Assembly (NCBI RefSeq): GCF_011801145.1
Contig: NZ_CP046172.1
Span: 4,030,001 to 4,094,000 of the forward strand
Length of the DNA stretch: 64,000 bases
Origin: Nocardia arthritidis
Lineage (GTDB): Bacteria > Actinomycetota > Actinomycetes > Mycobacteriales > Mycobacteriaceae
Direction: 5' to 3'
The notes under the pieces were generated by a model, which ran no database searches, was not told the DNA's origin, and saw only the letters and a list, made by a program, of their open reading frames with translations. How positions within the stretch are numbered: position 1 is the first letter of the stretch; each line of letters opens with the position of its first letter. A program made the translations under genes and the position numbers. Positions 1 through 64,000 of the stretch are shown one piece after another.

Positions 1-1035
1 ATCAATAGTCGCGGGTTCGACCGGTGGGTCGATATCGAGGAGTTCGTGTTCGGCGCAGTACGCGTCGTTGTAGACGGTGTCGAAATAGCGGTGCGGACCG
101 TCGGGAAATATCGCGGCGATCCGCACATCCGGGTCGTGCACGCGCGCGACCCATCCCGCCACCAGTGCGACTGCGCCCACGCTCCAGCCGCCGGTCGCGT
201 AGTGCGTCGCCGCCAGGGTGCGGCAGGCCCATACCGCCTCCGACGGTGCGACCCAATGGATTTCATCGAAGGCGCGGTAGTCCACATTGGCCGGATGAAT
301 GCTCGACCCGAGTCCGCGCATCAAACGCGGCCCGGCCGGCTGGCCGAAGATGGTGGAGCGGATCGTGTCGACGCCGACGAGTCTCATCGCTGGGTTGAAC
401 CGGCGCAGCACGCGGGCCACACCGGCGGAATGGCCGCCGGTGCCCACCGCGCAGACCAGCACGTCCACTCGGCCCAGCTGGCCGATCAATTCCAGTGCCA
501 GCGACTCGTAACCAGCCACATTGTCGGGATTGTTGTACTGGTCCGGGCACCACGCACCGGTATCTCGCTCGAGCAGTTCGGCGACTCGCTCGCGCCGCGC
601 CTGCTGCCAGCCGCCGACGGGATGGGGTTCGTCGACGAGTTCTATTCGCGCGCCGTACGCGTTGAGTAACCGCGCCACCATGGGTTCCAGCCCGGGATCG
701 GTGACGACGACGACCGGATGCCGGGTGCTGATCCCGGCCAGGGCGAGGCCCAAACCCAATGTGCCGCTGCTTGATTCGATTATCCGCGCCCCCGGCGCGA
801 GCTCTCCGCGCTGTTCGGCGCAGCGCACCATGTGCAGTGCGGGCCGGTCCTTCATTCCACCTGGATTGAACCCTTCGAGCTTGGCCCAGAACCCGCGGCC
901 GCACGGCGCGAGCGGTGCGCCGACCCACATCACGGGTGTATTGCCGACGAGGGCGTGCGGCCGCCGGGCGGGTATGGGCGCCGCGACCAGCGCCGCGGGG
1001 ATCTCGGTCGGGTCATCGAGCGCAATCTTGTTCAT
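1..1035 (-). CDS. sbnA: SbnA-like N-(2-amino-2-carboxyethyl)-L-glutamate synthase, 3'-truncated by window edge
   Basis: PLP-dependent enzyme of the cysteine-synthase fold. In staphyloferrin B synthesis, SbnA joins O-phospho-L-serine and L-glutamate to give N-(2-amino-2-carboxyethyl)-L-glutamate, the precursor of L-2,3-diaminopropionate. Seen here: ATG at 1035, 345 codons open to position 1 with no stop. The Schiff-base lysine lies in [11 protein letters not shown] (Lys62), the substrate loop is ESSSGTLG and the phosphate loop GTGGHSAG. The tail [11 protein letters not shown] resembles the SbnA subfamily rather than plain cysteine synthases. The known enzyme has about 326 residues, so nearly all of the protein is probably visible. 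It is divergent from the SbnB gene, with a small secreted-protein gene between. A generic cysteine synthase is the alternative, but the SbnB partner argues against it. Confidence 0.85.
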
Positions 1036-1142
1036 CGACTGTCGCTTCCGGTATCGAGGCCGCCGTCCAGCGGCGAAAGATGAGCAGGGCAGCGAACTCC
1101 GGCCGACGGGACCGAATACACCGTCGGCCTGCCGCTGACCTG

Positions 1143-1562
1143 TCAGCGCCGAGCGATACAGAAGCGATCGAGCAGAACCCGGCCATCGCATGCCGGAAGT
1201 TCCGCGACCGGCGGCCCGCGCACCGTGCCGACCCGCGACATCTCGAATTCGCCGGGCCGCGAGACCATTCCGTCGAGCGGGACGGAATGGATCAGGGGCG
1301 CGACGATATCGGTCACCGCCGACCGGGTCCTGGAGTCGATGACGTCCGGACCGCGATTGTCCGGGCATCCGTGTGCCTCTACCTGTGGGGCATCGGTGGT
1401 CGACGCGTATGCGGTATCGACGACGGCCGTCGACGTTTCGTCGTGATCGGCGCAGAGCAACTCGCAATTCGCCGCGGCGGGTACGGTCAAGAGGATCACG
1501 GCCAGCAGCGCCAGGACCGGGCCTGCCCGCCGTATCCGCGCCTTGCCGAGACCGTGTGGCAC
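1143..1562 (-). CDS. Small secreted protein of unknown function
   Basis: A 139-residue protein that I cannot assign to a family. The GTG start at 1562 is chosen over an in-frame start at 1745 because GGGAGGG lies just upstream and because translation then begins with a good signal peptide: a basic stretch (KARIRR), a hydrophobic core ([12 protein letters not shown]) and an AAA cleavage region before NCELLC. The mature part has four cysteines near its start and end and is rich in Asp, Thr and Val. It lies on the same strand as, and 107 bases before, the SbnA-like gene and could be cotranscribed with it. Nothing in the sequence ties it to siderophore or peptide export. Confidence 0.5.
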
Positions 1563-1751
1563 CGCATTACCCTCCCCGTTCTCGAAACACGTTACGGTGG
1601 AAGGCGTCTCGCGATCACCGAGGACGCGGGCGAGAACATGCGATCGATAGCTTTCGGCTACTGCCGGGATCGTAACCCAACCACTTCGGCCGGCGCGGCA
1701 TCCCGAACTGGGGACGCGTTCGGGCGTGCGCAAGTGGCGATCCACTGTCCG

Positions 1752-1783
1752 TTGACAATCTCGCGGGCGCTCACCGATTCTCG
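1752..1783 (+). promoter_or_regulatory. Candidate promoter for the SbnB operon
   Basis: A perfect TTGACA hexamer sits at 1752-1757, 17 bases before a weak GATTCT-like element at about 1776, ahead of the sbnB start. No clear iron-box (DtxR/Fur-type) palindrome was recognised here. The call rests on the -35 hexamer only. Confidence 0.3.
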
Positions 1784-1819
1784 GTGAATTCTCGGCATGA
1801 CGATTGGATGGCGGTCTGC

Positions 1820-2785
1820 ATGCATATCCTCACGCGCAGCGACCTGGCGGATCTGGATCTATCCCCGAAAGATGTGATCGACGCCGTCGAAAACGGTTAC
1901 CTTGCACTGGCGAACGGGCGATCCCGGTGCCCGACGAAGCTGATGATGCCGCTGCCCGACGAGGCACGGGATTCGGTGTCGTATTCGATGCTCGGCTACG
2001 ACGGCGACCTCGAATTCCTCGGCTTCAAGACGTCATACCGCCAGGGCAGCCGGACCAACGAAAAGTATTACACCACAATCAGTTTGTACGACGACGCGAC
2101 CGGCCTACCGTACGCGCTCATGGACTGTCAGCGGGTCGGCGCCTCCCGCACGCCGGCCACCACGGCGCTGATCGCGCGCAGCTGTGCGCGACCGGATGCG
2201 CGGTCGGCGCTGATGATCGGCACCGGGGTGCAGGGCGTGCACACGCTGCCGTATCTGCTCACGACGCTGCCGCAGCTGGAGCGGCTGCGGTTATTCGGCA
2301 CCCACCCGGATGGAATCGCCTTGTCGCAGCGCATCTTCCGTGAGCACTTCCCGGAAAGGGAACTCGAATTGGTGACGGATGTGCCCGCGGCGGTGGCTGC
2401 CTCCGATATCGTGGTCGCCGCCTCGGGGCGGGCCGCGCACCCGCCGGTGCAGACGAGTTGGCTGCCGCCCGGCGGACTGCTCGTCTCGGTGGCCAGCAAG
2501 GGCGTCGCCGGCGGCGCGTTGCGGGACGCCGACTACACCGTGACCACCAGCATCGGCCAATTAGGCGTTACCGGAACGCGATTGGCCGGACCCGACGGCA
2601 GCGTGCGCATCGACGCGGTCCTGCCCGATATCCTCGCCGGGCGGGCCGCGGGCAGGCGCAGCCGGGACGACCGCGTCTTCGCCTTCTCCAGCGGGATGAT
2701 CATCACCGATATCCCGGTGGCGCACGCGCTCGCCACCCGCGCGATCGCCGCGGGCCGTGGACAGCGAGTCGAACTGTGGCAGTGA
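1820..2785 (+). CDS. sbnB: SbnB-like N-(2-amino-2-carboxyethyl)-L-glutamate dehydrogenase
   Basis: Member of the ornithine cyclodeaminase/mu-crystallin family. SbnB oxidatively cleaves the SbnA product to L-2,3-diaminopropionate, 2-oxoglutarate and NADH. The protein has about 321 residues from ATG 1820 (in-frame starts at 1784 and 1808 also exist, none with a strong ribosome site); S. aureus SbnB is of similar size. The N-terminal substrate region contains CPTKLMMPLPDE. The nucleotide-binding loop is GTGVQG within LMIGTGVQGVHTLPYL. The next gene starts inside its stop codon, so it heads a translationally coupled operon. Ornithine cyclodeaminase proper is the alternative; the SbnA-like gene next door makes the diaminopropionate role much more likely. 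Confidence 0.82.
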   Translation: MHILTRSDLADLDLSPKDVIDAVENGYLALANGRSRCPTKLMMPLPDEARDSVSYSMLGYDGDLEFLGFKTSYRQGSRTNEKYYTTISLYDDATGLPYALMDCQRVGASRTPATTALIARSCARPDARSALMIGTGVQGVHTLPYLLTTLPQLERLRLFGTHPDGIALSQRIFREHFPERELELVTDVPAAVAASDIVVAASGRAAHPPVQTSWLPPGGLLVSVASKGVAGGALRDADYTVTTSIGQLGVTGTRLAGPDGSVRIDAVLPDILAGRAAGRRSRDDRVFAFSSGMIITDIPVAHALATRAIAAGRGQRVELWQ

Positions 2786-4095
2786 CAGTTTCGGCCACCG
2801 GACCCGCTCTGCCCGCGATCCAGTCCGACTGGGCGCTGCGGGCGCAGGCCGACCCCCGCCTGCTCGCCGATATCGCCCGCGCGGTATCCGGACCGTTCCA
2901 TGTGATCAATCCGGACGGATTCGGCGACAATCTCGCGGCATTCAAGGCTGCGCTCGGCGCTGCGGGCGTGGATGGCCAGATCTATTACGGGAAGAAGGCC
3001 AACAAGGCGGGCGCCTGGCTGGACGAATGCGCGCGCTACGACGGCGGCGTCGACGTCGCCAGCGCGCCCGAGTTGATTCACGCACTGGCGCATGGCATTC
3101 GGGGCGAGGACATCGTCGTCACCGGCGCGGCGAAGGCGGACCGCCTGCTGTGGTTGGCGTCTCGTCATCGGTGCCTCATCGCCATCGACAGCCTGGACGA
3201 ACTCGATCGTCTGATCGACATCGGCGTCCGAGTCCGAATCCTGTTGCGAGTGCTGCCCGAAGCCGATCCGGACAGTCGATTCGGCCTCGACCCAGAGCAG
3301 CTCGCCCGCGCCGTCGACCGCTGCGCGCAAGCGTTGGACACGGTGACGATGGACGGATTCTCCTTCCACCTCAACGGTTATCAGGTCGCGCCGCGGGTGG
3401 AGCTCGCCGATCGACTGGTCGACGCGTGCGTGGCGGCGCGCGCCCGCGGACTGGCCGCGACATCGATCTCCATCGGCGGCGGATTCGCCTGTAGCTACCT
3501 CGAATCGGCCGACTGGCAACGTTTTCGGGACGGCTACCGCCCCGACTGGTTCCATTCCGGTATTCGATTCGCGAAGTTCTACCCCTACCATCAGAGCCCG
3601 GCCGGTGCGCGGATGCTCGCGGCGATTCTCGGCGAGGTCGGTCGGCGCTTCGCCGCGACCTCGACCCGGCTGCTTTGTGAGCCGGGGCGCGCGCTTCTGG
3701 ATCAGGCCGGGTTCTCGGTGTTTCCGGTGCAGGGATTCAAATGGCGCGGCGACCACGGTGTCGTCACCGTGGCCGGGCTGAGCATGAGCCTGTCCGAACA
3801 GTGGAAGGGCAGCGAATTCCTTCCGGAACCCATACTGTGGCAAGCGAATTCGGACACCGACTCGCCGGTGACCGCATTTGTCGGCGGTGCGAGTTGCCTC
3901 GAATACGACGTGCTCACCTGGCGCAAGATCACCTTTCCGCGACCGCCGCGGCACGGCGATCTGCTCATCTATCCGAATACGGCCGGCTACCAGATGGACA
4001 AGAACGAAAGCGAATTCCATCAGTTGCCGCTGCCACCCAAGGTCCGGCTGCGCGAGCACGACGGCCGATACGTCTGGACGCTCGACACCAACTGA
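2782..4095 (+). CDS. PLP-dependent (fold III) amino-acid decarboxylase, SbnH/DAP-decarboxylase-like
   Basis: A 437-residue protein of the alanine-racemase-fold decarboxylase family (diaminopimelate, ornithine and SbnH-type decarboxylases). The GTG start overlaps the upstream stop as GTGA; GTG 2776 is an alternative. Seen: the PLP lysine in YYGKKANK (Lys72), HLNGY, the glycine-rich SISIGGGF, the phosphate-binding CEPGR, and the catalytic cysteine in GASCLEYD near the C-terminus. In staphyloferrin B synthesis SbnH decarboxylates a citryl-diaminopropionate intermediate. Here the substrate is unknown: free diaminopropionate, a carrier-bound or a released thiazoline acid are all possible. No citrate-condensing NIS synthetase is visible in the window, though the cluster continues off the left edge. 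Confidence 0.8.
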   Translation: MTVSATGPALPAIQSDWALRAQADPRLLADIARAVSGPFHVINPDGFGDNLAAFKAALGAAGVDGQIYYGKKANKAGAWLDECARYDGGVDVASAPELIHALAHGIRGEDIVVTGAAKADRLLWLASRHRCLIAIDSLDELDRLIDIGVRVRILLRVLPEADPDSRFGLDPEQLARAVDRCAQALDTVTMDGFSFHLNGYQVAPRVELADRLVDACVAARARGLAATSISIGGGFACSYLESADWQRFRDGYRPDWFHSGIRFAKFYPYHQSPAGARMLAAILGEVGRRFAATSTRLLCEPGRALLDQAGFSVFPVQGFKWRGDHGVVTVAGLSMSLSEQWKGSEFLPEPILWQANSDTDSPVTAFVGGASCLEYDVLTWRKITFPRPPRHGDLLIYPNTAGYQMDKNESEFHQLPLPPKVRLREHDGRYVWTLDTN

Positions 4096-4109
4096 CCGAG
4101 GGCTGCCGC

Positions 4110-5522
4110 ATGATGCCACGATTCGTCGGCGACAAGATCCACCCGCGCGGCTATCGGCCGGTGATCGCGCTGGCATTGCCGATCGCGGGCATTCAACTCG
4201 CACAGGTCGCGTTGACCACCGTCGACCTGGCGATGATGGGGCTGATAGGCGTCGTCGCGGTCGCCGCGGGCGGGCTGGCCATCCTGCTGTACAACCAAGT
4301 GCGCACCATGTGCGTCGGCATGGTCACCGGGGTGGGGAATCTGATCGCGGGTGCGGTCGGCAGCGGTGAAAAGCGAACGGGTGGAACGGAAATCGATGAT
4401 CGGACCCGCGCGCAGGTGCGCGACCTGGTGCGGTCGGGATTTCTCGTCGCCACCGTCGTTGGTCTCGTCGCCGCCATGGCGCTCACCGGGTTCGGGCTGC
4501 TGCTGCCGTGGTTCGGGCAACGCCGGGAGATCGTCGAGCAGGCCCGCCCGATGATGATCGTGCTCGCCCCGGGGCTGCTGCCGATGCTGTGGCTGAATGT
4601 GTTGCGGCAGTTCGCGATCGGGATGCGTCGGCCCGGCTCGCTGCTGAAGGTCACCATCGTGTCGATCGCGGTCAACGCGGTACTGAACGCCGCGTTCATC
4701 TACGGCTGGCTCGGGCTGCCCGCACTCGGCCTGACCGGCATCGGTCTGTCGACAACCTGCGTTCAGGTGTTCACCCTCGCGGTCTTCTACTCCCGCATCC
4801 GGCGCGACCCGCACCTCGCCGGGCTGCTCGCCCTCGACTGCTGGAATCTCGATCGCGGCAGCGCCCGCCGCATCGTGCGAATGGGGATCCCCATATCGCT
4901 CACCTACGGCAACGAGGCCGCCATCACCTCGGTCGCCACCCTGTTGATGGGTGCGTTCGGGCCGGCCATGCTGGCCGCGAGCAATGTGGTCAACCAGCTC
5001 ACCTACATCGCCTATCAGCTGAATATCGGTCTTTCCCAGGGATCTTCGATTCTGATCAGCCGGTCCGTCGGCGCGGGCGACCGCGCCGAGGCCGGGCGGA
5101 TCGGCCGCCGTGCGCTCACCGTCGGCGCCGCCGCCATGACGGTGCTCGCGCTGGCGTATCTCGCCGGGCCGCATCTCGTGCTGGCGCCGTTCCTGCACGG
5201 CGGTGACGATGCCGAGGTGGTCGCGACCGCGGCCACCCTGCTGTGGTTCGCCATCGCGCACCAGTATTGCAAAGGCGCACAGAATATTTGCGTCGGAATG
5301 CTGCGCGGCCTCGGCAATACGACCGCGGGCCTGCGCATTACGGTGATCGGCTATTGGTTGATCGGGATACCGGCGATGGCCGGGGCGGCCTACCTACTGC
5401 ACTGGCGCGGCTACGGCGTCTGGCTCGGACTTTGCCTCGGCTTCGGCAGCACCGCGGTGCTACTCCTGAAACAATTCCGTGCGGAACTCCGCATCGAACC
5501 GGAACCGGCCGACAGCCGCTGA
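4110..5522 (+). CDS. MATE-family efflux transporter
   Basis: A 470-residue polytopic membrane protein with about twelve hydrophobic segments. It begins at an ATG in GCATGATG and ends 36 bases before the next gene. The first segment (VIALALPIAGIQLAQVALTTVD) and the repeated two-lobe arrangement fit the multidrug and toxic-compound extrusion family, which uses an Na+ or H+ gradient. Placed third in the biosynthetic operon, 14 bases after the decarboxylase, it is the probable exporter of the cluster product or an intermediate. It is notable that a second exporter of another family follows directly. Confidence 0.8.
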   Translation: MMPRFVGDKIHPRGYRPVIALALPIAGIQLAQVALTTVDLAMMGLIGVVAVAAGGLAILLYNQVRTMCVGMVTGVGNLIAGAVGSGEKRTGGTEIDDRTRAQVRDLVRSGFLVATVVGLVAAMALTGFGLLLPWFGQRREIVEQARPMMIVLAPGLLPMLWLNVLRQFAIGMRRPGSLLKVTIVSIAVNAVLNAAFIYGWLGLPALGLTGIGLSTTCVQVFTLAVFYSRIRRDPHLAGLLALDCWNLDRGSARRIVRMGIPISLTYGNEAAITSVATLLMGAFGPAMLAASNVVNQLTYIAYQLNIGLSQGSSILISRSVGAGDRAEAGRIGRRALTVGAAAMTVLALAYLAGPHLVLAPFLHGGDDAEVVATAATLLWFAIAHQYCKGAQNICVGMLRGLGNTTAGLRITVIGYWLIGIPAMAGAAYLLHWRGYGVWLGLCLGFGSTAVLLLKQFRAELRIEPEPADSR

Positions 5523-5558
5523 CCACGATCGGTGCGGACCAGCAGAGGAGATGGATCG

Positions 5559-6794
5559 ATGTCGGGTGTCAAGCCGTCGGCCCCCGGACCGGTCGAACGA
5601 GCCGAGTCGGTCGCATCGACGAGACGACGTTCGCTGGCAACGCTTTTCGCCGGCGCGGTGCTGATGAATACCGGCGCGGTGGGCTTGTCGACGGTGGCGA
5701 CGATGTTCGCCGCGGAGCAGGCGGGACCGGGTGCGAGCGGGCTGTCCAACGCGGCGCTGGTATTGGGTACGGCGGCAGGGGCGTTGAGCACATCCGCGCT
5801 GCTGGCCAGGCACGGCCGCCGCACCGCGCTGCTGGTCATGTATTGCGCGGCCGGCCTCGGCGGAGTGGTCGCGACCGTTGGCGCGCTGCGTTCTTCGCTG
5901 CCGACACTGCTTGTCGGCGTGCTGGTCTTCGGCGGCGGCTACGGTGCGACCCAGTTGTCCCGCTATGTCGCCGCGGCCGTAATGCCCGACCATCGGCGCG
6001 GATTCGGAGTATCGCTGATCGTGTGGGCGGGGACGGTCGGCGCGGTCGCCGGACCCGCCCTCATCGCGCCCGCGTCGGCGGCCGCCGACGGTGTGCGGTT
6101 ACCCGGCCTGTCCGGACCGGTCGCGCTGTCGGCGATATTCGCCGTCGCCACCGTGGCGGTGACCGTCGCGCTGCCGCACGCCGCGGGCCGGGCCGACGAC
6201 GGGCGACCGGAGCGGTCCTCGCTGTGGTCGGCGCTGCGTGCACGAACGGTGCTGGCGCCGCTGGTGGCCATGGTCGCCGCGCAGGCGGTGATGGTTTCGG
6301 TGATGACGATGACGCCGGTGCAGATGCGCCATCTCGGCAGCGGGTTGGACACCGTGGGCTGGGTGATCAGCGCGCATATGGCCGGAATGTACGCGCTCGC
6401 ACCGGTATCCGGCCGGATCGTCGACCGGTGGGGCGGCCGCGTCGCCATGACGGCGGGTCTGGCCGTGCTGCTGGTCGCGGCGATCACCGTCGTGGCGGCG
6501 CCGGGTTCCTATCGGCTCTGGATACCCATCGGGCTGTTCCTGGTGGGCTACGGCTGGAATCTCGTATTCGTCGGCGGCAGCGGCACACTCAGCCGCGACC
6601 TGCCGACTGGGGAGCGCGCCCGGTTACAGGGGCGGGTCGACGCCGTGGTGTGGGCCAGCTCCGCGCTGGCCAGTCTGTCGGCGGGACAATTGTTCGCCGC
6701 CGGTGGATTTCGGTTGGTGGCCGTGGTCGCGGCGGTGGTCGCCGGGGTGGTGCCCTTGGTGGTCGTTCGGCATCGTGGCGGCGGCCGGCGGTGA
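5559..6794 (+). CDS. MFS transporter, probable product exporter
   Basis: A 411-residue major-facilitator protein with about twelve transmembrane segments. The ATG at 5559 is preceded by GAGGAG at 5545-5550. Motif-A-like sequence GRRTALLVMY lies after the second segment and GRIVDRWGGRVAM after the eighth. It is fourth in the operon, between the MATE exporter and the megasynthase. Staphyloferrin B export also uses an MFS protein (SbnD), so an export role is reasonable, but substrate cannot be read from sequence. Confidence 0.78.
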   Translation: MSGVKPSAPGPVERAESVASTRRRSLATLFAGAVLMNTGAVGLSTVATMFAAEQAGPGASGLSNAALVLGTAAGALSTSALLARHGRRTALLVMYCAAGLGGVVATVGALRSSLPTLLVGVLVFGGGYGATQLSRYVAAAVMPDHRRGFGVSLIVWAGTVGAVAGPALIAPASAAADGVRLPGLSGPVALSAIFAVATVAVTVALPHAAGRADDGRPERSSLWSALRARTVLAPLVAMVAAQAVMVSVMTMTPVQMRHLGSGLDTVGWVISAHMAGMYALAPVSGRIVDRWGGRVAMTAGLAVLLVAAITVVAAPGSYRLWIPIGLFLVGYGWNLVFVGGSGTLSRDLPTGERARLQGRVDAVVWASSALASLSAGQLFAAGGFRLVAVVAAVVAGVVPLVVVRHRGGGRR

Positions 6795-6866
6795 CGGTTC
6801 GGTCGATCTGGGGATGACGAACGTATCGCGGGACGCGGTATCTCAATAAACTGGCCAGTCGATGTC

Positions 6867-9800
6867 GTGTTCACGACGCAGACGATGGAACGTTCGATGG
6901 TCGATCTCGGTGCAGCGCAGTCGCATTCGGCCGGGCAGGGTGCGCTGTCCCGGGCGGCGGAGCCGATCGCCCTCGTCGGCATGGCGTGCCGGATGCCGGG
7001 CGGGGTGTCGAGCCCCGAATCGTTCTGGCGGTTCCTGCGCGCGGGCGGCGATGGTGTCGTCGAGATGCCGAAATCCCGGATGGCTGTTCCGCATCGGGCC
7101 GGATTACTCAGCGGCATAGACGAATTCGACGCCGAGTTCTTCGGGATCTCGCCTCGCGAGGCCGCGGCCGTCGACCCGCGGCACCGGCTACTGCTGGAGG
7201 TCGGGTGGGAGGCACTGGAACATGCCGGATGCCCCGCCGACCGGCTGGTCGGCGAGGCGGTCGGGGTGTTCGTCGGCGTATCCCATGACGAGGGTGTGCG
7301 AATTCCTTCCGGGCCAATGGATTCGGTATCCGGGCATGCGCTCACCGGCGGCGCGGCCTCGTTCGCGGCGGGGCGGCTCGCGTACCATCTCGGGCTGCGC
7401 GGGCCTGCCGTCGCCATCGACACGGCGACCTCGTCATCGCTGGTCGCCGTGCATCTGGCCGCCCAGAGCCTGCGTGCCGGCGAATCCGATCTCGCGCTGG
7501 CGGGCGGGGCCAATATCCTGCTGTCCCCGTACTGGTTCCGGGTGCTGTCCGAGGCGCGAATGTTGTCGCCGACCGGACGCTGTCGAGTGTTCGACGCGAC
7601 CGCCGACGGTTATGTGCGCGGCGAGGGTTGCGGCGTCGTCGTGCTCAAACGTCTGACCGATGCGACAGCGGACGGCGACCGCATCTGGGCGGTGATCCGC
7701 GGTTCCTCGGTCAACTCCGACGGCCGCAGCCGCGGCATCACCGCACCGGACACCGACGCCCAAATCGACCTGATCCGTGCGGCATTGCGCGCCGCGGACC
7801 TGCCGCCCGAACGGATCAACTATGTGGAGGCGCACGGCACCGGCACGCCCATGGGGGATGCGGCGGAGCTGCGCGCGTTGCGCACCGCACTCGGCGCGGA
7901 CCGCGACGGTCGGCCGCTGCTGGTGGGTTCGGTGAAGTCGAATATCGGCCATCTCGAACCGGCCGCGGGTGTCGCGGGCCTGCTCAAGGCGGTGCTGTGC
8001 CTCGCGCACGGTGAGATTCCGCCGCATCCACACCTGAAAACACTCAATCCCATTGCCGGAACTGGCATCTCGGTCCCCACCGAGCTGACCACGCTGCCAC
8101 CCGATCGGCCGCCCGTCGTAGGAGTGAGCTCGTTCGGGGCCAGCGGCACCAACGCGCACGTCATCCTCGAACGGGCCTGCGGCACAGCCGGAAACGACCC
8201 GGCCGGGCCGGATCGCACCGCGCACGTCCTTGCCCTGTCGGCGAAATCGGTCGCCGCCCTGACGAAACTGGCCGCCGCATACTCCGCCCGATTGTCGGCG
8301 ATCGATGACAATCGGCTCGCGGACCTGTGTTTCACCGCGAACATCGGCCGGGCCTTGTTTCCATATCGCGCGGCAGTCACCGCGAGCACCGCGCGGGGCA
8401 TGCGGAAACGCCTCGCGGAGCTGGGCTCCCAGCCCCCCGGCGGGCGGATCGTCTTCCTGTTCTCCGGGGAAGACGCGGTCTACCCGGGCATGTGTAGTCG
8501 GCTGCTCGATACGGAGCCACGCTTCCGGGAAACCCTGGCCGAAGCCGATGAAGTACTGCGGCCACTGCTCGGCTGCCCACTACCGGATGTGCTCAACCGC
8601 GACGATCTGCTCGCCCAGCCCCGCTACGCCCGCCCCGCGCTGTTCGCCGTGGAGTACGCACTCGCCCGACTGTTGCGGCATTGGGGTATCGAAGCGGATG
8701 TGCTGCTCGGCCGCGGTGTCGGTGGGCTGGTGGCTGAATGTGTAAAGGGTGCATTGGATTTCTCGACCGGGTTACGGTTGGCCGCAGAGAGCGGTGCGCG
8801 TGGCGGGACCGGTTTTTCACCTGGTGGGATCGACGGTGTTCCGGGGGGATCCGATCGCGCGTGTGACGGGTGCGACCGCGCGCCACGAGGATTGGATCGT
8901 GCGGCAGCAAGGTCGGAGTCCGCGGTAGGCGGGTTGGACCGTATGCCAGGCGGATTGGATGGTGCGGCGGCAGGGTTGGAGTCTGCGGCGGGCAGGTCGG
9001 ACCGCACGCTAGGCGGGTTGGATCGTGCGGCGGCAGAGTCGGTGTCCGCGGTAGGCGGTTTCGACCGTGCGCCGAGTGAGTTGAGCGGTGTGGCTGCCGG
9101 ATTCGCCGACGAGGTGCGTGCGGTGGCGACGCAGGGTGTCGGCGCCTTTGTGGAACTGGGGCCGACCCCGACACTGCTCGGTCCGGCGGAGGCTGCGGTG
9201 CCGGGCGCGCTGTTGTTGCCGACGCTGCGTCGGGGACGGGACGATTGGCAGGTGCTGGGGGAGTGTGTTGCCGCCTTGCATACCGCGGGTGTCGCGATCG
9301 ACTGGCGCCGTTTCGATGAGGGCAGGGGGCGGCGTTTGGTGACCGCGCCGACCTATCCGTTCCGGCGGGATCGCCATGGGGCGGCCGGGCGGTCCGAGGA
9401 ACCGCCGCTGCTCGGCCGACGATTGCAATCCCCGCTGCCCACTGCGCAATTCGAATCGACGCTGGCACCAGTGATGTATCGGGCGATCGATGAGCATGTG
9501 GTGGACGGCAGTCCACTGGTCGGGGCTGGTGTGCACCTGGCCATGGCGGCGGACGCGGCGCGAGAGTTGACCGGGACCGGGGCGGTGACCATTCGGGACT
9601 ACGAGCTGACTCGGGCGCTGTGGTTGGAACCGGACGACCGCAGGCGCGTCCAGTTCGTGGTGGAGCCCGACGGTTCGTTTCGGCTTCATTCGACCGACGC
9701 GGCCGAACCCGCCGACTGGGACCAAATCTGCCAGGGGCGCACCGATATCGCCGCCGAGCCGTCCACGATGGATGTTGCCGCGATGCGAGGTCGGCTGACC

Positions 9801-12800
9801 GGCGAGCTGACCGCCGACGACCTGTACCGGCGGCTGTGGCGGCGCGCCGTGTACCTCGGTCCGGCGGCGCGCTGGGCCGAACATATCTGGTACGCCGACG
9901 ATGCGGCGATGGCTCGGCTCAGCTCGCCCGAGCACATCCGCTGGGATGGGCGCACGCCGCACCCCGGATTGCTGGAAGCGATGTTCCACACCGTTTTCGG
10001 TTGTCTACCCGAGCAGCCACCCGTGGTCACTCGGATAGAGCGATTCGTCTGGCAGGGCACGACCACCGGCCAGCCGCTCTACTGTTACTGCCGAGTCGAT
10101 CCGAATCCGCCGCTGGCATCGTTCTTTCTCGCGGATGCCTCCGGCAGAGTCGTCGCCGAGGCTCATCGCGTGGAATTCCGCGTGGTGGCTCGGGATTGCC
10201 CTGTCATCGTCCACGACTCGACCCGCACCCAGGACTCGGTGGATTCCGGGTCAGTGCTTGCCGCCGAGCCGGTGTTGGACGATGTTGCCGCTGGGTCGGT
10301 GCTCGATGGCGCTGTCGCCGAGCCGATACACGGTGCAGCTGCCGCTGCGTCGGTGACCGCTGTCATTGAGTCGATACCCGGTGCGGCTGTCGCCAATTCG
10401 GCGCTAGATGACGTTTCCCTCGAACCGATGCGCGAAGCGTCTGCTGCCGATTCGGTGCATGATGACGCTTCCGTCGAGCCGATGCGCGATGCGCCGACCA
10501 CCGCCGCACCGAATCATGTTGCCGCACAGCCGTTCAACGATGCCGACCGAGTACGCACCGTCGTGATCGCAACGCTGGCCCGGGTTCTGGACATCCGCGA
10601 AGCCGATCTCGACCCCGGCATCCCCATGACCGATCTCGGCCTGGACTCATGGATGGCGCTGGAGGCGCAGGACGCGCTGCGCGACGACCTGGGCGTGGCC
10701 CCGCCGCTCGACGCATTCCTGAACGCGCCCAGCGTCGACAGTTTCATCGCCGACCTGGTCGGCGCGCCTGAAGCGGAGGGGCACGAGTCCGCGCCGTCGA
10801 CGCCGGACGAGGCCGGTCGTCATGATCCGTTCCCGCTCACCGATTTACAGCACGCATATCTGGTCGGCCGGTCGACGGCGTTCGAACTCGGCGGAGTCTC
10901 AACCTATTCCTATTTCGAAGTCGATATCGTCGGCCTAGAAATAGACCGGCTCACCTCGGCGCTGCGGGTGCTGATTCGGCGGCACGACATGCTGCGCGCG
11001 GTGGTCAGCGCGGACGGCACCCAGCGAGTGTTGCCGACGGTACCCGAATTCACCATCCGCACAGTGGATCTCGCCGACCTGTCGGCCTCCGAACGGGACG
11101 CCGCGCTCGATCGCATCAGAAGCGAGTCGAAGGGCCAGGTCTTGGATGCGGCCACCTGGCCGCTTTTCGACGTCAGGGCCACCCGGCTGGACGCACGAAC
11201 CACCCGGCTGCACATCGGTCTCGATGCGCTGGTGGTCGACGGCTGGAGCGCGGCGCTGCTGTTCCGGGAATGGGCCACGGTATACCGGGATGGTCCGCAC
11301 GCGCTGCCGGAGCTGACGCTGACCTTCCGCGACTACCTTGCCGCGCTGCGGGAGCGGCGCAATGCCCGCCGGCGCGCCGATGCCGAGCGGTACTGGCGTG
11401 AGCGCATCGCCGAATTACCCGGGGCGCCAAGGCTTCCGCTCGCCATAAACCCGGCCGAGGTCGGCATCCCCGAATTCACCCACCACACTACGACATTGTC
11501 CGCCGCGGAATGGACCGAGCTGCGAAGGATCGCCGGCGCGCACGGCGTCACCCCGTCCGCGGCGCTGTGCACCGCGTACGCGTGGATTCTCGCCGCATGG
11601 AGCGGCACAAGCTCTTTCACCCTCAATGTGATGTTCGCGAACCGGGTGATGTCACACGAGCAGGTGGACTCCGTTGTCGGGAACTTCAGCACCACAACCC
11701 TGCTCGCGGTGGACCTCGCCGACGAAACCTTCGCCCGCACCGTCGAACGGATTCAGAGCCGGCTGTGGACGGATCTGGAACACGGCGACATGTCCGGTGT
11801 CGAGGTGCTGCGCGAGGTGAATCTGCTGCGCGGCAACATCATCGGCGCCAGTATGCCGGTGGTGTTCGCCAGCATGGTCAACTTCGCGGGCCGGGACGGC
11901 GCGGGCGGTATGACCGGCATGGTGCATCACCTGCTCGGGCTCGGCGAGGCGGCGACGGAGGTGTACAGCTGCGTTCGCACACCCCAGGTGTGGCTGGATC
12001 ACCAGATCATCGAGGAGGCAGGCGAACTGGTCGTCAACTGGGATGTGGTGACCGGTCTGTTCCCGGACGGCATGATCGAGACGATGTTCGGCGCGTACGC
12101 CGGACTGCTGCGTCGCCTGGCCGCCGACGAGTCCGCGTGGCAGCGGCCGGCCCCGATCCTCGCGCCCGATGCCGATCTGCTGGCTCGCCGGTCGGCCAAC
12201 GCCACCGGCGAATCCGTCGACGCGGGCCTGCTGCACGAGCCGTTCCTGTTGCGGGCCAAGGAGAATCCGCATGCCGTCGCCGTGATCTCGGCCGCGGCGA
12301 CCCTCACGTACGGCGAGCTCGAAACGCGGTCGGCGCGGCTGGCGAGCCGCCTGCGGGATCGGGGTGTCGGCGGCGGAGCGCTGGTGGCGGTTGTGCTGGA
12401 CAAGGGCGCGCATCAGGTGGTCGCCGTGCTCGGCACGCTCAGGGCGGGCGCGGGCTATGTGCCGATGGACGCCGACGTTCCGGCCGAGCGGTTGCGGGTG
12501 CTGCTCGCCGAGTCGGGCGTCGCGGCGGTCCTGACCGAGCGGGCGGTCGAACAGCGCACCGAGTGGCCGAGCGGCGTAGATCTGCTGTGCGTCGACGAAC
12601 CCGAACCGGACGAGTCGACCGATGGCGCGCCGTTGCCGTGTTCCGCCAGGCCGGATGATTTGGCATATGTGATCTTCACTTCCGGATCCACCGGAACGCC
12701 CAAGGGTGTGATGATCGAGCATCGCGCCGCCCGCAACACCGTGCTCGACATCAACGATCGGTTCCGGATCGGCCCGGGGGACCGGGTGCTCGGACTGTCC

Positions 12801-14732
12801 GCGCTGAATTTCGACCTGTCCGTCTACGACATCTTCGGCACGCTGGCGGCCGGCGCGGCACTCGTGCTGCCGGAGCCCGCGGCACATCGGGAACCGGCTC
12901 GGTGGGCGGATCTCGTTGCCGCGCACGGAGTCACCGTGTGGAACAGTGTGCCCGCGCTGATGGAGATGTTCGTCGATCACCTGACAGCGCGACCCGCGCC
13001 GGTTCCGTTGCGGGTGGTGCTGCTGAGCGGCGACTGGATCCCGGTGACCCTGCCGGACCGCATCCGAAAGCTGGCCCCCGCCACCGTGATCTGCGGTCTC
13101 GGTGGCGCGACAGAGGCTTCGATCTGGTCGATCCACCACCCGATCGACAGGGTCGACCCGGCTGCGACGTCGATCCCGTACGGAAAACCCTTGCGCAACC
13201 AGCGATTCCACGTACTCGACGAGGCGTGGCGGCCATGCCCGACCTGGGTCCCCGGTGAGCTGTACATCGCGGGCGCGGGCCTTGCCCGAGGCTATCTCGG
13301 CGACGAGGCCAAGACGAAGGCCGCCTTCGTCCGGCACCCGGCGACCGACGAACGGATGTACCGCACCGGGGATCTCGGGCGTTACCTGCCGGACGGGTCC
13401 ATCGAATTCCTCGGTCGCCGCGACACACAGGTCAAGATCAACGGCTATCGGGTGGAGCTCGGTGAGATCGAGGCGGCGCTGCTGCGCGACCCCCGAGTTC
13501 GGGCCGCCGCGGCCGCTGTCGTCGGCGAACAGCAGGATCGGCGGCTGGCCGCGTACGCCGTTGCCGACGCCGTGACACCCGACGAGTTGGTGACGGCGCT
13601 GCGCGCGGAACTGCCCGACTACCTGGTGCCGAGGCATATCATGCTGCTCGACGCACTTCCGTTGGGCCGCAACGGAAAACTGGATCGCGCCGCACTGCCC
13701 CTGATCGAACTGTCCCCGGCTGCCCCGCCCGCGCTGGTCGCGCCGCGCGACGACGTCGAACGGACGCTGGCCGATATCTGGGCCGAGCTGTTCCCCGGCC
13801 GGAACTTCGGCATGGACACCACATTCTTTGCGCTGGGCGGAAATTCGCTGCTCGCGGTGCGCCTGATGGCCCGCATCGGCACACAGCTGGGCCGTGCGCT
13901 ACCCCTGTCCGTCCTCTTCGAGCACCCCACCATCGCCACGCTGGCCGAGGTGGTGCGCGAAGGGCGGGCTCGTCGGCGCGCACTGGTGCCGATCAGGGAA
14001 ACCGGTTCGGCGACACCGTGGATCCTGGTGCATCCGGTCGGCGGCGATGTGCTCTGCTACTCGGATCTGGCTTCGCGGCTCGGCCCCGACCAGTCGGTGT
14101 ACGCGCTACAGGTACCGGACACCGACGAGCCGCTGACCACAATTCCAGAGCTGGCCGCGCACTACGTCGACGCACTCCCACGCGGCCGGTACCGGCTCGG
14201 CGGCTGGTCCATGGGCGGCATGATCGCGCTGGAGATGGCGGCACGGCTGAACCGGCGGGGCGCCGAGGTCGAATTCGTCGCCATGGTAGATGTGCTCGAA
14301 CCGCCGAGCCCCCGGAATCCGGATATCCCCGCGGACGCCACACTCCTGTCCTGGTTCGCGAGGGATCTCGCGGGCCTCGCCGGAATCGAGTGGGCACCAG
14401 TAGAATTCGATTCCCTCGACGATCTGCACGACTGGGCGCGCGCCACGGGCGTCCTGCCCGCCGACGTGGACGCCGCCACGCTGACCGCCATCGTCACCCG
14501 ATTCTCCCGCAACACCCGGGCGCTGCTGACCTACCGGGCTCCCAATTACGCGGGCGCCGTTCGCTTTTACCACGCGGCGAACGGTGCGACCCCGGCCACC
14601 GCCGCCGCGTGGCTCGCGCATTGCACGGGCGACGCCCGGATCGTCGAGCTGCCCGGCGATCACTACGGCATCGTCCGGCCACCCCATGTCGAGGCCCTCG
14701 CCGAAGCGCTGCTGAACGAGATCCGCGAGTAG
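6867..14732 (+). CDS. Hybrid PKS/NRPS megasynthase, KS-AT-DH-ACP-Cy-A(Cys)-PCP-TE with degenerate KS and AT
   Basis: About 2,621 residues; GTG 6867 used, ATG 6885 or 6897 possible. Domains (residues): KS 31-455, where the usual DTACSSS nucleophile motif reads DTATSSS (Thr188) while His323 and His362 remain; AT 470-860, where GHSxG reads GRGVG (615-619) and the following catalytic half is replaced by four 21-residue repeats (654-737); DH-like hot-dog domain about 880-1110 with HVVDGSPLVG but LLEA where the catalytic Asp is expected; a low-complexity linker; ACP with LGLDS (Ser1261); heterocyclization domain with D1453-xxxx-D1458-GWS and PQVWLDHQ; adenylation domain whose ten specificity positions read D-L-Y-N-L-S-L-I-W-K, the code known for cysteine; PCP with LGGNS (Ser2327); thioesterase with GWSMGG (Ser2448). 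Predicted output is an acyl thiazoline acid released by the TE. The ACP must be primed in trans, since neither KS nor AT looks competent. Confidence 0.9.
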   Translation: MFTTQTMERSMVDLGAAQSHSAGQGALSRAAEPIALVGMACRMPGGVSSPESFWRFLRAGGDGVVEMPKSRMAVPHRAGLLSGIDEFDAEFFGISPREAAAVDPRHRLLLEVGWEALEHAGCPADRLVGEAVGVFVGVSHDEGVRIPSGPMDSVSGHALTGGAASFAAGRLAYHLGLRGPAVAIDTATSSSLVAVHLAAQSLRAGESDLALAGGANILLSPYWFRVLSEARMLSPTGRCRVFDATADGYVRGEGCGVVVLKRLTDATADGDRIWAVIRGSSVNSDGRSRGITAPDTDAQIDLIRAALRAADLPPERINYVEAHGTGTPMGDAAELRALRTALGADRDGRPLLVGSVKSNIGHLEPAAGVAGLLKAVLCLAHGEIPPHPHLKTLNPIAGTGISVPTELTTLPPDRPPVVGVSSFGASGTNAHVILERACGTAGNDPAGPDRTAHVLALSAKSVAALTKLAAAYSARLSAIDDNRLADLCFTANIGRALFPYRAAVTASTARGMRKRLAELGSQPPGGRIVFLFSGEDAVYPGMCSRLLDTEPRFRETLAEADEVLRPLLGCPLPDVLNRDDLLAQPRYARPALFAVEYALARLLRHWGIEADVLLGRGVGGLVAECVKGALDFSTGLRLAAESGARGGTGFSPGGIDGVPGGSDRACDGCDRAPRGLDRAAARSESAVGGLDRMPGGLDGAAAGLESAAGRSDRTLGGLDRAAAESVSAVGGFDRAPSELSGVAAGFADEVRAVATQGVGAFVELGPTPTLLGPAEAAVPGALLLPTLRRGRDDWQVLGECVAALHTAGVAIDWRRFDEGRGRRLVTAPTYPFRRDRHGAAGRSEEPPLLGRRLQSPLPTAQFESTLAPVMYRAIDEHVVDGSPLVGAGVHLAMAADAARELTGTGAVTIRDYELTRALWLEPDDRRRVQFVVEPDGSFRLHSTDAAEPADWDQICQGRTDIAAEPSTMDVAAMRGRLTGELTADDLYRRLWRRAVYLGPAARWAEHIWYADDAAMARLSSPEHIRWDGRTPHPGLLEAMFHTVFGCLPEQPPVVTRIERFVWQGTTTGQPLYCYCRVDPNPPLASFFLADASGRVVAEAHRVEFRVVARDCPVIVHDSTRTQDSVDSGSVLAAEPVLDDVAAGSVLDGAVAEPIHGAAAAASVTAVIESIPGAAVANSALDDVSLEPMREASAADSVHDDASVEPMRDAPTTAAPNHVAAQPFNDADRVRTVVIATLARVLDIREADLDPGIPMTDLGLDSWMALEAQDALRDDLGVAPPLDAFLNAPSVDSFIADLVGAPEAEGHESAPSTPDEAGRHDPFPLTDLQHAYLVGRSTAFELGGVSTYSYFEVDIVGLEIDRLTSALRVLIRRHDMLRAVVSADGTQRVLPTVPEFTIRTVDLADLSASERDAALDRIRSESKGQVLDAATWPLFDVRATRLDARTTRLHIGLDALVVDGWSAALLFREWATVYRDGPHALPELTLTFRDYLAALRERRNARRRADAERYWRERIAELPGAPRLPLAINPAEVGIPEFTHHTTTLSAAEWTELRRIAGAHGVTPSAALCTAYAWILAAWSGTSSFTLNVMFANRVMSHEQVDSVVGNFSTTTLLAVDLADETFARTVERIQSRLWTDLEHGDMSGVEVLREVNLLRGNIIGASMPVVFASMVNFAGRDGAGGMTGMVHHLLGLGEAATEVYSCVRTPQVWLDHQIIEEAGELVVNWDVVTGLFPDGMIETMFGAYAGLLRRLAADESAWQRPAPILAPDADLLARRSANATGESVDAGLLHEPFLLRAKENPHAVAVISAAATLTYGELETRSARLASRLRDRGVGGGALVAVVLDKGAHQVVAVLGTLRAGAGYVPMDADVPAERLRVLLAESGVAAVLTERAVEQRTEWPSGVDLLCVDEPEPDESTDGAPLPCSARPDDLAYVIFTSGSTGTPKGVMIEHRAARNTVLDINDRFRIGPGDRVLGLSALNFDLSVYDIFGTLAAGAALVLPEPAAHREPARWADLVAAHGVTVWNSVPALMEMFVDHLTARPAPVPLRVVLLSGDWIPVTLPDRIRKLAPATVICGLGGATEASIWSIHHPIDRVDPAATSIPYGKPLRNQRFHVLDEAWRPCPTWVPGELYIAGAGLARGYLGDEAKTKAAFVRHPATDERMYRTGDLGRYLPDGSIEFLGRRDTQVKINGYRVELGEIEAALLRDPRVRAAAAAVVGEQQDRRLAAYAVADAVTPDELVTALRAELPDYLVPRHIMLLDALPLGRNGKLDRAALPLIELSPAAPPALVAPRDDVERTLADIWAELFPGRNFGMDTTFFALGGNSLLAVRLMARIGTQLGRALPLSVLFEHPTIATLAEVVREGRARRRALVPIRETGSATPWILVHPVGGDVLCYSDLASRLGPDQSVYALQVPDTDEPLTTIPELAAHYVDALPRGRYRLGGWSMGGMIALEMAARLNRRGAEVEFVAMVDVLEPPSPRNPDIPADATLLSWFARDLAGLAGIEWAPVEFDSLDDLHDWARATGVLPADVDAATLTAIVTRFSRNTRALLTYRAPNYAGAVRFYHAANGATPATAAAWLAHCTGDARIVELPGDHYGIVRPPHVEALAEALLNEIRE
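8826..9077 (+). repeat. 63-bp tandem repeat, four copies, inside the AT region of the megasynthase
   Basis: Copies at 8826-8888, 8889-8951, 8952-9014 and 9015-9077 keep the reading frame. Each encodes 21 residues; copies 2-4 start GLDRAAA, GLDGAAA and GLDRAAA. Copy 1 (starting GIDGVPG) is the most diverged. The block sits exactly where the catalytic core of a normal acyltransferase should be; flanking AT sequence (FVELGPTPTLL and TAPTYPFRRDRHG) resumes after it. Confidence 0.85.
10225..10530 (+). repeat. Degenerate in-frame repeat encoding the DH-ACP linker
   Basis: About 100 residues rich in Ala, Val, Asp, Ser and Glu with an imperfect period of roughly 16-18 residues: units contain AEPVLDD, AEPIHG, IESIPG, LEPMREA and VEPMRDA. 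It joins the DH-like domain to the ACP and is likely a flexible acidic tether. Confidence 0.6.
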
Positions 14733-14775
14733 GGACGGAAGCAGTATGCGAATTGGTTGACCGGGTCGACCGCGG

Positions 14776-15663
14776 CTACCGCGTGTGCGTCGAGATTCCG
14801 TGCGGGACAACGAAGTAGCCGCGGCAACAGAACTGGAGATCTATCTGTCCGTTGGGTTCGGCGTAGCCGTCGTGGAGCATGTTCTCGGTGGGGGCGATAT
14901 AGGCCTCGCCCGGGTGGATGGTGATCTTCGTGACCGGATAACGCGGGAACACCTCCATGAAGCGATTGCCCAGGGCGCGGCGCGGGTTGTCCGCGCCGTC
15001 GAGCAGCCCGCGTCGGCGCAGCGCCCGCTCCATCGCCTGGAGGGGAGCGTTGACGCAGAGCAGCCAGCGGTCGTGATGACCTACGTTGACGGACAGGCGA
15101 TTCGGCGCCGTCGCGCGCTCCGCCAGCGGGCTGTCGTCCCAACTGTCGACGTGCAGTCCGACCCTGCGGCCGTCATCTCCCGTCGTCATCGTCGGATTCC
15201 CCGCGGGTGTTCTGCCGTAGATGAGCGGGTTTTCGATACCGGGCCGCGCCGGGTCGTTCAGCGTCATGGCCCAGCGGATCGCCTCGACCAGCGCCATGCG
15301 GCCCGCCGGACCGTCGATCAGTGATCTCAGTGCCTGCCCATCGCCGTCGGCCGCTGCGGCGCGCAGTGCGGTGAACGCCGAAAGCACCTGAGCGGGAACG
15401 GGAAGAACGGTGATCCAGTCACCGGGCCGCGCCTGCGGGGCGGGCGTGCCGTACAGGACGGAGCGTTCGTGACAGGTCGGTGGTCGCCACCGCTGGTTGG
15501 GTACCATCGCGCCATCGGAATACGTTGTGGCGCAAATGGTTTCGGTCGCCGGAAGGACGCCGGAACTCAGTTCCACCCGTCCGGCGGCCGGTGCGCCGGA
15601 CGGGAGCATTAGGGTCATTCCGTCGAGGAGGCCGGGGTGGTCGATATCTTTTCGGATCAGCAT
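14776..15663 (-). CDS. Probable Fe(II)/2-oxoglutarate-type oxygenase of the radical SAM peptide operon
   Basis: A 295-residue protein that I cannot place in a named family. It carries an HxD motif in GLHVDSWDD, followed by NRLSVNVG, a run with WLLCVNAPL, then ITIHPGEAYIAPT, a second histidine in NMLHDGY and a late arginine in FCCRGYF. This order (HxD, distal His, Arg) matches Fe(II)/2-oxoglutarate dioxygenases, which hydroxylate, desaturate or cyclise substrates. The start is ATG 15663, 48 bases after the radical SAM gene on the same strand. It is the last gene of a three-gene operon (secreted peptide, radical SAM, this gene) convergent with the megasynthase, 43 bases away. A second tailoring step on the peptide is the natural inference. 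The family assignment is tentative. Confidence 0.5.
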   Translation of the reverse strand: MLIRKDIDHPGLLDGMTLMLPSGAPAAGRVELSSGVLPATETICATTYSDGAMVPNQRWRPPTCHERSVLYGTPAPQARPGDWITVLPVPAQVLSAFTALRAAAADGDGQALRSLIDGPAGRMALVEAIRWAMTLNDPARPGIENPLIYGRTPAGNPTMTTGDDGRRVGLHVDSWDDSPLAERATAPNRLSVNVGHHDRWLLCVNAPLQAMERALRRRGLLDGADNPRRALGNRFMEVFPRYPVTKITIHPGEAYIAPTENMLHDGYAEPNGQIDLQFCCRGYFVVPHGISTHTR

Positions 15664-15711
15664 GGTTGTTCCGGGGGTCGGTAAGTGGTTGGGGTGCCGC
15701 GTATTTCGCGG

Positions 15712-16878
15712 TTATGCGACGGCGTGCTGTCGTTGCCACTGCGCTACCGTCTCGGGTACCCGGCCGCGCAGCTGCTCGATGATGTAGGCGATCATCGGCC
15801 TGGCGGTGCACAGCAGGGTGCCGTGGCCGTCCTGGTCGCGATCGCGGGTCTCGGTATCGGCGACCAGCGAGCCGCCGCAGACGTCGAAGAACGGGCAGGA
15901 CAAGCAGTTTCGAGCCACCCTGCGCTCGGCCTCGACCGCGCAGCGTTCGAAGACCGGGCCCGCCAGCATATCGGCGAACGGCTCGGTGAAGATATTGCCG
16001 ATCGACCATTCGGGATCGCCGTAGGGTTCACCGTAGGTGAAGCACGAACCGTCGGTGTTGACCAACAGCACCGGCAGCCATTCCCGGCGGTCGCAATACT
16101 CGGTCCGCTGGGCCCCGGCCAGATGCTGGGCCGCGAACTGCACATAGCCGTCGAGCGGAGCCGGGGGTCGCGCCATCGTCTCGCCCGCCAGCCACAGATC
16201 GACCAGTCGCGCGAGCGCGGACAACTCCTGCTCCCTGCTCACCTCGAACGGTGTGGTCTGGCCGGGTTCGCCGGTATCGAACAGTGGCAGCACCCGAAAG
16301 TGCAGATTCCGTTCCTCGAAGAAGCGGAACACCTCGTCGACGGCATGGATGTTCTGTGCGGTCAGGACCGATATGCAGCCGAAGGGGATACTGTCGGCCA
16401 GCAGCGTGTCCAGGTTCCGCGCCACGCGGTCCTGCGAGTCACGCCCCGCCGCGTTCACCCGCAATCCGCCTGCCACGTCGATGGATACGCCGACGGAGTC
16501 GAAACCCTCGCCGAGCAACTGGCGGCGTTCGTCGTCCAGCACAACGAGATTCGTCTGTACGCTGTTGCCCGTCGGGATCTCCGCGCCGAATATCTCCCGC
16601 TGATCGGCCCACGTCTGTCGGTAGAACTGTGCAGGCTGCAGCAGCGGTTCGCCACCGTGCCAGATGAATTCGAGCCTCGTCCGCGCGCCGTCCCGGTTGT
16701 CGGCGAATCGGATATAGTCACGCAGGTTGCGGTACATGGCGGCCACCTGCGCATTGGACATGGCCGCGCGGTTGCCGAGTTCCGGGTATTCATAACAGTA
16801 TCGGCAGCGCAGATTGCAGAATTTCGAGACCTTCACCACGATCTGCATACTTCTGTTGGTCGAATCCACTTGGGGCAC
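15712..16878 (-). CDS. Radical SAM/SPASM peptide-modifying enzyme
   Basis: A 388-residue radical SAM protein. The [4Fe-4S]-SAM cluster motif is CNLRCRYC (Cys21, Cys25, Cys28) and FIWHGGEPLL is the usual glycine-rich SAM-binding strand. The C-terminal third has a cysteine cluster (CAVEAERR, NCLSCPFFDVCGG) typical of SPASM/twitch auxiliary iron-sulphur sites found in RiPP maturases. The GTG start at 16878 follows AAGAAGGA. The gene lies 76 bases after a gene for a secreted peptide with repeated Phe-X-Gln and before an oxygenase-like gene. Enzymes of this class form C-C, C-S or C-O links on peptide side chains, including aromatic-to-Cbeta cyclophanes. The aromatic-X-Gln repeats of the neighbour are the likely substrate (inference). 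Confidence 0.85.
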   Translation of the reverse strand: MPQVDSTNRSMQIVVKVSKFCNLRCRYCYEYPELGNRAAMSNAQVAAMYRNLRDYIRFADNRDGARTRLEFIWHGGEPLLQPAQFYRQTWADQREIFGAEIPTGNSVQTNLVVLDDERRQLLGEGFDSVGVSIDVAGGLRVNAAGRDSQDRVARNLDTLLADSIPFGCISVLTAQNIHAVDEVFRFFEERNLHFRVLPLFDTGEPGQTTPFEVSREQELSALARLVDLWLAGETMARPPAPLDGYVQFAAQHLAGAQRTEYCDRREWLPVLLVNTDGSCFTYGEPYGDPEWSIGNIFTEPFADMLAGPVFERCAVEAERRVARNCLSCPFFDVCGGSLVADTETRDRDQDGHGTLLCTARPMIAYIIEQLRGRVPETVAQWQRQHAVA

Positions 16879-16954
16879 AATCCTTCTTGCGTCGGCGTCT
16901 GGGGGGCGCCCGCCGCCAGGACGTGCACGGCCTGGCGACGGGCGGGTGCGCGGA

Positions 16955-17338
16955 TCAGGGTTGGGACAGCTGCTGGAAGGGGTCCGGCGGCGGATTGACC
17001 GGCGGGGGCGCCTGGTGGAACGGCTTGAACTGGTCGAAGCCTGTTCCCTGACGGAATGGACCCTCGTTGTACTGATGGAACTGATGGAACGGATTCGGTT
17101 CCACCGTGTCCGGATGCACGCCGTGCGCGGCGGTGAGCTCCACGGTGGCCCCCTGGCCGAGCAATGTCGACAGGTGAGTCAGCGGTGCGGCCCCGACTGC
17201 GGGGGTCGGCACCGGCGGGGCGGTCGCCGCCTCGGCCGGACCGGCGACGCCGGCCACGACCGCCGGAACGGCGGCCATGGTCGCGGCGATCGCGGCGAGC
17301 CGGGCTATGGCCGCGGCTCTACTGCTTGGAGATGACAT
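16955..17338 (-). CDS. Secreted peptide with repeated aromatic-X-Gln motifs, probable radical SAM substrate
   Basis: A 127-residue protein; ATG 17338 is preceded by GGAAGGAA. Residues 1-38 form a Sec signal peptide (hydrophobic IARLAAIAATMAAVPAVVAG, cleavage near AEA). The mature part is Pro/Ala-rich, then from residue 84 it holds FHQ (84-86), FHQ (87-89), YNE (90-92), FRQ (95-97), FDQ (101-103), FKP (104-106), FHQ (107-109) and FQQ (121-123), ending LSQP. The order precursor, radical SAM, oxygenase on one strand is that of a RiPP operon. Export through Sec rather than a leader-peptidase ABC transporter is unusual. It could instead be an ordinary Pro-rich secreted protein that merely lies here; the coupling with the maturase makes that less likely. 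Confidence 0.6.
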   Translation of the reverse strand: MSSPSSRAAAIARLAAIAATMAAVPAVVAGVAGPAEAATAPPVPTPAVGAAPLTHLSTLLGQGATVELTAAHGVHPDTVEPNPFHQFHQYNEGPFRQGTGFDQFKPFHQAPPPVNPPPDPFQQLSQP

Positions 17339-17473
17339 TCGGTTTCCTTCCGGTTGAGCCCCCGCCGGTACCGGTGGGCATCGACGGGGACATTTACGGA
17401 TATGTCCGGGCGTTACACGCCGGGACCGGAAACCGATGCGGTGCACATCTTTCGAACGCCGACCAGCCGAGAC

Positions 17474-18058
17474 TCACAGTGCCGCAGCATCGTCGGCGGG
17501 TAGACCGCCGCGACGGGCAACGGGCAGCAGCGCGCCGAGAATGCCGAAGCTCGCAAGGGATATGAGATCCAGCGAGATGGCGGACAACAGTACGCTCGCG
17601 ATCAGCATGACCGGACTCCACCACGGCAGCCGGCCCGCCCGTGCGAGCAGAATCGCAAGCACTACCAATCCGAGGTAGAAAAGCTGCGGCCCAACGGTAT
17701 ACACCGCGAGGTGGATGCCTGGGATGGTCCAGAAATCGTGGTAGAGCTCGTTCATCCGAGCGTTGTCGCTCGCCATGGCGGCGACGACGATATCGGCGCC
17801 GAACTGAATGATCGCGGCGATCAACCCGGCGATGGTGACGGCCACGACGCCGCTGCGGGCTGCGGTGCGCGGCAGTTCCCCACCCAGGCCGAGCACCACC
17901 GGAACGAACAGCACCACTGCGGCCAGCCCGGCGAGATGCGCGGCCTGCCAGGCGAAACCGGGACCATACAGCCCACCCGCCTTTCCGGCAAGCCGGATCA
18001 GACCGTATCCGCAGAAACACAGAGATGCCGAAACAGTCAGCACACCAGAAAATTTCAC
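17474..18058 (-). CDS. Integral membrane protein of unknown function
   Basis: A 194-residue protein with about six hydrophobic segments, for example SGVLTVSASLCFCGYGLI at the start, VLFVPVVLGLG, VTIAGLIAAIIQFGADIVV, FYLGLVVLAILLA and MLIASVLLSAISL. A loop with MNELYHDFWTIPGIHLAVY lies between segments four and five. No enzymatic or transporter signature is recognised. It is on the same strand as the radical SAM operon but 135 bases upstream of its first gene, so joint transcription is uncertain. Confidence 0.65.
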   Translation of the reverse strand: MKFSGVLTVSASLCFCGYGLIRLAGKAGGLYGPGFAWQAAHLAGLAAVVLFVPVVLGLGGELPRTAARSGVVAVTIAGLIAAIIQFGADIVVAAMASDNARMNELYHDFWTIPGIHLAVYTVGPQLFYLGLVVLAILLARAGRLPWWSPVMLIASVLLSAISLDLISLASFGILGALLPVARRGGLPADDAAAL

Positions 18059-18159
18059 CTGCTCATCCTGGTGGCCCGCCGCTCAGCGGACCTCAGGGAA
18101 AACCCTGGTTCAGGCCCTGAACGGCGGAACCACACCGCTCCCAACCGCTTTGGGCGCGG

Positions 18160-18453
18160 TCAGTCGAGACCTTCGACCACCCGGACATCGCGCCGCACCG
18201 TATCGCCGAGCACGGCGACGGCTTGTTGATAGCTCGCGCTGCGGTAGGCGGCGAGCGCCGCCGCGTAACTGGGGAACTCCACCAGCACGGTGCGCTCGGC
18301 GATGCCGAGCTCGAATCCGGTAACCCGGCCGCCGCGGGCCAGTATCCGCCCACCCGCCGCCTCCAGCGCCGGTTTGGCGAGCGCTCCGTATTCGGCCAGC
18401 CTTTCCGGATCCTGCACCGAGCGATAGGTGCCGACCAAGTATCCCTTCGCCAC
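18160..18453 (-). CDS. DUF1330-family protein
   Basis: A 97-residue alpha/beta-barrel (dimeric ferredoxin-like) protein. GTG 18453 is chosen because the conserved family start KGYLVGTYRSVQDPERLAEY follows immediately, whereas the longer frame adds an unconserved leader crossing the divergent promoter. Family features seen: KPALEAAGGRILARGG and the ERTVLVEFPSYAAALAAY strand-helix. The biochemical role of the family is not established. It is divergent from a LysR regulator, which probably controls it. Confidence 0.75.
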   Translation of the reverse strand: MAKGYLVGTYRSVQDPERLAEYGALAKPALEAAGGRILARGGRVTGFELGIAERTVLVEFPSYAAALAAYRSASYQQAVAVLGDTVRRDVRVVEGLD

Positions 18454-18471
18454 TTCCGACCTGCCCTTCTC

Positions 18472-18542
18472 TATTCGAATGTTTTCCCGGACGGATACTA
18501 GGCATCGAATGCGGACAGGTTTAATTCCTATTCCGAATGCGG
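18472..18542. promoter_or_regulatory. Candidate LysR-type operator region
   Basis: Between the divergent DUF1330 and LysR genes lie three related elements: TATTCGAATG (18472-18481, containing the palindrome ATTCGAAT), GCATCGAATGCGG (18502-18514) and TATTCCGAATGCGG (18529-18542). Spacing is close to multiples of a helical turn. These are plausible binding sites for the adjacent LysR protein. Confidence 0.4.
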
Positions 18543-18589
18543 TATGCACCACAGTTATGCTGGCTGGTCACGGTCTATGCTCGATGCTT

Positions 18590-19441
18590 ATGGATGTCGA
18601 ATTGCGGCAACTCCGCGCATTTATCGAATTGGCTCGGGAACGGTCGTTCACCCGGGCGGCGGAGCGATTGCACATCACCCAGCCTGCTCTTACTCGCACC
18701 ATCCAGCAGCTGGAAACCGCGGTGCGTGCCCGACTTTTCGACCGCAGTTCGCGCCACGTCGCGCTGACCGCCGAGGGCCGCGAGCTGCTGGAACCGGTGG
18801 AACGCGCACTCGGCGAGCTGAACCGGGCCGTCGACGCGCTGCACCAGCGGGGCACGGTCCGGTTGGGTTTCAGCTGGCTGATGCCGGATCCGTGGGCGCA
18901 GAAAACCATCGACGAATTCGAGCGCAGCTGCGGCCACCGGGTGCAGGTGACCCGCTGCGAGGACCCGCTGGCCGATCTGCGGCGGCACACGATCGATATC
19001 GCCCTGGTCCGCGGGGATGTCGACGCGGAACGGTCGATCCGGCTGGTGCACCTGTTCGACGAGGCGCGCGTCGCGGTGGCGTGCTCGATCCGGTCGGAGC
19101 TGCGCGACGCCGAATCCATCGATTGGCGCGAGGTGCCGCGCTGGCCACTGGTGGCGAACGTGGTCAGCGGGGCCACCGGGCCGTGGTCCTGGTCGCCCGG
19201 CGCGGGTCCGGCGTCGGTGATAGAGACCGCGAACTACGACGAATGGGTGGAAGCGGTGGCCGCGAACAGGGGTATCGGCGTCGCGCCTGCGAGCGGGCGG
19301 CGCCGGATAAACCATCCCGGAGTGATGTTCATCCCATTGCTGAACGCACCTGCATTTCCGGTTCGATTGGCATATTTGCCGCAGTCGCAACGGCTGCCGC
19401 TGCGCCGTTTTATCGATGTGGCCGTGGCCTCGGTGGACTGA
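18590..19441 (+). CDS. LysR-family transcriptional regulator
   Basis: A 283-residue protein starting at ATG 18590 (ATG 18584 also possible). The N-terminal winged helix reads MDVELRQLRAFIELARERSF, then a recognition helix in HITQPALTRTIQQLE and VRARLFDRSSRHVALTAEG. The rest is the two-lobed periplasmic-binding-like effector domain, beginning near TVRLGFSWLMPDPW. Its genetic position, divergent from DUF1330 and upstream of an MFS transporter, suggests it controls one or both. Effector unknown. Confidence 0.88.
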   Translation: MDVELRQLRAFIELARERSFTRAAERLHITQPALTRTIQQLETAVRARLFDRSSRHVALTAEGRELLEPVERALGELNRAVDALHQRGTVRLGFSWLMPDPWAQKTIDEFERSCGHRVQVTRCEDPLADLRRHTIDIALVRGDVDAERSIRLVHLFDEARVAVACSIRSELRDAESIDWREVPRWPLVANVVSGATGPWSWSPGAGPASVIETANYDEWVEAVAANRGIGVAPASGRRRINHPGVMFIPLLNAPAFPVRLAYLPQSQRLPLRRFIDVAVASVD

Positions 19442-19561
19442 CGCGCACATCGATCTATACGCTGCGGAAATAGATTCGGCACATCAGGCATTTCTCATCG
19501 GCGTGCGGAATATCTAGCGTTATCGGCGGGCTTCGTCCGCCGATGCCCAGAAAGAGCGCTG

Positions 19562-20737
19562 ATGATCGACCACGAATTACGCACGAAGAAACCTGCGACC
19601 ACAGCGGGAATCCGGATATTCGCCGTATACGCGGGCGCGGCACTCGGCCCGCTCGGCGGCGGAGTGGTGGCCCCGATGTTGCCGCAGATCGCCGGCTCGT
19701 TCCACGCCGGCACCGATACGACGGCGCTGACGATGACCGCGTACTTCATTCCCTTCGCGGCCGTACAGCTGATCTCCGGGACCGTCGGGGAACGCTGGGG
19801 CAGGCGCCGGACCGTGCTAGCCGCCTATCTGATCTACCTGATCGCCGCGGTGGCCGGGGCGGCGGCGCCGAATATGGTGGCGCTGTTGGTAACTCGGACG
19901 ATCATGGGTACCGCCAACGCGTTCATCTCGCCGCTGCTGCTATCCGGACTGGCCGATATGGTGCCCGCCGCCCGGCTGAGCCGAGCGGTCGGACTGCTCG
20001 CCAGCTGCCAGGCCGCCGGACAGTCGGTGGCGCCACTGCTCGGAGGCATTGCGGCAGCGACGAATTGGCGTTGGGCGTTCGTCGGCGTCGCCGTCGCGGC
20101 CGGTGCGCTCGCGCTGGCGCCACCGCCGGGAGCGCCCCGCCCAGGCACCCGAGCACCGCGCCTACGGCCGCTGGTGAATCGGCGGATGGGCAAGCTGTCG
20201 GCGGCCGCGTTCGTCAGCTACTTCGGCGCGGCCGGATTGCCGTTCCTGGTCGCGCTGTACGCCGGGGAGCACCTGGGGGTCCGGCCCGCCGTGATCGGTG
20301 TCGCCCTGCTCGGATTCGGCGTCGCCGGACTGCTGCTCGGCGCGAGCTGGGGCGCGCTCGGCGACCGGTTCGGCGCCCGGCGCTGCGGGGCGATCGCCGC
20401 CGTCTGCTCGGCGGTGCTCGTCATCGCGACCGGATCGACGACAACGCTGCTGGAGCTGGTCATCTGCTGGACCGGCGCGGGCGTCGCCTACTCGATGCTC
20501 AATGTGTCGCTGCAAAACCTCACTGTCCGTGAGGTTCCCGACAATCGGGGCGGCGCGCTGTCCGCGGTGTCGGCCTTCCGGTTCGGCGGGGCCGCCGTCG
20601 CCCCCATCGCCCTGCTGCCGCTCTACCACGTGGCACCCGAGCTGTCGTTCCTCGTCGCCGGTGGATCGCTGCTGGTGGCGACGATCAGCCTGGCGCTGCT
20701 GCGGCCGCCGATCGCGCTCGCGGCACTGCGGCCGTGA
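19562..20737 (+). CDS. MFS transporter, drug/arabinose-efflux type
   Basis: A 391-residue major-facilitator protein with twelve predicted segments. The motif-A loop is GTVGERWGRRRTVLAAYLIY and a second copy is GALGDRFGARRCG. The motif-C-like stretch MVPAARLSRAVGLLASCQAAG fits an exporter subgroup. It lies 120 bases after the LysR gene on the same strand; that regulator may control it. Substrate unknown. Confidence 0.82.
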   Translation: MIDHELRTKKPATTAGIRIFAVYAGAALGPLGGGVVAPMLPQIAGSFHAGTDTTALTMTAYFIPFAAVQLISGTVGERWGRRRTVLAAYLIYLIAAVAGAAAPNMVALLVTRTIMGTANAFISPLLLSGLADMVPAARLSRAVGLLASCQAAGQSVAPLLGGIAAATNWRWAFVGVAVAAGALALAPPPGAPRPGTRAPRLRPLVNRRMGKLSAAAFVSYFGAAGLPFLVALYAGEHLGVRPAVIGVALLGFGVAGLLLGASWGALGDRFGARRCGAIAAVCSAVLVIATGSTTTLLELVICWTGAGVAYSMLNVSLQNLTVREVPDNRGGALSAVSAFRFGGAAVAPIALLPLYHVAPELSFLVAGGSLLVATISLALLRPPIALAALRP

Positions 20738-20819
20738 CACAGATGTAGCTGGCCGCCAGTGGTTTTCGACCGGACTATTGTTGGGTTCGATCGACGTCCG
20801 GTACGAGAGAGGATGTGCT

Positions 20820-21848
20820 GTGCCGACAGGGGGGCACAACGAATATCTGTTCGAGACAATGGGTTCGGAACCTCGGCTGATCGCCGACGGCGGCCGCGCG
20901 CGCGATTTCCGCAAGGTATCCAGCATCTTTCGGGGCGCCGAGCGGACATTGATGAACGGTCTGCTCGCCGAGGTCGTCGCGACGGGGGACACCGTGGTCC
21001 GGACCGGCCGCACCGCCGACGACGAACCGCGCACGATCGCCGGGTTTCCGGTGATCGGTCCGGACAACAACGTCGCCGGTGTGCGGGTCGCGGCCGACGC
21101 CGATACCGCAGCGCCGGTTCACCATCGGACGACCGTCGCCTACCAGTGGGAGCTCGGGATTCCGAACGGTCCACCGCGCCTGCATATGCCGCAGCAGTTG
21201 GTGGATCTGCTGGAGATCACCGAAACCCACCGGGATCGAGTGGTGTTCGGGCCGTTGGACTTTTTCATCCGGGTCGCCCGGACTCCGCAACTCGTGCGGA
21301 TGTGGGAGTCGATCGTCGACGCGCAACCCGGCTATGTGGACTCCGGGACGTTGCTCATGCAGACCGGCGACGGGCAGCCGTGGGCGCTGCTGTACGCGCA
21401 ACGGTACGTCACGACCGAGGTGGGGCCGCGGCTGCGGGTGCTGTGCCAGGACGTCACCGACACCATGGACCCGCGTGAGATGCGCAGGGAGATAATGGAT
21501 GTCAACCTGGCGCACGCGGCCATCGAGTCCAGTGGGCAGTTCGGCAATATCTGGGACTGGCGGTGGCCGGTCACCTGCATCCTGAAATGGATTCCGGGTT
21601 TCCCGCCCGGCCTGGGACACGGCGCCAGCAGCGGCCAGCGGCCTGGGCTGCATCCGGACGATATCGCCCGGATGCCCGAGATCCGCGCCCGTGCGTTCGC
21701 CGAAGGGCATGTGCGAGAACGTGTTCGAGCGCGCCGATTGGCAGGCGGTTGGATGTCCGGCACCTTCACCTGGCGTCCCATCGATCCGGAGGTATCGAAG
21801 ACCATCGGTTTCGCACTGGTGAAATTCGATGAGCCGGATGGCGAGTGA
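20820..21848 (+). CDS. PAS/GAF-like sensory domain protein
   Basis: A 342-residue soluble protein. GTG 20820 is preceded by GAGAGAGGA at the right distance. It has no transmembrane segment, helix-turn-helix or kinase motif. The N-terminal part (RDFRKVSSIFRGAERTLMNG) and a middle part (HRTTVAYQWELG, PPRLHMPQQLVDLLEI, LLYAQRYVTTEVGPRLRVL) resemble the GAF/PAS-like DUF domains common in Nocardia and Rhodococcus, but I recognise them only by general pattern. The C-terminus ends with GFALVKFDEPDGE. Function unknown. Confidence 0.55.
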   Translation: MPTGGHNEYLFETMGSEPRLIADGGRARDFRKVSSIFRGAERTLMNGLLAEVVATGDTVVRTGRTADDEPRTIAGFPVIGPDNNVAGVRVAADADTAAPVHHRTTVAYQWELGIPNGPPRLHMPQQLVDLLEITETHRDRVVFGPLDFFIRVARTPQLVRMWESIVDAQPGYVDSGTLLMQTGDGQPWALLYAQRYVTTEVGPRLRVLCQDVTDTMDPREMRREIMDVNLAHAAIESSGQFGNIWDWRWPVTCILKWIPGFPPGLGHGASSGQRPGLHPDDIARMPEIRARAFAEGHVRERVRARRLAGGWMSGTFTWRPIDPEVSKTIGFALVKFDEPDGE

Positions 21849-22149
21849 CAGCCAGGTTGGCCGCAATTGTCAATGGATACCGATCATGGCTCGACTACTG
21901 TCCTGAATTGCGGTATGTCACTTCGAGGTCGGCCCCTTCCGGCGGTCCTCCCGCCATCCCGTACCACGCGTACCTCCCGATGAGGTTGTGGCGCCCCCGC
22001 ACATCCGGGGCGTTACCCGCGCTCGACGGTTCCCGTAGGCGACTGCATGCGCCCACACCATCGAGGCCGAGGTATGCCCATCTTCCACTCCGTCCACATC
22101 CATTCGACATACCGCGAGTGCACCGAGGATTCCCGGATGTGGGGCTCGG
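21849..22149. other. Intergenic region without recognisable content
   Basis: Convergent gap between the PAS/GAF-like gene and an MFS gene. An open frame runs through it but has the composition of a shadow and no family resemblance. No convincing terminator hairpin was seen. Confidence 0.5.
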
Positions 22150-23433
22150 TCAGCATTCATCAGGACATCGGTTCCCGGTCGGCCGAATCCGGGGAAAGCC
22201 AGTGGGGGAGCGCCGATCCCAGAGCTTCCGGAACCACCGACGCGGCGCGTCGATGCCGAAGGCTCCGCTGAACCGTGCCGTCGCCGCGATCACGATGGCG
22301 AGCGCGGGGAGCATCCACAGGGCGGCGCTCAGTCCGGTGCGGTCGGCCAGGTGGCCGATGAGTGGCGGTCCCGAAACGTAGCCGAACCAGCCGAGCGCCG
22401 CGACGGCCGCGATAGCCGAGCCGTGCGAATTGTCTTGGCCGACAGCGCCGGCCGCGCTGAACGCGCTCGGGACGAGCAATGCCAGCCCGACCCCCATCGC
22501 GGCGAAACCGAGTAATGCGACCGTCGGCTGGCGAACCGCCAATGCCGCGCACATGCCGACCGCGTACACCGTCGCCAGCGCCGGAAGAAGCGTCCTGTTA
22601 CCGAATCGGCGTTGCAGCACAGCGCCGTTCAGCCTGGTCAGCACCATCGTGAACGCGTACGCCGCATAGCCGAGGCCGGACGACGCCGCACCGGCGCCGA
22701 GGTCGTCGCGGAGATAGGTCGCCGACCAGTCGGCAACCGCGCCCTCGCACAACATCGAGGCAAAAGCTATGCCGCCCAACGTCAATACCGTCACGGAGAG
22801 GTGTCCGCGCGTCGGATTGGGCTCGGTTGCGGCGGGTTTCGCGCCGTCGGCGATAAGTGGCCGGGACAGCGCCCAGATCAGCGCGATCGCGATCGAGCCG
22901 AGCCCGGCGAGTTGGACGCTCAACTCGAGGCCGATCGCGACGGCGCCCGCGCCGACCAGTGCGCCCGAGAATCCGCCGATACTCCAAATCCCGTGCAGCC
23001 GAGACATTATCGGCGCGGCCACCGCCCGCTCCACCGTCACGGCCTGGGTATTCATCGCCACGTCGAGCGCGCCCTGGAACAGGCCCCAGAACGCGAGCGC
23101 GGCGAACAGCAGGATCGTCGAATCCGCGAGTCCGACCGCCACCCCGCCTGCCGCGTAGCCGACCACCGTTGCCTGGATCATGCGCTTGCTGCCGAGCCGC
23201 GGCAGCAACCAGCTCGCGATCGTCATCGCCGTCACCGAACCGATCGGGGCGCCGAGCAGCGCGGTGCCCAAAGCTCCGTCGTCGAGCTGCAATCGGTCCT
23301 TGATGTGCGGGATGTGCGCGGTCCACGATGCGAACAGCAGTGCGTGCACGAAGAATGTCGCCGCGATCGAAACATGCGCGCGGACATGCGGTTTCGCTCG
23401 GGCGATGGTCGCGGCTCCCGCCGAATCAGACAC
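22150..23433 (-). CDS. MFS transporter, FucP/YbjJ-like
   Basis: A 427-residue twelve-segment transporter. The GTG start at 23433 overlaps the last 8 bases of the DeoR gene, so the two are translationally coupled; an in-frame upstream start at 23475 lies inside the DeoR gene. Early sequence VHALLFASWTAHIPHIKDRLQLDDGALGTALL and LFQGALDVAMNTQAVTVE are typical of the sugar/YbjJ-like MFS branch. Expression is presumably controlled by the DeoR protein. A sugar or sugar-derived metabolite is the likely cargo, but this is inference from the regulator. Confidence 0.8.
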   Translation of the reverse strand: MSDSAGAATIARAKPHVRAHVSIAATFFVHALLFASWTAHIPHIKDRLQLDDGALGTALLGAPIGSVTAMTIASWLLPRLGSKRMIQATVVGYAAGGVAVGLADSTILLFAALAFWGLFQGALDVAMNTQAVTVERAVAAPIMSRLHGIWSIGGFSGALVGAGAVAIGLELSVQLAGLGSIAIALIWALSRPLIADGAKPAATEPNPTRGHLSVTVLTLGGIAFASMLCEGAVADWSATYLRDDLGAGAASSGLGYAAYAFTMVLTRLNGAVLQRRFGNRTLLPALATVYAVGMCAALAVRQPTVALLGFAAMGVGLALLVPSAFSAAGAVGQDNSHGSAIAAVAALGWFGYVSGPPLIGHLADRTGLSAALWMLPALAIVIAATARFSGAFGIDAPRRWFRKLWDRRSPTGFPRIRPTGNRCPDEC

Positions 23434-24202
23434 GATGCACCTCGATGCCTTCGGCGCGTAACGCGGCGACCGCATCGTGCGGGGCGTCGGTATCGGTGAC
23501 GACGATATCGATCGCCGAGGTCTGGCAGACGACGGCCATCGCCGTGCGCGCGAATTTGCTGGAGTCGACCATCGCGATGGTCCGCGTCGACGCGGACATG
23601 GCCGCCCGCTTGACCGCCGCGTCCTGCAGGTCGTAGGCCGTCACCCCGCGGTGTGCGCTGAAACCGCAGCAGGTCAACAACATTGTGTCGAATCGAAGCG
23701 TCGACAAATTCTGCTCGGCCATCGGTCCGACCAATGACAACTCACCTGTCCGCACGGTTCCGCCCGGCAGCAGCAGCGAAACCCGCGCCGCCGTCGCGAG
23801 TACCGCGAGCGAATTGACCGCGAGCGGCACCACCGTCACCCGGCGCGAGCTCAACGCGTGCGCCGCAGCCAAACCTGTTGTGCCGCTGTCGAGTACGACC
23901 GATTCGCCATCGGCGATCAACGAGACCGCAGCGGCGGCGATCCGGGCCTTGACCTCGCCGCGCTCCAACTCCCGCATGGCGAACGGCAGCCCCTCGCCCC
24001 GCAGCATCGAACTGACCGCGCCGCCGCGCACCCGCCGCAGCACCCCGGCATGCTCCAGTTCGGCCAGATCACGCCGAACCGTAACCTCCGATGTCCGCAA
24101 TGCGCGGGCCAGTTCCGCGACGGTAACCACCTCACCGGCCTGCAACGCCCGAACGATCTCCGCATGCCGATCCGCCGCCACAGTCATGCCCATAACATAC
24201 AT
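23426..24202 (-). CDS. DeoR-family transcriptional repressor
   Basis: A 258-residue regulator (starts at 24202, 24193 or 24187 possible). The DeoR helix-turn-helix is VVTVAELARALRTSEVTVRRDLAELEHAGVL (residues about 25-55), followed by RRVRGGA. The C-terminal sugar-phosphate sensor fold shows VVLDSGTTG, LLLPGGTVR, GPMAEQNLSTLRFDTMLLTCCGF and DLQDAAVKRAAM. The effector is normally a phosphorylated sugar. It overlaps and is coupled to the downstream MFS gene. Two direct repeats lie just upstream as likely operator. Confidence 0.88.
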   Translation of the reverse strand: MYVMGMTVAADRHAEIVRALQAGEVVTVAELARALRTSEVTVRRDLAELEHAGVLRRVRGGAVSSMLRGEGLPFAMRELERGEVKARIAAAAVSLIADGESVVLDSGTTGLAAAHALSSRRVTVVPLAVNSLAVLATAARVSLLLPGGTVRTGELSLVGPMAEQNLSTLRFDTMLLTCCGFSAHRGVTAYDLQDAAVKRAAMSASTRTIAMVDSSKFARTAMAVVCQTSAIDIVVTDTDAPHDAVAALRAEGIEVHRV

Positions 24203-24208
24203 CGACTC

Positions 24209-24242
24209 TGATCATTCGAAACTGTTTTATGATCGATTCGAA
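24209..24242. promoter_or_regulatory. Candidate DeoR operator: paired direct repeats
   Basis: TGATCATTCGAA (24209-24220) and TGATCGATTCGAA (24230-24242) lie 21 bases apart, two helical turns, directly upstream of the DeoR start. Spacing and position suit autoregulation by a DeoR oligomer. The AT-rich spacer (TTTTAT) may hold the -10 element on the minus strand. Confidence 0.5.
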
Positions 24243-24540
24243 GGTTGACGTGGTCGTGTACTCGTATGTTGCCAGGGCTGTCTTCATCGGGCGGCGAACG
24301 TCAATTCGTTGCAGTGCAGCATGATTCGTGATGTACTGTTCGCCCGGCTCGCCGAGTCGCAAGCGAGTTGCCTTGTAGAGCTCCGTTCAATCGGCGAGCA
24401 CGGAAGTCCATACCGGGGGGTGGCGGTTGTTTCCGCCTGATCGGTGGACAGCGTTTGGAACGTCTTGTCGGTACTGGTCGATAGTCTGCTCGAACGTCGC
24501 ATCGGCCTGGCCTGGATCTGGTCGGCGAGAGGGTGGTGGT

Positions 24541-26037
24541 ATGGCGGTAAGGTCGCGTGGCCCGATAACCGAACTGCGCGGGCGTTGGCAAACGCTGCAA
24601 TTGTTGAGCCCGGTCTTCGAGTTGCTGAATCGGGCCGCGCCGCGAGCGGAGTTCGATCATCGGGGCTATGACCTCGCACAGCTAGCACTTCGGCTGATCG
24701 ACTATGTGGTCGTCCATCAGGCGAGTCTCGAAGGAGCTGTGACGCCGAGCGCCGCGGTCGATCATCTGACTCAACTGTCCAGGCGCATGCATCCGGTGGA
24801 TCCGGATCGGCCGTGGTCGAAGGTCGCAAGGATGGTCTTCGCGACTGTGCTGAACAACGGCCGTCCGCACGAAGCTGTTTGGGTCGAACCGGAATCCGAG
24901 CTCGGTCCGGCCCGAACCGAGGAGTTTCGTTTTCGACTGCTGCGGTTGGCCGATAGTGAAGCGGGGCCATGCGTCACGGCCAGCGATGAAGCCATCGTTC
25001 TGTACCTGCAGGCGTTGAATACCGATCTCGCGGATCGGGCGCTGGCGCTCAAGCTGATGGTCGAAATACAAATGAACGCAGGTGAGTTCGAGAAGGCGCT
25101 GGAGTCGGCCCGGCAGGCCACCCGGACGGCCCGGGGTCTGTCGGCCAGCCTGCGTGAGCGGCTGGCCGACACCAAACGCGATGTGTCGGCGGTGGATTGG
25201 CAGGGTGAGATGCCGGTCTGGTTGACCGACGTGGTGGGCCAAGTGGGGCAGCAGCTCGAGCGCGATCACCAATTGCGTGAGCTCGCGGCGAAATTCTTCA
25301 GCGACGTTGGCGCGGCGACGGTGTGCCGCAGCATCGACGAGGAGGTGCAGCGCGGCCAGGAGGTGTGGATTCGACTGGAACGTTATCTGCAACAAGCTAT
25401 TCCGGTATTCCTGGAAGCGCAGGCGGTGCAGCGGTTTCAGCCGAGGGGTCTAGCGGTGGCCATCGATTTGTCGCGGGATGTTCTCGATCCGGCGCTGGGT
25501 CGCGACGACCTGCTCGAGATCGTTGCCGAACGATTGATCACGGGCGTCGCGCCGCCGGTGCGTCCGGCATGTTGGGGGCTCGGCGACCTGTGTGACATTC
25601 TGCTCCGTATCCCCGTAGCGCAGGAACGCCGTCCGCCGGATATCGACGATCCGGGCGAGTTGGGTGAGGCTATCGGTGACTCCATACCTGCGGATTCGGC
25701 GGCAGTGGCCGCCGAAATACTGAGCGGTGTTTCGGAAAAGCCGGCGAGGCTGTCGGAATTGCTGACAGCCGGGCGAGACCGCGCGGCCGATGTCGCCGAT
25801 CCGGCGCGGCTACTGGACATCCTGTGGGGTGCCGCGCTGTGGACATTCGTCGTCGATGCCGATGCGACACCAGAGGAGCGGCCGCAGAGCACCGACCTGG
25901 CTGCTGCGGTGGCCGCGCTCGTAGCGACGCTGGACGACCGTCAACTGGCTGATGAGCGGTATTCGGGATCGGATTTGCTATTGGCGTCGCCGATCTCGTT
26001 GGACCGAATGGATCTCGACTCCGAGGAGATCGCATGA
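24541..26037 (+). CDS. jetA: Wadjet subunit JetA (MksF/kleisin-like)
   Basis: A 498-residue protein starting at ATG 24541 after GAGAGGGTGG. It is recognised mainly by context: first of four overlapping genes followed by MksE-like, SMC-like and JetD genes. The sequence is helical and acidic, with an N-terminal winged-helix-like part (FELLNRAAPRAEFDHRGYDLAQLALRLIDYVV), a long helical middle (LALKLMVEIQMNAGEFEKALESARQATRTARG) and a C-terminal helical domain. In Wadjet, JetA is the kleisin that bridges JetB dimers and JetC heads in a plasmid-sensing SMC complex. The last codons overlap the next gene as ATGA. Confidence 0.75.
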   Translation: MAVRSRGPITELRGRWQTLQLLSPVFELLNRAAPRAEFDHRGYDLAQLALRLIDYVVVHQASLEGAVTPSAAVDHLTQLSRRMHPVDPDRPWSKVARMVFATVLNNGRPHEAVWVEPESELGPARTEEFRFRLLRLADSEAGPCVTASDEAIVLYLQALNTDLADRALALKLMVEIQMNAGEFEKALESARQATRTARGLSASLRERLADTKRDVSAVDWQGEMPVWLTDVVGQVGQQLERDHQLRELAAKFFSDVGAATVCRSIDEEVQRGQEVWIRLERYLQQAIPVFLEAQAVQRFQPRGLAVAIDLSRDVLDPALGRDDLLEIVAERLITGVAPPVRPACWGLGDLCDILLRIPVAQERRPPDIDDPGELGEAIGDSIPADSAAVAAEILSGVSEKPARLSELLTAGRDRAADVADPARLLDILWGAALWTFVVDADATPEERPQSTDLAAAVAALVATLDDRQLADERYSGSDLLLASPISLDRMDLDSEEIA

Positions 26038-26765
26038 ATTCCGCCGATATCTCCGATGCGGCGCGGCTACTGCGTTATGCATTCGGCCCCAAGGAAAGAC
26101 CGGCACCAGGGAGCCAATATCGGATTCTGCTGGACCGCTACCGAACCGACGTCGGATTCGCGGAGATCGTCGGCCGGATCGCTGATGGGCTCGCGCTCGA
26201 TATCCATACGGCGACTCAACTCGGACTGCTGATCTCGGGCCGAGCCGAGGGTCCGTTCGCGGTGAACCTGGACAGCTGTGGATTGCCGATCAGGTCCGGT
26301 GACGGGCGACTGCAGGATCGGCGATGCTTCGGACTGGTTCTGGTCGCGCTGGCCGCCTATGCGTACCCGAACGGGGAGGCGTTGGCCGATACAGTAAATC
26401 CCACGGTTCGTCGCGGCGAGCTCGAGCGGTTCCTCGATCGGCGCATCGCCGCACTTGTGGAGCGGCCGCCCGGCTCAGATGAGATGGAGCAGCAGCTCGG
26501 CGCGGCGGCCGGTATCTGGATGGACCTGCCCGAAGTGCTGCCGGGGCAGCGCGGGGGAGTGCTGCGCAACTGTCGCCGCTGGTATGTGAACCACCTGCTC
26601 GCGTTTCTGGTCGAGCAAGGGCGAGCGCGCCGGGAACCGACCCTGGACGACGAGCACGGCGAAGCGTACGTGCTCAACGACCGGTTCCGAATCGGATTGG
26701 CCGAGATGTCGGGAGCTCTGATGCCGGAGGCATGGCAGGAGCTGGGGGAAGCGGAGGAGCCCTGA
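26034..26765 (+). CDS. jetB: Wadjet subunit JetB (MksE-like)
   Basis: A 243-residue protein whose ATG overlaps the jetA stop (ATGA). It is made of winged-helix elements, for example LLRYAFGPKERPAP, a central VLVALAAYAYPNGEALAD, and the C-terminal NHLLAFLVEQGRARREPTLDDEHGEAYVLNDRFRIGLAEMSG, the last resembling the KITE/DUF4194 C-terminal wing. KITE proteins bind the kleisin and DNA in MukBEF-like complexes. It ends as TGATG with the start of jetC. Assigned by size, fold type and operon position. Confidence 0.75.
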   Translation: MNSADISDAARLLRYAFGPKERPAPGSQYRILLDRYRTDVGFAEIVGRIADGLALDIHTATQLGLLISGRAEGPFAVNLDSCGLPIRSGDGRLQDRRCFGLVLVALAAYAYPNGEALADTVNPTVRRGELERFLDRRIAALVERPPGSDEMEQQLGAAAGIWMDLPEVLPGQRGGVLRNCRRWYVNHLLAFLVEQGRARREPTLDDEHGEAYVLNDRFRIGLAEMSGALMPEAWQELGEAEEP

Positions 26766-29700
26766 TGTTCCGTTTGCGCAGACTGTATTTCGATTCGATC
26801 GGCGTCACAGAAAACCGGTTCGCAGATCTGCTGGTGGACCTGACGGACTCGGCAGGCGAACCCGCCGATGCCATCGTCTGGCTGCGCAACGGCGCGGGCA
26901 AGACAACGATGCTGTCGCTGCTGCTCGCTCTGATCTTGCCGGATCGCCGCGACTTTCTGGCGACCCGAACCAAGAAACGCACACTCGAGGATCTGGTGCT
27001 GGCGGGAGATACGGCACACGTCGTCGCCGAATGGACCGATCCGGATGGGCAGCTCCTGCTGACCGGCGCGGTATACGAATGGGATGGGCGCACACGGCCA
27101 CACGACTACAACGGGCGTGGTAAAGAGCGGCTACAGCGCAATTGGTGGTGTGTGCATCCGGATCCGGCCGTGGCGGGCGCCACGCTGGACGATCTGCCAT
27201 TCACGCTGCGCAGCGGTGGAAACTATGACCGCGACCGATTCTGCACGCATGTAAGGGGTTTGGCCGCGCTCGGCGTCAACGCGGTCGTCGCGTCGCAGAG
27301 CATCGCCGAGTGGCACGGCGCATTGCGGGAGCGGCGGTTCGACCCGGATCTGTTCCGGTACTTCACCGAAGTGAATGCCGCCGAGGGCGGGATCGACGGT
27401 CTGTTCAACGACATCGATTCGCCGGGCCGATTCGTCCGTTACCTGTTGCGCTTCGTCGGCGATCATCAGCGCGTCGCGCCGGTGCGAGAGTTGTTGTCGG
27501 ACACTGCGGTCGAGATCGCGAAACGTCCGGCCTATGCCGCCCAGCGGCAGTTCTGTGTCGACGCCGCGCCACGGGTCACGGCGCTGGGCGATGCACACCG
27601 GCGTTTTGTCGTGCGCCGTGACGAGCGGGCGGCGATCGTCGGCCGGTCCGCAGCCCTCAAACGTGCGCTGTTCGACGCGGTCGCCGCCGCGACGGCTCGT
27701 TACGAGCTCGCGGAACAGCGTGCGGCCGATTACGACGCTCAGATCAGCGAAGTGCGCGCCCAGATCGATCTGGCTCGTCGCAGACGGGACGAATATGCCT
27801 TCCGGGCAGCGAAATTCGAACTTACGGAGGCGAAAAAGCTTGTCGAACAGGCGAAGATCCGGATGGATCAGTGCAAGCTCGAAGCCGACGCGTGGGCGGC
27901 CGCGGAACGATATGCCCAACTAGAGGAACGCAAGGTGGCCTACGACGCACACCGGTCGGCGCTGGAAACAGCGGCCCGGGATGCGCGCCCGCTCATCGAC
28001 CGATGCGATACGGCCAAGGCGGTGCTCGCGGCTGCGCTCACCGGCGAAATCGAAAAGATCGGCCTGGTGATCGAAGAGCTGGCAGTCCGCAGGGACCAGG
28101 CCGAAGCCGACGGGGACGCGGCCGCCGAGCGGTGGCGACAGGCGGAGCGGCGTTTGGCCGAACTCGATAGTGAAGCCGAACGAATTCGCGGCCAGCTCGC
28201 ACGGTTCGAAGACGATTGCCGGTCGATGGTTGCCGATGGGATCATCGGTGCGAGTGAGCGACTCGGGGATGCGGTGAATCGCTTGGCCGAAGAGCACGTG
28301 GAAGCCGCGGCAGAACTGGAGCGGCTTCGTTCCGAACGTGACGATCTCCAGTATCGCATCGGAACTGCCGCGACCATCGAGACGAAAGCTCAGGAGAAAA
28401 CCGGTGGCGCTCGCACCGCGTACCAGGAGTTGGACGGTCAGCTGAACCGCCTCGTCGCGAAGGCTCGGCGACTGGCGGATGACTCGCGACTGCGCACGCT
28501 GCACCAAACCGATCTTGTCGAGTTGGAAACTGTTGCGACCGAGACGATTACGCTGTTGACCCGCGAGATCACGGCAGCGGAGAAAATGCTTGCGGCGCTC
28601 GGCGAGGAATCGGCGCGTGGTGAACGCGCCATCCGCGCGCTGGCCGACATCCAGCTGCTGCCGCCGCGGCTGGCGGTTGAGAAAGTCATCGAAAAGCTGG
28701 ATGACGCCGGTATCACCGCCGTCGCCGGATGGCACTATCTCGCCAAGCACATCGATCGAACCGACCACGGCCGCTACATCACGGAATTGCCGGAGGTACT
28801 CGACGGTGTAATTGTCTACGGCGACGCGACCGCTGTCGCCGCGGCGGCGGACCGCGCCGGATCCAGCGATGAGCTGGTTGTCATCTCCGCCGCAGGGGTT
28901 TTCGAGGATCGACGTGCCGCACATGTCGTCATCGGTCCGGCCGAAGCGCAACACGATACCGCCGCTGGATCTACAGAACTGCAGCGGCGCACCGGATTAC
29001 GTGATGCGTTGCAGCTTCGGATCAGTGATGCGGCGAGGCGGCGCGATGCGGATCTCGAACTGCGGTCGGCGATTACCGCATGGGAGAGCGATCTGCCGCC
29101 GGACGGTCTCGGCGGATTGCGTACCAGGACCACTGCCGCGAAGGCCGCTTTGGACGATGCGATGACCAAGGAGAAGCGCGCGACAGAGGCATTGGCTCAG
29201 CTGAGAAGCGCCTTCACCGGGTGCGAGGCGCGCATATCGGACGTACGTGAACGACTTGCCCGTTTAGACAGCACGCTCCCCAGGGTGCGCAGCGCCGCAG
29301 AATATGAGAGCGACTATGTAGAGCCGGGTCGAACTCGGTCGGCCGCCATCCCCCGGGAGATCGATCGGGTTCGTGTTCAGCGAGATAGGGCGCACGAGGA
29401 TCAGCGGCAGGCCATCGCAGACGTGCAGTCGATCGGGACCGAAAGTCAGCTCGAAAAACGTCGCCGGAATGAACTGCGCGCGGAGCTGGCGGCTCTCCCG
29501 GAACCGACAGGTCCGACAGATCTTTCGGTGGCGGCCGCGCGTGCGGCCGTGGAAATCGCCGAGACCAACCTCCGGGAGCGTTTCGAGGAAACAACACTAC
29601 GGCAAGCGGTGCGGCAGGCGGAAAAGGAAGTCGCGAAGGCGGCGCAGCTCTGGAATGCCATCGAGGACGGGATTCGTGGCCGTGCGGCCGAATTAGCAAC

Positions 29701-31102
29701 CAGCGCAACAGGATCCGATCCGGCCACGCGCGCGGAAGCCGCCGAGCGAGCGGGGGTGATGCTGACACGGGCAGCGGAGACGCATGGGACGGAACGCGGG
29801 CGGCTCCGTGACGCGCAAACGCGATATGAAACGGCGCAATCGGCTCGTCCGAAGGGCGCCGTCGAGATCGAGAATCCCACCGACCGCGAACACGCATTGG
29901 ACCTGGCCGATCGATCGACCGATGAGATGGCGCAACGGGAGACCACCCGGCACCGGTTGGATGGTGATCGCGATGCCGCATTGAAGGATGCCACGGCGGC
30001 GAAGGCCCGCCAGGAAATGCTGAACGACCAGATCGCTCTACTGCGTTCGATCGAGCCAACCGACACATCCACCTTTGCGATACCGGTCGACAACGCCGGT
30101 GTCCGCTCGGTGGTCCAGCGCATAGTCGATGAACTGGCCGCTGCGGAGGCCGCTCTCGGTAAAGCAGATCGGGTGCGCGCCGAGCAGGCGGATCTGCTCG
30201 ATCATTGGGCGGGGAGCGACGAATTCGTCACGCTCGCGGAGGACGAACACGGCAGCGCGGTGCGTCGGCTGCGCGAGATGTTCCGGGACAAGAACCGCAT
30301 CGAGCGGGTGGCCGATAATGCCGACGAACTCGTGCACGATCTCGACGTACGCGCGAAAGCCATTGCACAGCAACTGGAGCAGGTCGAAACGCACAAGCGC
30401 AATGTGGTCGTTCGGATGATCGAGCTGGTCGACGACGGGCTGAGTATGCTCACCCGGGCTTCAACGTTGTCCGAGCTACCCGAGGGTATCGGACCGTGGG
30501 CGCACAAACGGTTCCTCGCGGTCGAGCCGCGATCCAGGCCCTCGCGTGAGCAGATCGGACTGCGGGTCGGCGAACTTGTCGAGGCGATGGTGGCCAGCGG
30601 GCGGATCGAAACCGACGCCGCCGAACTCCTGTGGCGAGCCACCGAAGTGTCTGTGCCGGAAGGTTTTCGGGCGACCGTGCTGAAACCGGCACCGGACCAG
30701 CCGACCGGCCGAACACCGGTGGAAGAGATGCGCAAATGGTCCGGCGGCGAGAACTTGACCGCCTCGCTGGTGCTGTTCTGCGTCCTGGCGAGGTTGCGCG
30801 CCGAGCGTCGGGTAGGCAGCCGGACCGGCGCCGCTGGCGGCGTGCTTCCGCTGGACAACCCCCTTGGCAAAGCGAACTACCTGCCGTTCCTCGATTTGCA
30901 GCGGAGGGTCGCGCAAGCCTGTGGCGTACAGCTTGTGTTCTGGACCGGTATAGGTGATCTCGGTGCGGTCACCACCTTTCCGCGGATCGCGGCGATGCAC
31001 AAACGACCGTCGACTACCCGCGCGGGTCGCGCGTATGTCCAGGTCGATATGGAGAATTCGCAGCTACTCGACATCGTGTCGATGGTGCGTCGTGAATCGT
31101 GA
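26765..31102 (+). CDS. jetC: Wadjet SMC-like ATPase JetC (MksB-like)
   Basis: A 1,445-residue SMC/Rad50-type ATPase. Start ATG 26765 overlaps the jetB stop (TGATG). The head half has Walker A RNGAGKTT at residues 41-48. Two very long coiled-coil arms follow, with a hinge-like globular section around residues 640-720 (EKVIEKLDDAGITAVAGWHYLAKHI, VIYGDATAVAAAADRAG). The C-terminal head half has the ABC signature KWSGGENLTASLVLF (near residue 1325) and a Walker B-like LPLDNPLGKANYL (Asp1364). This is the loop-extruding motor that recognises small circular DNA. All catalytic motifs are intact. Confidence 0.9.
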   Translation: MFRLRRLYFDSIGVTENRFADLLVDLTDSAGEPADAIVWLRNGAGKTTMLSLLLALILPDRRDFLATRTKKRTLEDLVLAGDTAHVVAEWTDPDGQLLLTGAVYEWDGRTRPHDYNGRGKERLQRNWWCVHPDPAVAGATLDDLPFTLRSGGNYDRDRFCTHVRGLAALGVNAVVASQSIAEWHGALRERRFDPDLFRYFTEVNAAEGGIDGLFNDIDSPGRFVRYLLRFVGDHQRVAPVRELLSDTAVEIAKRPAYAAQRQFCVDAAPRVTALGDAHRRFVVRRDERAAIVGRSAALKRALFDAVAAATARYELAEQRAADYDAQISEVRAQIDLARRRRDEYAFRAAKFELTEAKKLVEQAKIRMDQCKLEADAWAAAERYAQLEERKVAYDAHRSALETAARDARPLIDRCDTAKAVLAAALTGEIEKIGLVIEELAVRRDQAEADGDAAAERWRQAERRLAELDSEAERIRGQLARFEDDCRSMVADGIIGASERLGDAVNRLAEEHVEAAAELERLRSERDDLQYRIGTAATIETKAQEKTGGARTAYQELDGQLNRLVAKARRLADDSRLRTLHQTDLVELETVATETITLLTREITAAEKMLAALGEESARGERAIRALADIQLLPPRLAVEKVIEKLDDAGITAVAGWHYLAKHIDRTDHGRYITELPEVLDGVIVYGDATAVAAAADRAGSSDELVVISAAGVFEDRRAAHVVIGPAEAQHDTAAGSTELQRRTGLRDALQLRISDAARRRDADLELRSAITAWESDLPPDGLGGLRTRTTAAKAALDDAMTKEKRATEALAQLRSAFTGCEARISDVRERLARLDSTLPRVRSAAEYESDYVEPGRTRSAAIPREIDRVRVQRDRAHEDQRQAIADVQSIGTESQLEKRRRNELRAELAALPEPTGPTDLSVAAARAAVEIAETNLRERFEETTLRQAVRQAEKEVAKAAQLWNAIEDGIRGRAAELATSATGSDPATRAEAAERAGVMLTRAAETHGTERGRLRDAQTRYETAQSARPKGAVEIENPTDREHALDLADRSTDEMAQRETTRHRLDGDRDAALKDATAAKARQEMLNDQIALLRSIEPTDTSTFAIPVDNAGVRSVVQRIVDELAAAEAALGKADRVRAEQADLLDHWAGSDEFVTLAEDEHGSAVRRLREMFRDKNRIERVADNADELVHDLDVRAKAIAQQLEQVETHKRNVVVRMIELVDDGLSMLTRASTLSELPEGIGPWAHKRFLAVEPRSRPSREQIGLRVGELVEAMVASGRIETDAAELLWRATEVSVPEGFRATVLKPAPDQPTGRTPVEEMRKWSGGENLTASLVLFCVLARLRAERRVGSRTGAAGGVLPLDNPLGKANYLPFLDLQRRVAQACGVQLVFWTGIGDLGAVTTFPRIAAMHKRPSTTRAGRAYVQVDMENSQLLDIVSMVRRES

Positions 31103-32123
31103 GCCATTACTGGCCGCCGCGATTCGCGACTGGATCGCGACCCACCCCACGGTGCGGGTGCCGTTACGCGAGATACTCGGCGCGGCAGCGGCGGTGGACC
31201 GAACCGCCGCCGCATCGGTCGGCTGGCGGACGCGGATCATGGCTGCCTTGACCGACCTGACCGAATCCGGCGATATCCGCTTACCGACCACCTCCTGGGA
31301 TCGCACGGCGCTACCTGCGCTGCCGTCGTTCGTGACCAGGGCCGTCGAGCCGAACGACCCGCCGCCGTCGCGAGAGCGAGCGGTTTGGCATGCGGAGCTG
31401 TCATGGGCAGCGCAGCTCTGTGATGCGGATGTACTGACGGCGACCGAGTACCGGCAGCTGACGGATATCAACGCATGGCTGCGCCGACGTACCGGGACGG
31501 TGATTCCGATGCGCGAACGGTCGTTGGAGATCTTCGGTGACGAAAAGGTTCTCGACACCGTTGTCCTCGGCCGGCTGTTCTCGCCTGGCAGACTCACTTG
31601 GGAACTGCTGCAAGCCTTTCCGTGCTGGCCGCCGGTCGAGCAGGTCGTGCTCGGCAACGCGGCCTGGCTCATCGTCGAGAATTACACGACCTATTACTCG
31701 ATCGCTCGTCGTGCCCGCGAGACGGATTTCGACGGCCGGATCATCTGGGGATCCGGAAACCAGGTGGCAACTCGCCTTTCCGCGCTCACCGGTGCGCCGA
31801 AACCGTTGCGGTGCTGGTATTTCGGTGACATAGACGCAGGTGGATTCCGGGTGGCCCGATCCGCGTCCCGCCGGGCACAGCTGCTGGGACTGCCAGCTCT
31901 GGAACCTGCCCGCGGCCTGTATAGGCTGGCGTTGCGGCATGGGAACGCGCGTGTGGACAAGGCGAATTCGCCCAACGAGGACGCACTTATCTGGATCCGG
32001 GACTGGGTAGGCGGGCAGCTCGGGCGGGACCTGGCGGAGTCGGTTCGCGGCCGAAGCCGGATCGTGCAAGAGTACGTCGGGCGGGTATTGCTCGCGGAAA
32101 CCAGTGTTGTGCAATGGTTTTGA
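31092..32123 (+). CDS. jetD: Wadjet nuclease JetD (DUF3322/DUF2220, Toprim-like)
   Basis: A 343-residue protein. GTG 31092 overlaps jetC by 11 bases. The N-terminal arm includes a helical DNA-binding part; then RERSLEIFGDEKVLD, a stretch typical of JetD. The Toprim-like core shows the acidic residue in LIVENYTTYYS (Glu196) and the DxD pair in YFGDIDAGG (Asp246, Asp248). In Wadjet this topoisomerase-VI-like protein cuts the plasmid after loop extrusion stalls. Somewhat shorter than many JetD proteins (about 390), mostly at the N-terminus. A strong hairpin terminator follows the stop. Confidence 0.88.
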   Translation: MNREPLLAAAIRDWIATHPTVRVPLREILGAAAAVDRTAAASVGWRTRIMAALTDLTESGDIRLPTTSWDRTALPALPSFVTRAVEPNDPPPSRERAVWHAELSWAAQLCDADVLTATEYRQLTDINAWLRRRTGTVIPMRERSLEIFGDEKVLDTVVLGRLFSPGRLTWELLQAFPCWPPVEQVVLGNAAWLIVENYTTYYSIARRARETDFDGRIIWGSGNQVATRLSALTGAPKPLRCWYFGDIDAGGFRVARSASRRAQLLGLPALEPARGLYRLALRHGNARVDKANSPNEDALIWIRDWVGGQLGRDLAESVRGRSRIVQEYVGRVLLAETSVVQWF

Positions 32124-32125
32124 CG

Positions 32126-32158
32126 GTGCCTCGCCGGGGCCGAGCCCCCGCGAGGCAC
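32126..32158. terminator. Bidirectional hairpin terminator after jetD
   Basis: GTGCCTCGC (32126-32134) pairs with GCGAGGCAC (32150-32158); an inner GGGGC/GCCCC pair extends the stem. It lies between the convergent jetD gene and the phosphodiesterase pseudogene, so it can serve both strands. Confidence 0.75.
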
Positions 32159-32174
32159 TCGGGTACTCAGGTGG

Positions 32175-33171
32175 TCATTCGGCGTTGATCATGGAGTTGC
32201 CGTCGAAATCCTTGCTGGCGGGTACGCCGAGCAGGGCGACGGCGGTCGGGGTGATGTCGACAAGCGAATTCGCGGTCTTGGCACCGGGTTTGAACGCCGA
32301 GCCGCGGGCGATCACGAAATTTGCCGTCTCCTCGGCGGATTGGCCGCCGTGGCCGCCATTGGGGCGGTGGCCATGGTCGGCGGTCACGATGATCTGCCAC
32401 TTCTCGGCGGGGTTCGCCTTGGCCCTGGCGTCAACGGCCGCAACGATTTTGCCGACCTGCTCGTCGACGCGCTCGATGGCGTCGAGGTACTCCCGCGACT
32501 TGCTGCCGTGGCTGTGGCCCGCCTCGTCCACCTGGTCCAGGTGGACGAAAAGGAAGTCGGGAGCGTCCTTGGCGATCGCCGCTGCGCCGGTGTCCGCGGT
32601 GGCCGCGTCGATCTTCGATTCGTCCGTATCGTTCGGCTGACCGGGCGTCGCGATATTGACGTCGGCGTGCGGATCGTTGCTGCCCGCCATGATGGTGATC
32701 GGCTGCCAAGTGGCGATCGATTCGGTCTTCAGCCCCGGCTTGGCCTGCTCCAACTGGGTGAATACGGTCGGGTACTTCTCGAACGGCGTTGCGTCAAAGT
32801 TGTTGTTCTTGATGCCGTGCTTGGTATCCCACACCCGTGAGCACGGTGGCCCAGGACGGTCCGGAGATGGTGGTGTGCGGTGCGATCGAGGACTGGCCGA
32901 GCGTGCCCTGCTCGGCCAGCTTCAGCAGATTCGGCGCCTTCGCCTCGACGACCTTGCTGTACATGGTGCCGTCGAGCCCGATGACCACCACTTTCCTACC
33001 GCCCGGCCTGGTCGAGCCGCCATCGGACGATCCGCTGCCCGGCGAACCGGTATCGGGCAGCTGGGGGAGTGCCGCCGCAGGTCCGGCGGCGCCGAGCACG
33101 GCGGTGGCAATGGTGGCCGCGACGGTCGCGCGGAGGATGGTGTTGGCGTTGGCGGCGCTATTCGATCTCAT
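32175..33171 (-). pseudogene. Secreted type I phosphodiesterase/nucleotide pyrophosphatase, frameshifted
   Basis: Alkaline-phosphatase-superfamily protein of about 330 residues split in two frames. The 5' frame (33171 down to about 32835) has a signal peptide ending near AAALPQ and the metal/nucleophile segment KVVVIGLDGT...APHTTISGPSWATVLTG, where the Thr is the nucleophile. The 3' frame continues exactly as WDTKHGIKNNNFDATPF and holds the remaining metal ligands HLDQVDEAGHSHG and TADHGH. The break lies at GGTGTGGG on the coding strand (near 32829-32836) and is restored by adding one GT unit, so it is a 2-base loss in a dinucleotide run. Either a recent inactivation or a sequencing error. 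All motifs are otherwise intact. Confidence 0.8.
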
Positions 33172-33380
33172 GGTCTAGACCATTCCATCTGAAATTAGCT
33201 GAACGCTAGTGCGGTGCAGCTGAATTCACCGACGATTCGACCGGGTAAACTCCCGGGTGATGGACTTTGGCCAGCGAGTTGCCTTCCGCAGCTGGAAGTT
33301 TCATGTATCTGCTGGCCAGGTGGTTGTGCGCCCATCGTCCGGAAATGTCCGATTCTGTTCGTTTGCCGGTAACTCTCGGG

Positions 33381-34505
33381 CTATCGAGAGTCGGCGCGCA
33401 GCCGGGCGAAGTTGTCGTAGACTCGCTCGACTTCGGTCCGGCCGATCGCCGTGTATTCGCGCAGGCGTTGTTCGTAGCGGGCCACCGCGGTCGGCAGATC
33501 CGAGTCACCGTCGCGCACCTCGATCAACTCGGCGGCGAGCTGATCGGTATGCAGCAGTGCGACATTGGCGCCGTTGCCGCCGGGCGGTGCGAGGTGCCCG
33601 GCGTCGCCCAGCAGGGTGACCGCGCGAGTCTGCCACGCGGGCAATGGATCTCCTAGACGCATGGGCACGATCCCGCTGTTCTCCGGATCGGCGTGCCGCA
33701 CCAGCGCGCGCAGCTCCGGATGCCATTCGCGGATCGAATCGAGTATCCGGCTCGGGTCGCCGTCCGCGGGCGCCGGGCCGGGCATCAGGAAAACCCAGCG
33801 GATATAGCTGGAGACGTCGGGCAGCCGCACATCCGGCGCCATGGTCTGCGCGGCGAGCGCGGGTGACCGACGAAAACGCATGGCGCCCAGCATCAATTGA
33901 ATATCCGGGCTGGTGACGAAGAGGCTCCGCCCGGAAACCAACCCCGCGAATCGCTCGGTGAGCGGGGTGCGCCCGATGGCGGCGCAGATGGGTAGTTCGC
34001 GCATCTCGACCTGCGGCAGGAGTTGTCTGCGCACCTTGGAGCCCAAGCCGTCCGCGCCGATGACCAGATCGGCCGATGCGCTGCGGCCGTCGGCGAACGC
34101 CAATTCGACGTTCCCATCGGGCAATTCGGTATACCGCTCGAACCTGTGGCCGAACCGGACATGGTCGGCGACACCGGCGAACAGCAGGTGGCGCAGCACA
34201 TTGCGGTCGAACATCCGGCCGTGATGGCTGAATTCGGGCTTGTCGAGCGTGGTCAGCTGTGGATCCACGGTGCGTGTGGTGCCGTGGAATTCGTCGCCGA
34301 TCGCCTCGAGCAGCTCGTGCAGCCGGGTGGGTACCGCGCGGCGTAACGCCGCGAAGCCCGCCTCCTCCAAGGTGATTCGGTATCCCTGGAAGCGGGCCTG
34401 CAGCGCCGTATCTCGCTCGTAGACATCGACCTGGAATCCTGCCGCCAGTAACCGATGGGCCGATGCCAAACCGCCGAGTCCGGCGCCGATGATCGCAATT
34501 CGCAT
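33381..34505 (-). CDS. FAD-dependent monooxygenase
   Basis: A 374-residue aromatic-hydroxylase-like flavoprotein. The start at ATG 34505 places the dinucleotide fold at the N-terminus: MRIAIIGAGLGGLASAHRLL with GxGxxG. The second FAD motif ADLVIGADGLGSKVR (DG) and the third GDAGHLAPPGGNGANVAL (GD) are present. Lipid- or antibiotic-type monooxygenases of this class hydroxylate electron-rich substrates using NAD(P)H. It stands alone between a phosphodiesterase pseudogene and a secreted protein. Substrate unknown. Confidence 0.82.
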   Translation of the reverse strand: MRIAIIGAGLGGLASAHRLLAAGFQVDVYERDTALQARFQGYRITLEEAGFAALRRAVPTRLHELLEAIGDEFHGTTRTVDPQLTTLDKPEFSHHGRMFDRNVLRHLLFAGVADHVRFGHRFERYTELPDGNVELAFADGRSASADLVIGADGLGSKVRRQLLPQVEMRELPICAAIGRTPLTERFAGLVSGRSLFVTSPDIQLMLGAMRFRRSPALAAQTMAPDVRLPDVSSYIRWVFLMPGPAPADGDPSRILDSIREWHPELRALVRHADPENSGIVPMRLGDPLPAWQTRAVTLLGDAGHLAPPGGNGANVALLHTDQLAAELIEVRDGDSDLPTAVARYEQRLREYTAIGRTEVERVYDNFARLRADSR

Positions 34506-34584
34506 GCGGCTCAGCGTGCTCGGATCATCTTGCGGCGCGCTTGCGCCGCACATGCGTCGGCTCGGGACACGCTCGACGCACCGG

Positions 34585-35472
34585 TCAGGAATTCTTGCGG
34601 GTGAACGTGTATACCGAGCTCTGCATCTTGCAGGGAATCGGCTTGTTGACCACCACCGTGAGATTGCCGGAGGCCGGATCGTAATCCAGGCCCTCGGATT
34701 CGAAGGTGCCGTGGCAGACGCTGAGCTGCGGCAGGGTGCCGACGGAACGCACCATCGCGGATTTGTCCTTGCCGTCGAGCACCCCGCTCCAGCTGACCTC
34801 CAAGAGAGTAGGCGTGGTCCCGCCGCCGTTCGGGACGTCGGAGGTGCACAGCAGCGTCGTCGCGTCGAAAAAGGTGCAGCCCTGCACGTTCTGCACCGGC
34901 TTGTCGAGGTTCAGATACCCGGATCGAGTGATCGGTCCGGGCTGCGCCGCCGCCGTGTTGAGCAGCGGTGTCGGGAAAATCAGGAAGCGGGACATGCGAT
35001 CCCACTCGCCGTTGAGCATCCACTGACCGTCGGGCGTGACTGCGACCCACGAATTATTGAATCGCGCACCGGGTTCGAGCGTGTAGACGAAGTCCGCGGT
35101 CGCGCCCGCGGGGTCCGTCGCACGGAAGAGTTTCGTCGAGCGACCCGACTGCTCGTAGGCGTCGAACAGGTAGCCCTGTGCCGAATCCGGATCGCCGACG
35201 TGATTCCAGCCCTTGTCCGCCAGGTCGGCGGGCACCTGCCCGACGCCGCGGAACACCAATTCCGAACCGGCGGCGGTCTTTCGGGTCGCGACACCCTCGC
35301 CGACGGTGAACACCGAATCCTGCCGGACCGCGGTCTGCTGCCAACCCTCCAGCGCGGCTTCGGCGTTCATCTCCGCCTGCGGCCCCTGCTGCGCCGGTTG
35401 CGCCGCGGCGACAGCCGGAACAGTAAGCGCGACAAAGGCTGCCGCGCAGATCGCACCCCAACGTAGTCTCAT
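34585..35472 (-). CDS. Secreted protein of unknown function
   Basis: A 295-residue protein with a clear signal peptide: MRLRWGAICAAAFVALTVPA, cleavage near VAAAQ. Mature sequence has several four-cysteine-type positions (VQGCTFFD, TTLLCTSD, LSVCHGTFE, PIPCKMQS), suggesting two disulphides, and beta-rich composition (DFVYTLEPGARF, GNLTVVVN). Similar proteins of unknown role are common in Nocardia and Mycobacterium. No domain recognised. A later minor gap of 79 bases separates it from the monooxygenase on the same strand. Confidence 0.7.
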   Translation of the reverse strand: MRLRWGAICAAAFVALTVPAVAAAQPAQQGPQAEMNAEAALEGWQQTAVRQDSVFTVGEGVATRKTAAGSELVFRGVGQVPADLADKGWNHVGDPDSAQGYLFDAYEQSGRSTKLFRATDPAGATADFVYTLEPGARFNNSWVAVTPDGQWMLNGEWDRMSRFLIFPTPLLNTAAAQPGPITRSGYLNLDKPVQNVQGCTFFDATTLLCTSDVPNGGGTTPTLLEVSWSGVLDGKDKSAMVRSVGTLPQLSVCHGTFESEGLDYDPASGNLTVVVNKPIPCKMQSSVYTFTRKNS

Positions 35473-35630
35473 TCGCGTCTTCCCCGTTCAATCTGCCCGA
35501 TACCCCCATGCGAATCCTGTCATGCGAGCACATGATTCGAGTGGGCTTGCCGACACGCCGGGAACGTCAGCGGATCGGACAAGAGCTCGGTGCCGCCACC
35601 ACCCGCCGCGGCCGATGAGTTCCTTTGTGG

Positions 35631-36431
35631 CTAATGAACTTTCGATCCACCACCCGACGACTTCTTGCCGGAACCTGAGGTCAGGGCGTCACCGACCTTG
35701 CCGAACGAGCTGCTGCCCGTGCCCAGCGCCGCACTGCCGGAGCCGAGCGCCTTGGCCAGGGCGCCCAGCGGCTCGGCGATCGCGCTGCCGGTGCCTCCGG
35801 TGCTTCCGCTGCTGATCAGGCCCGCCACCGGCGCGGCGGCGGCGCTGCCCGTGCCGAGGGCCGAGCTGCCGCTGCCGAGGGCTTGCGCCAGCGCGCCACC
35901 CGCGGAGCTGCCGCTGTTCAATACCTCGGCGATACTGCTCAGCACCGCACCGAGATCGGGCGCCTTCTTCGAGTCGGCGACGGGTTCGGGGCGGGCGTGG
36001 CGGGGGCGCGTGGCCGGACGATCGGACACGTTCTGCGTCCGGCTCTTGTTCGGGGCCTTCGGCTCGGTATTCACCGCGGTTGTGTCGGGTTCCGTCGAAG
36101 CCTCGTCATCCGGGTCGGTGGCCTCGGTGAGCGGCAGACCGCGCTGGCTCGACGGCGTTTTCGGTTGTCCCACTTCGTATTCGATCGGGTCCGTCGCCGG
36201 TGCGACCGCGGCGATGCGGTCCGTTGTCGGCGCGGCCGCGGCGGGCGGGGCCGCATTGTCGGATTGCGGAGCGGTATCGAGGTCGGTCCAGCTGCTGGCC
36301 AGGGTCGTCGCCCGATCATCCGGCGTCGGTCCGTTCTCGGTCGAGACGGCGGCCGTGATCAGCGCGGTCATCGAAAGCATGGCCAACCGCGCCGAAACGA
36401 GGGGATTGCGCGGTGCGCTGTGTTTACCCAT
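35631..36431 (-). CDS. Ala/Ser/Gly-rich surface or secreted protein
   Basis: A 266-residue protein starting at ATG 36431 after AGAAGGAC. The N-terminus (ARLAMLSMTALITAAV) is hydrophobic and may act as an uncleaved or weak signal. A Thr/Pro/Asp-rich disordered middle is followed by a Ser-Gly-Ala repeat region in which LGSGSSALGTGSAAA, LGSGSAALGTGSSSFG and related blocks recur. The composition suggests an envelope-anchored or extracellular low-complexity protein. No family recognised. Confidence 0.55.
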   Translation of the reverse strand: MGKHSAPRNPLVSARLAMLSMTALITAAVSTENGPTPDDRATTLASSWTDLDTAPQSDNAAPPAAAAPTTDRIAAVAPATDPIEYEVGQPKTPSSQRGLPLTEATDPDDEASTEPDTTAVNTEPKAPNKSRTQNVSDRPATRPRHARPEPVADSKKAPDLGAVLSSIAEVLNSGSSAGGALAQALGSGSSALGTGSAAAAPVAGLISSGSTGGTGSAIAEPLGALAKALGSGSAALGTGSSSFGKVGDALTSGSGKKSSGGGSKVH

Positions 36432-36919
36432 CAGTTCTGTCCTTCTGGAGTCGTGGATTTTCGCGAATTCGAATACTCGATGGCGCGATAATTTCGCGAC
36501 GGGCGTATATCGATCTGGACAAGCTGCGGCATTGCATTTCGAAGCGTATGTGCCGGAATGCGAGATGGCCAGCCCGATGAGTGCGCCTAAAGATGAGTTA
36601 ATCTCGGCCGAAACCCCTGGTCAGTCTTAAGTGGTGGCTTAAAACCCTTTCAGTGCAACACGATTCGCATTGCGAGCAGGTCACGGTTTGCCTACGATTG
36701 GGTGGCGGACCTGCTGACGGGATTCGCTGGACCGAATATATCGAATCCGTTCCGATGATATTTCGGATGCCGACTTCGGGCATCGAAGTACACGGGATAT
36801 TTCTTTGTTCGCTCAGGCCGGAATATCCGAGCGCGCAGTCATCGCACATCATGCCGACGGCGAAATGCTGTGCGCCTATGTGGGAACGCTGTTTCTACCC
36901 GACATACCTCGAAGGAATC
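36432..36919. other. Divergent promoter region, AT-richer than neighbours
   Basis: Spacer between the divergent Ser-Gly-rich gene and the CAP-domain gene. It is visibly lower in GC around 36470-36620 and holds CTTAAG/GCTTAA half sites near 36628-36645. No gene or RNA could be supported. Promoters of both flanking genes must lie here. Confidence 0.4.
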
Positions 36920-37660
36920 ATGAGCCTTTCATCCCTTTCACTGCGATCACTGTCCGCCGCCGTCGCGCTGTCGGCCGTCGCGTTCTGTACCGTCACGGCG
37001 GCGCCCTTCGCCTTCGCCGCGCCGCAGTCCGCGTCCGCCGCCGACGAGGTGATCAGCCTGACCAACGCCGAACGCGCCAAGGCCGGATGCCCCGCGTTGA
37101 AGACGGAAAGTCATCTCACCCGCGCCGCCCAAGACCACACCGAGGATATGGCGGCCAACGGATACCTCGATCACAACTCGTCGAAGGGCGATCCGGGTGA
37201 CCGGATCAGCGCGGCGGGCTACCGCGCTCAGGGTTGGGCCGAGAACATCGCCGAAGGTCAGCGCAGCCCCGCCGAGGTGGTCGACGCGTGGATGAACAGC
37301 GCGGGGCATCGCGCCAACATCCTCAACTGCGACCTTCAGGACATCGGTGTCGGCTATGCCACGAGCGGCGACGGCACACCCTATTGGACCCAGGACTTCG
37401 GCACGCCCGCTGGGACGAGCCCGGGTCGGCCGGGTAACGGCAACAACCCTGGCAACGGCAACAAGCCTGGCAACGGCAATCCCAGCGACGGCGACAACCC
37501 CGGCGACGGATACCCCAGCGACGGTGACACTTATCCGGGCGGTGACAACGACTGGGGCAACTGGGATACCTCCGACACCGGCCAAATCCCTTGGGACCCA
37601 TGGCACAACGGCTACGACATGCCGTCCGAAGGCCAGATGGACGAATACTCGATGTACTGA
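36920..37660 (+). CDS. Secreted CAP/SCP-domain protein
   Basis: A 246-residue exported protein. ATG 36920 follows GAAGGAA. Signal peptide: LRSLSAAVALSAVAFCTVTAAPFAFA. The CAP fold (PR-1/YkwD type, residues about 40-160) shows VISLTNAERAKAGCPALK, HTEDMAANGYLDHNS, ENIAEG and WMNSAGHRANILN, with the histidine and glutamate residues of the cavity. Two cysteines could form a disulphide. A C-terminal tail of about 80 residues is low-complexity, with Gly-Asn-Pro repeats (NPGNGNKPGNGNPSDGD) then acidic Asp/Tyr. CAP proteins bind sterols, lipids or act in stress and virulence; role here unknown. Confidence 0.85.
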   Translation: MSLSSLSLRSLSAAVALSAVAFCTVTAAPFAFAAPQSASAADEVISLTNAERAKAGCPALKTESHLTRAAQDHTEDMAANGYLDHNSSKGDPGDRISAAGYRAQGWAENIAEGQRSPAEVVDAWMNSAGHRANILNCDLQDIGVGYATSGDGTPYWTQDFGTPAGTSPGRPGNGNNPGNGNKPGNGNPSDGDNPGDGYPSDGDTYPGGDNDWGNWDTSDTGQIPWDPWHNGYDMPSEGQMDEYSMY

Positions 37661-37720
37661 TCTGCTGGCGGGCCGTCACGGTACGACAGTTTCCGGCGCA
37701 CGGTTGGCGCCAGTGGGATA

Positions 37721-38143
37721 GTGGCAACCGTGACAACGGAATTCACGGTGCGTCCGGTCGGCTGGGTGGAATCGTCGCTCACCGACCGGGCGGCGGCGCC
37801 CAAGCAGGGTGACGAAGGCGCGCCGCCTGCGCGAATCAGATTGTGCGCGGACATCTTCGAGGCCGCGGCCGACCTGCGGCCCGGTGCGGAGGTGCTGGTG
37901 CTGACCTGGCTGCACCAGGCGGATCGCGATGTTCTGACGGTGCGTCCGCGCGGGGATATGTCGCGGCCACCGACCGGCGTCTTCGCCACCCGGTCCCCGG
38001 CGCGGCCGAATCCGATTGGGCTGCACCGGGTGACGATCACCGGCATCGACGGAATGTTCCTCTCGGTCGACGCGCTGGAGGCCGTCGACGGCACGCCCGT
38101 CATCGATCTGAAGCCCGTGCTCGTCGGGGCCGACGAGCGATGA
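37721..38143 (+). CDS. trmO: TrmO-type tRNA (t6A37)-methyltransferase, TsaA fold
   Basis: A 140-residue protein of the TsaA-like (UPF0066/VirR) family; TrmO uses SAM to methylate N6-threonylcarbamoyladenosine 37 of tRNA-Thr. Seen: TVRPVGWVESSLTD near the start, LTWLHQADRDVLTV, and the highly conserved PTGVFATRSPARPNPIGLHRV. GTG 37721 used; GTG 37730 is also in frame. Length matches short actinobacterial members, which lack the C-terminal extension of E. coli TrmO. Confidence 0.8.
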   Translation: MATVTTEFTVRPVGWVESSLTDRAAAPKQGDEGAPPARIRLCADIFEAAADLRPGAEVLVLTWLHQADRDVLTVRPRGDMSRPPTGVFATRSPARPNPIGLHRVTITGIDGMFLSVDALEAVDGTPVIDLKPVLVGADER

Positions 38144-38270
38144 TCACCACCGTCGTCATTTGCCAGTCGTTTTCGGGCAAGGGGCGGATCAGCGGGGTCG
38201 GTATCCGGCGATAGTCCTCGACCCCGATGTAGTCCGCGGCGTCGATCTCGGCCAGATGCATCGTGCGACG

Positions 38271-38816
38271 TCAGCGGTGGCCGAGCCCTGCCGTGAAAGC
38301 GGTGAACAGGTTGCGCCCGTATTGCCAGATGCCAAGGCCGCTGGCGGAATTGATGTGTCCGAGGCTGCCCGCGATGATGTGGTCGAGTCGCCACCCGGCC
38401 GCCAAGGCGGCGGTCGCGGCGGGCGCGCAGTAGGGATCGTCGATGCTCGAGACCACGACACCCGGAAACTTCAGTGGCGCGGTGGTGGTCGAAGCGAAAC
38501 TCCGTGCGGCCGTTGGGAAGTTCGGGCCCGCGCTGTCGGGAGGCGCGACGAGGGACGCGCCGATCACGCCCGCGGCGCCGGGGCGTCGGCGGATCAACCA
38601 TTCGGCGACCGCAAGGCAGCCGAGGCTGTGGGCCACCACCACCGTCTCCGGTGCTGCGACGGCGCGATCGAGGGCGTCGAGCCAGTCGTCGAGGTCGGGT
38701 TCGGTCCAGGACGACGGCGCGATACGCGTTGCCGCCGTACCCCATTCGGCTTGCCAGTGGCTCTGCCAGTGATCGGCGTCGGAGTCATCGATGCCGGGAA
38801 CGACCAGATAGTGCAC
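38271..38816 (-). CDS. RBBP9/YdeN-family serine hydrolase
   Basis: A 181-residue alpha/beta hydrolase of the RBBP9/YdeN type. GTG start at 38816. N-terminal strand HYLVVPGIDDSDADHWQSHW is diagnostic for the family. Nucleophile elbow AHSLGC (Ser in VVVAHSLGCLAVAEWL), acid in SSIDDPYC and the catalytic His in GSLGHINSASGLG. Divergent from an AsnC-type regulator 106 bases away, which may control it. Substrate unknown. Confidence 0.83.
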   Translation of the reverse strand: MHYLVVPGIDDSDADHWQSHWQAEWGTAATRIAPSSWTEPDLDDWLDALDRAVAAPETVVVAHSLGCLAVAEWLIRRRPGAAGVIGASLVAPPDSAGPNFPTAARSFASTTTAPLKFPGVVVSSIDDPYCAPAATAALAAGWRLDHIIAGSLGHINSASGLGIWQYGRNLFTAFTAGLGHR

Positions 38817-38922
38817 TATCGTTGCCTTTCATTCCCTGAAGCGGGATGGTGCGGATGTTTCGATGGACAACTGTGTGCGATCCATTCGCCGCTGTCACGG
38901 CAGGCCGATGAATGGAAAGCGG

Positions 38923-39378
38923 ATGACCACACGGACAACGGTTTCATTGGATCCCACCGACCGGGCGATCCTTCGGTTGTTGCAAACCGAGGCCCGCCTC
39001 GGCGTCACCGAGATCGGCCGCCGGGTCAATCTGTCCCAACCGGCGGTATCGGCGCGGATCAAACGCCTCGAACAATCGGGCGTCATCACCGGCTACCGTG
39101 CCGTGGTCGATCCGGTGGCGCTCGGCCTGAATCTGCATGCCGTCATCCGGTTGCGCACCACCCATGCCCACCTCGCCGCCGTCCTCGCGCATTTCGAGGA
39201 GGTCCCCGAGATCACCACCGTCTACCGGCTGACGGGGGAGGACTGTTTTTTGATCGATGTGTTCGCCGAAAGCTCCGAACGCATCGAACAGATCGTCGAC
39301 GCAATCGCCCGATTCGGTCCCGTCACAACATCTCTGGTCCTGCGAACCTACGAAACCAAACCCGTCGCACCCCGCTAG
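38923..39378 (+). CDS. Lrp/AsnC-family transcriptional regulator
   Basis: A 151-residue regulator; ATG 38923 (after GGAAAG) is preferred to 38908 and 38863. N-terminal helix-turn-helix: DPTDRAILRLLQTEARLGVTEIGRRVNLSQPAVSARIKRLEQSGVITGY. The RAM effector domain follows (LNLHAVIRLRTTH, VPEITTVYRLTGEDCFLIDVF). These proteins sense amino acids. It is divergent from the RBBP9-type hydrolase and followed by a strong terminator. Confidence 0.88.
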   Translation: MTTRTTVSLDPTDRAILRLLQTEARLGVTEIGRRVNLSQPAVSARIKRLEQSGVITGYRAVVDPVALGLNLHAVIRLRTTHAHLAAVLAHFEEVPEITTVYRLTGEDCFLIDVFAESSERIEQIVDAIARFGPVTTSLVLRTYETKPVAPR

Positions 39379-39384
39379 ATACGA

Positions 39385-39420
39385 AGCGGCCCCGGTAACC
39401 GAGAGGTCACCGGGGCCGCT
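39385..39420. terminator. Strong bidirectional hairpin terminator
   Basis: AGCGGCCCCGGT (39385-39396) pairs perfectly with ACCGGGGCCGCT (39409-39420) over a 12-base loop, followed by TTTC. It separates the convergent AsnC gene and the 28-residue peptide gene. Confidence 0.85.
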
Positions 39421-39448
39421 TTCAGGTCGCTCGACAGAGCACCCCGTA

Positions 39449-39535
39449 TCAGCCGGCGCTGATGCTGATCCCCGTGCCGACAACCTTGACAATTTCGATC
39501 GCCAGGTTGGCGAGCGCGGTGAGCAGTTCGAGCAT
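39449..39535 (-). CDS. 28-residue hydrophobic/amphipathic peptide
   Basis: A tiny gene starting at ATG 39535 with GGAG at the right distance upstream (GGAGTCACCTC before the ATG) and ending TGA-equivalent at 39449, just before the strong terminator. The product is MLELLTALANLAIEIVKVVG followed by TGISISAG: one amphipathic or membrane-spanning helix with few charges. Size and pattern recall small amphipathic peptides such as phenol-soluble modulins or corynebacterial PorA/PorH pore subunits, but no homology can be claimed. The longer in-frame frame to 39727 has no support. A proper ribosome site plus own terminator argue that it is real. Confidence 0.5.
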   Translation of the reverse strand: MLELLTALANLAIEIVKVVGTGISISAG

Positions 39536-39962
39536 GAGGTGACTCCAATCATTCGGTACTACATCGGACGCTAAAGCATCCGTGAAGTCTTTTTCGGGAA
39601 AATGAACGCGCGGCGGCCGAGCGGCTTCGAATACCGGACGTTTCGCCGAAACGGGCGACGAGCACGCCTTATAGCCTGGAAATAATTCTATGGAAAAACT
39701 CACGGTTTCAACGTAATTCGCCCACATCGGACATTTAGCGGGTTTCGATCATTTTGCCGCTTTCAAAATTTTTAATGAACTCGGCGCATTGGCAGAATAT
39801 GGCATTTCGTCCGATCGCGCGACCGAAGGGCCGATCCGGCCGGACGATGCAGTGCCGTGTGCGCGGGCTCCTCCGGTGATCGATGGAGGGCTTGCGGTCT
39901 CACTAGTCAGTGCTACTATCTACCGGTAGTCAATGGCACTAAGTAGTAACCGAGGGGTGATC
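39536..39962. promoter_or_regulatory. Intergenic region with candidate operator for the ABC exporter
   Basis: About 430 bases, lower GC in its middle (39690-39800), holding the divergent promoters of the small peptide and ABC genes. The palindrome CTACCGGTAG (39920-39929) lies inside a set of ACTA/TAGT repeats (39901-39946) just before the ABC start and is a likely TetR- or PadR-type operator. No regulator gene is adjacent. Confidence 0.4.
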
Positions 39963-40748
39963 ATGACGATGACAACACAGCAAAATCCGGCGATCCAGGT
40001 GCGAGGTCTGGAGAAGTCGTACAAGGACCTGCACGTGCTGCGCGGCGTCGATTTCGACGTGGCGCGGGGGGACATCTTCGCCCTGCTCGGCTCCAACGGG
40101 GCGGGCAAGACCACGGCCGTGCGAATCCTGTCCACGCTGCTGAAATCCGACGCGGGGACGGCGAGCGTCAACGGCTACGACGTGGCCGCGCAACCGGCCA
40201 GTGTGCGTGAATCCATCAGCCTCACCGGGCAATTCGCCGCCGTCGACGAAATCCTCAGCGGGCGGGAGAATCTCGTGCTCGTCGCGCATCTGCGGCGCGT
40301 CGCGAATCCGGGGGCGGTCGCCGACGACCTGCTCGCGCGTTTTTCGCTGACCGACGCGGCCACCCGCAAGGTGTCGACATATTCCGGCGGTATGCGCCGC
40401 CGCCTCGATATCGCGATGAGCCTCATCGGGAATCCGCCGGTCATATTCCTCGACGAGCCGACGACCGGACTCGACCCCCAGGCCCGTATCGAGGTCTGGG
40501 AGGCAGTGAAAGAACTTGCCGCACAAGGCACCACGGTGTTGCTCACCACGCAATACCTGGACGAGGCCGAACAACTCGCGGACCGGATCGCGATCCTGCA
40601 CGAGGGCCGGATCATCGTGAACGGCACCCTCGCCGAACTGAAGCAGCTGCTGCCACCGGCCAGGGTCGAATACATCGAGAAGCAACCAACTCTCGAAGAC
40701 GTCTTTCTTGCCCTCGTCGGCGCCGACACCACGAGTAAGGATCAGTAA
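39963..40748 (+). CDS. DrrA-like ABC transporter ATP-binding protein
   Basis: A 261-residue ATPase; ATG 39963 follows GAGGGG. Walker A SNGAGKTT, Q-loop in SLTGQFAAV, signature YSGGMRRRLDIAMSL, Walker B PVIFLDEPTTGLDP and H-loop region LTTQYLDEAEQLAD. The C-terminal extension ending EYIEKQPTLEDVFLALVG is typical of DrrA drug exporters. Its stop overlaps the permease start (TAATG), so they form one complex for drug or lipid export. Confidence 0.9.
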   Translation: MTMTTQQNPAIQVRGLEKSYKDLHVLRGVDFDVARGDIFALLGSNGAGKTTAVRILSTLLKSDAGTASVNGYDVAAQPASVRESISLTGQFAAVDEILSGRENLVLVAHLRRVANPGAVADDLLARFSLTDAATRKVSTYSGGMRRRLDIAMSLIGNPPVIFLDEPTTGLDPQARIEVWEAVKELAAQGTTVLLTTQYLDEAEQLADRIAILHEGRIIVNGTLAELKQLLPPARVEYIEKQPTLEDVFLALVGADTTSKDQ

Positions 40749-41509
40749 TGACAGCACGTTTTCTCGGCGACACCGGCTACCTGCTCGGCCGGTCGCTGCG
40801 CCATATCCTGCGCAGCCCCGACACCATCATTACGACCGCGATCACGCCGGTCGCGATGATGCTGCTGTTCGTCTACGTTTTCGGCGGCGCGATCAAGTCG
40901 GGGTCGGATAAGTATGTGAACTACCTATTGCCCGGCATTCTGCTCATCACCATTGCTTCGGGCATTTCCTACACCGCATACCGGCTCTTCCTGGATATGA
41001 AGAACGGCATCGTCGAACGATTCCAGTCCATGCCGATCGCCCGCTCGTCCATCCTGTGGGCGCATGTGCTGACGTCGTTGGTGTCCAATGCGATCTCCCT
41101 CGTCGTCGTCGTACTCGTCGCCCTGCTCATGGGTTTCCGCTCCGGCGCGGGCCTATTGGCCTGGTTCGCGATCGCCGGGATTCTGCTCCTGTTCACCCTG
41201 GCATTGACCTGGCTCGCCGTCATCCCCGGCCTCACCGCGAAAACCACCGACGGCGCGGGCGGATTCTCCTACCCGCTCATCTTCCTGCCGTTCATCAGCT
41301 CGGCATTCGTGCCGACCGACAGCATGCCCGGGCCGGTGCGCGCCTTCGCCGAACACCAGCCGGCCACCTCGATCGTCAACGCCATCCGGGATCTGTTCGC
41401 GGAGCAGCCGGTCGGCAACGACATCTGGGTCGCCCTCGGCTGGTGCGTCGGCATTCTTCTTGTCGCGTACTACTTCTCGATGGTCGTCTACCGCCGCAAG
41501 GTCTCCTGA
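40748..41509 (+). CDS. DrrB-like ABC-2 transporter permease
   Basis: A 253-residue membrane protein with six hydrophobic segments in the ABC-2 arrangement. Early motif IITTAITPVAMMLLFVYVFGGA, then VNYLLPGILLITIASGISYTAYRLFLDMKNGIVERFQSMPIAR, a hallmark of DrrB-type permeases, and FLPFISSAFVPTDSMPGPVRAFAEHQPATSIVNAIRDL. Pairs with the upstream ATPase. Likely exports a hydrophobic drug or lipid. Confidence 0.9.
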   Translation: MTARFLGDTGYLLGRSLRHILRSPDTIITTAITPVAMMLLFVYVFGGAIKSGSDKYVNYLLPGILLITIASGISYTAYRLFLDMKNGIVERFQSMPIARSSILWAHVLTSLVSNAISLVVVVLVALLMGFRSGAGLLAWFAIAGILLLFTLALTWLAVIPGLTAKTTDGAGGFSYPLIFLPFISSAFVPTDSMPGPVRAFAEHQPATSIVNAIRDLFAEQPVGNDIWVALGWCVGILLVAYYFSMVVYRRKVS

Positions 41510-41525
41510 CCGATCTCGCGTGAAT

Positions 41526-41547
41526 TCTCCTGGTCCACACCGGGAGA
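41526..41547. terminator. Convergent hairpin terminator
   Basis: TCTCCTGGT (41526-41534) pairs with ACCGGGAGA (41539-41547), one G-T wobble, loop CCAC. It lies exactly between the convergent permease gene and the secreted Ig-like protein gene. Confidence 0.65.
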
Positions 41548-41973
41548 TTACGGGAGTACGAGGCAGATAGGTCCGAGTTGGATGCCGGTACCGACGTTCA
41601 CCGATGCGGTGACAGGTGTTGCGCCGGGGTGGTTTTCCCGCACCCAGATGCGGTGCGCGCCTTTGGTCGTCGGCGTCCAGGTGACGGTCGCCTTGCCGTC
41701 CACATCGGTGGCCAGGTAGCTCGGCTTCAGCGTTTGGGTGGTGCGGTCGTTCGCGGTTTCGTCGACGAAGATCAGCGCGTCGTCCGGCGGGGCGCTCGCC
41801 GTGACCTGGTACGAGCAACCGGTGCCATAGGAACTGGAACTGCCGAAGCTGAGCCCGGGCGCGACGTCCACGCGGCTGATGTCGGCCTGTGCGGCGGGCG
41901 CCGCGAAGCCGATGGCGGTGATCAGCGCGCCGGATGCCAGCGCCGCCGCGGCGACCTTCTTCGAGTGGATCAA
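41548..41973 (-). CDS. Secreted small protein, probable Ig-like beta-sandwich
   Basis: A 141-residue exported protein. The start is TTG at 41973, after AGGGAGA. Signal peptide KKVAAAALASGALITAIGFA with cleavage near AQA. The mature domain of about 110 residues is beta-rich (CSYQVTASAPPDDALIFVDE, KATVTWTPTTKGAHRIWVRE, PVTASVNVGTGIQLGP), with two cysteines (CSYQ, PICLVLP) that may bridge. The strand pattern resembles bacterial Ig-like domains; function unknown. Such small secreted proteins are frequent in Nocardia. Confidence 0.7.
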   Translation of the reverse strand: MIHSKKVAAAALASGALITAIGFAAPAAQADISRVDVAPGLSFGSSSSYGTGCSYQVTASAPPDDALIFVDETANDRTTQTLKPSYLATDVDGKATVTWTPTTKGAHRIWVRENHPGATPVTASVNVGTGIQLGPICLVLP

Positions 41974-42106
41974 GGCGAATCTCCCTCTGTGTCAACAGGA
42001 TTCCCCTGCAAAGGGGTCGAAATCGAGAGTACACAGGCGGAGTGCTGCCACCCGACCCAAGTTTCGGGGGATGGTGCTTCTAAGCAAGGTCGCGTCGGTC
42101 GGCCAC

Positions 42107-42146
42107 CGAAATGCCCTCGAGTCATGTACTGCTCGAGGGCATTTCG
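42107..42146. terminator. Hairpin terminator after the M28 peptidase gene
   Basis: CGAAATGCCCTCGAG (42107-42121) pairs perfectly with CTCGAGGGCATTTCG (42132-42146) over a 10-base loop, 12 bases past the peptidase stop on the minus strand. Confidence 0.75.
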
Positions 42147-42158
42147 ATGGGCGATAGG

Positions 42159-43841
42159 TCAGCTGGTCGGGGCGGTCCTGCTGCCTGCCGTGGCGGGTGA
42201 ACTCGTCCTAGGCGCCGCTTCGGGGGCTGCCGGTGCGGCGGTCGGAAGCGGGTCGGCCATGGCCATATTGATCACCATGTTGCCGAAACCCCTTGACATG
42301 AACTCCATTACAGCGAAATCGTTATTGTCGAAGTTATCGCACCAGCGGAACGGGTTGTCCACGCAGCCGCCGTCGGTGCCGGGCACGTTGCCCTCGAAGT
42401 TGCCGGTGGTCCCGCCGAACAGGGCGACATCCGAATCCAGCTTGCAGCAGTCCTGTCCGGTGAGTACGCCACTGGCCGGGATGCCCGCCTGGTTGAAGGT
42501 GAAGGCATCGGTGCCCACCGGCGAGAACAGAATGTTCTTCTTGCCGATCGAGTCGAAGTATTTGATACCCAGATCCCGGGCGACCTGCGACGGTTTGTAC
42601 ACGTTCGGCGGGAACTGGGTGGAGACGGTACGGGTGAACAGGTCCACCCCGGCCGGGTCGAGCACGCCGACATCGTAATTGGGCGTCGCGGTCACGTCCG
42701 CGTCCAGGTCGTATCCGATCTTGGCCTTATCGGCCGCGCTGAGATTGTTGACGTAGTACGTCGAACCCAGCAGGCCGAGTTCCTCGCCGCCGAACCAGAT
42801 GAACCGTAACTTGTTGTGCGGCTTGGCCTTGTGCAGCAGTTGGGCGATGTTCAGGATCGTCGTCGAGCCGGAGGCGTTGTCGAGCATCCCGGCGCCGTAA
42901 ATGGCGTCCAGATGCGCGTCCACGACGACGGTGTGGTCCGGGTCGCCTTCCTTGGAGTCGGCGATCACGTTGTAATCATCGGCATTCGGATTCACCACCG
43001 CCTGCACGTCGATGGTCATCGTCGGTACCGCGGATCCGCCCGCGTTGACCTGGGTGAGCAGGTCGCTGCCCGTCGCGAACGAGGTGAACGCGACCGGGAT
43101 CTGCGGCACGATCCGGTTGCCGTTGGCGTCCACCAGGCTGCCGTTGACGACGCCGGTTCGCCCCGGATTCCCCTCGTTGAAGATGATCACTCCGGTGGCG
43201 CCCGCCGTTTGGGCGTTCTGCACCTTGACGCCGTAGGAGCAGCCGCCGCGCTGGATCAGCGCGATATGGCCCGCCGTGAAACCCGTGAAATCGGCGGCGG
43301 TGCAACCGCTGGTCGAGCTGGGCGCCGGGGTCGGCGGGATGACGATTCCGCCCGCGGCTTGCAGGGGCGCCGTGGCCGACCCTTGGGCCTGGCCGGGATT
43401 CCAGTCGGTGACGACGGTGTAATCATGTGGCGTAGGCGATGTTTCGCTGAATTTCGGCAGTCCCGTGAAAGCGAAGTAGAAGAACTTGTAGTTCTGGATC
43501 GTTACGTCATAACCGCTATGGCGCATGATTTCGGCTACGTAATCCGCCGACGCCTTGTAACCCGGTTCGCCGGAGTTGCGGGAGGGGTGGCCGTCGGGGC
43601 CCGGATTGGCATCGGCGATCGCTTGGAAAGCACGCATATGGTGCTCCAGATCCGCCGCCCGAATACAGGGCAGCAGCTTTTCCGCGGTGTCGTTCACGCG
43701 GTGAAAGCAGCCGGACCAGCTCGGGTCCTCGCCGTTCGCGGGCTCGGCGCCGGATGGCGCCGTGGCCATGGCGGCCGACAAGGCGGCTGCCGCCGAGAAG
43801 ATCATTAATCGGCGGAGCAGCCGTCGAGGACGTCGTGACAT
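42159..43841 (-). CDS. Secreted M28-family aminopeptidase with PA domain
   Basis: A 560-residue exported metallopeptidase. ATG 43841 follows GGGAG. Signal peptide RLLRRLMIFSAAAALSAAMATA. A PA (protease-associated) domain occupies about residues 150-280, with QRGGCSYGVKVQNAQTAGATGVIIFNEG. The M28 catalytic domain follows: VVVDAHLDAIYGAG gives the first zinc ligands (His, Asp), GMLDNASGS the bridging Asp, WFGGEELGLLGS the catalytic Glu-Glu pair and GYDLDAD a further ligand. Family members release N-terminal amino acids from peptides outside the cell. A C-terminal Ala/Pro tail ends the protein. All key residues are present. Confidence 0.88.
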   Translation of the reverse strand: MSRRPRRLLRRLMIFSAAAALSAAMATAPSGAEPANGEDPSWSGCFHRVNDTAEKLLPCIRAADLEHHMRAFQAIADANPGPDGHPSRNSGEPGYKASADYVAEIMRHSGYDVTIQNYKFFYFAFTGLPKFSETSPTPHDYTVVTDWNPGQAQGSATAPLQAAGGIVIPPTPAPSSTSGCTAADFTGFTAGHIALIQRGGCSYGVKVQNAQTAGATGVIIFNEGNPGRTGVVNGSLVDANGNRIVPQIPVAFTSFATGSDLLTQVNAGGSAVPTMTIDVQAVVNPNADDYNVIADSKEGDPDHTVVVDAHLDAIYGAGMLDNASGSTTILNIAQLLHKAKPHNKLRFIWFGGEELGLLGSTYYVNNLSAADKAKIGYDLDADVTATPNYDVGVLDPAGVDLFTRTVSTQFPPNVYKPSQVARDLGIKYFDSIGKKNILFSPVGTDAFTFNQAGIPASGVLTGQDCCKLDSDVALFGGTTGNFEGNVPGTDGGCVDNPFRWCDNFDNNDFAVMEFMSRGFGNMVINMAMADPLPTAAPAAPEAAPRTSSPATAGSRTAPTS

Positions 43842-43956
43842 TGGTTACGCTCCCATCAAAAACCTTGGAGCCGAATGAATTACGTATAGGGTGACATGCG
43901 CGCGTCAATACATGACTGGGGAAACTTCGCTCCCCAGAACACATTCCGGCGTCCGT

Positions 43957-44439
43957 TCAACGGGATTCGCGGTCGATCGCCTGTAGCCGCTGCCATTTGG
44001 CCATCGTTTGTTCGATTTCCTCGCGCAGGAATTCGAAAAACCGACGGGTCTCGTCCAGGCGGCGTCCGGCGGGGGAGTCGGGACCCAGGAGTGCCGCGCC
44101 TTGTTCGGCGTTTGTCTGCACCTGCGCCAGGATCGGATCGGATTGGCTGATGAAGTGGCTCCAGGTGTGCTCGTGGATCCGGCAGAAGTCGCGTCGGCTG
44201 CCGGGTTCGCGGCCGCGTTCGACCAGCCGCACCTGCACCAGATATTTGATCGCTCCGGAGATGGCCGACGCACCCACGCCGAGTTGGTCGGCGAGTTCGG
44301 CGGCCGACAGCTTGCCGGAGTCGTCGACCATCAACGCGGCGTATACGCGCGCGGCCATCCGTGGCGTACCGGATTCCACCATGATCTGTGCGAACCGTTC
44401 CCGAAAGGCAGCGATCGCACTCTGGTCCGCTCGCGTCAC
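43957..44439 (-). CDS. GbsR/MarR-family transcriptional regulator
   Basis: A 160-residue winged-helix protein. GTG 44439 follows GAAGGAGA. Sequence FAQIMVESGTPRMAARVYAALMVDDSGKLSAAELADQLGVGASAISGAIKYLVQVRLVERG is typical of the GbsR-like MarR subgroup. The C-terminal helices mediate dimerisation. Divergent from a methyltransferase gene; a perfect 25-base palindrome between them is the probable operator for both. Confidence 0.88.
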   Translation of the reverse strand: MTRADQSAIAAFRERFAQIMVESGTPRMAARVYAALMVDDSGKLSAAELADQLGVGASAISGAIKYLVQVRLVERGREPGSRRDFCRIHEHTWSHFISQSDPILAQVQTNAEQGAALLGPDSPAGRRLDETRRFFEFLREEIEQTMAKWQRLQAIDRESR

Positions 44440-44464
44440 CGAAGCAGTCTCCTTCTCGCATCAT

Positions 44465-44489
44465 ATGTTTCACGAAATTCGTGAAACAT
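44465..44489. promoter_or_regulatory. Perfect MarR-type operator palindrome
   Basis: Half sites ATGTTTCACGAA (44465-44476) and TTCGTGAAACAT (44478-44489) around a single A. It lies between the divergent MarR-type gene and the methyltransferase gene and includes the first two bases of the methyltransferase ATG. A TAGCAT element at 44493-44498 could be the -10 box of a leaderless transcript starting near GTG 44506. Confidence 0.75.
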
Positions 44490-45321
44490 GAGTAGCATAG
44501 CCGGTGTGCAAGCTACCGAACTCGACGGAGTGCAGCGGACCGCCAGCCCCGTCCTCAGGGCCAAAGCACTGGACAACCGGCTGCCGGACCCGATCCTCGC
44601 CGACACCTATGCCGAACAGACGATGCGCCGCCTCGACCCGGACTACGACAAACGCAGATTCGGCACCAGCCAGCTCGGCCTGGCCGCCGTGGTGCGCGCC
44701 AAAGCCCACGACGATTGGGCCCGAAGCTATCTCGCCGATCATCCCGACGCGGTGGTGCTGCACCTCGGTTGCGGTCTTGACGCCCGGGTGTACCGGCTCG
44801 ACCCGCCGGCCACCGTCGACTGGTACGACCTGGACTATCCAGCGATGATCGAACTGCGGCAACAATTCCTGCCGCCGCGCGAGCACTACACCCTGATCGG
44901 CTCCAGCGTCACCGACCTGACCTGGCTGGACCGTATCCCCCGCGGCAGGCCAGTGCTGATGATCGCCGAGGGACTGGTGCCCTACCTGACCGAGGCCGAC
45001 CTGCGGCGGCTGCTGACCGGTATCATCGATACCTTCCCCACCGGGCAAATACAGTTCGACACGGTGCCGGTCTGGGCGTGGCGAACCTCGAAATGGGATC
45101 CGACCCTGCGCAAATACCACACCCAATTCCATTGCGGCTTCGACGATCCCGCCGCGCTGGCCGATTGGCACCCGCGGCTCGAATTCGTCGACGAGGCGCC
45201 GATGAACGACTCACCGATCCTGATGGCCAAGGCCCCCGCGAACGCCCGCCGCATCTTCCACCTGCTGAACCTGCTGCCCGGTATGAAGCGGTCCTCCCGC
45301 ATCGTGCGGTTCCGGTTCTGA
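44488..45321 (+). CDS. SAM-dependent O-methyltransferase, leucine carboxyl methyltransferase (LCMT/TcmP) family
   Basis: A 277-residue methyltransferase. ATG 44488 is used, but no ribosome site exists and the operator overlaps this codon, so a leaderless start at GTG 44506 is possible. Family features: LDNRLPDPILADTYAEQTMRRLD near the start, the SAM motif VVLHLGCGLDARVYRLD, WYDLDYPAMIELR, and IAEGLVPYLTEADLRRLL. Members methylate carboxyl or hydroxyl groups of small polyketides or protein C-termini. Control by the divergent MarR protein suggests induction by its substrate, perhaps a toxic compound. Confidence 0.85.
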   Translation: MSSIAGVQATELDGVQRTASPVLRAKALDNRLPDPILADTYAEQTMRRLDPDYDKRRFGTSQLGLAAVVRAKAHDDWARSYLADHPDAVVLHLGCGLDARVYRLDPPATVDWYDLDYPAMIELRQQFLPPREHYTLIGSSVTDLTWLDRIPRGRPVLMIAEGLVPYLTEADLRRLLTGIIDTFPTGQIQFDTVPVWAWRTSKWDPTLRKYHTQFHCGFDDPAALADWHPRLEFVDEAPMNDSPILMAKAPANARRIFHLLNLLPGMKRSSRIVRFRF

Positions 45322-45331
45322 ATCCGACTGT

Positions 45332-45358
45332 CCGGTGGCGGTTTTCGCGCGCCACTGG
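45332..45358. terminator. Convergent hairpin terminator
   Basis: CCGGTGGCG (45332-45340) pairs with CGCCACTGG (45350-45358), one wobble. It lies between the convergent methyltransferase and lipoprotein genes. Confidence 0.6.
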
Positions 45359-45850
45359 TCAACGACCGTGGGTGATCTCGGCCCGGACACGCTCCTTCGG
45401 CGTCGCGACATCCCACCATCGGGCGGTGCCGCGCGCATCGCGGTAAGCGCCGGTGCCGCCGGTGATGGCCATGTCGAGCGGGCTCTCGTTCGCCGTCTGG
45501 AGCGCCTGCATCGTCAACGATCCCTGCTCGAGCTTTATCGTGAGCACGCATTGCATGGTGCTCTTGTCGCCCTCGATGCGGACCACCTGACATGAGCCAC
45601 CGCCCTGTCCGACTCGACGGCCGTCCTTCAGCATCCAGCCCGAATAGGCGCTCAGATCACCGAGTTTCGCCACTGCCGGAGTCTGGTCCGGACCCGCGAA
45701 CTGGTCGTTCTCGATCGCGAGTTCCAGAACCTCGACCCGATCATTCGGCGCCGTGTTCGCCTGACCGCAGGCGCTGAGCCCGGCACCGACGACCAACGCC
45801 CCGATGGCCGCCGTCAGGACGGTTCTTGTCGACGCCTTCTTCGAGTACAT
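45359..45850 (-). CDS. Lipoprotein with allene-oxide-cyclase/dirigent-like barrel
   Basis: A 163-residue lipoprotein. The signal TVLTAAIGALVVGAG is followed by the lipobox LSAC. The mature domain has dirigent/allene-oxide-cyclase-like barrel features: GDLSAYSGWMLKDGRRVGQGGGSCQVVR, KSTMQCVLTIKLEQGSLTMQAL and AITGGTGAYRDARGTARW, the last being the hallmark turn of the family. Such barrels bind or guide cyclisation of hydrophobic substrates; bacterial roles are mostly unknown. Confidence 0.75.
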   Translation of the reverse strand: MYSKKASTRTVLTAAIGALVVGAGLSACGQANTAPNDRVEVLELAIENDQFAGPDQTPAVAKLGDLSAYSGWMLKDGRRVGQGGGSCQVVRIEGDKSTMQCVLTIKLEQGSLTMQALQTANESPLDMAITGGTGAYRDARGTARWWDVATPKERVRAEITHGR

Positions 45851-45956
45851 GAGATCTATTCCTTGTCTTCAGGTTTCGTTGTTGTCACAAGCTATGGCCG
45901 CGAAGGCGTTTCGACTAAGCCCGTTCCCGGTTTCGGCAACACCGCCTCGGCGGGTG

Positions 45957-45986
45957 TGCAAAGAGTCTTTGCAAAGAGTCTTTGCA
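45957..45986. promoter_or_regulatory. Overlapping tandem palindromes upstream of the ArsR-type gene
   Basis: Two identical 17-mers TGCAAAGAGTCTTTGCA (45957-45973 and 45970-45986) share four bases. Each is a perfect 8-base inverted repeat about a central G. They end 18 bases before the GTG of the regulator and are a likely cooperative operator for autoregulation. Confidence 0.7.
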
Positions 45987-46004
45987 TGATCTAGCCTGGC
46001 TGGC

Positions 46005-46559
46005 GTGGCCGATCATCCCGCCCCCCGCACGATTACCGATGTCGCCGTGCTGCGGCTGCTCGCGCATCCACTGCGCCGTCGCATCGAGGAACAATTGCGC
46101 GGCGGGCCGGTCACCGCGACCACCCTTGCCCAAGCCCTCGGCGAAAGCAGTGGGCTCACCAGCTATCACCTGCGACAACTCGCCAAACACGGCTTCGTCG
46201 AAGAGGTTCCGGAGCTGGCCACCGGAAAGGAACGCTGGTGGCGCGCCGTGCCCGGCGACCGCCGCTGGCCGCCCTACACCGAGCAGACTCCCGAAATGCG
46301 GGAGGCCAGTGCGGAAATGAGCCGCAACAACCTCGCCGAACTCGTCGAACTCTATGAGCGATTCGAACGGCAAGCACCCGAGCTCGGGGCGTGGGCCGAC
46401 GCATTTCTGTTCTCCCGCGCGACAATTCGCGTCGACCTGGCGCGATTGCGCGAATTCTTCGAGGAATACATCCGGCTCGTCCAGCGCTACGGCGCCGACG
46501 ATGCCGCCGAGGAGCCGAAAACCGTGTTGCTGCGGCTGTTCAGCTTCCCCGAAGCCTGA
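46005..46559 (+). CDS. ArsR-type (HTH_20) winged-helix regulator
   Basis: A 184-residue regulator from GTG 46005, for which no ribosome site is seen; a leaderless transcript is possible. Helix-turn-helix: TDVAVLRLLAHPLRRRIEEQLRGGPVTATTLAQALGESSGLTSYHLRQLAKHGFVEEV. The C-terminal helical part (MREASAEMSRNNLAELVELYERFER) is the usual dimer/sensor region of this subgroup. A membrane-bound hydrolase gene follows 23 bases downstream and is probably its regulatory target. Confidence 0.85.
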   Translation: MADHPAPRTITDVAVLRLLAHPLRRRIEEQLRGGPVTATTLAQALGESSGLTSYHLRQLAKHGFVEEVPELATGKERWWRAVPGDRRWPPYTEQTPEMREASAEMSRNNLAELVELYERFERQAPELGAWADAFLFSRATIRVDLARLREFFEEYIRLVQRYGADDAAEEPKTVLLRLFSFPEA

Positions 46560-46582
46560 ATTGACCTGAAAGGCAACTGAAT

Positions 46583-47959
46583 ATGCGCTCCCTTCGCCCA
46601 CTTCTGCTGGCATCGGTGCTGTTCACCGTTCTCCTCGCCCCGGCGGCCGCGGCCGAACCCGCGCCGGCGGCGCAGAGCACGGACGTCACGTTCACCGGTG
46701 GCGGCGGGACGACCCTGCACGGCAGCGTGATCGCCTCGGCCGCAACACCTTCCGGTGCACCCGGCATCGTCCTGGTCGGCGGCGCCGGATCCGGGCCGCG
46801 CACGGAATATCTCGCCGAGGCCCGCGCCTTCGCGGCGGCCGGGATCACCGCATTGATCTACGACAAACGAACCACGGGCTACTCACGCACCCACCGCGAC
46901 TTCGACCTGCTCGCCGACGACGCCCTCGCCGCGGTCGAAACCCTGCGCCACACACCGGGAGTGCGAGCCGATCAGGTAGGGCTGTGGGGATTCAGCGAGG
47001 GCGGGTGGGTCGCACCGGCGGTCGCCGCGCGATCCGCCGACGTCGCATTCCTGATAACCCTCGGAGCCCCCGGGTTCACGCCATTGCGCACGCAGACCTG
47101 GAGCCTGGCCGAAACCCTTCGCCACCACGGCGATACCGGTCCGCTCGCCGGGGTCGTCGCGGGGCCCGCCGCCCGATTGCTCGGCGAGACCGGGGCGTTC
47201 CCCGAAGCCGCATTCGATCCGCTACCGGGATTGCGCGGCGTGCACGTCCCGGTGCTGGCGCTGTGGGGAGCTCGGGACGTACAGGTACCGCCTGCGGAAA
47301 GCGCTGCGGTGCTGCGGGATTCGCTGACCGCATCCCCTTCGGTGACCATCCGCTTCGTCGCGGGCGGCGCCCACAACGGGCGCTCGACCACCGACGGCTT
47401 CGACCGGCCGGGCGCCGCGGCGGGTCCGGGCGCGCCGCGCGGGGCCTTCGCTCCCGGCTACCTCGACACGATGACCGGATGGGTGAACCAGGTCGCGAAC
47501 GCCGCCGCACCGGTTTCGTCGGCGGAACCGGTTCCGGCGCAGGCGCGTTCGAGTACCGACCCGGGCCACGGTTGGTGGGCCTCGGCGTGGGTCCAGTTGG
47601 TGGTGTTCGCCGCCGTGCTGGCCGGATTCCTCGCATCCCTGTTCATGAACCGCCGCCTCGGATCGGCTCGGCCGTCGGCGCTGTTCGGGTTGCTCTCCCT
47701 GGTCGCGACCGTGGTGTATGTGGAGTCGATCCTCGCCCAGTCCGCGCGGACCGTCGGCCCGGTGGTCGCGGGCCGGCCGCTCATCTGGCTGATCCTGCAG
47801 GGTCTCGCGATACTCACCGTCGCGCTGCTGGCCGTCACCGCGGCCGCGGCGGTGCGCGACCGGGCCGCGGCATCGCGCGCCGGGCTCGTCGTTCTGCTCG
47901 CCGCCGGGTCCGCCTGGCTGGCTTGGGCCATCACCTGGGGCCTGTTCGCCATTCGATGA
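46583..47959 (+). CDS. Exported alpha/beta hydrolase with C-terminal membrane domain
   Basis: A 458-residue protein. Signal peptide MRSLRPLLLASVLFTVLLAP, cleavage near AAA. The hydrolase domain (about 35-305) has VLVGGAGSGPRTEYL as oxyanion region, the nucleophile elbow LWGFSEGGWV, acid in LWGARDVQVP and a candidate His in GGAHNGRST. Then four transmembrane segments (for example WVQLVVFAAVLAGFLASLFM and GLAILTVALLAVTAAAAV) anchor it so the catalytic part faces outside. It lies 23 bases after the ArsR gene, likely cotranscribed. Substrate unknown, peptide or ester hydrolase of the extracellular face. Confidence 0.78.
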   Translation: MRSLRPLLLASVLFTVLLAPAAAAEPAPAAQSTDVTFTGGGGTTLHGSVIASAATPSGAPGIVLVGGAGSGPRTEYLAEARAFAAAGITALIYDKRTTGYSRTHRDFDLLADDALAAVETLRHTPGVRADQVGLWGFSEGGWVAPAVAARSADVAFLITLGAPGFTPLRTQTWSLAETLRHHGDTGPLAGVVAGPAARLLGETGAFPEAAFDPLPGLRGVHVPVLALWGARDVQVPPAESAAVLRDSLTASPSVTIRFVAGGAHNGRSTTDGFDRPGAAAGPGAPRGAFAPGYLDTMTGWVNQVANAAAPVSSAEPVPAQARSSTDPGHGWWASAWVQLVVFAAVLAGFLASLFMNRRLGSARPSALFGLLSLVATVVYVESILAQSARTVGPVVAGRPLIWLILQGLAILTVALLAVTAAAAVRDRAAASRAGLVVLLAAGSAWLAWAITWGLFAIR

Positions 47960-48175
47960 AACGAGTCGACCATGTTGTGCGCCTTGGGTTCCGGCGCGCC
48001 GGTGGGCAAAGCCATCGATAGTGACGGGTTGCCGAGATCGCTGAACGGGAGAACGGTGGTAATTGCGCACGGGGGAGGGCGAGATCTCCGGACGAAAGCG
48101 AGTGTCGCGGACCCGCCGTCGCCCTGTTCGCGACGAAAGTGGAACCAGCGCAACACTGGAACATCCAGGGTGAGC

Positions 48176-49534
48176 ATGTATGGCATCAGGCTGGCCGGAG
48201 CCGAACCGGCGGACATTCGGGGGATCGCCACCACACCGACCGGCACCGAGCGGTGTGGCACGTCGAGTCTGCCCGACCATTTATTGCCCGGCATCGTAGT
48301 TTTGAACGAGCGCTACTTCCCGGAGAACGAGTTGGCCGCCGCGCGGGTCGGCGCGACCTCGTTCGCCCGTTCGGTGCTGCGCTGCCTGCGGCGTGCCGAG
48401 CTGTTCGCCGGGATGATCCTGTACCGGCGCGACGAGACGTCCGACGAACCCGTGCTCGAGACGGTGTACCGGTCGGGCATCACCTGCATCGTGCTGAGGT
48501 TTCATTTCGGCATGAGTGAGCGCGCGGTGCGCGCCGCCATCGCCGAGGCCGCCGACCGGCTGCTCGCCGGCTACGGATGGGACGGCCACGGGGTGCTCTG
48601 CTACCAGACCGACGTGCTGCTCCGGTTCCATCCCGATGAGCTCATCTGCTGTGTCACCCACCACGGGCCGTTCGTGCACGACGTCGTCGGTACGTTCTCG
48701 GCGCAGGAGACCGGCCGCGCCTTCGGCGGGGCGACGAAGGCGCTGCATCTGCTCGAACAGCAGGAGCGCGGTCTGGCCAGGGTCCGGGAAAACGCGAATA
48801 TGTATGTGCTGCAACACTCGTTCCTGCAGCGCTCGTATCTGATCGACCGGGGCGTCGACGACCGGCGCATCTTCGCCTTGCGGCCACCGATATCCGTTCC
48901 CGCCGCCCCGGCGCCCATGCGGTCGGCCGAACTGGCCGCGTTTGTCGCCGATGCCGGGCTGCTGCTCTGCACCGCGGTGGCCCGGTTGGACCACTTCAAG
49001 AATGTCGAGCTGCTCATCGATGCCGGTATCCGCCTCTGCGCCAAAGGAATACCGATCCGGATACTGGTGGCCGGCGGCGGAGACAACGAACAGTCCGTGC
49101 GCGCGGAATTGGCGAACCGGGTGCCGAGGGAGTACGCCGAGCAATTCATGGCGGTCCCCAAACTCACCAAACCCGAACTCTATTCGCTGTTCCGGCAGGC
49201 ACGGCGCAACGGCATCTTCGTTTGCCCGTCCCGCTACGAGACCCTCGGCATAACTCCGTTGGAAGCCGCGCTGAGCGGTGTCTGCACATTGATCGCGGAC
49301 TCCGAAAAAGTCGAGGCCGCACGGCTTTTCCCATCGACGTACCGCTTCGACCCCACGGTGGACGGCCTCGCGAAGGCGATCGAGCGCATCCACCGCAACC
49401 CCCGCCCGCCCGAAGCGATCGGCGCGCAACTGCGGCGGGCCGTCGCCGCGGAGGTCTCCGAGGAGAACTTCCGGCGCGATCTGCTGCGGGCGTGGGGTCA
49501 ATTCGCCCTCGACACTCGGGGATCCGATGACTGA
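48176..49534 (+). CDS. GT4-family glycosyltransferase
   Basis: A 452-residue enzyme; ATG 48176 with AGGG upstream (GTG 48170 possible). A GT-B fold: acceptor-side THHGPFVHDVVGTFSAQETG and the linker LHSFLQRSYLI-type region, then the donor-side LLCTAVARLDHFKNVELLIDAG, RILVAGGGDNEQ, and the EX7E-type motif SRYETLGITPLEAALSG that binds the sugar nucleotide. First of three overlapping genes with a PIG-L deacetylase and a HAD phosphatase. Those three activities are the same as MshA, MshB and the MshA2 phosphatase of mycothiol synthesis, but the sequence is not close enough to MshA to call it that. Confidence 0.82.
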   Translation: MYGIRLAGAEPADIRGIATTPTGTERCGTSSLPDHLLPGIVVLNERYFPENELAAARVGATSFARSVLRCLRRAELFAGMILYRRDETSDEPVLETVYRSGITCIVLRFHFGMSERAVRAAIAEAADRLLAGYGWDGHGVLCYQTDVLLRFHPDELICCVTHHGPFVHDVVGTFSAQETGRAFGGATKALHLLEQQERGLARVRENANMYVLQHSFLQRSYLIDRGVDDRRIFALRPPISVPAAPAPMRSAELAAFVADAGLLLCTAVARLDHFKNVELLIDAGIRLCAKGIPIRILVAGGGDNEQSVRAELANRVPREYAEQFMAVPKLTKPELYSLFRQARRNGIFVCPSRYETLGITPLEAALSGVCTLIADSEKVEAARLFPSTYRFDPTVDGLAKAIERIHRNPRPPEAIGAQLRRAVAAEVSEENFRRDLLRAWGQFALDTRGSDD

Positions 49535-50225
49535 TCGACGAGATCCGATGCGCGTCAGCGTGTTCGCACCCCATCCCGACGACGAGACGATCGGGTGCGG
49601 CGGCTGCATCCTCAAGCACGCGCGATCCGGCAACGAGGTGGCCGTGCACTATCTCACCAGCGGTGATGCCGGAAATCTGCGGTACACGCGGGCCGACCTC
49701 GGCGCCATCCGGGAAAAGGAGGCCATGGCCGCCACCCGGGCACTCGGCGTCGTCCGGGTCGATTTCCTGCGCCAACCCGACAGCCTGCTCACCGAAAACG
49801 CCGAATTGCTCGGGGCGATCGTGAATTCGATCCGGGACTGGCGTCCCCATCTCGTCTATCTGCCGCACGAGCACGACGACCATCACGACCACATCGCGGC
49901 CCACCGACTGGTATTGAAGGCCGTCAATATCGCTGCGGGCCCGTGGCTTCCGGAATCGGCGGGTCAACCGTGGACGGTGCGGACCATCCTGGGCTACGAG
50001 GTGTGGTCGCCGATCTCGCGACCCGGCTACCTGGAGGACACCACCGAATTCATCGACCGACAACTATCGGTGATCGACAATTACGCCTCGCAACTCGACG
50101 ATATCCCCTACGAGCAGTTCATCCTCGGCCTCAATCGATACCGGGGCGCCAGGCTGGGGCGAGGCAGGACCGCGGAGGCGTTCCAGGTCCTACGCATGTC
50201 CGCATCCGTAACGGGAAGCGACTGA
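49527..50225 (+). CDS. PIG-L/LmbE-family N-acetylglucosamine-type deacetylase
   Basis: A 232-residue zinc deacetylase. The ATG overlaps the glycosyltransferase stop by 8 bases. The zinc and catalytic motif is VFAPHPDDETIGCGG; the third ligand is in HEHDDHHDHIAAHR. Family members (MshB, PIG-L, teicoplanin deacetylases, lincosamide LmbE) remove an acyl group from an N-acylglucosaminide. The expected substrate is the glycoside made by the preceding gene. Confidence 0.88.
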   Translation: MTDRRDPMRVSVFAPHPDDETIGCGGCILKHARSGNEVAVHYLTSGDAGNLRYTRADLGAIREKEAMAATRALGVVRVDFLRQPDSLLTENAELLGAIVNSIRDWRPHLVYLPHEHDDHHDHIAAHRLVLKAVNIAAGPWLPESAGQPWTVRTILGYEVWSPISRPGYLEDTTEFIDRQLSVIDNYASQLDDIPYEQFILGLNRYRGARLGRGRTAEAFQVLRMSASVTGSD

Positions 50226-50896
50226 TGCGCCCTTCGTACGCCGCCATCCTCTTCGACGTCGACGGCACCCTGGTCGATTCCCGCGCGGCGACCGAACGCA
50301 CCTGGCGGACCTGGGCGCAGTCCTACGGCCTGGATCCCGCGCACGTTCTCCGAATCTGTCACGGCCGCCGCACCGAGGACACCGTCGCCGCGCTGCTACC
50401 GCCGCCCGAACGCACCCGAGCGATGGAACGCCTTGACGCGCAAGAGATCCGCGACCTGACCGATATCGTCCCCATGCCCGGCGCGCAACGCCTCCTCGGT
50501 CGATTACGCGACTTCCCATGGGCCCTCGTCACCTCATGCACCGCCCCGCTGCTGCGCGCCCGAATGTCCGCCGCCCACATACCGCTCCCCGATGTGGTCG
50601 TAACCGCCGACGACGTCCGCGACGGCAAACCGGACCCCACAGGCTACCTACTGGCGGCCGACGCGCTCGGCGTCCGCGCCGCAGACTGCCTCGTAATCGA
50701 GGACGCACCCGCAGGCATCGAAGCCGGCCTACGCGCCGGCGCCACCGTCCTCGCCATCACCACCACCCACGACGCATCGGACCTCCGCGCCGCCCATGTC
50801 ATCGCACCCTCGCTCGACTGGGTGACGGTCGCCCACGGCCCGGACGGAGTCGTCGTGGGACTACGCCAGCCCTTCGAGCCTCGCAGGACCAGGTAA
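50225..50896 (+). CDS. HAD-family sugar-phosphatase-like hydrolase
   Basis: A 223-residue HAD hydrolase; ATG 50225 overlaps the deacetylase stop (TGATG). Motif I FDVDGTLVDS, motif II ALVTSC, the lysine in GKPDPTGYLL and motif IV VIEDAPAGIEAG are all present, with a helical C1 cap (residues 20-85) as in beta-phosphoglucomutase or glycerol-/sugar-phosphatases. It probably dephosphorylates an intermediate of the same glycoside pathway. Confidence 0.85.
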   Translation: MRPSYAAILFDVDGTLVDSRAATERTWRTWAQSYGLDPAHVLRICHGRRTEDTVAALLPPPERTRAMERLDAQEIRDLTDIVPMPGAQRLLGRLRDFPWALVTSCTAPLLRARMSAAHIPLPDVVVTADDVRDGKPDPTGYLLAADALGVRAADCLVIEDAPAGIEAGLRAGATVLAITTTHDASDLRAAHVIAPSLDWVTVAHGPDGVVVGLRQPFEPRRTR

Positions 50897-51230
50897 TGCC
50901 GTTGGCGGGCAATCACATACGGCTACTTGTTGTTTCGCGGGCGATTGGTGAGGTGTCGACCGTACTGCCACGGTGACGGCGCAGTGTGAATGGCTGCAGC
51001 AGCCCCGCTATGCGGTTCGTCGATCAATACCGGCCTGCTGTGTCGGGATCGGCACGGCCGAACGGTAATCCCCATCGGAAGCAGATTCACCTATTCGGAA
51101 GCCGTTGTGCATCAGCGATTGTCGTCCGGGCTCGGGCGAAAAGTGTTAGCTTCTCGTGGATTGCTTTTCGGGGAGGAGTCTGTGTGGCGCATCTGGTTTC
51201 GTGGACTGTACCGGTCCCACGGTACCGGCC
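50897..51230. other. Intergenic region, no recognisable content
   Basis: About 330 bases between the HAD gene and the DapA-like pseudogene. No gene, RNA or clear hairpin terminator was recognised. Confidence 0.4.
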
Positions 51231-52137
51231 ATGACCGGCCGACTGCTGGACTTCACCGGATCCCTCGTCGCGCTCGTGACGCCGTTCAACGCCGACGGCG
51301 GCATCGACTACGGCGCACTGTCGGAACTCGTTGCGCTGCACGAGGAGTCGGGCACCTCGGGCCTGTTCTTCCTCGGTGTTGCGGGAGAGGGCGCCACCCT
51401 GAGCGACGCCGAATTCGCGGAGTTCGTGCGACGGGTGCTCGAACCCCGCAGGCGCATCCCACATCTCATCGGTTGCACGGGTCGATACACCCGTGATGCG
51501 ATCGATCGGGTGGCGCTCGCCGCCGAATACGGTGCTGACGGAGCCATTCTCACCGTTCCCGCGAATATGGGTCCGGACCAGGCGCAGGCGGCGAGCTACT
51601 TCCGCGAGGTCGCCGACCACAGCGCCATACCGATCGGCACGTTCAACAACCCCGCGCGGCTGATCACCGACCTCGACACGGCGACCCTGCTCGAGATCTT
51701 CGAGCATCCGGCGATCGAATTGCACAAGGAGGGGTCACCGCGGACCGGGCAGATCGGCGAAATCCTCGCCGCGCGTCCGAAGGTGTGCTTCCTGGCCGAC
51801 GACAGCCCCGAACAGGACATCCTGGTGACCGCGATGTCCCTCGGAGCGCGCGGAATCGCCAACGCCACAGGCAATCTCGTGCCAGGCGAACTCGCGGCCC
51901 TCGCGCGGCCGTGGACGTCCACGACCGATCTGGATACCTTCCGCGCGCTATTTCCGGGTGCTGCCCCTGATCAACTTCCTTTACGGCTACCGGAGTCCGA
52001 TCGGCATCAAATCGCTGATGAACGCGGTGGGATTGCCCGGCGGGCATCTGCGCCGACCGCTGAGCCCGCTGTCGGACACCCAGGTACAAGCCGGTGTGGA
52101 CTTGATGAAGGCCCTGTCCGACGCGGTCGCCGACTGA
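51231..52137 (+). pseudogene. DapA/KdgD-like class I aldolase, frameshifted near the 3' end
   Basis: Dihydrodipicolinate-synthase family (TIM-barrel Schiff-base aldolase). ATG 51231. Seen: GSLVALVTPFNADGGIDY, the GLFFLGVAGEGATLSD loop, IGCTGRYTRDAI, FNNP (usually YNxP, so the usual Tyr is Phe) and the Schiff-base Lys in ELHKEGSPRTGQI. At about 51948, in a CGCGCGC run, the frame shifts: the conserved C-terminus LPLINFLYGYRSPIGIKSLM continues in the +1 frame to a TGA at 52135-52137. One extra base explains it. Real inactivation and sequence error cannot be told apart. If intact, it would be about 302 residues, the family norm. Confidence 0.78.
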
Positions 52138-52140
52138 CCC

Positions 52141-52322
52141 ATGGCGACGCCGCACACCCTGTCCCGGCTGCTTCCGGAGGGTGGGCCCAGCCGGGTGCTC
52201 GCCGCCACCGTGCTGGTGAATATGACCGCGGCGTCGGCTTCGCACTCTGTGGAGCGGTTGTCCCGACGGCCATCCGCTGGGCGGAACGACATCGACCCGC
52301 CGAAGTCGGGCGCACGGTGTGA
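52141..52322 (+). pseudogene. Internally deleted MFS transporter remnant
   Basis: Starts four bases after the DapA stop with MATPHTLSRLLPEGGPSRVLAATVLVNMTA, the typical start of an MFS protein up to the first segment. In the next frame it continues as GVGFALCGAVVPTAIRWAER and ends RPAEVGRTV with a stop at 52322, which looks like the last segment and tail of such a transporter. The middle of about 350 residues is missing. It was probably the transporter partner of the DapA-like gene. Confidence 0.4.
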
Positions 52323-52630
52323 TCGTCATCACGAACCGACGGGATCGCTCGGGCCCGGGTCGAATAGGACAGCAGCAGATTCTCGCTGCGCTGAAACCTG
52401 ATGGTGTAGGGCGATATCGGGCCGACAAGAGTCGGTGTCGAAATATGTTGCCGGGCATGCGAATTCAGAAGTATGCACACGCAGTCGCGTCTAGGCGGCT
52501 TGAAACAGACCGATTTTCTCCGGTCTGTACGGTCACCGCTCGCGATACGGTGTTTTCAGCGGCGAACATGGGGCGGTATTCGGTGGCGGGCACGGAAATA
52601 TGTCGGGCGATCTGTTGATAGGACGAGGTA
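52323..52630. other. Intergenic region upstream of the amyloid-motif hydrolase
   Basis: About 310 bases after the MFS remnant. No gene recognised. The promoter of the following gene should lie here. Confidence 0.35.
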
Positions 52631-53665
52631 ATGGGCGATATGACCCTGGTGCTGGTGCACGGGTTCTTCTCGAACGAGCGGACCTGGGATCGGTTCGCCG
52701 ACGTGCTCGGCGCCGACCAGGAGTTCGGTAAATCATTGGTGGTCAAGCGATTCGGCTATACGACCCCGGTGCTGCGGGTGAGCCCGCTGCGGCGGATACC
52801 GGACCTGGGGGATATAGCGTCGAGCCTGCGCGGCTGGCTGCGCGACGAGGCGGCGCGGGGTCCCGTTTTGATCGTGTCGCACAGCATGGGCGGCCTTGTC
52901 ACGCAGCGCTTTCTGGCCGATCGCCTGCGTGCGGGGCGGCTCGACGAACTGGCGAATATCGCCGGAGTCGTCATGTTCGCCTGCCCGAATCAAGGGTCGG
53001 AGATCTTCGGCGCGCTGCGGCGATCGATGCCGTGGTGGCGCCATCCCCAGGAGCGTCAATTGCGTCCGCTCAATGCGGAAGTGACCGAGGCGCAACAGGT
53101 TGTCATCGAACGGGTCGTCCACTCGGCGACCGCGAAAGTGCCGGGAGTGCCGATACCGATCTGGGCGTTCGCGGGCGATTCCGATCGGGTTGTCCGATCA
53201 CGTTCGGCCACTTTCGTTTTCGACGACGAGCGAAGTTTCACGCTACCCGGCGACCACTCGTCGATCATCCGTCCGGACTCGGCCGCGCATCGCAGCTACG
53301 CGGCATTACGAAGGGCGGTGAACGAAGCGGCGCAATTGTTCACCGAACGAGAAACCGCAAAGTCAAGCACCGGAACCGGGGCGATTCCGGCGAGTGGGGC
53401 GAATGCCGCCGCCCCGAAGGGAATCGGCGCCACCCAGTCGATCACGAACAGCACGATCGGGGCAGATGCCGTGCAGCTGGCCGATATCCACGGTGACGTC
53501 GACGTCGTCAGGGCGCCTTCTGCGCCGCCGCCGGCGGGTACGCTGCCCGACCGTAGGGGCTCCGTGCCACCTCCGCCGACCGGATCCCAGTCGGTGCACG
53601 AATCATGGATCGGAGGATCGGTCTATCAGGTCGACGGAGTCGGTGGCGACGTGACCTTGGAATAG
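52631..53665 (+). CDS. Lipase-like alpha/beta hydrolase with two C-terminal amyloid-signalling-like motifs
   Basis: A 344-residue cytosolic protein; GAGG precedes ATG 52631. Residues 1-235 form a PGAP1/SERAC1-type hydrolase: LVLVHGFFSNERTWDRFA (oxyanion), the elbow IVSHSMGGLV (Ser85), FAGDSDRVV (acid) and LPGDHSSII (His). Residues 236-272 are a Ser/Thr/Ala linker. Residues 273-292 read NSTIGADAVQLADIHGDVDV and, after a Pro-rich spacer, residues 324-344 contain SWIGGSVYQVDGVGGDVTLE. Both fit the pattern of RHIM-like bacterial amyloid signalling motifs (Asn/aromatic-x-I-G ... V-Q-x ... I/V-x-G-x-V) that link NLR sensors to effectors. It would then be a membrane-attacking or cell-death effector activated by a partner encoded elsewhere. 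The motif assignment is mine from pattern only. Confidence 0.72.
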   Translation: MGDMTLVLVHGFFSNERTWDRFADVLGADQEFGKSLVVKRFGYTTPVLRVSPLRRIPDLGDIASSLRGWLRDEAARGPVLIVSHSMGGLVTQRFLADRLRAGRLDELANIAGVVMFACPNQGSEIFGALRRSMPWWRHPQERQLRPLNAEVTEAQQVVIERVVHSATAKVPGVPIPIWAFAGDSDRVVRSRSATFVFDDERSFTLPGDHSSIIRPDSAAHRSYAALRRAVNEAAQLFTERETAKSSTGTGAIPASGANAAAPKGIGATQSITNSTIGADAVQLADIHGDVDVVRAPSAPPPAGTLPDRRGSVPPPPTGSQSVHESWIGGSVYQVDGVGGDVTLE

Positions 53666-53855
53666 TGAAAGTCCTACCGGCCGTCAGCATTTCACCTCGA
53701 TGATCCAACCGTGGGGAAAGCGCCGTCCGAGGTCGGGAATTGCCCACTCCGCAACGCCGATGAACGCGAGCCGAATGGTGTCACGGTCGGCCCTCCGCGT
53801 CGAATCCGATGCCGCGCTTGCCGATTCGATTACCGTTCGAGGTCGGTCTCGGCCT

Positions 53856-54566
53856 TTACCGGCGTGGGCGTTCGCGCGCTCGGCGCATGCCGGTGGCGTA
53901 GCCGTCGAGTAGCCGGTCCAGTCCATGTCGGAAGCCGCGTTCGGCGCGGTCCGCCGCATGCGGTTCGTTGGCGTCGAGCCAGGCTTTGGTGACCAGGGGG
54001 AATCGTCCGCTGTCGATGATCGTCCGGGCGTACGCGTCATGGGCGGCCATCCAGGTGTCGAGGTCTTGGCCGGACCGCAGTGTCGCCGCTCGCTCCGCCA
54101 ATTCGCGAACCGCGTAACCCTGCACGTACGCGTCCATCGACTCGACGATGACGATCATTTCGTCGATCGAGAGCCCCCACCCGTCGACCGCGCGTAACCC
54201 GCGCTCCTGCAAGGCCAATCCGTGCGGCCCGACGGCCGGCCGGCCGGACAGTGACGCCATCCAGGGGTGGTCGAGGATCAGTGCTCGTTTCCACGATGCC
54301 AGCAGGGTGAGGTCGCGGCGCCAGTGTTGGGTGGGCCGCGGTAGCGGCACCGATCCCAATACCTGGTCGACCATCAGGTCGAACAGGTCGTCCTTCGAGG
54401 TCACATAGCGGTAGAGGGAGGTCGTTCCGGTCCCCAGCTCGGCGGCGACCCGTCGCATGGATACGGCTTCCAGGCCCTCGGCGTCGGCGATGCGCACGCA
54501 CGAGGCCGCGAGCTCGTCCCGGCTGTGTGCCGGTTTCGGCCCGCGTGCCGCCCGCTCCGGTCGCAT
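53856..54566 (-). CDS. TetR-family transcriptional regulator
   Basis: A 236-residue repressor from ATG 54566; a GTG at 54581 lies inside the operator and is less likely. Helix-turn-helix: SRDELAASCVRIADAEGLEAVSMRRVAAELGTGTTSLYRYVTSKDDLFDLMVD. The C-terminal part (TetR_C type, beginning near HPWMASLSGRPAVGPHGLALQERGLRAVDGWGLS) binds ligand. Divergent from an FAD monooxygenase, with two operator-like repeats between, so it probably senses that enzyme's substrate. Confidence 0.88.
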   Translation of the reverse strand: MRPERAARGPKPAHSRDELAASCVRIADAEGLEAVSMRRVAAELGTGTTSLYRYVTSKDDLFDLMVDQVLGSVPLPRPTQHWRRDLTLLASWKRALILDHPWMASLSGRPAVGPHGLALQERGLRAVDGWGLSIDEMIVIVESMDAYVQGYAVRELAERAATLRSGQDLDTWMAAHDAYARTIIDSGRFPLVTKAWLDANEPHAADRAERGFRHGLDRLLDGYATGMRRARERPRR

Positions 54567-54578
54567 CCAAATGACATC

Positions 54579-54620
54579 CACTGCGAACAGTGTAGCCTGG
54601 TTTCATAACTGCGAACACTG
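54579..54620. promoter_or_regulatory. Candidate TetR operator, two sites
   Basis: CACTGCGAACAGTG (54579-54592, inverted repeat CACTG/CAGTG) and AACTGCGAACACTG (54607-54620) match at 12 of 14 positions and lie 28 bases apart between the divergent TetR and monooxygenase genes. Confidence 0.65.
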
Positions 54621-54636
54621 TGCCCGGGAGAACCTG

Positions 54637-55998
54637 ATGGATGTCATTGTTGTGGGAGCGGGTCCGGTCGGAATGCTCCTCGCCGCCGAACTGAAGCTGG
54701 CGGGCGCCGATCCGCTGGTGATCGAAAAACATGACGGCCCTTCGGGTCAGCCGCGCGCCAGGGGTATTGGTCCGCTGGCGACCGAGGCGCTGGTGCGCCG
54801 CGGCCTCGGCGCCGAACTGGCCGAACATGACGAGAAAGGACGCGCGGACAAGCTTCGCGATCACGGCAGCGCGAAGGGCCACTTCGCCTCGATCTTCAAG
54901 ATCGACCAGGACGCCCAGGAAGAACCCGACCGCCGCTTCACGCTGATCTGGCAGGCGGAACTGGAGAAAGTCCTCCTTCGGTACGCACGCGGCCTCGGCG
55001 TCGAAATCCGTTACGGCACAGAGCTGACCGAACTGCACCAGGATGCCGACGGCGTCACCGCCAACGAGCTTCGCGCGGACTATCTCGTGGGCTGCGACGG
55101 CGGCCGCAGCACGGTCCGCAGGCTCGCCGGCTTCGAATTCCCTGGCACACCACCGCTGATGACCGTGCGCCGGGTCGTCGCCCAGGTCACCGGCGAGCTA
55201 CCGCAACCAGGGCGACTCGACAACGGCACGTTCTACTACAGCGGCGGTACGGTCGCCACCTTCGATTTCGACGATCACGACCGCCATGACGGCCCGATCA
55301 CGGCCGAAGAGATGCAAGCCAGCATCAAACGGGTGACGGGCGCCGATGTGACGGTGATGAACGTGGGTGATGGGCTACGGTTCACCGACCAAGCGCGCCA
55401 GGTCACCGATTACCGTCGCGGCCGCGTATTCCTGGCCGGCGACGCCGCGCATGTCCACTCGCCGAGTGGTGGTCAGGGCCTGAATCTCGGCCTGATGGAT
55501 GCGGTGAACCTCGGTTGGAAACTTGCCAACGGCCGGGACGGCCTACTCGACACATATCACCTCGAGCGCCACCCCGTCGGCGCCGCGGTCCTGCACAACA
55601 CCCGCGCGCAATCCGCACTGCTGCGACCCGGCCCGCACACCGACGCGCTGCGCGACATCATCTCCGACCTCATGGACATTCCAGCGGTCGTGCGGTACTT
55701 CGGCCGAATGACATCCGGCCTCGATACCCGCCATGACCTGCCGTATCCCATCGACCACCCGCTGGCCGGGACATACTGTCCCGACCTGCATCTCACCTAC
55801 GCCGACGGCAGGCGTGGCAGGTTATCCGATCTGACCCGCACCGGCGGACTGGTGCAGATCGGTCCGCCGGACATCGTCTCGACCGGCCGCGGGGATCTGG
55901 CCGCCGCGCTGATCCGCCCCGACGGCGTCGTCGCCTGGGCAGTCGCACCGGGCGGCTCGTACGAGACGTTGGCCGCCGCGCGCAGCACTTGGGAATGA
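54637..55998 (+). CDS. FAD-dependent aromatic hydroxylase, PheA/TetX-RIF-monooxygenase-like
   Basis: A 453-residue flavoprotein hydroxylase; ATG 54637 follows GGGAG. FAD motifs: MDVIVVGAGPVGMLLAAEL (GxGxxG), DYLVGCDGGRSTVR (DG) and RVFLAGDAAHVHSPSGGQGLNLGLMDA (GD with the Pro and GQGLN loop). The short C-terminal thioredoxin-like remnant (residues about 385-453) resembles those of antibiotic-inactivating hydroxylases such as rifampicin monooxygenase and polyketide hydroxylases. Controlled by the divergent TetR gene. Could detoxify an aromatic antibiotic or start its breakdown; substrate unknown. Confidence 0.86.
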   Translation: MDVIVVGAGPVGMLLAAELKLAGADPLVIEKHDGPSGQPRARGIGPLATEALVRRGLGAELAEHDEKGRADKLRDHGSAKGHFASIFKIDQDAQEEPDRRFTLIWQAELEKVLLRYARGLGVEIRYGTELTELHQDADGVTANELRADYLVGCDGGRSTVRRLAGFEFPGTPPLMTVRRVVAQVTGELPQPGRLDNGTFYYSGGTVATFDFDDHDRHDGPITAEEMQASIKRVTGADVTVMNVGDGLRFTDQARQVTDYRRGRVFLAGDAAHVHSPSGGQGLNLGLMDAVNLGWKLANGRDGLLDTYHLERHPVGAAVLHNTRAQSALLRPGPHTDALRDIISDLMDIPAVVRYFGRMTSGLDTRHDLPYPIDHPLAGTYCPDLHLTYADGRRGRLSDLTRTGGLVQIGPPDIVSTGRGDLAAALIRPDGVVAWAVAPGGSYETLAAARSTWE

Positions 55999-56015
55999 CC
56001 TACGTCGTTGTGAAT

Positions 56016-56855
56016 TCACGGCAAGGCCAGTAGTGCGATGGCGGTGGCGGCGCCGAGGAGGCCTGCGGTCTGGCGTCGGTTGACGCGCTCGCGCAGGAAG
56101 ATCAGCGCCAGCAGCACTGGGATGGCCGGGTATAGGGCGGCCAAGACGGTGGCGACGGCCATCAATTGTTGGTGTGTGGCAATCCAATACAGGATTATCG
56201 CGACGCTGCCGATCGCTCCGGCGCCGGCGGCCGCGCATCCCCAGCCTGCGGGCATTCGTCTATTGCTGACGGTGGCCAGGACCAAGCTCATGATCACCAG
56301 CACCGAAACCACGCGGCTCACCACGACGGGCCAGAGCCCGGCCGACAACGGAATTCGTGTCATGCCGAGGAATTGGACGGCGAATCCCACACCGGCGATC
56401 AGTGAGTCGCGCACCGCCGATGGCCCGGTGACGTGTCCGGTTGTGGCCGGTCCGGCGGAGATCAGCCAAATCGCAGGCAGCGCAACGACAATGCCGAGCA
56501 GTCCGGTCCAGCCCGGGTGTTCGCCGAGTACGGTCAGCCCGATCAGGACGGGGATCGCGACGGCGCCGACATCGCTGATCGGCACCACCACGCTGAACGC
56601 GCCCGAACTCATCGCACGATAGAGGAACGCCACCCCGACTCCCGTTCCGGCGCCGGACAGCGCTCCCCAGCCGACGGCGGATATCGTCGCCGGGCCGTGC
56701 TGCCACAGCAGGGCGGCGATGATGGCGATCGCGGTGCCGCCCAACTGGGCATACAGCGACACCACCATCCCCGGCGCGCGGCGCGCGGCCAGCCCGCTGA
56801 CGAAATGGGTGATGCCGAAGCACCCGGCCGCCGACAGCGCCATCAGCTCACCCAT
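56016..56855 (-). CDS. EamA/DMT-family transporter
   Basis: A 279-residue protein with ten hydrophobic segments in two EamA repeats, for example LMALSAAGCFGITHFVSGLAARR, GVGVAFLYRAMSSGAFSVVVPISDVGAVAIPVLIGL, and the C-terminal LAALYPAIPVLLALIFLRERVNRRQ, a hallmark end of the second repeat. Convergent with the monooxygenase gene (17 bases apart). Drug/metabolite exporter of unknown substrate. Confidence 0.88.
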   Translation of the reverse strand: MGELMALSAAGCFGITHFVSGLAARRAPGMVVSLYAQLGGTAIAIIAALLWQHGPATISAVGWGALSGAGTGVGVAFLYRAMSSGAFSVVVPISDVGAVAIPVLIGLTVLGEHPGWTGLLGIVVALPAIWLISAGPATTGHVTGPSAVRDSLIAGVGFAVQFLGMTRIPLSAGLWPVVVSRVVSVLVIMSLVLATVSNRRMPAGWGCAAAGAGAIGSVAIILYWIATHQQLMAVATVLAALYPAIPVLLALIFLRERVNRRQTAGLLGAATAIALLALP

Positions 56856-57363
56856 TACCGGCCGCTCGCCGGACCGAACAACCGGAGGCGGCTCTCTTTT
56901 CCGCTATGAATCTGCCTGTGGCGCATACGCATTCCCCTCTGTGCCGGATTCGAGAACGGTCAACCGTCGGCGATCGACGATCACCGAACGATCGTGAAGT
57001 TTCGATGGAGGTATGCCCACCGGCTTCGGGTTCGAAGCCCGGTCGCACACGGGAGCGCGCCGCAATTCCATACCGCCCAGCTGCTATCCGCCGACACACT
57101 CCCGGATCACACCGTGCCCCAGGCGGATTCATCTTGACCGGCCGAGGAGCCCCTGCAATCGGCTGGCGCGGGTGCCGCACTGGTTGAAAGCCGTGCTCGG
57201 GAAACCGCGCTGGGATTAATCAGGAAAGGAGGTTACTCAGCTCGAATTGTCTTCGCCGCCAACACATGCCAGAGCCACCGGCGCGGCTCATGAGGCGCCG
57301 TTGTGCGGGGATTCGGCGGTGGTGGGGTAGGGTGTTGGGCACGAGGCTAGACTTGGGGGGCAA
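56856..57363. other. Intergenic region without a supported gene
   Basis: About 500 bases between divergent EamA and MFS genes. A T-arm-like sequence around 57021-57041 (GGGTTCGAAGCCCGG) was checked as a tRNA but has no matching acceptor or anticodon arm. GGGGGG before 57364 is the ribosome site of the MFS gene. Confidence 0.4.
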
Positions 57364-58665
57364 ATGCGTTGGGGCGCAACGAATGTCCTGCGAGACCGCA
57401 ATGCGCGATTGTATCTGGGTGGGGTGATCGTCTCCGGATTCGGCGACACGGCGATGATGCTGGCCGCCGGAATCTGGGTGAAGACGCTCACCGGTTCCAA
57501 CAGCCTTGCCGCACTGGTCGGGTTCTGTGTCTGGGCGCCGACCATCGCCGGGCCCGTGCTCGGCATCGTGGCCGACCGGGTGCCGCGTCGCCGGCTGCTG
57601 GTCGGCACCAACCTGGCACTCGCCGTGGTCATGACCGCACTGCTGACAGTGCGCACATCTGGACACGTGTGGCTGCTGTTCGCCGTGCTGCTGGTGGTCG
57701 GTATCGGCATGGTGATCACCGATGCGGCCGAGACGGCATTGGTGGCCACCGCGATCGCTCCGGAACTGCGCGGCGACTTCAACGGTCTGGTGCGCACGGC
57801 CATCGAAAGTATGAAACTGGTTGCGCCCCTTGCCGGAGCGGCGCTGTTCACCACGATCGGCGGGCCTGCGGTGGCACTGGTGGACGCGGTCACCTTCATG
57901 ATGGCCGCGGCGGCGTTCCGGCTGCTGCGCGTCCCACGGCACAACCCGACCGTGCGCACCCGACGGTGGCGGACATCCGAAAGCGCGGGCATCCGGCTGC
58001 GGGACCGACGCGTCAGGCCGCGCACGCGGACCCGGTGGACGGCCGATACCGCCGACGGGATTCGCTATCTGTGGCGGCAACCCGAGTCGCGGGCGATCGT
58101 CGTCTCGGCGGGGTTCGCGATTATGCTGGCCAGCCTCAGCAGTACCGCCACCTACGCGATGCTGGACTCGGGGCTGCACCAGTCTCCGGCATTCGCCGGA
58201 GTCCTGATGCCGGTGCAGGGGATGGGTTCGATCGTCAGCGGACTGGCGGCCGGTGCGCTGATGCGCCGGACGTCCGAGCGCAGCTTCGCAACGGCCGGGC
58301 TTGTCGTATTCGCCCTCGGTGTTCTCGCGCGGGCCACGCCGTGGCTGCCGGTCGTGCTCGGCGGCAGTCTGCTGATCGGGCTGGGCCTGCCGTGCCCACT
58401 GGTCGCGGCTATGACCGTCATCCAACAGCGCACCCCGCACGCCCTGCTCGGACGCGTGGGCGCGACAGCAAACACGATCATGTTCGCCCCCAACGGCTTT
58501 GCGCTGCTTGGCGGTTCGGCGCTGGTAGCCGTGCTCGACTACCGAATGCAGACGATCACCGCAGGACTGCTCGCCCTGACCATCGCGACCCTCTTGGCCC
58601 GGACCACAACACGTCGAAACACCACGACGGCAGCAATATCCACCTCAGACATCGATGTGGTCTGA
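57364..58665 (+). CDS. MFS transporter, MFS_3/enterobactin-exporter-like
   Basis: A 433-residue twelve-segment protein starting at ATG 57364 after GGGGGG. N-terminal LRDRNARLYLGGVIVSGFGDTAMMLAAGIWVKTLTGSNSLAALVGF and the motif-A loop GIVADRVPRRRLLVG are typical of the MFS_3 branch (macrolide and siderophore exporters). A hydrophilic central loop of about 40 residues is Arg-rich (TRRWRTSESAGIRLRDRRVRPRTRTR). C-terminal tail is Thr-rich. Substrate unknown. Confidence 0.85.
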   Translation: MRWGATNVLRDRNARLYLGGVIVSGFGDTAMMLAAGIWVKTLTGSNSLAALVGFCVWAPTIAGPVLGIVADRVPRRRLLVGTNLALAVVMTALLTVRTSGHVWLLFAVLLVVGIGMVITDAAETALVATAIAPELRGDFNGLVRTAIESMKLVAPLAGAALFTTIGGPAVALVDAVTFMMAAAAFRLLRVPRHNPTVRTRRWRTSESAGIRLRDRRVRPRTRTRWTADTADGIRYLWRQPESRAIVVSAGFAIMLASLSSTATYAMLDSGLHQSPAFAGVLMPVQGMGSIVSGLAAGALMRRTSERSFATAGLVVFALGVLARATPWLPVVLGGSLLIGLGLPCPLVAAMTVIQQRTPHALLGRVGATANTIMFAPNGFALLGGSALVAVLDYRMQTITAGLLALTIATLLARTTTRRNTTTAAISTSDIDVV

Positions 58666-58679
58666 TCGTCGAATTCGGA

Positions 58680-59000
58680 ACAGAACTCGCTGAGCTGGTG
58701 CTGGGCCTGGATTCCGGCGCCGACGACTACCTGGCCAATCCGTTCGATTTCGCCGAGCCAGCCGCTCGCGTGCGCGCGGTGTCGTGCCACCCGGTGACGG
58801 CCGGCGGTGCGGAGCTCGCCGTCGGGGATGTGCGGCTCGATATGGCGACTCGGCGGGTGTGGTGCGCGGAGGTGCTGACCCCGTTGACCCCCAAGGAATT
58901 CGCCGTGCTCCATTTCCTGATGCAGCGCGGCCGGCGAGGTGGTCAGCCGCATTGGCCGGCGGCACCCTCGAAGCCCGACATGATCGGTCGACAGGTGAGG
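58680..59000 (+). pseudogene. OmpR/PhoB-type response-regulator remnant
   Basis: Reading through here gives VLGLDSGADDYLANPFDFAEPAARVRAV, the end of a receiver domain (normally GADDYLxKPF), then a short linker and GELAVGDVRLDMATRRVWC-like sequence with LTPLTPKEFAVLHFLMQRG, the start of an OmpR-type DNA-binding domain. The phosphorylated-Asp half and the recognition helix are missing, the KPF lysine is Asn, and no start codon or stop fits. It is a decayed fragment next to the TIR-domain gene. Confidence 0.65.
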
Positions 59001-59144
59001 CGTCCGGAGGTGCGCTCGACGTCGACGAGTGTGTGTCGTGCTACACAGTGCGTGGCAGGGAGGTTAGTATCATTAGCTGTCTGTATCTCGCTATCGAGAT
59101 GGATATCTGTTGGCTGCTAAGAACTTTCGTGCTTCGGGGGTGGC

Positions 59145-61514
59145 GTGACGAGACATTTTTATCGGTCTACGGCAAGGGAAGTACTCACCACGCCCTCACT
59201 GTCAGCAGTCATCACAACGCAGCTGAGTCGGAGGGCCCAGCCAGTAGAGCAAAGAGGGTGGGACGCTAGCCTGCCACGTCTTGCTGAGATCCTGGTTGAT
59301 GCCGGACTGCCTCTGGTCGACATGCTCATCGAATATCCCCTGCCGGGATCGAGCTACCGGGCCGATGTGGTGCTCGCTGGAGTGCACCCGGTCACCGGTG
59401 CTGCCAACTACGTCGTAGTTGAACACAAGCAGTGGAGCGAAGCTCAGCTGGCGTGGAACAGCGATCGGATCGTGCGGTCGCGTCAGTTGCGTGGAGACCA
59501 CATGCACCCAGTCGATCAGGTTCGGGGGTACTGCAACTATCTAAGGCAGTCAATGGTTCTGCTTCACGACCGGCCTGAAGCGATACACGGTGTCGCTTAT
59601 CTATACAACGCGACCCGGCAGTCAGTGAGTGCACTGTTCGCGCGGGTACAGGATGACCTGGGGCGAATGTTCACGGGTGATCAGTACGATGAATTCATAG
59701 CGTATTTGCGTTCCCAATTCGCACCCGCTCCCGGCGCTGCGGCCGCAGACCTAATTATTGCCAGTGAGATTCGGCACAGGAAGACGTTATCTGTCCGGTT
59801 CGCCGTTGACGATCCCTGGATGGTTGCCGAGCGCTCCCTTCCTGACAGCCTAAAGCTCGCTTATGAGAGCGTCATGAATCGGATCAGGCTGGTGTCTACC
59901 TCGACACATAAGAGCGTCATACTTGTGACCGGCGGTCCCGGCAGCGGGAGGAGCCTGATTGCTGTTTCGCTTCTTGCCGAACTGTACAGAGCCGGGCGGC
60001 GAGTGCGTTACGCATCAGGTTCTTCGGCTGTCATCGAAACGATGCGTAAATTTCGCTGTGCGCAATCACCGGAGCTCAGGAAACTGTTCACTTACTATAA
60101 GCAATACGCTGCAGTCGAGCCGAACGCACTTGATGTGCTGATCTGCGATGAGGCGCATGGTATTCGTCGGACATCGGCAAATCGCTTCAGCCAGCGAGGG
60201 TATACTACCGAACGGCCCCAAATTGACGAGTTGATGACTGCAGCACGGGTGCCGATTTTTCTTTTGGATGAGCACGAGATTGTTCGCCCCGATCAGGTCG
60301 GGACAGTCGACTTAATCATGGACCATGCGGCTCGATCAGGATTTCCGGTATTTCATATCAAGCTTGACGGGCAGTTCAGAGTCGGCGGTAGTGCGGCATT
60401 TGACGAGTGGGTTTTGCGCTTGCTCGGCATACGGGCGGGAGGTCCGACAGTTTGGACGGGCGATGACTTCGAGGTACGCGTGGCGCGTTCACCGCAGGAG
60501 ATGGAGGACTTTCTTCGTATCAAACACAATCAAGGGGAAACGGCTCGAATGGCGGCGGGGTACTGTTGGCCGTGGAGTGATACACGAGATGACGGGTCTC
60601 TTGTGTCCGACATTGTCATCGGCGACTGGTCGAAGCCGTGGAACAAGAGAGACAACCGAATTACTGGCAGTGCGCCACCTGCGACGTTGTGGGCAACTGA
60701 CCCTCGTGGCTTTGAGCAAATCGGCTGTGTCTATACCGTGCAAGGGTTCGAGTTCGACTGGGCTGGCGTAATCATAGGGCCAGATATAGCAATCGACAGC
60801 CAACACTTAACGGTAACAAGGGAGTTTAACGTCGATCCGGGGTTGAAGGGTTCTAAGGAAAATCCGATTTTGGACGAGGACTTCGAGGCCCTCGTGCGCA
60901 ATGTTTACAAGGTGTTGTTGACTCGCGGGATGCGTGGGGTAGTCATATACGCTGTTGATTCGGAAACGCAGGACTTCCTTACCGGCTTGGTCGGCCCGGG
61001 TCGTTCGATGCGTATACGTGAAACTGACACATCGAAGTCGGCGTGGGCTCCTCAGGGAAGTAGGGTGCAGAAGGCGCTTGTCTCACTGTCTGAGAACATT
61101 CCTGACTTTGGGCAGGCTTTTCTGTGTCATTCGTCTGGCGACAAGGCGGCAGTTCGGGATTTATATCAAAAGCTTCTCCGCGAGGGATTTCGACCATGGT
61201 TGGACGTGGAGGAACTTATACCAGGTCAGGATTGGGAGTACGAAATTCGTCAGGCTATCGAGTCGTCAGACGTGGTAGTCGTATGTCTATCCGAGAGTTC
61301 CATTACGAAGACAGGTTTCGTCCAGAAGGAGATTTCAATCGCTCTAGACGCCGCCGAGAGAAGGCCAGAAGGTGAGATTTACCTTATCCCTACCCGGTTG
61401 GAACCATGCTCAATTCCGCGTCGGCTCTCACGTTGGCATCGGGTGGATTTGTTCGACAGCGACGGCTACGGCCGTCTAACGGAAGCGATCCGTAGAGCGG
61501 CTCGCGGGCGGTAG
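59145..61514 (+). CDS. PD-(D/E)XK-like nuclease / DUF2075-like ATPase / TIR fusion, probable anti-phage defence protein
   Basis: A 789-residue protein from GTG 59145. Domain order: a PD-(D/E)XK-type fold with YRADVVLAG (Asp74) and VVVEHKQW (Glu93, Lys95); a DUF2075/Schlafen-like helicase-ATPase with a Walker A reading GGPGSGRS (263-270, the usual Lys is Arg269), Walker B DVLICDEAHG (Asp335-Glu336), LDGQFRVGGSAAFDEW, and late motifs CVYTVQGFEFDWAGV and KVLLTRGMRGVVIY; then a TIR domain from about 656: QAFLCHSSGDKAAVRDLYQKL, WLDVEELIPGQDWEYEI (candidate catalytic Glu) and SDVVVVCLSESSITKTGFVQKEI. Codon use is clearly AT-richer than neighbours, which suggests horizontal gain. TIR domains in such proteins cleave NAD+ or act in signalling to stop phage growth. 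Single-gene system by context. Confidence 0.8.
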   Translation: MTRHFYRSTAREVLTTPSLSAVITTQLSRRAQPVEQRGWDASLPRLAEILVDAGLPLVDMLIEYPLPGSSYRADVVLAGVHPVTGAANYVVVEHKQWSEAQLAWNSDRIVRSRQLRGDHMHPVDQVRGYCNYLRQSMVLLHDRPEAIHGVAYLYNATRQSVSALFARVQDDLGRMFTGDQYDEFIAYLRSQFAPAPGAAAADLIIASEIRHRKTLSVRFAVDDPWMVAERSLPDSLKLAYESVMNRIRLVSTSTHKSVILVTGGPGSGRSLIAVSLLAELYRAGRRVRYASGSSAVIETMRKFRCAQSPELRKLFTYYKQYAAVEPNALDVLICDEAHGIRRTSANRFSQRGYTTERPQIDELMTAARVPIFLLDEHEIVRPDQVGTVDLIMDHAARSGFPVFHIKLDGQFRVGGSAAFDEWVLRLLGIRAGGPTVWTGDDFEVRVARSPQEMEDFLRIKHNQGETARMAAGYCWPWSDTRDDGSLVSDIVIGDWSKPWNKRDNRITGSAPPATLWATDPRGFEQIGCVYTVQGFEFDWAGVIIGPDIAIDSQHLTVTREFNVDPGLKGSKENPILDEDFEALVRNVYKVLLTRGMRGVVIYAVDSETQDFLTGLVGPGRSMRIRETDTSKSAWAPQGSRVQKALVSLSENIPDFGQAFLCHSSGDKAAVRDLYQKLLREGFRPWLDVEELIPGQDWEYEIRQAIESSDVVVVCLSESSITKTGFVQKEISIALDAAERRPEGEIYLIPTRLEPCSIPRRLSRWHRVDLFDSDGYGRLTEAIRRAARGR

Positions 61515-61871
61515 GTTGGATGCGGTGCGGGCGCAGCCCGTTCCGCGAACTGAGGATGACATTGTGCACTGGGTAGGTATGACTTTAGAGATCCTGACGA
61601 TCGGCAACGAGGAAAGTCCTACGGACATCCGAGACGCATCCCATCTCTTATCCGGAGCGCCTACACGAAATCTGCATGGCAGCGCCCTGCCAGCACCCTC
61701 GGGCCTGAACGCCATCCTGCCTAGTGACTTTGGAGTCTCTGTGAACACGTGCTGCATATAAGAAGTGAATGAGTCGGCGGCAGCGCTTTTTGTGGCCGAG
61801 TTGTTATCCGTCCAGGACGCATCGCATCCTTTCGCGCCGGCGGCCGCCTTTGGAATCCTGCCGTTTACGAG
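61515..61871. other. AT-richer spacer after the TIR gene
   Basis: About 360 bases. A short frame (61516-61761, TTG start) follows the TIR gene but has no resemblance to anything recognised. Base composition returns to normal near 61860. Confidence 0.35.
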
Positions 61872-63473
61872 CTATACCCTCGTGGCCCTGCGGCGCAGTT
61901 CGGCTCTGTCGATTTTGCCTGTTGTCGTGCGGGGGATCGAGGGCAGAACGGTGACGGTACGCGGGTGCTCGTAGCGCGAGAGGCGATCGGTCAGCAGTTC
62001 GGTGAGGTCGTCGACCGCGAGCGTCTCGGCGGTGAGCACGATGTAGGCCGCCAGCGCCATTGTTCCGGATTCTGCTGGATATCCCACGACGGCCGCTTCG
62101 GTGACAACCGGATGGCTCAGCAGCACCGCCTCGACCTCGGCCGGGACGACATTGCAGCCATCGATGCTGATGGCGTCGTCGGTGCGGCCACGCATCCAGA
62201 AGTAGCCGTCGGAGTCGCGGCGGCAGAGGTCGCCGGTCAGCGTCCAGCCGTCTCGAATCGCGGTGAGTTGGCGCGGGTGGTTCAGATAGCGGCATCCGGT
62301 AGGGCCTCGTACCGCGAGCTGCCCTATTTCCCCGTCCTGGCATGGGTGACCGTTCTCGTCGACGACCCGGGCCTGATAGCCGGGTACCGGTAATCCGGTG
62401 GAACCAGGGCGGATTCGGTCTTCGGTGGCGCCGAGCACGCCGTTGGTCAATTCGGTCGCGCCCATTATGTCGATGATTTTTCGTCCAGTTCTGTCGTGCC
62501 ATGTGTGCCACAGGGATTGGTCCAGGTGCTCGCCACCGGACACGTAACGACGAGGGGCACAAGGAATCTCGGTGTCCGGCAGGCCGACTCCGGCCCGGTA
62601 GCCGGACGGCGTGGTGAGTACGACATCTGCCCGGTGGCGGGCGCAGGCGTCGAACAGCGACTCGGGACCGGAGTCGTCGGACAGCAGCGACGCGGCACCG
62701 AATCGCAACGGCGACAACACAAGTCCGCCGAGGCCATAGGTCAGGGCCATACTCCGATTGCAGGCGACGAGGTCGTCGGGTCGTAGCCGCAGGAGATGGC
62801 GGCCGACGGTGTCGCCGACGGCGAGCAGATCGCGGTGAAAATGCAGAGATGCCTTCGGATTACCGGTGGTTCCGGAGCTGATCAGGATGAGCGCGACATC
62901 GTCGGCGGCCAGATCCGTTCTCGGACAACCGATAGGATGCCGCGTCAGGCGCCGACGCAGTTCGTCGGTATATTCGAGGACCGGCACACCGGCACCGTGG
63001 AGCGCGTCCAGGCTGTCGGCATCGCACAGCGCGGCCGACGGGTCGACCGCATCGACGATCGAGTTCAGTTCATGGCCGCGCACGATGGGTGGCAGCGGCA
63101 CCGCGACCGCGCCGGCCTCGAGAATCGCCAGCAGACAGGCGATGAACCAGGGCGAGTTCGCGCCCATCAGCAGCACACGATTGCCGGATACGACTCGCAG
63201 GTCGTCGTGGAGCACGTGTGCGATCTGGTTGGCGCGGGCCAGCAGCTCCGCGTAGCTCCATACCGCGGATTCGGTGACGATCGCGCGGCGCGCCCGCCCG
63301 TACCGTGCCGCGGTGTCATCGAGCAAGGCGGTGGCGGCGTTGAATTGCTTCGGATATCGCAGGTGCGGCGAGGTGTGGATCAGGTCCGGCCATGGGCGCA
63401 CCGCGAGCGCGTGGCGTCGGGTGAACCTGTCCACGTGCATCGACGGTGTCAGATTCGGGGCGTTGTCGGTCAT
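61872..63473 (-). CDS. Acyl-CoA ligase, benzoate/aminobenzoate-CoA ligase-like
   Basis: A 533-residue ANL-superfamily enzyme (ATG 63473, overlapping the upstream gene as ATGA). Motifs: the P-loop LILISSGTTGNPKASLHF, the A5-like IMGATELTNGVL, the A7 hinge DGWTLTGDLCRRDSDGYFWMRGRTDDAISIDG and the catalytic lysine in RTTTGKIDRAEL. Close in pattern to benzoate- and 2-aminobenzoate-CoA ligases, which activate aromatic acids for further breakdown. Last gene of an operon with a Rieske oxygenase, so it likely activates that enzyme's product or substrate. Confidence 0.82.
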   Translation of the reverse strand: MTDNAPNLTPSMHVDRFTRRHALAVRPWPDLIHTSPHLRYPKQFNAATALLDDTAARYGRARRAIVTESAVWSYAELLARANQIAHVLHDDLRVVSGNRVLLMGANSPWFIACLLAILEAGAVAVPLPPIVRGHELNSIVDAVDPSAALCDADSLDALHGAGVPVLEYTDELRRRLTRHPIGCPRTDLAADDVALILISSGTTGNPKASLHFHRDLLAVGDTVGRHLLRLRPDDLVACNRSMALTYGLGGLVLSPLRFGAASLLSDDSGPESLFDACARHRADVVLTTPSGYRAGVGLPDTEIPCAPRRYVSGGEHLDQSLWHTWHDRTGRKIIDIMGATELTNGVLGATEDRIRPGSTGLPVPGYQARVVDENGHPCQDGEIGQLAVRGPTGCRYLNHPRQLTAIRDGWTLTGDLCRRDSDGYFWMRGRTDDAISIDGCNVVPAEVEAVLLSHPVVTEAAVVGYPAESGTMALAAYIVLTAETLAVDDLTELLTDRLSRYEHPRTVTVLPSIPRTTTGKIDRAELRRRATRV

Positions 63474-63646
63474 GCGGGCAGCGCCTCGGAGACGATCACG
63501 CGATGCACGTCACCGATGTCGGAAGTTCGCCCGCAGCCGGTGCACCAGCAGCAGAACCAACGCTCGTCACGAGCCCAGAATTCTTGCACCAGTGCCGAAT
63601 TCGGATATCTTCGCCCGCACCACGGGCAGTAGGTCGGCGTCGTCAT
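63470..63646 (-). CDS. 58-residue zinc-ribbon-like protein
   Basis: A small gene hidden between two larger ones, with ATGA overlaps at both ends. ATG 63646 to TGA 63470. The protein starts MTTPTYCPWCGRRYPNSALV and contains a second cysteine pair in WFCCWCTGCGRTSD, giving two CxxC knuckles for zinc, and ends VIVSEALPA. Coupled translation with both neighbours shows that it belongs to the aromatic-acid operon. It could be a small accessory or assembly factor for the Rieske oxygenase or a substrate-delivery subunit; no function is known. Confidence 0.72.
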   Translation of the reverse strand: MTTPTYCPWCGRRYPNSALVQEFWARDERWFCCWCTGCGRTSDIGDVHRVIVSEALPA

Positions 63647-64000
63647 GAGACCGCCTCCGCGAGGTCCGATCCCAGATCCAGCCCGACTTCGCCGTAGCGG
63701 CGGGCGATTTCGGCGCGCCGCGGGCTGAATCGGGGGTATGCCGCGGACAGGAAGTCGCGGACGAAATCGATGCCGGATCCGAACTTCTCGATCTCCTGTG
63801 GGATATCGATGATCTCATCGGCGCCGCGGTGCACGCCGAGCGGATCACGTCCTTCCGCGACGGCGGTCATGGCTTGGAAATACATGCGGCGCAACAGGAT
63901 AATCCCGCGATCGACGGTTCCGAGGTGTTCCTTGGAGCGATCGGCGATCCGGCCCTGGGTCACCCAGGCCATGATGTCTTGGCCCTCGACGTGATCCACG
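63643..64000 (-). CDS. Aromatic ring-hydroxylating oxygenase alpha subunit, C-terminal part (5' end outside window)
   Basis: The last 119 codons of a Rieske-type oxygenase large subunit, open to the right edge. DIMAWVTQGRIADRSKEHLGTVDRGIILLRRMYFQAM is the conserved end of the phthalate/vanillate-type catalytic domain, which holds the mononuclear iron. The Rieske cluster and iron ligands lie outside the window. Its stop overlaps the start of the zinc-ribbon gene. The oxygenase would hydroxylate or demethylate an aromatic acid. Confidence 0.85.
   Translation of the reverse strand, partial: VDHVEGQDIMAWVTQGRIADRSKEHLGTVDRGIILLRRMYFQAMTAVAEGRDPLGVHRGADEIIDIPQEIEKFGSGIDFVRDFLSAAYPRFSPRRAEIARRYGEVGLDLGSDLAEAVS

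Follow-up and report, generated by a model that had tools for sequence, protein, structure and literature searches.

A putative new family of triceptide-like biosynthesis with a MicC-type oxygenase in Nocardia

In the described triceptides, residue i enters the bond with a ring carbon and residue i+2 with its C-beta, and the third residues named for them in the available part of the source are Arg, Asn, Asp, Ser and Ala, not Gln or Glu (PMC11002830). Lys is the third residue in darobactin (PMC9055067, available part), while dynobactin carries a C-N link besides its C-C link (PMC11002830, same part); the maturases of these two peptides, DarE and DynA, resemble the enzyme proposed here in cross-linking aromatic residues by radical SAM chemistry. 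Besides, a repeat precursor, a radical SAM enzyme and an Fe/alpha-ketoglutarate oxidase occur together in the tvg cluster of Halomonas and for the “Cluster 41” H(Y)NR peptides, as outlined in the accessible text of PMC9062424. According to the same text, tvg differs from our locus in its TVGG repeats, which give cyclopropylglycine, and “Cluster 41” in that its repeats are Tyr/His-Asn-Arg and come with a peptidase, itself putative. TvgC has been described as IPR018724, a family that may differ from that of our oxygenase.

Here we analyzed a window, the whole stretch of 64,000 nucleotides studied, from a 10-Mb Nocardia genome. It contains a three-gene cassette. Our best reading is that it represents a new triceptide-like family, making three-residue cyclophanes and equipped with a MicC-type oxygenase; its chemistry is deduced from sequence. 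The original prediction of a possible new type of RiPP went too far: the system can be placed in the triceptide class already described, and the oxidase has a relative of solved structure, MicC, in its family, which also adjoins GrrM/OscB genes on two plasmids. The marks of triceptides found in the sequence are a triplet precursor with a constrained +2 residue adjacent to the maturase, and a Cys pattern like that of the cyclophane maturases sampled.

The cassette and its repeat precursor

The three ORFs are present in the predicted order of precursor, maturase and tailoring enzyme, all on the minus strand, and a further copy of the cassette exists elsewhere in the same genome. The precursor gene (16955 to 17338; ATG at 17338, stop at 16955) encodes 127 aa without Cys, which form a Sec-like start, a linker and a triplet-rich core. 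In residues 1-37 (17228 to 17338), the 15-mer of highest hydropathy (mean 2.21) begins at residue 14, and residue 37 is the last of an A-E-A site. These features agree with the Sec signal that had been proposed, but such a start is perhaps not exclusive to this system. Among 10 aligned Nocardia precursors, 17 of the 37 positions are invariant, which suggests that the signal region may double as a recognition leader. The linker, residues 38-80 (17099 to 17227), has 7 of 43 positions invariant in the same alignment, and its conserved H-L-x-T-L patch is a candidate recognition site.

All eight predicted triplets were found in the core (residues 81-127; 16958 to 17098), where they span the 40 residues from 84 to 123: FHQ (starting at 84), FHQ (87), YNE (90), FRQ (95), FDQ (101), FKP (104), FHQ (107) and FQQ (121). 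As one repeat series, however, only seven of them stand as conserved triplets. FKP is not conserved, since an aromatic residue at this position occurs only in the window precursor and its 97% copy (P0001) among the 10 aligned precursors. Three others (P0002, P0003 and P0006) keep six triplets, the third being absent. The regular aromatic-X-X pattern with mostly Gln in third place was borne out: Gln or Glu stands at +2 for 7 of the 8 core aromatics, compared with a shuffle mean of 1.49 (at least 7 in 0 of 20,000 shuffles), and the same test gave no Q/E excess at +1, +3 or +4. For the 11 Nocardia precursors, which are related and not independent, the +2 residue is Gln or Glu for 75 of 78 aromatics (65 Q, 10 E).

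Within Nocardia, the maturase and the precursor profile were found in the same 6 genomes and are adjacent at all 7 loci, and the oxygenase adjoins the maturase at each of them (one damaged). Therefore, no maturase occurs without the repeat peptide and no repeat peptide without the maturase in these genomes, and the proposed unit of precursor, maturase and oxidase is kept together. Beyond it, the 7 neighbourhoods have no gene in common.

Outside Nocardia, the peptides adjoining maturases of the same clade are otherwise dissimilar, yet rich in aromatic-X-(D/E/N/Q) triplets. In 12 such precursors, chosen by hand by taking the closest plausible ORF that precedes the maturase on its strand, D, E, N or Q follows at +2 for 49 of 85 aromatics (0.24 when shuffled; reached in 0 of 3,000), with no excess of these residues at +1, +3, +4 or +5. 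For instance, all aromatics (9 of 9) in three cores with a Nif11 leader (one from L094, two from L100) belong to such triplets. Poor fits are L010 (2 of 11 aromatics) and L096 (3 of 5), and the 8 cyanobacterial Sec-type precursors show a mild +1 excess once K and R are included (31 of 63; 69 of 3,000 shuffles). No precursor entered the count from L061, whose frame is broken in the assembly, from L099, whose maturase is partial, or from L071-L073. L011, in which the motif of L013 recurs, was left out as well.

Gln in third place had also been noted as not known from described families. Its uniqueness was given up, as Gln shares this place with other residues within the clade, and a small ORF before an over-cut-off GrrM gene in Nostoc has F-L-Q beside W-D-N, W-N-D and W-G-N. 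The uniqueness of the Sec-like start was dropped as well, because the small ORF before the GrrM gene of L086, a candidate precursor, starts with a similar hydrophobic stretch.

The secreted F-X-Q protein might instead have a structural or metal-binding role at the cell surface and owe its stability to the cross-links, rather than being a small natural product; its role, not its chemistry, would then differ. We regard this as a rather unlikely reading, which is compatible with the cyclophane one. It accords with the His-rich core and with the conservation of full length and C-terminus in the Nocardia alignment. In addition, comparison of the 7 Nocardia neighbourhoods revealed no common protease or transporter gene. 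Against it, relatives with a Nif11 leader can have as few as 19-25 residues after its GG, which resembles a peptide product.

Maturase clade and cysteine pattern

The maturase gene (15712 to 16869) encodes 385 aa from a GTG at 16869, in an ORF open from 16878. In the prediction of a SPASM radical SAM enzyme, the radical SAM part was confirmed by PF04055 (E 2.7e-11), and, in the numbering of the 388-aa form, CxxxCxxC lies at 21-28 and GGE at 75-77. The SPASM domain scores 18.1 against a Pfam cut-off of 21.5. Cys 325, 328, 334 and 357 (same numbering) belong to the second auxiliary cluster, and no Cys stands at the first-cluster columns, an assignment to the two clusters which we take to carry over from sulfatase-maturase structures. 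The SPASM score below cut-off fits the absence of first-cluster Cys.

In the tree, the maturase and its relatives from Actinomycetes, Cyanobacteria and Myxobacteria separate as a clade at 100/100 on a branch of length 1.68. The tree holds 63 sequences minus 8 near-duplicate family rows, with GrrM, FxsB (five rows), AmcB (one row) and a single AmcB-like sequence below cut-off as cyclophane references and no XyeB, YhhB or PapB rows. DarE and L071 are flagged in it as long branches; the sulfatase-maturase label of L046 was checked after the tree, and L037 carries no label. CxxxCxxC is present in all 45 clade rows that reach it, and the four second-cluster Cys in 46, 46, 46 and 45 of 46 rows, while the first-cluster columns 282 and 338 have Cys in none of 46. 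The idea that this loss is unique to the clade was dropped, because the same Cys are absent in 9 of 9 rows of GrrM, AmcB, AmcB-like and FxsB, the families sampled as cyclophane maturases (XyeB and YhhB were left out, which limits the generality). They are present in 8 of 8 rows of DynA, DarE, sulfatase maturases and one unlabelled sequence.

Against curated NCBIfam models, the window maturase reached 93 of the 310 bits required for GrrM, 102 of 425 for AmcB, 68 of 370 for FxsB, 79 of 445 for YhhB, 39 of 450 for XyeB, 83 of 650 for DarE and 129 of 349 for the anaerobic sulfatase maturase, the best score being that to DynA (139 of 450). Ten relatives passed no curated NCBIfam cut-off either. Membership in GrrM/OscB, AmcB, FxsB, YhhB, XyeB, DynA or DarE is ruled out by these missed cut-offs, and for DynA and DarE the absent first-cluster Cys speak against it too. 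A search of plasmids with the maturases of the window and of P0097 gave no match.

The GrrM/OscB triceptides (TIGR04261) come close in several respects: first-cluster Cys are absent, the maturase on the Nostoc plasmid is preceded by aromatic-X-(N/D/Q) triplets, and the same oxygenase family lies next door on two plasmids. They differ from our clade, which is separate and has CX2CX5C where GrrM has CX3CX5C, and in which the third residue of the triplets at the Nocardia loci is nearly always Gln or Glu. FxsB and AmcB (TIGR04269 and NF041718) also lack the first-cluster Cys, and FxsB shares the CX2CX5C spacing (AmcB rows have CX3CX5C), but both models are far from reached and both families are separate in the tree.

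Another radical SAM modification of the triplets, such as a C-N or C-O bond or a link to the middle His, is improbable. His follows 37 of the 78 Nocardia core aromatics, and the best-scoring model is that of the dynobactin maturase, whose product has the C-N link noted above. On the other hand, the middle residue varies (12 kinds in Nocardia) and the third is nearly fixed, most triplets of relatives have no His, and the DynA and DarE rows, unlike our clade, have Cys at the first-cluster columns. That the maturase is sulfatase-maturase-like (formylglycine) or a thioether former, with the repeat peptide a chance neighbour, is hardly credible and was rejected: the nearest solved sequences are anaerobic sulfatase-maturating enzymes (4k37, E 2.8e-15) and one source names relative P0010 “anaerobic sulfatase-maturation protein”, but the sulfatase model is missed, the Cys-free precursor has none of the core Cys donors that sactipeptides and ranthipeptides need, two sulfatase-maturase rows carry the first-cluster Cys, and the peptide adjoins the maturase at every Nocardia locus.

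The MicC-type oxygenase

The third gene (14776 to 15663) encodes up to 295 aa. Its prediction as an Fe/2OG-like oxygenase is confirmed by the HxD...H triad (H171-x-D173 ... H264), which every one of the 99 aligned rows has, and by homology to MicC (PDB 9vkm), an alpha-ketoglutarate-dependent non-heme iron oxygenase, over residues 14-284 (E 2.7e-23; 1.2e-56 with the family profile). R189 and R199 are also invariant, and R281, after the distal His and thus a candidate for the basic residue that binds 2OG, is found in 79 of 99 rows, with Leu in 14. The AlphaFold2 model (mean pLDDT 94.1) has the fold of the 2OG oxygenase superfamily; 9vkm is absent from the fold-search matches listed. The window oxygenase passed no Pfam or NCBIfam cut-off, and Pfam gave 0 families at E 0.01 for the 99 oxygenases. 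The source names given to the oxygenases are mostly “hypothetical protein”. P0230, a further match left out of the 99-row alignment, bears PF13640. Ten branches of the oxygenase tree are long, and 20 of its 36 rows fall in no group. Our literature search for MicC and for the pairing of a maturase with an oxygenase found no paper.

The oxygenase stands beside the maturase in 7 of 15 cyanobacterial loci, one of which has two tandem C-terminal fusions to the maturase. It was not found in the fetched flanks (about 1.5 kb at genome-search loci) of the other 8, of two Streptantibioticus loci, of G390 and of the myxobacterial loci, which indicates that it is optional. Besides, the same family adjoins over-cut-off GrrM genes on Nostoc and Streptomyces plasmids; in Nostoc, GrrM is preceded by the small triplet ORF and followed by the oxygenase.

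Proposed pathway and genomic setting

Taken as triceptide-like, the cassette likely directs the formation of up to seven Phe/Tyr-X-Gln/Glu cyclophanes, with a predicted hydroxylation and export probably by Sec. Within each triplet, the radical SAM enzyme would bond a ring carbon of Phe or Tyr to C-beta of the Gln or Glu at +2, giving up to seven three-residue cyclophanes per precursor, and the oxygenase would hydroxylate a residue of the core. As iron-sulfur and SAM chemistry takes place in the cytoplasm, modification would precede export, and the signal region may serve as leader. A secreted signal or antagonist is our guess for the role of the product.

More tentatively, and with somewhat less than even confidence, the half-SPASM clade could be a modular system to cyclise, oxidise and secrete in Actinomycetes and Cyanobacteria, in which runs of Phe-to-Gln/Glu cyclophanes are built, the signal peptide acts as RiPP leader for Sec export, Sec and Nif11 leaders are interchangeable, and a MicC-type oxygenase, swapped between clades and once fused, reads and hydroxylates the cyclophane. 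If the proposed chemistry is true, Gln and Glu would widen the set of residues that radical SAM enzymes can tie to an aromatic ring, and a chain with several strained rings, up to seven, would have to traverse the Sec channel. The combination of maturase, 2OG gene and aromatic-X-D/E/N/Q triplets would then be a handle for oxidised cyclophane peptides that current models miss, since the window maturase and ten relatives fall under all curated cut-offs.

A tie of the cassette to DUF4386-like genes, DUF1330 genes or the neighbouring PKS/NRPS gene was not supported by comparison of the 7 neighbourhoods. Outside the cassette, the neighbourhoods match one another only weakly (26-31% identity), through large ORFs of PKS/NRPS type in the window, in L056 and in L060, with one additional L056-L060 pair, so that such genes lie near the cassette in 3 of 7 loci.

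The cassette and its distribution in Nocardia

The precursor (16955-17338), the radical SAM maturase (15712-16869) and the oxygenase (14776-15663) follow each other in this order on the minus strand, which bears out the original prediction of three same-strand genes; with the maturase starting at GTG 16869, the intergenic gaps are 85 and 48 bases. This start was preferred, although the maturase reading frame is open from 16878, because it agrees with homologous proteins and with P0007, a 385-aa copy in the database. The genome (10.0 Mb, one contig) contains a second complete cassette with identical layout (G000:C1:297486-299149 and on; loci L002 and L055). Its maturase shares 78% identity with that of the window, while its precursor has diverged (57% identity) and contains the triplets FHQ, FHQ, FNQ, FHQ, FDE, FHQ and FDQ. 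A convergent hybrid PKS/NRPS ORF of 2,621 aa (6867-14732, plus strand) lies 43 bases off the 3' end of the oxygenase gene.

Within Nocardia we searched for maturase homologues lacking the repeat peptide and for repeat proteins occurring widely without the maturase, and found neither pattern. The maturase (E <= 1e-60) is present in 6 of 150 Nocardia genomes (6 of 148 in another search) at 7 loci, two of them in the window's genome, and the precursor profile recovered the identical 6 genomes and 7 loci among 148 genomes, adding only two marginal matches (E 0.007 and 0.009, 19 bits), which were taken for chance. Close homologues with a named source are also from Nocardia. In the 20-kb neighbourhoods of the seven loci the common block is the three cassette genes, beyond which the comparison showed no more than weak matches (26-31%) between large PKS/NRPS-type ORFs of the window, L056 and L060 (3 of 7 loci). 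In genome G141 the precursor is intact, the maturase broken and the oxygenase partial, which reads as decay of the cassette as a unit.

Triplets in the precursors

The window precursor has 127 aa and no Cys. Its Sec-like start leads into a linker, which holds the conserved H-L-x-T-L patch, and the core begins at residue 81. Gln or Glu stands two residues after (+2) 7 of the 8 core aromatics (shuffled mean 1.49; 7 reached in 0 of 20,000), with no excess at +1, +3 or +4 in the shuffle test; the repeat as first listed holds except for FKP, whose position is not conserved as a triplet. The 11 Nocardia precursors together have 78 core aromatics (76 Phe, 1 Tyr, 1 Trp), of which 75 are followed at +2 by Gln (65) or Glu (10); the exceptions are F-K-P twice and W-I-N once. 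The middle residue varies (12 kinds) and the third is nearly fixed. Because these sequences are related to each other, the corresponding shuffle count (0 of 5,000) cannot be read as a probability. Invariant positions number 17 of 37 in the signal region and 7 of 43 in the linker, which fits a signal that may double as the leader.

The Nocardia-precursor search returned six proteins, all from Nocardia, and missed the peptides adjoining non-Nocardia maturases, though these obey a similar triplet rule. Examples are stretches from Calothrix (..PFKEGFADFKEKPGFADFTK..), Oscillatoria (..SWTDSWSDSWGES..) and Streptantibioticus (..FFVEGPGNPPGWHERFGDKG..), and the cores ATPKFIDFSDEPLFIEV and TPSFVDFSDEPLFVQV behind Nif11-type leaders; the leader is Sec-like or Nif11 depending on the locus. 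In 12 such precursors, which we chose as the nearest plausible same-strand ORF ahead of the maturase and which may be biased accordingly, D/E/N/Q occupies +2 of 49 of 85 aromatics (0.24 when shuffled; 0 of 3,000 reach it), and the excess is absent at +1, +3, +4 and +5. The Komarekiella precursor (..RYPWGRYPWGRYPWDRP..) has Arg as third residue; when K and R are also counted, 60 of 85 aromatics fit, and the eight Sec-type precursors are mildly enriched at +1 as well (31 of 63; 69 of 3,000 shuffles).

By eye, two candidate recognition sites recur in the cyanobacterial Sec-type precursors of L010, L012, L063, L070 and L095-L098: K-[ILV]-x-x-[LI] following the signal and, in most of them, a PSAV-like motif close to the end. 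In the Streptantibioticus and Myxococcales loci the precursors (L013, 4572-4934; L014, 1228-1755; L011) share a core of the type Y-x-[DE]-F-[FW]-V-E-G...[FW]-H-E-x-F-x-D, carried twice in L014, and no oxygenase was found there.

The maturase clade

The distribution of maturase relatives is patchy: 2 of 296 genomes in the class-level search (one the window's own), 4 of 244 in the cyanobacterial phylum (one the centre genome, two at 35% only), 8 of 388 in the cyanobacterial order (the centre and one other also in the phylum search), 2 of 297 in the Streptantibioticus family (one the centre genome) and one Myxococcales contig. Named sources include Actinocrinis, Streptomyces, Hyalangium and Nostoc. 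None of 10 relatives reached an NCBIfam cut-off. A tree built from 38 rows of the family and 17 reference rows (XyeB and YhhB not among them) unites the family in a single clade with 100/100 support and a branch length of 1.68. The distant relatives L071 and L073 (genome G502; 35%) lie among secreted-looking ORFs with the common start MKIKKRGKTLITLVSIAGMATASSSG, and no oxygenase was found beside them.

SPASM enzymes have two auxiliary clusters. In sulfatase-maturase structures, CxxCx5C and a later Cys serve the second cluster and four other Cys the first. The second-cluster Cys are kept in 46, 46, 46 and 45 of 46 clade rows, while Cys occurs in 0 of 46 at first-cluster columns 282 and 338, and likewise at 260 and 266, where four of five references have it. 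All nine rows of the cyclophane maturases GrrM, AmcB, AmcB-like and FxsB also lack Cys at 282 and 338, whereas all eight rows of DynA (4), DarE (1), sulfatase-maturase (2) and an unlabelled protein (1) have it. FxsB shares the CX2CX5C spacing of the clade, unlike GrrM and AmcB (CX3CX5C). By first-cluster Cys loss, though not by family score, the window maturase sides with the cyclophane makers. In known triceptides the bond runs between a ring carbon of residue i and C-beta of i+2 (PMC11002830); Gln/Glu would extend the list of third residues named in the part of that paper available (Arg, Asn, Asp, Ser, Ala).

The oxygenase and its partners

The window oxygenase passes no Pfam or NCBIfam cut-off, and Pfam at E 0.01 matches none of 99 aligned rows. 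H171, D173 and H264 are invariant (99 of 99), and at R281, which may be the 2OG-binding arginine, 79 of 99 rows have Arg. The predicted model of the window enzyme is confident (pLDDT 94.1) and remotely resembles KdoO and FIH, and searching solved sequences matched MicC, an "alpha-ketoglutarate-dependent non-heme iron oxygenase" (9vkm), at E 1.2e-56 with the profile and 2.7e-23 with the sequence alone; a literature search for MicC found no paper. Each of the 7 Nocardia loci has the gene next to the maturase, one of them as a partial copy; of the 15 cyanobacterial loci, 7 have it there (L009, L010, L012, L094, L097, L098, L100). It was not found near cyanobacterial L063, L070, L071, L072, L073, L095, L096 and L099, nor near L011, L013, L014 and L061. 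The L009 locus, from a Thermosynechococcaceae MAG, has two tandem genes (4998-7157 and 7154-9370; 719 and 738 aa) in which the oxygenase is joined to the C-terminus of the maturase; a Nif11-leader peptide precedes them.

In the proposed pathway, the maturase would act on the precursor in the cytoplasm, abstract the C-beta hydrogen of Gln/Glu and bond this carbon to the aromatic ring two residues earlier, one triplet after another; the oxygenase would then hydroxylate the cyclised core, and the modified chain would exit via the predicted Sec-like signal. We consider this combination of triplet cyclisation, hydroxylation and Sec-like export probable, with confidence slightly tempered by the 7 of 15 cyanobacterial loci with an oxygenase and by the differing Cys spacing of GrrM and AmcB. 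Precedents for a maturase with a 2OG oxidase, in the part of PMC9062424 available, are tvg and "Cluster 41". As far as our searches go, the novelty lies in the clade to which the maturase belongs, in triplets with Gln/Glu, in the Sec-like Nocardia precursor and in the MicC-type partner with its fusions.

Members of the oxygenase family also adjoin GrrM genes on two plasmids (437 and 351 bits; curated cut-off 310). The Nostoc sp. TCL26-01 plasmid has a small ORF ending in ..NWDNSFLQWNDSWGNGGNGH, then GrrM, then the oxygenase. In the oxygenase tree, which has long branches and moderate support, this Nostoc oxygenase shares a group (89/86) with the Nocardia oxygenases and five rows without assigned context, and not with the cyanobacterial ones of the maturase clade, which suggests that the oxygenase may have been exchanged between maturase partners, as if it recognised the product and not the partner enzyme. 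No annotated radical SAM gene is present in the 7-kb flanks of the plasmid loci of Streptomyces NBC_01454 and Methylocystis parvus, so the oxygenase is not always paired with one. On pTCL26-01_E (L101, 489-4441), a phytanoyl-CoA dioxygenase-like gene, the triplet ORF, GrrM and the MicC-type oxygenase are consecutive. On the Streptomyces sp. ADI95-16 plasmid (L103/L105) the oxygenase stands ahead of GrrM near lanthipeptide-type genes; the annotations around the pair (LanC, lantibiotic dehydratase, thiopeptide-type biosynthesis protein) may mark a hybrid RiPP cluster.
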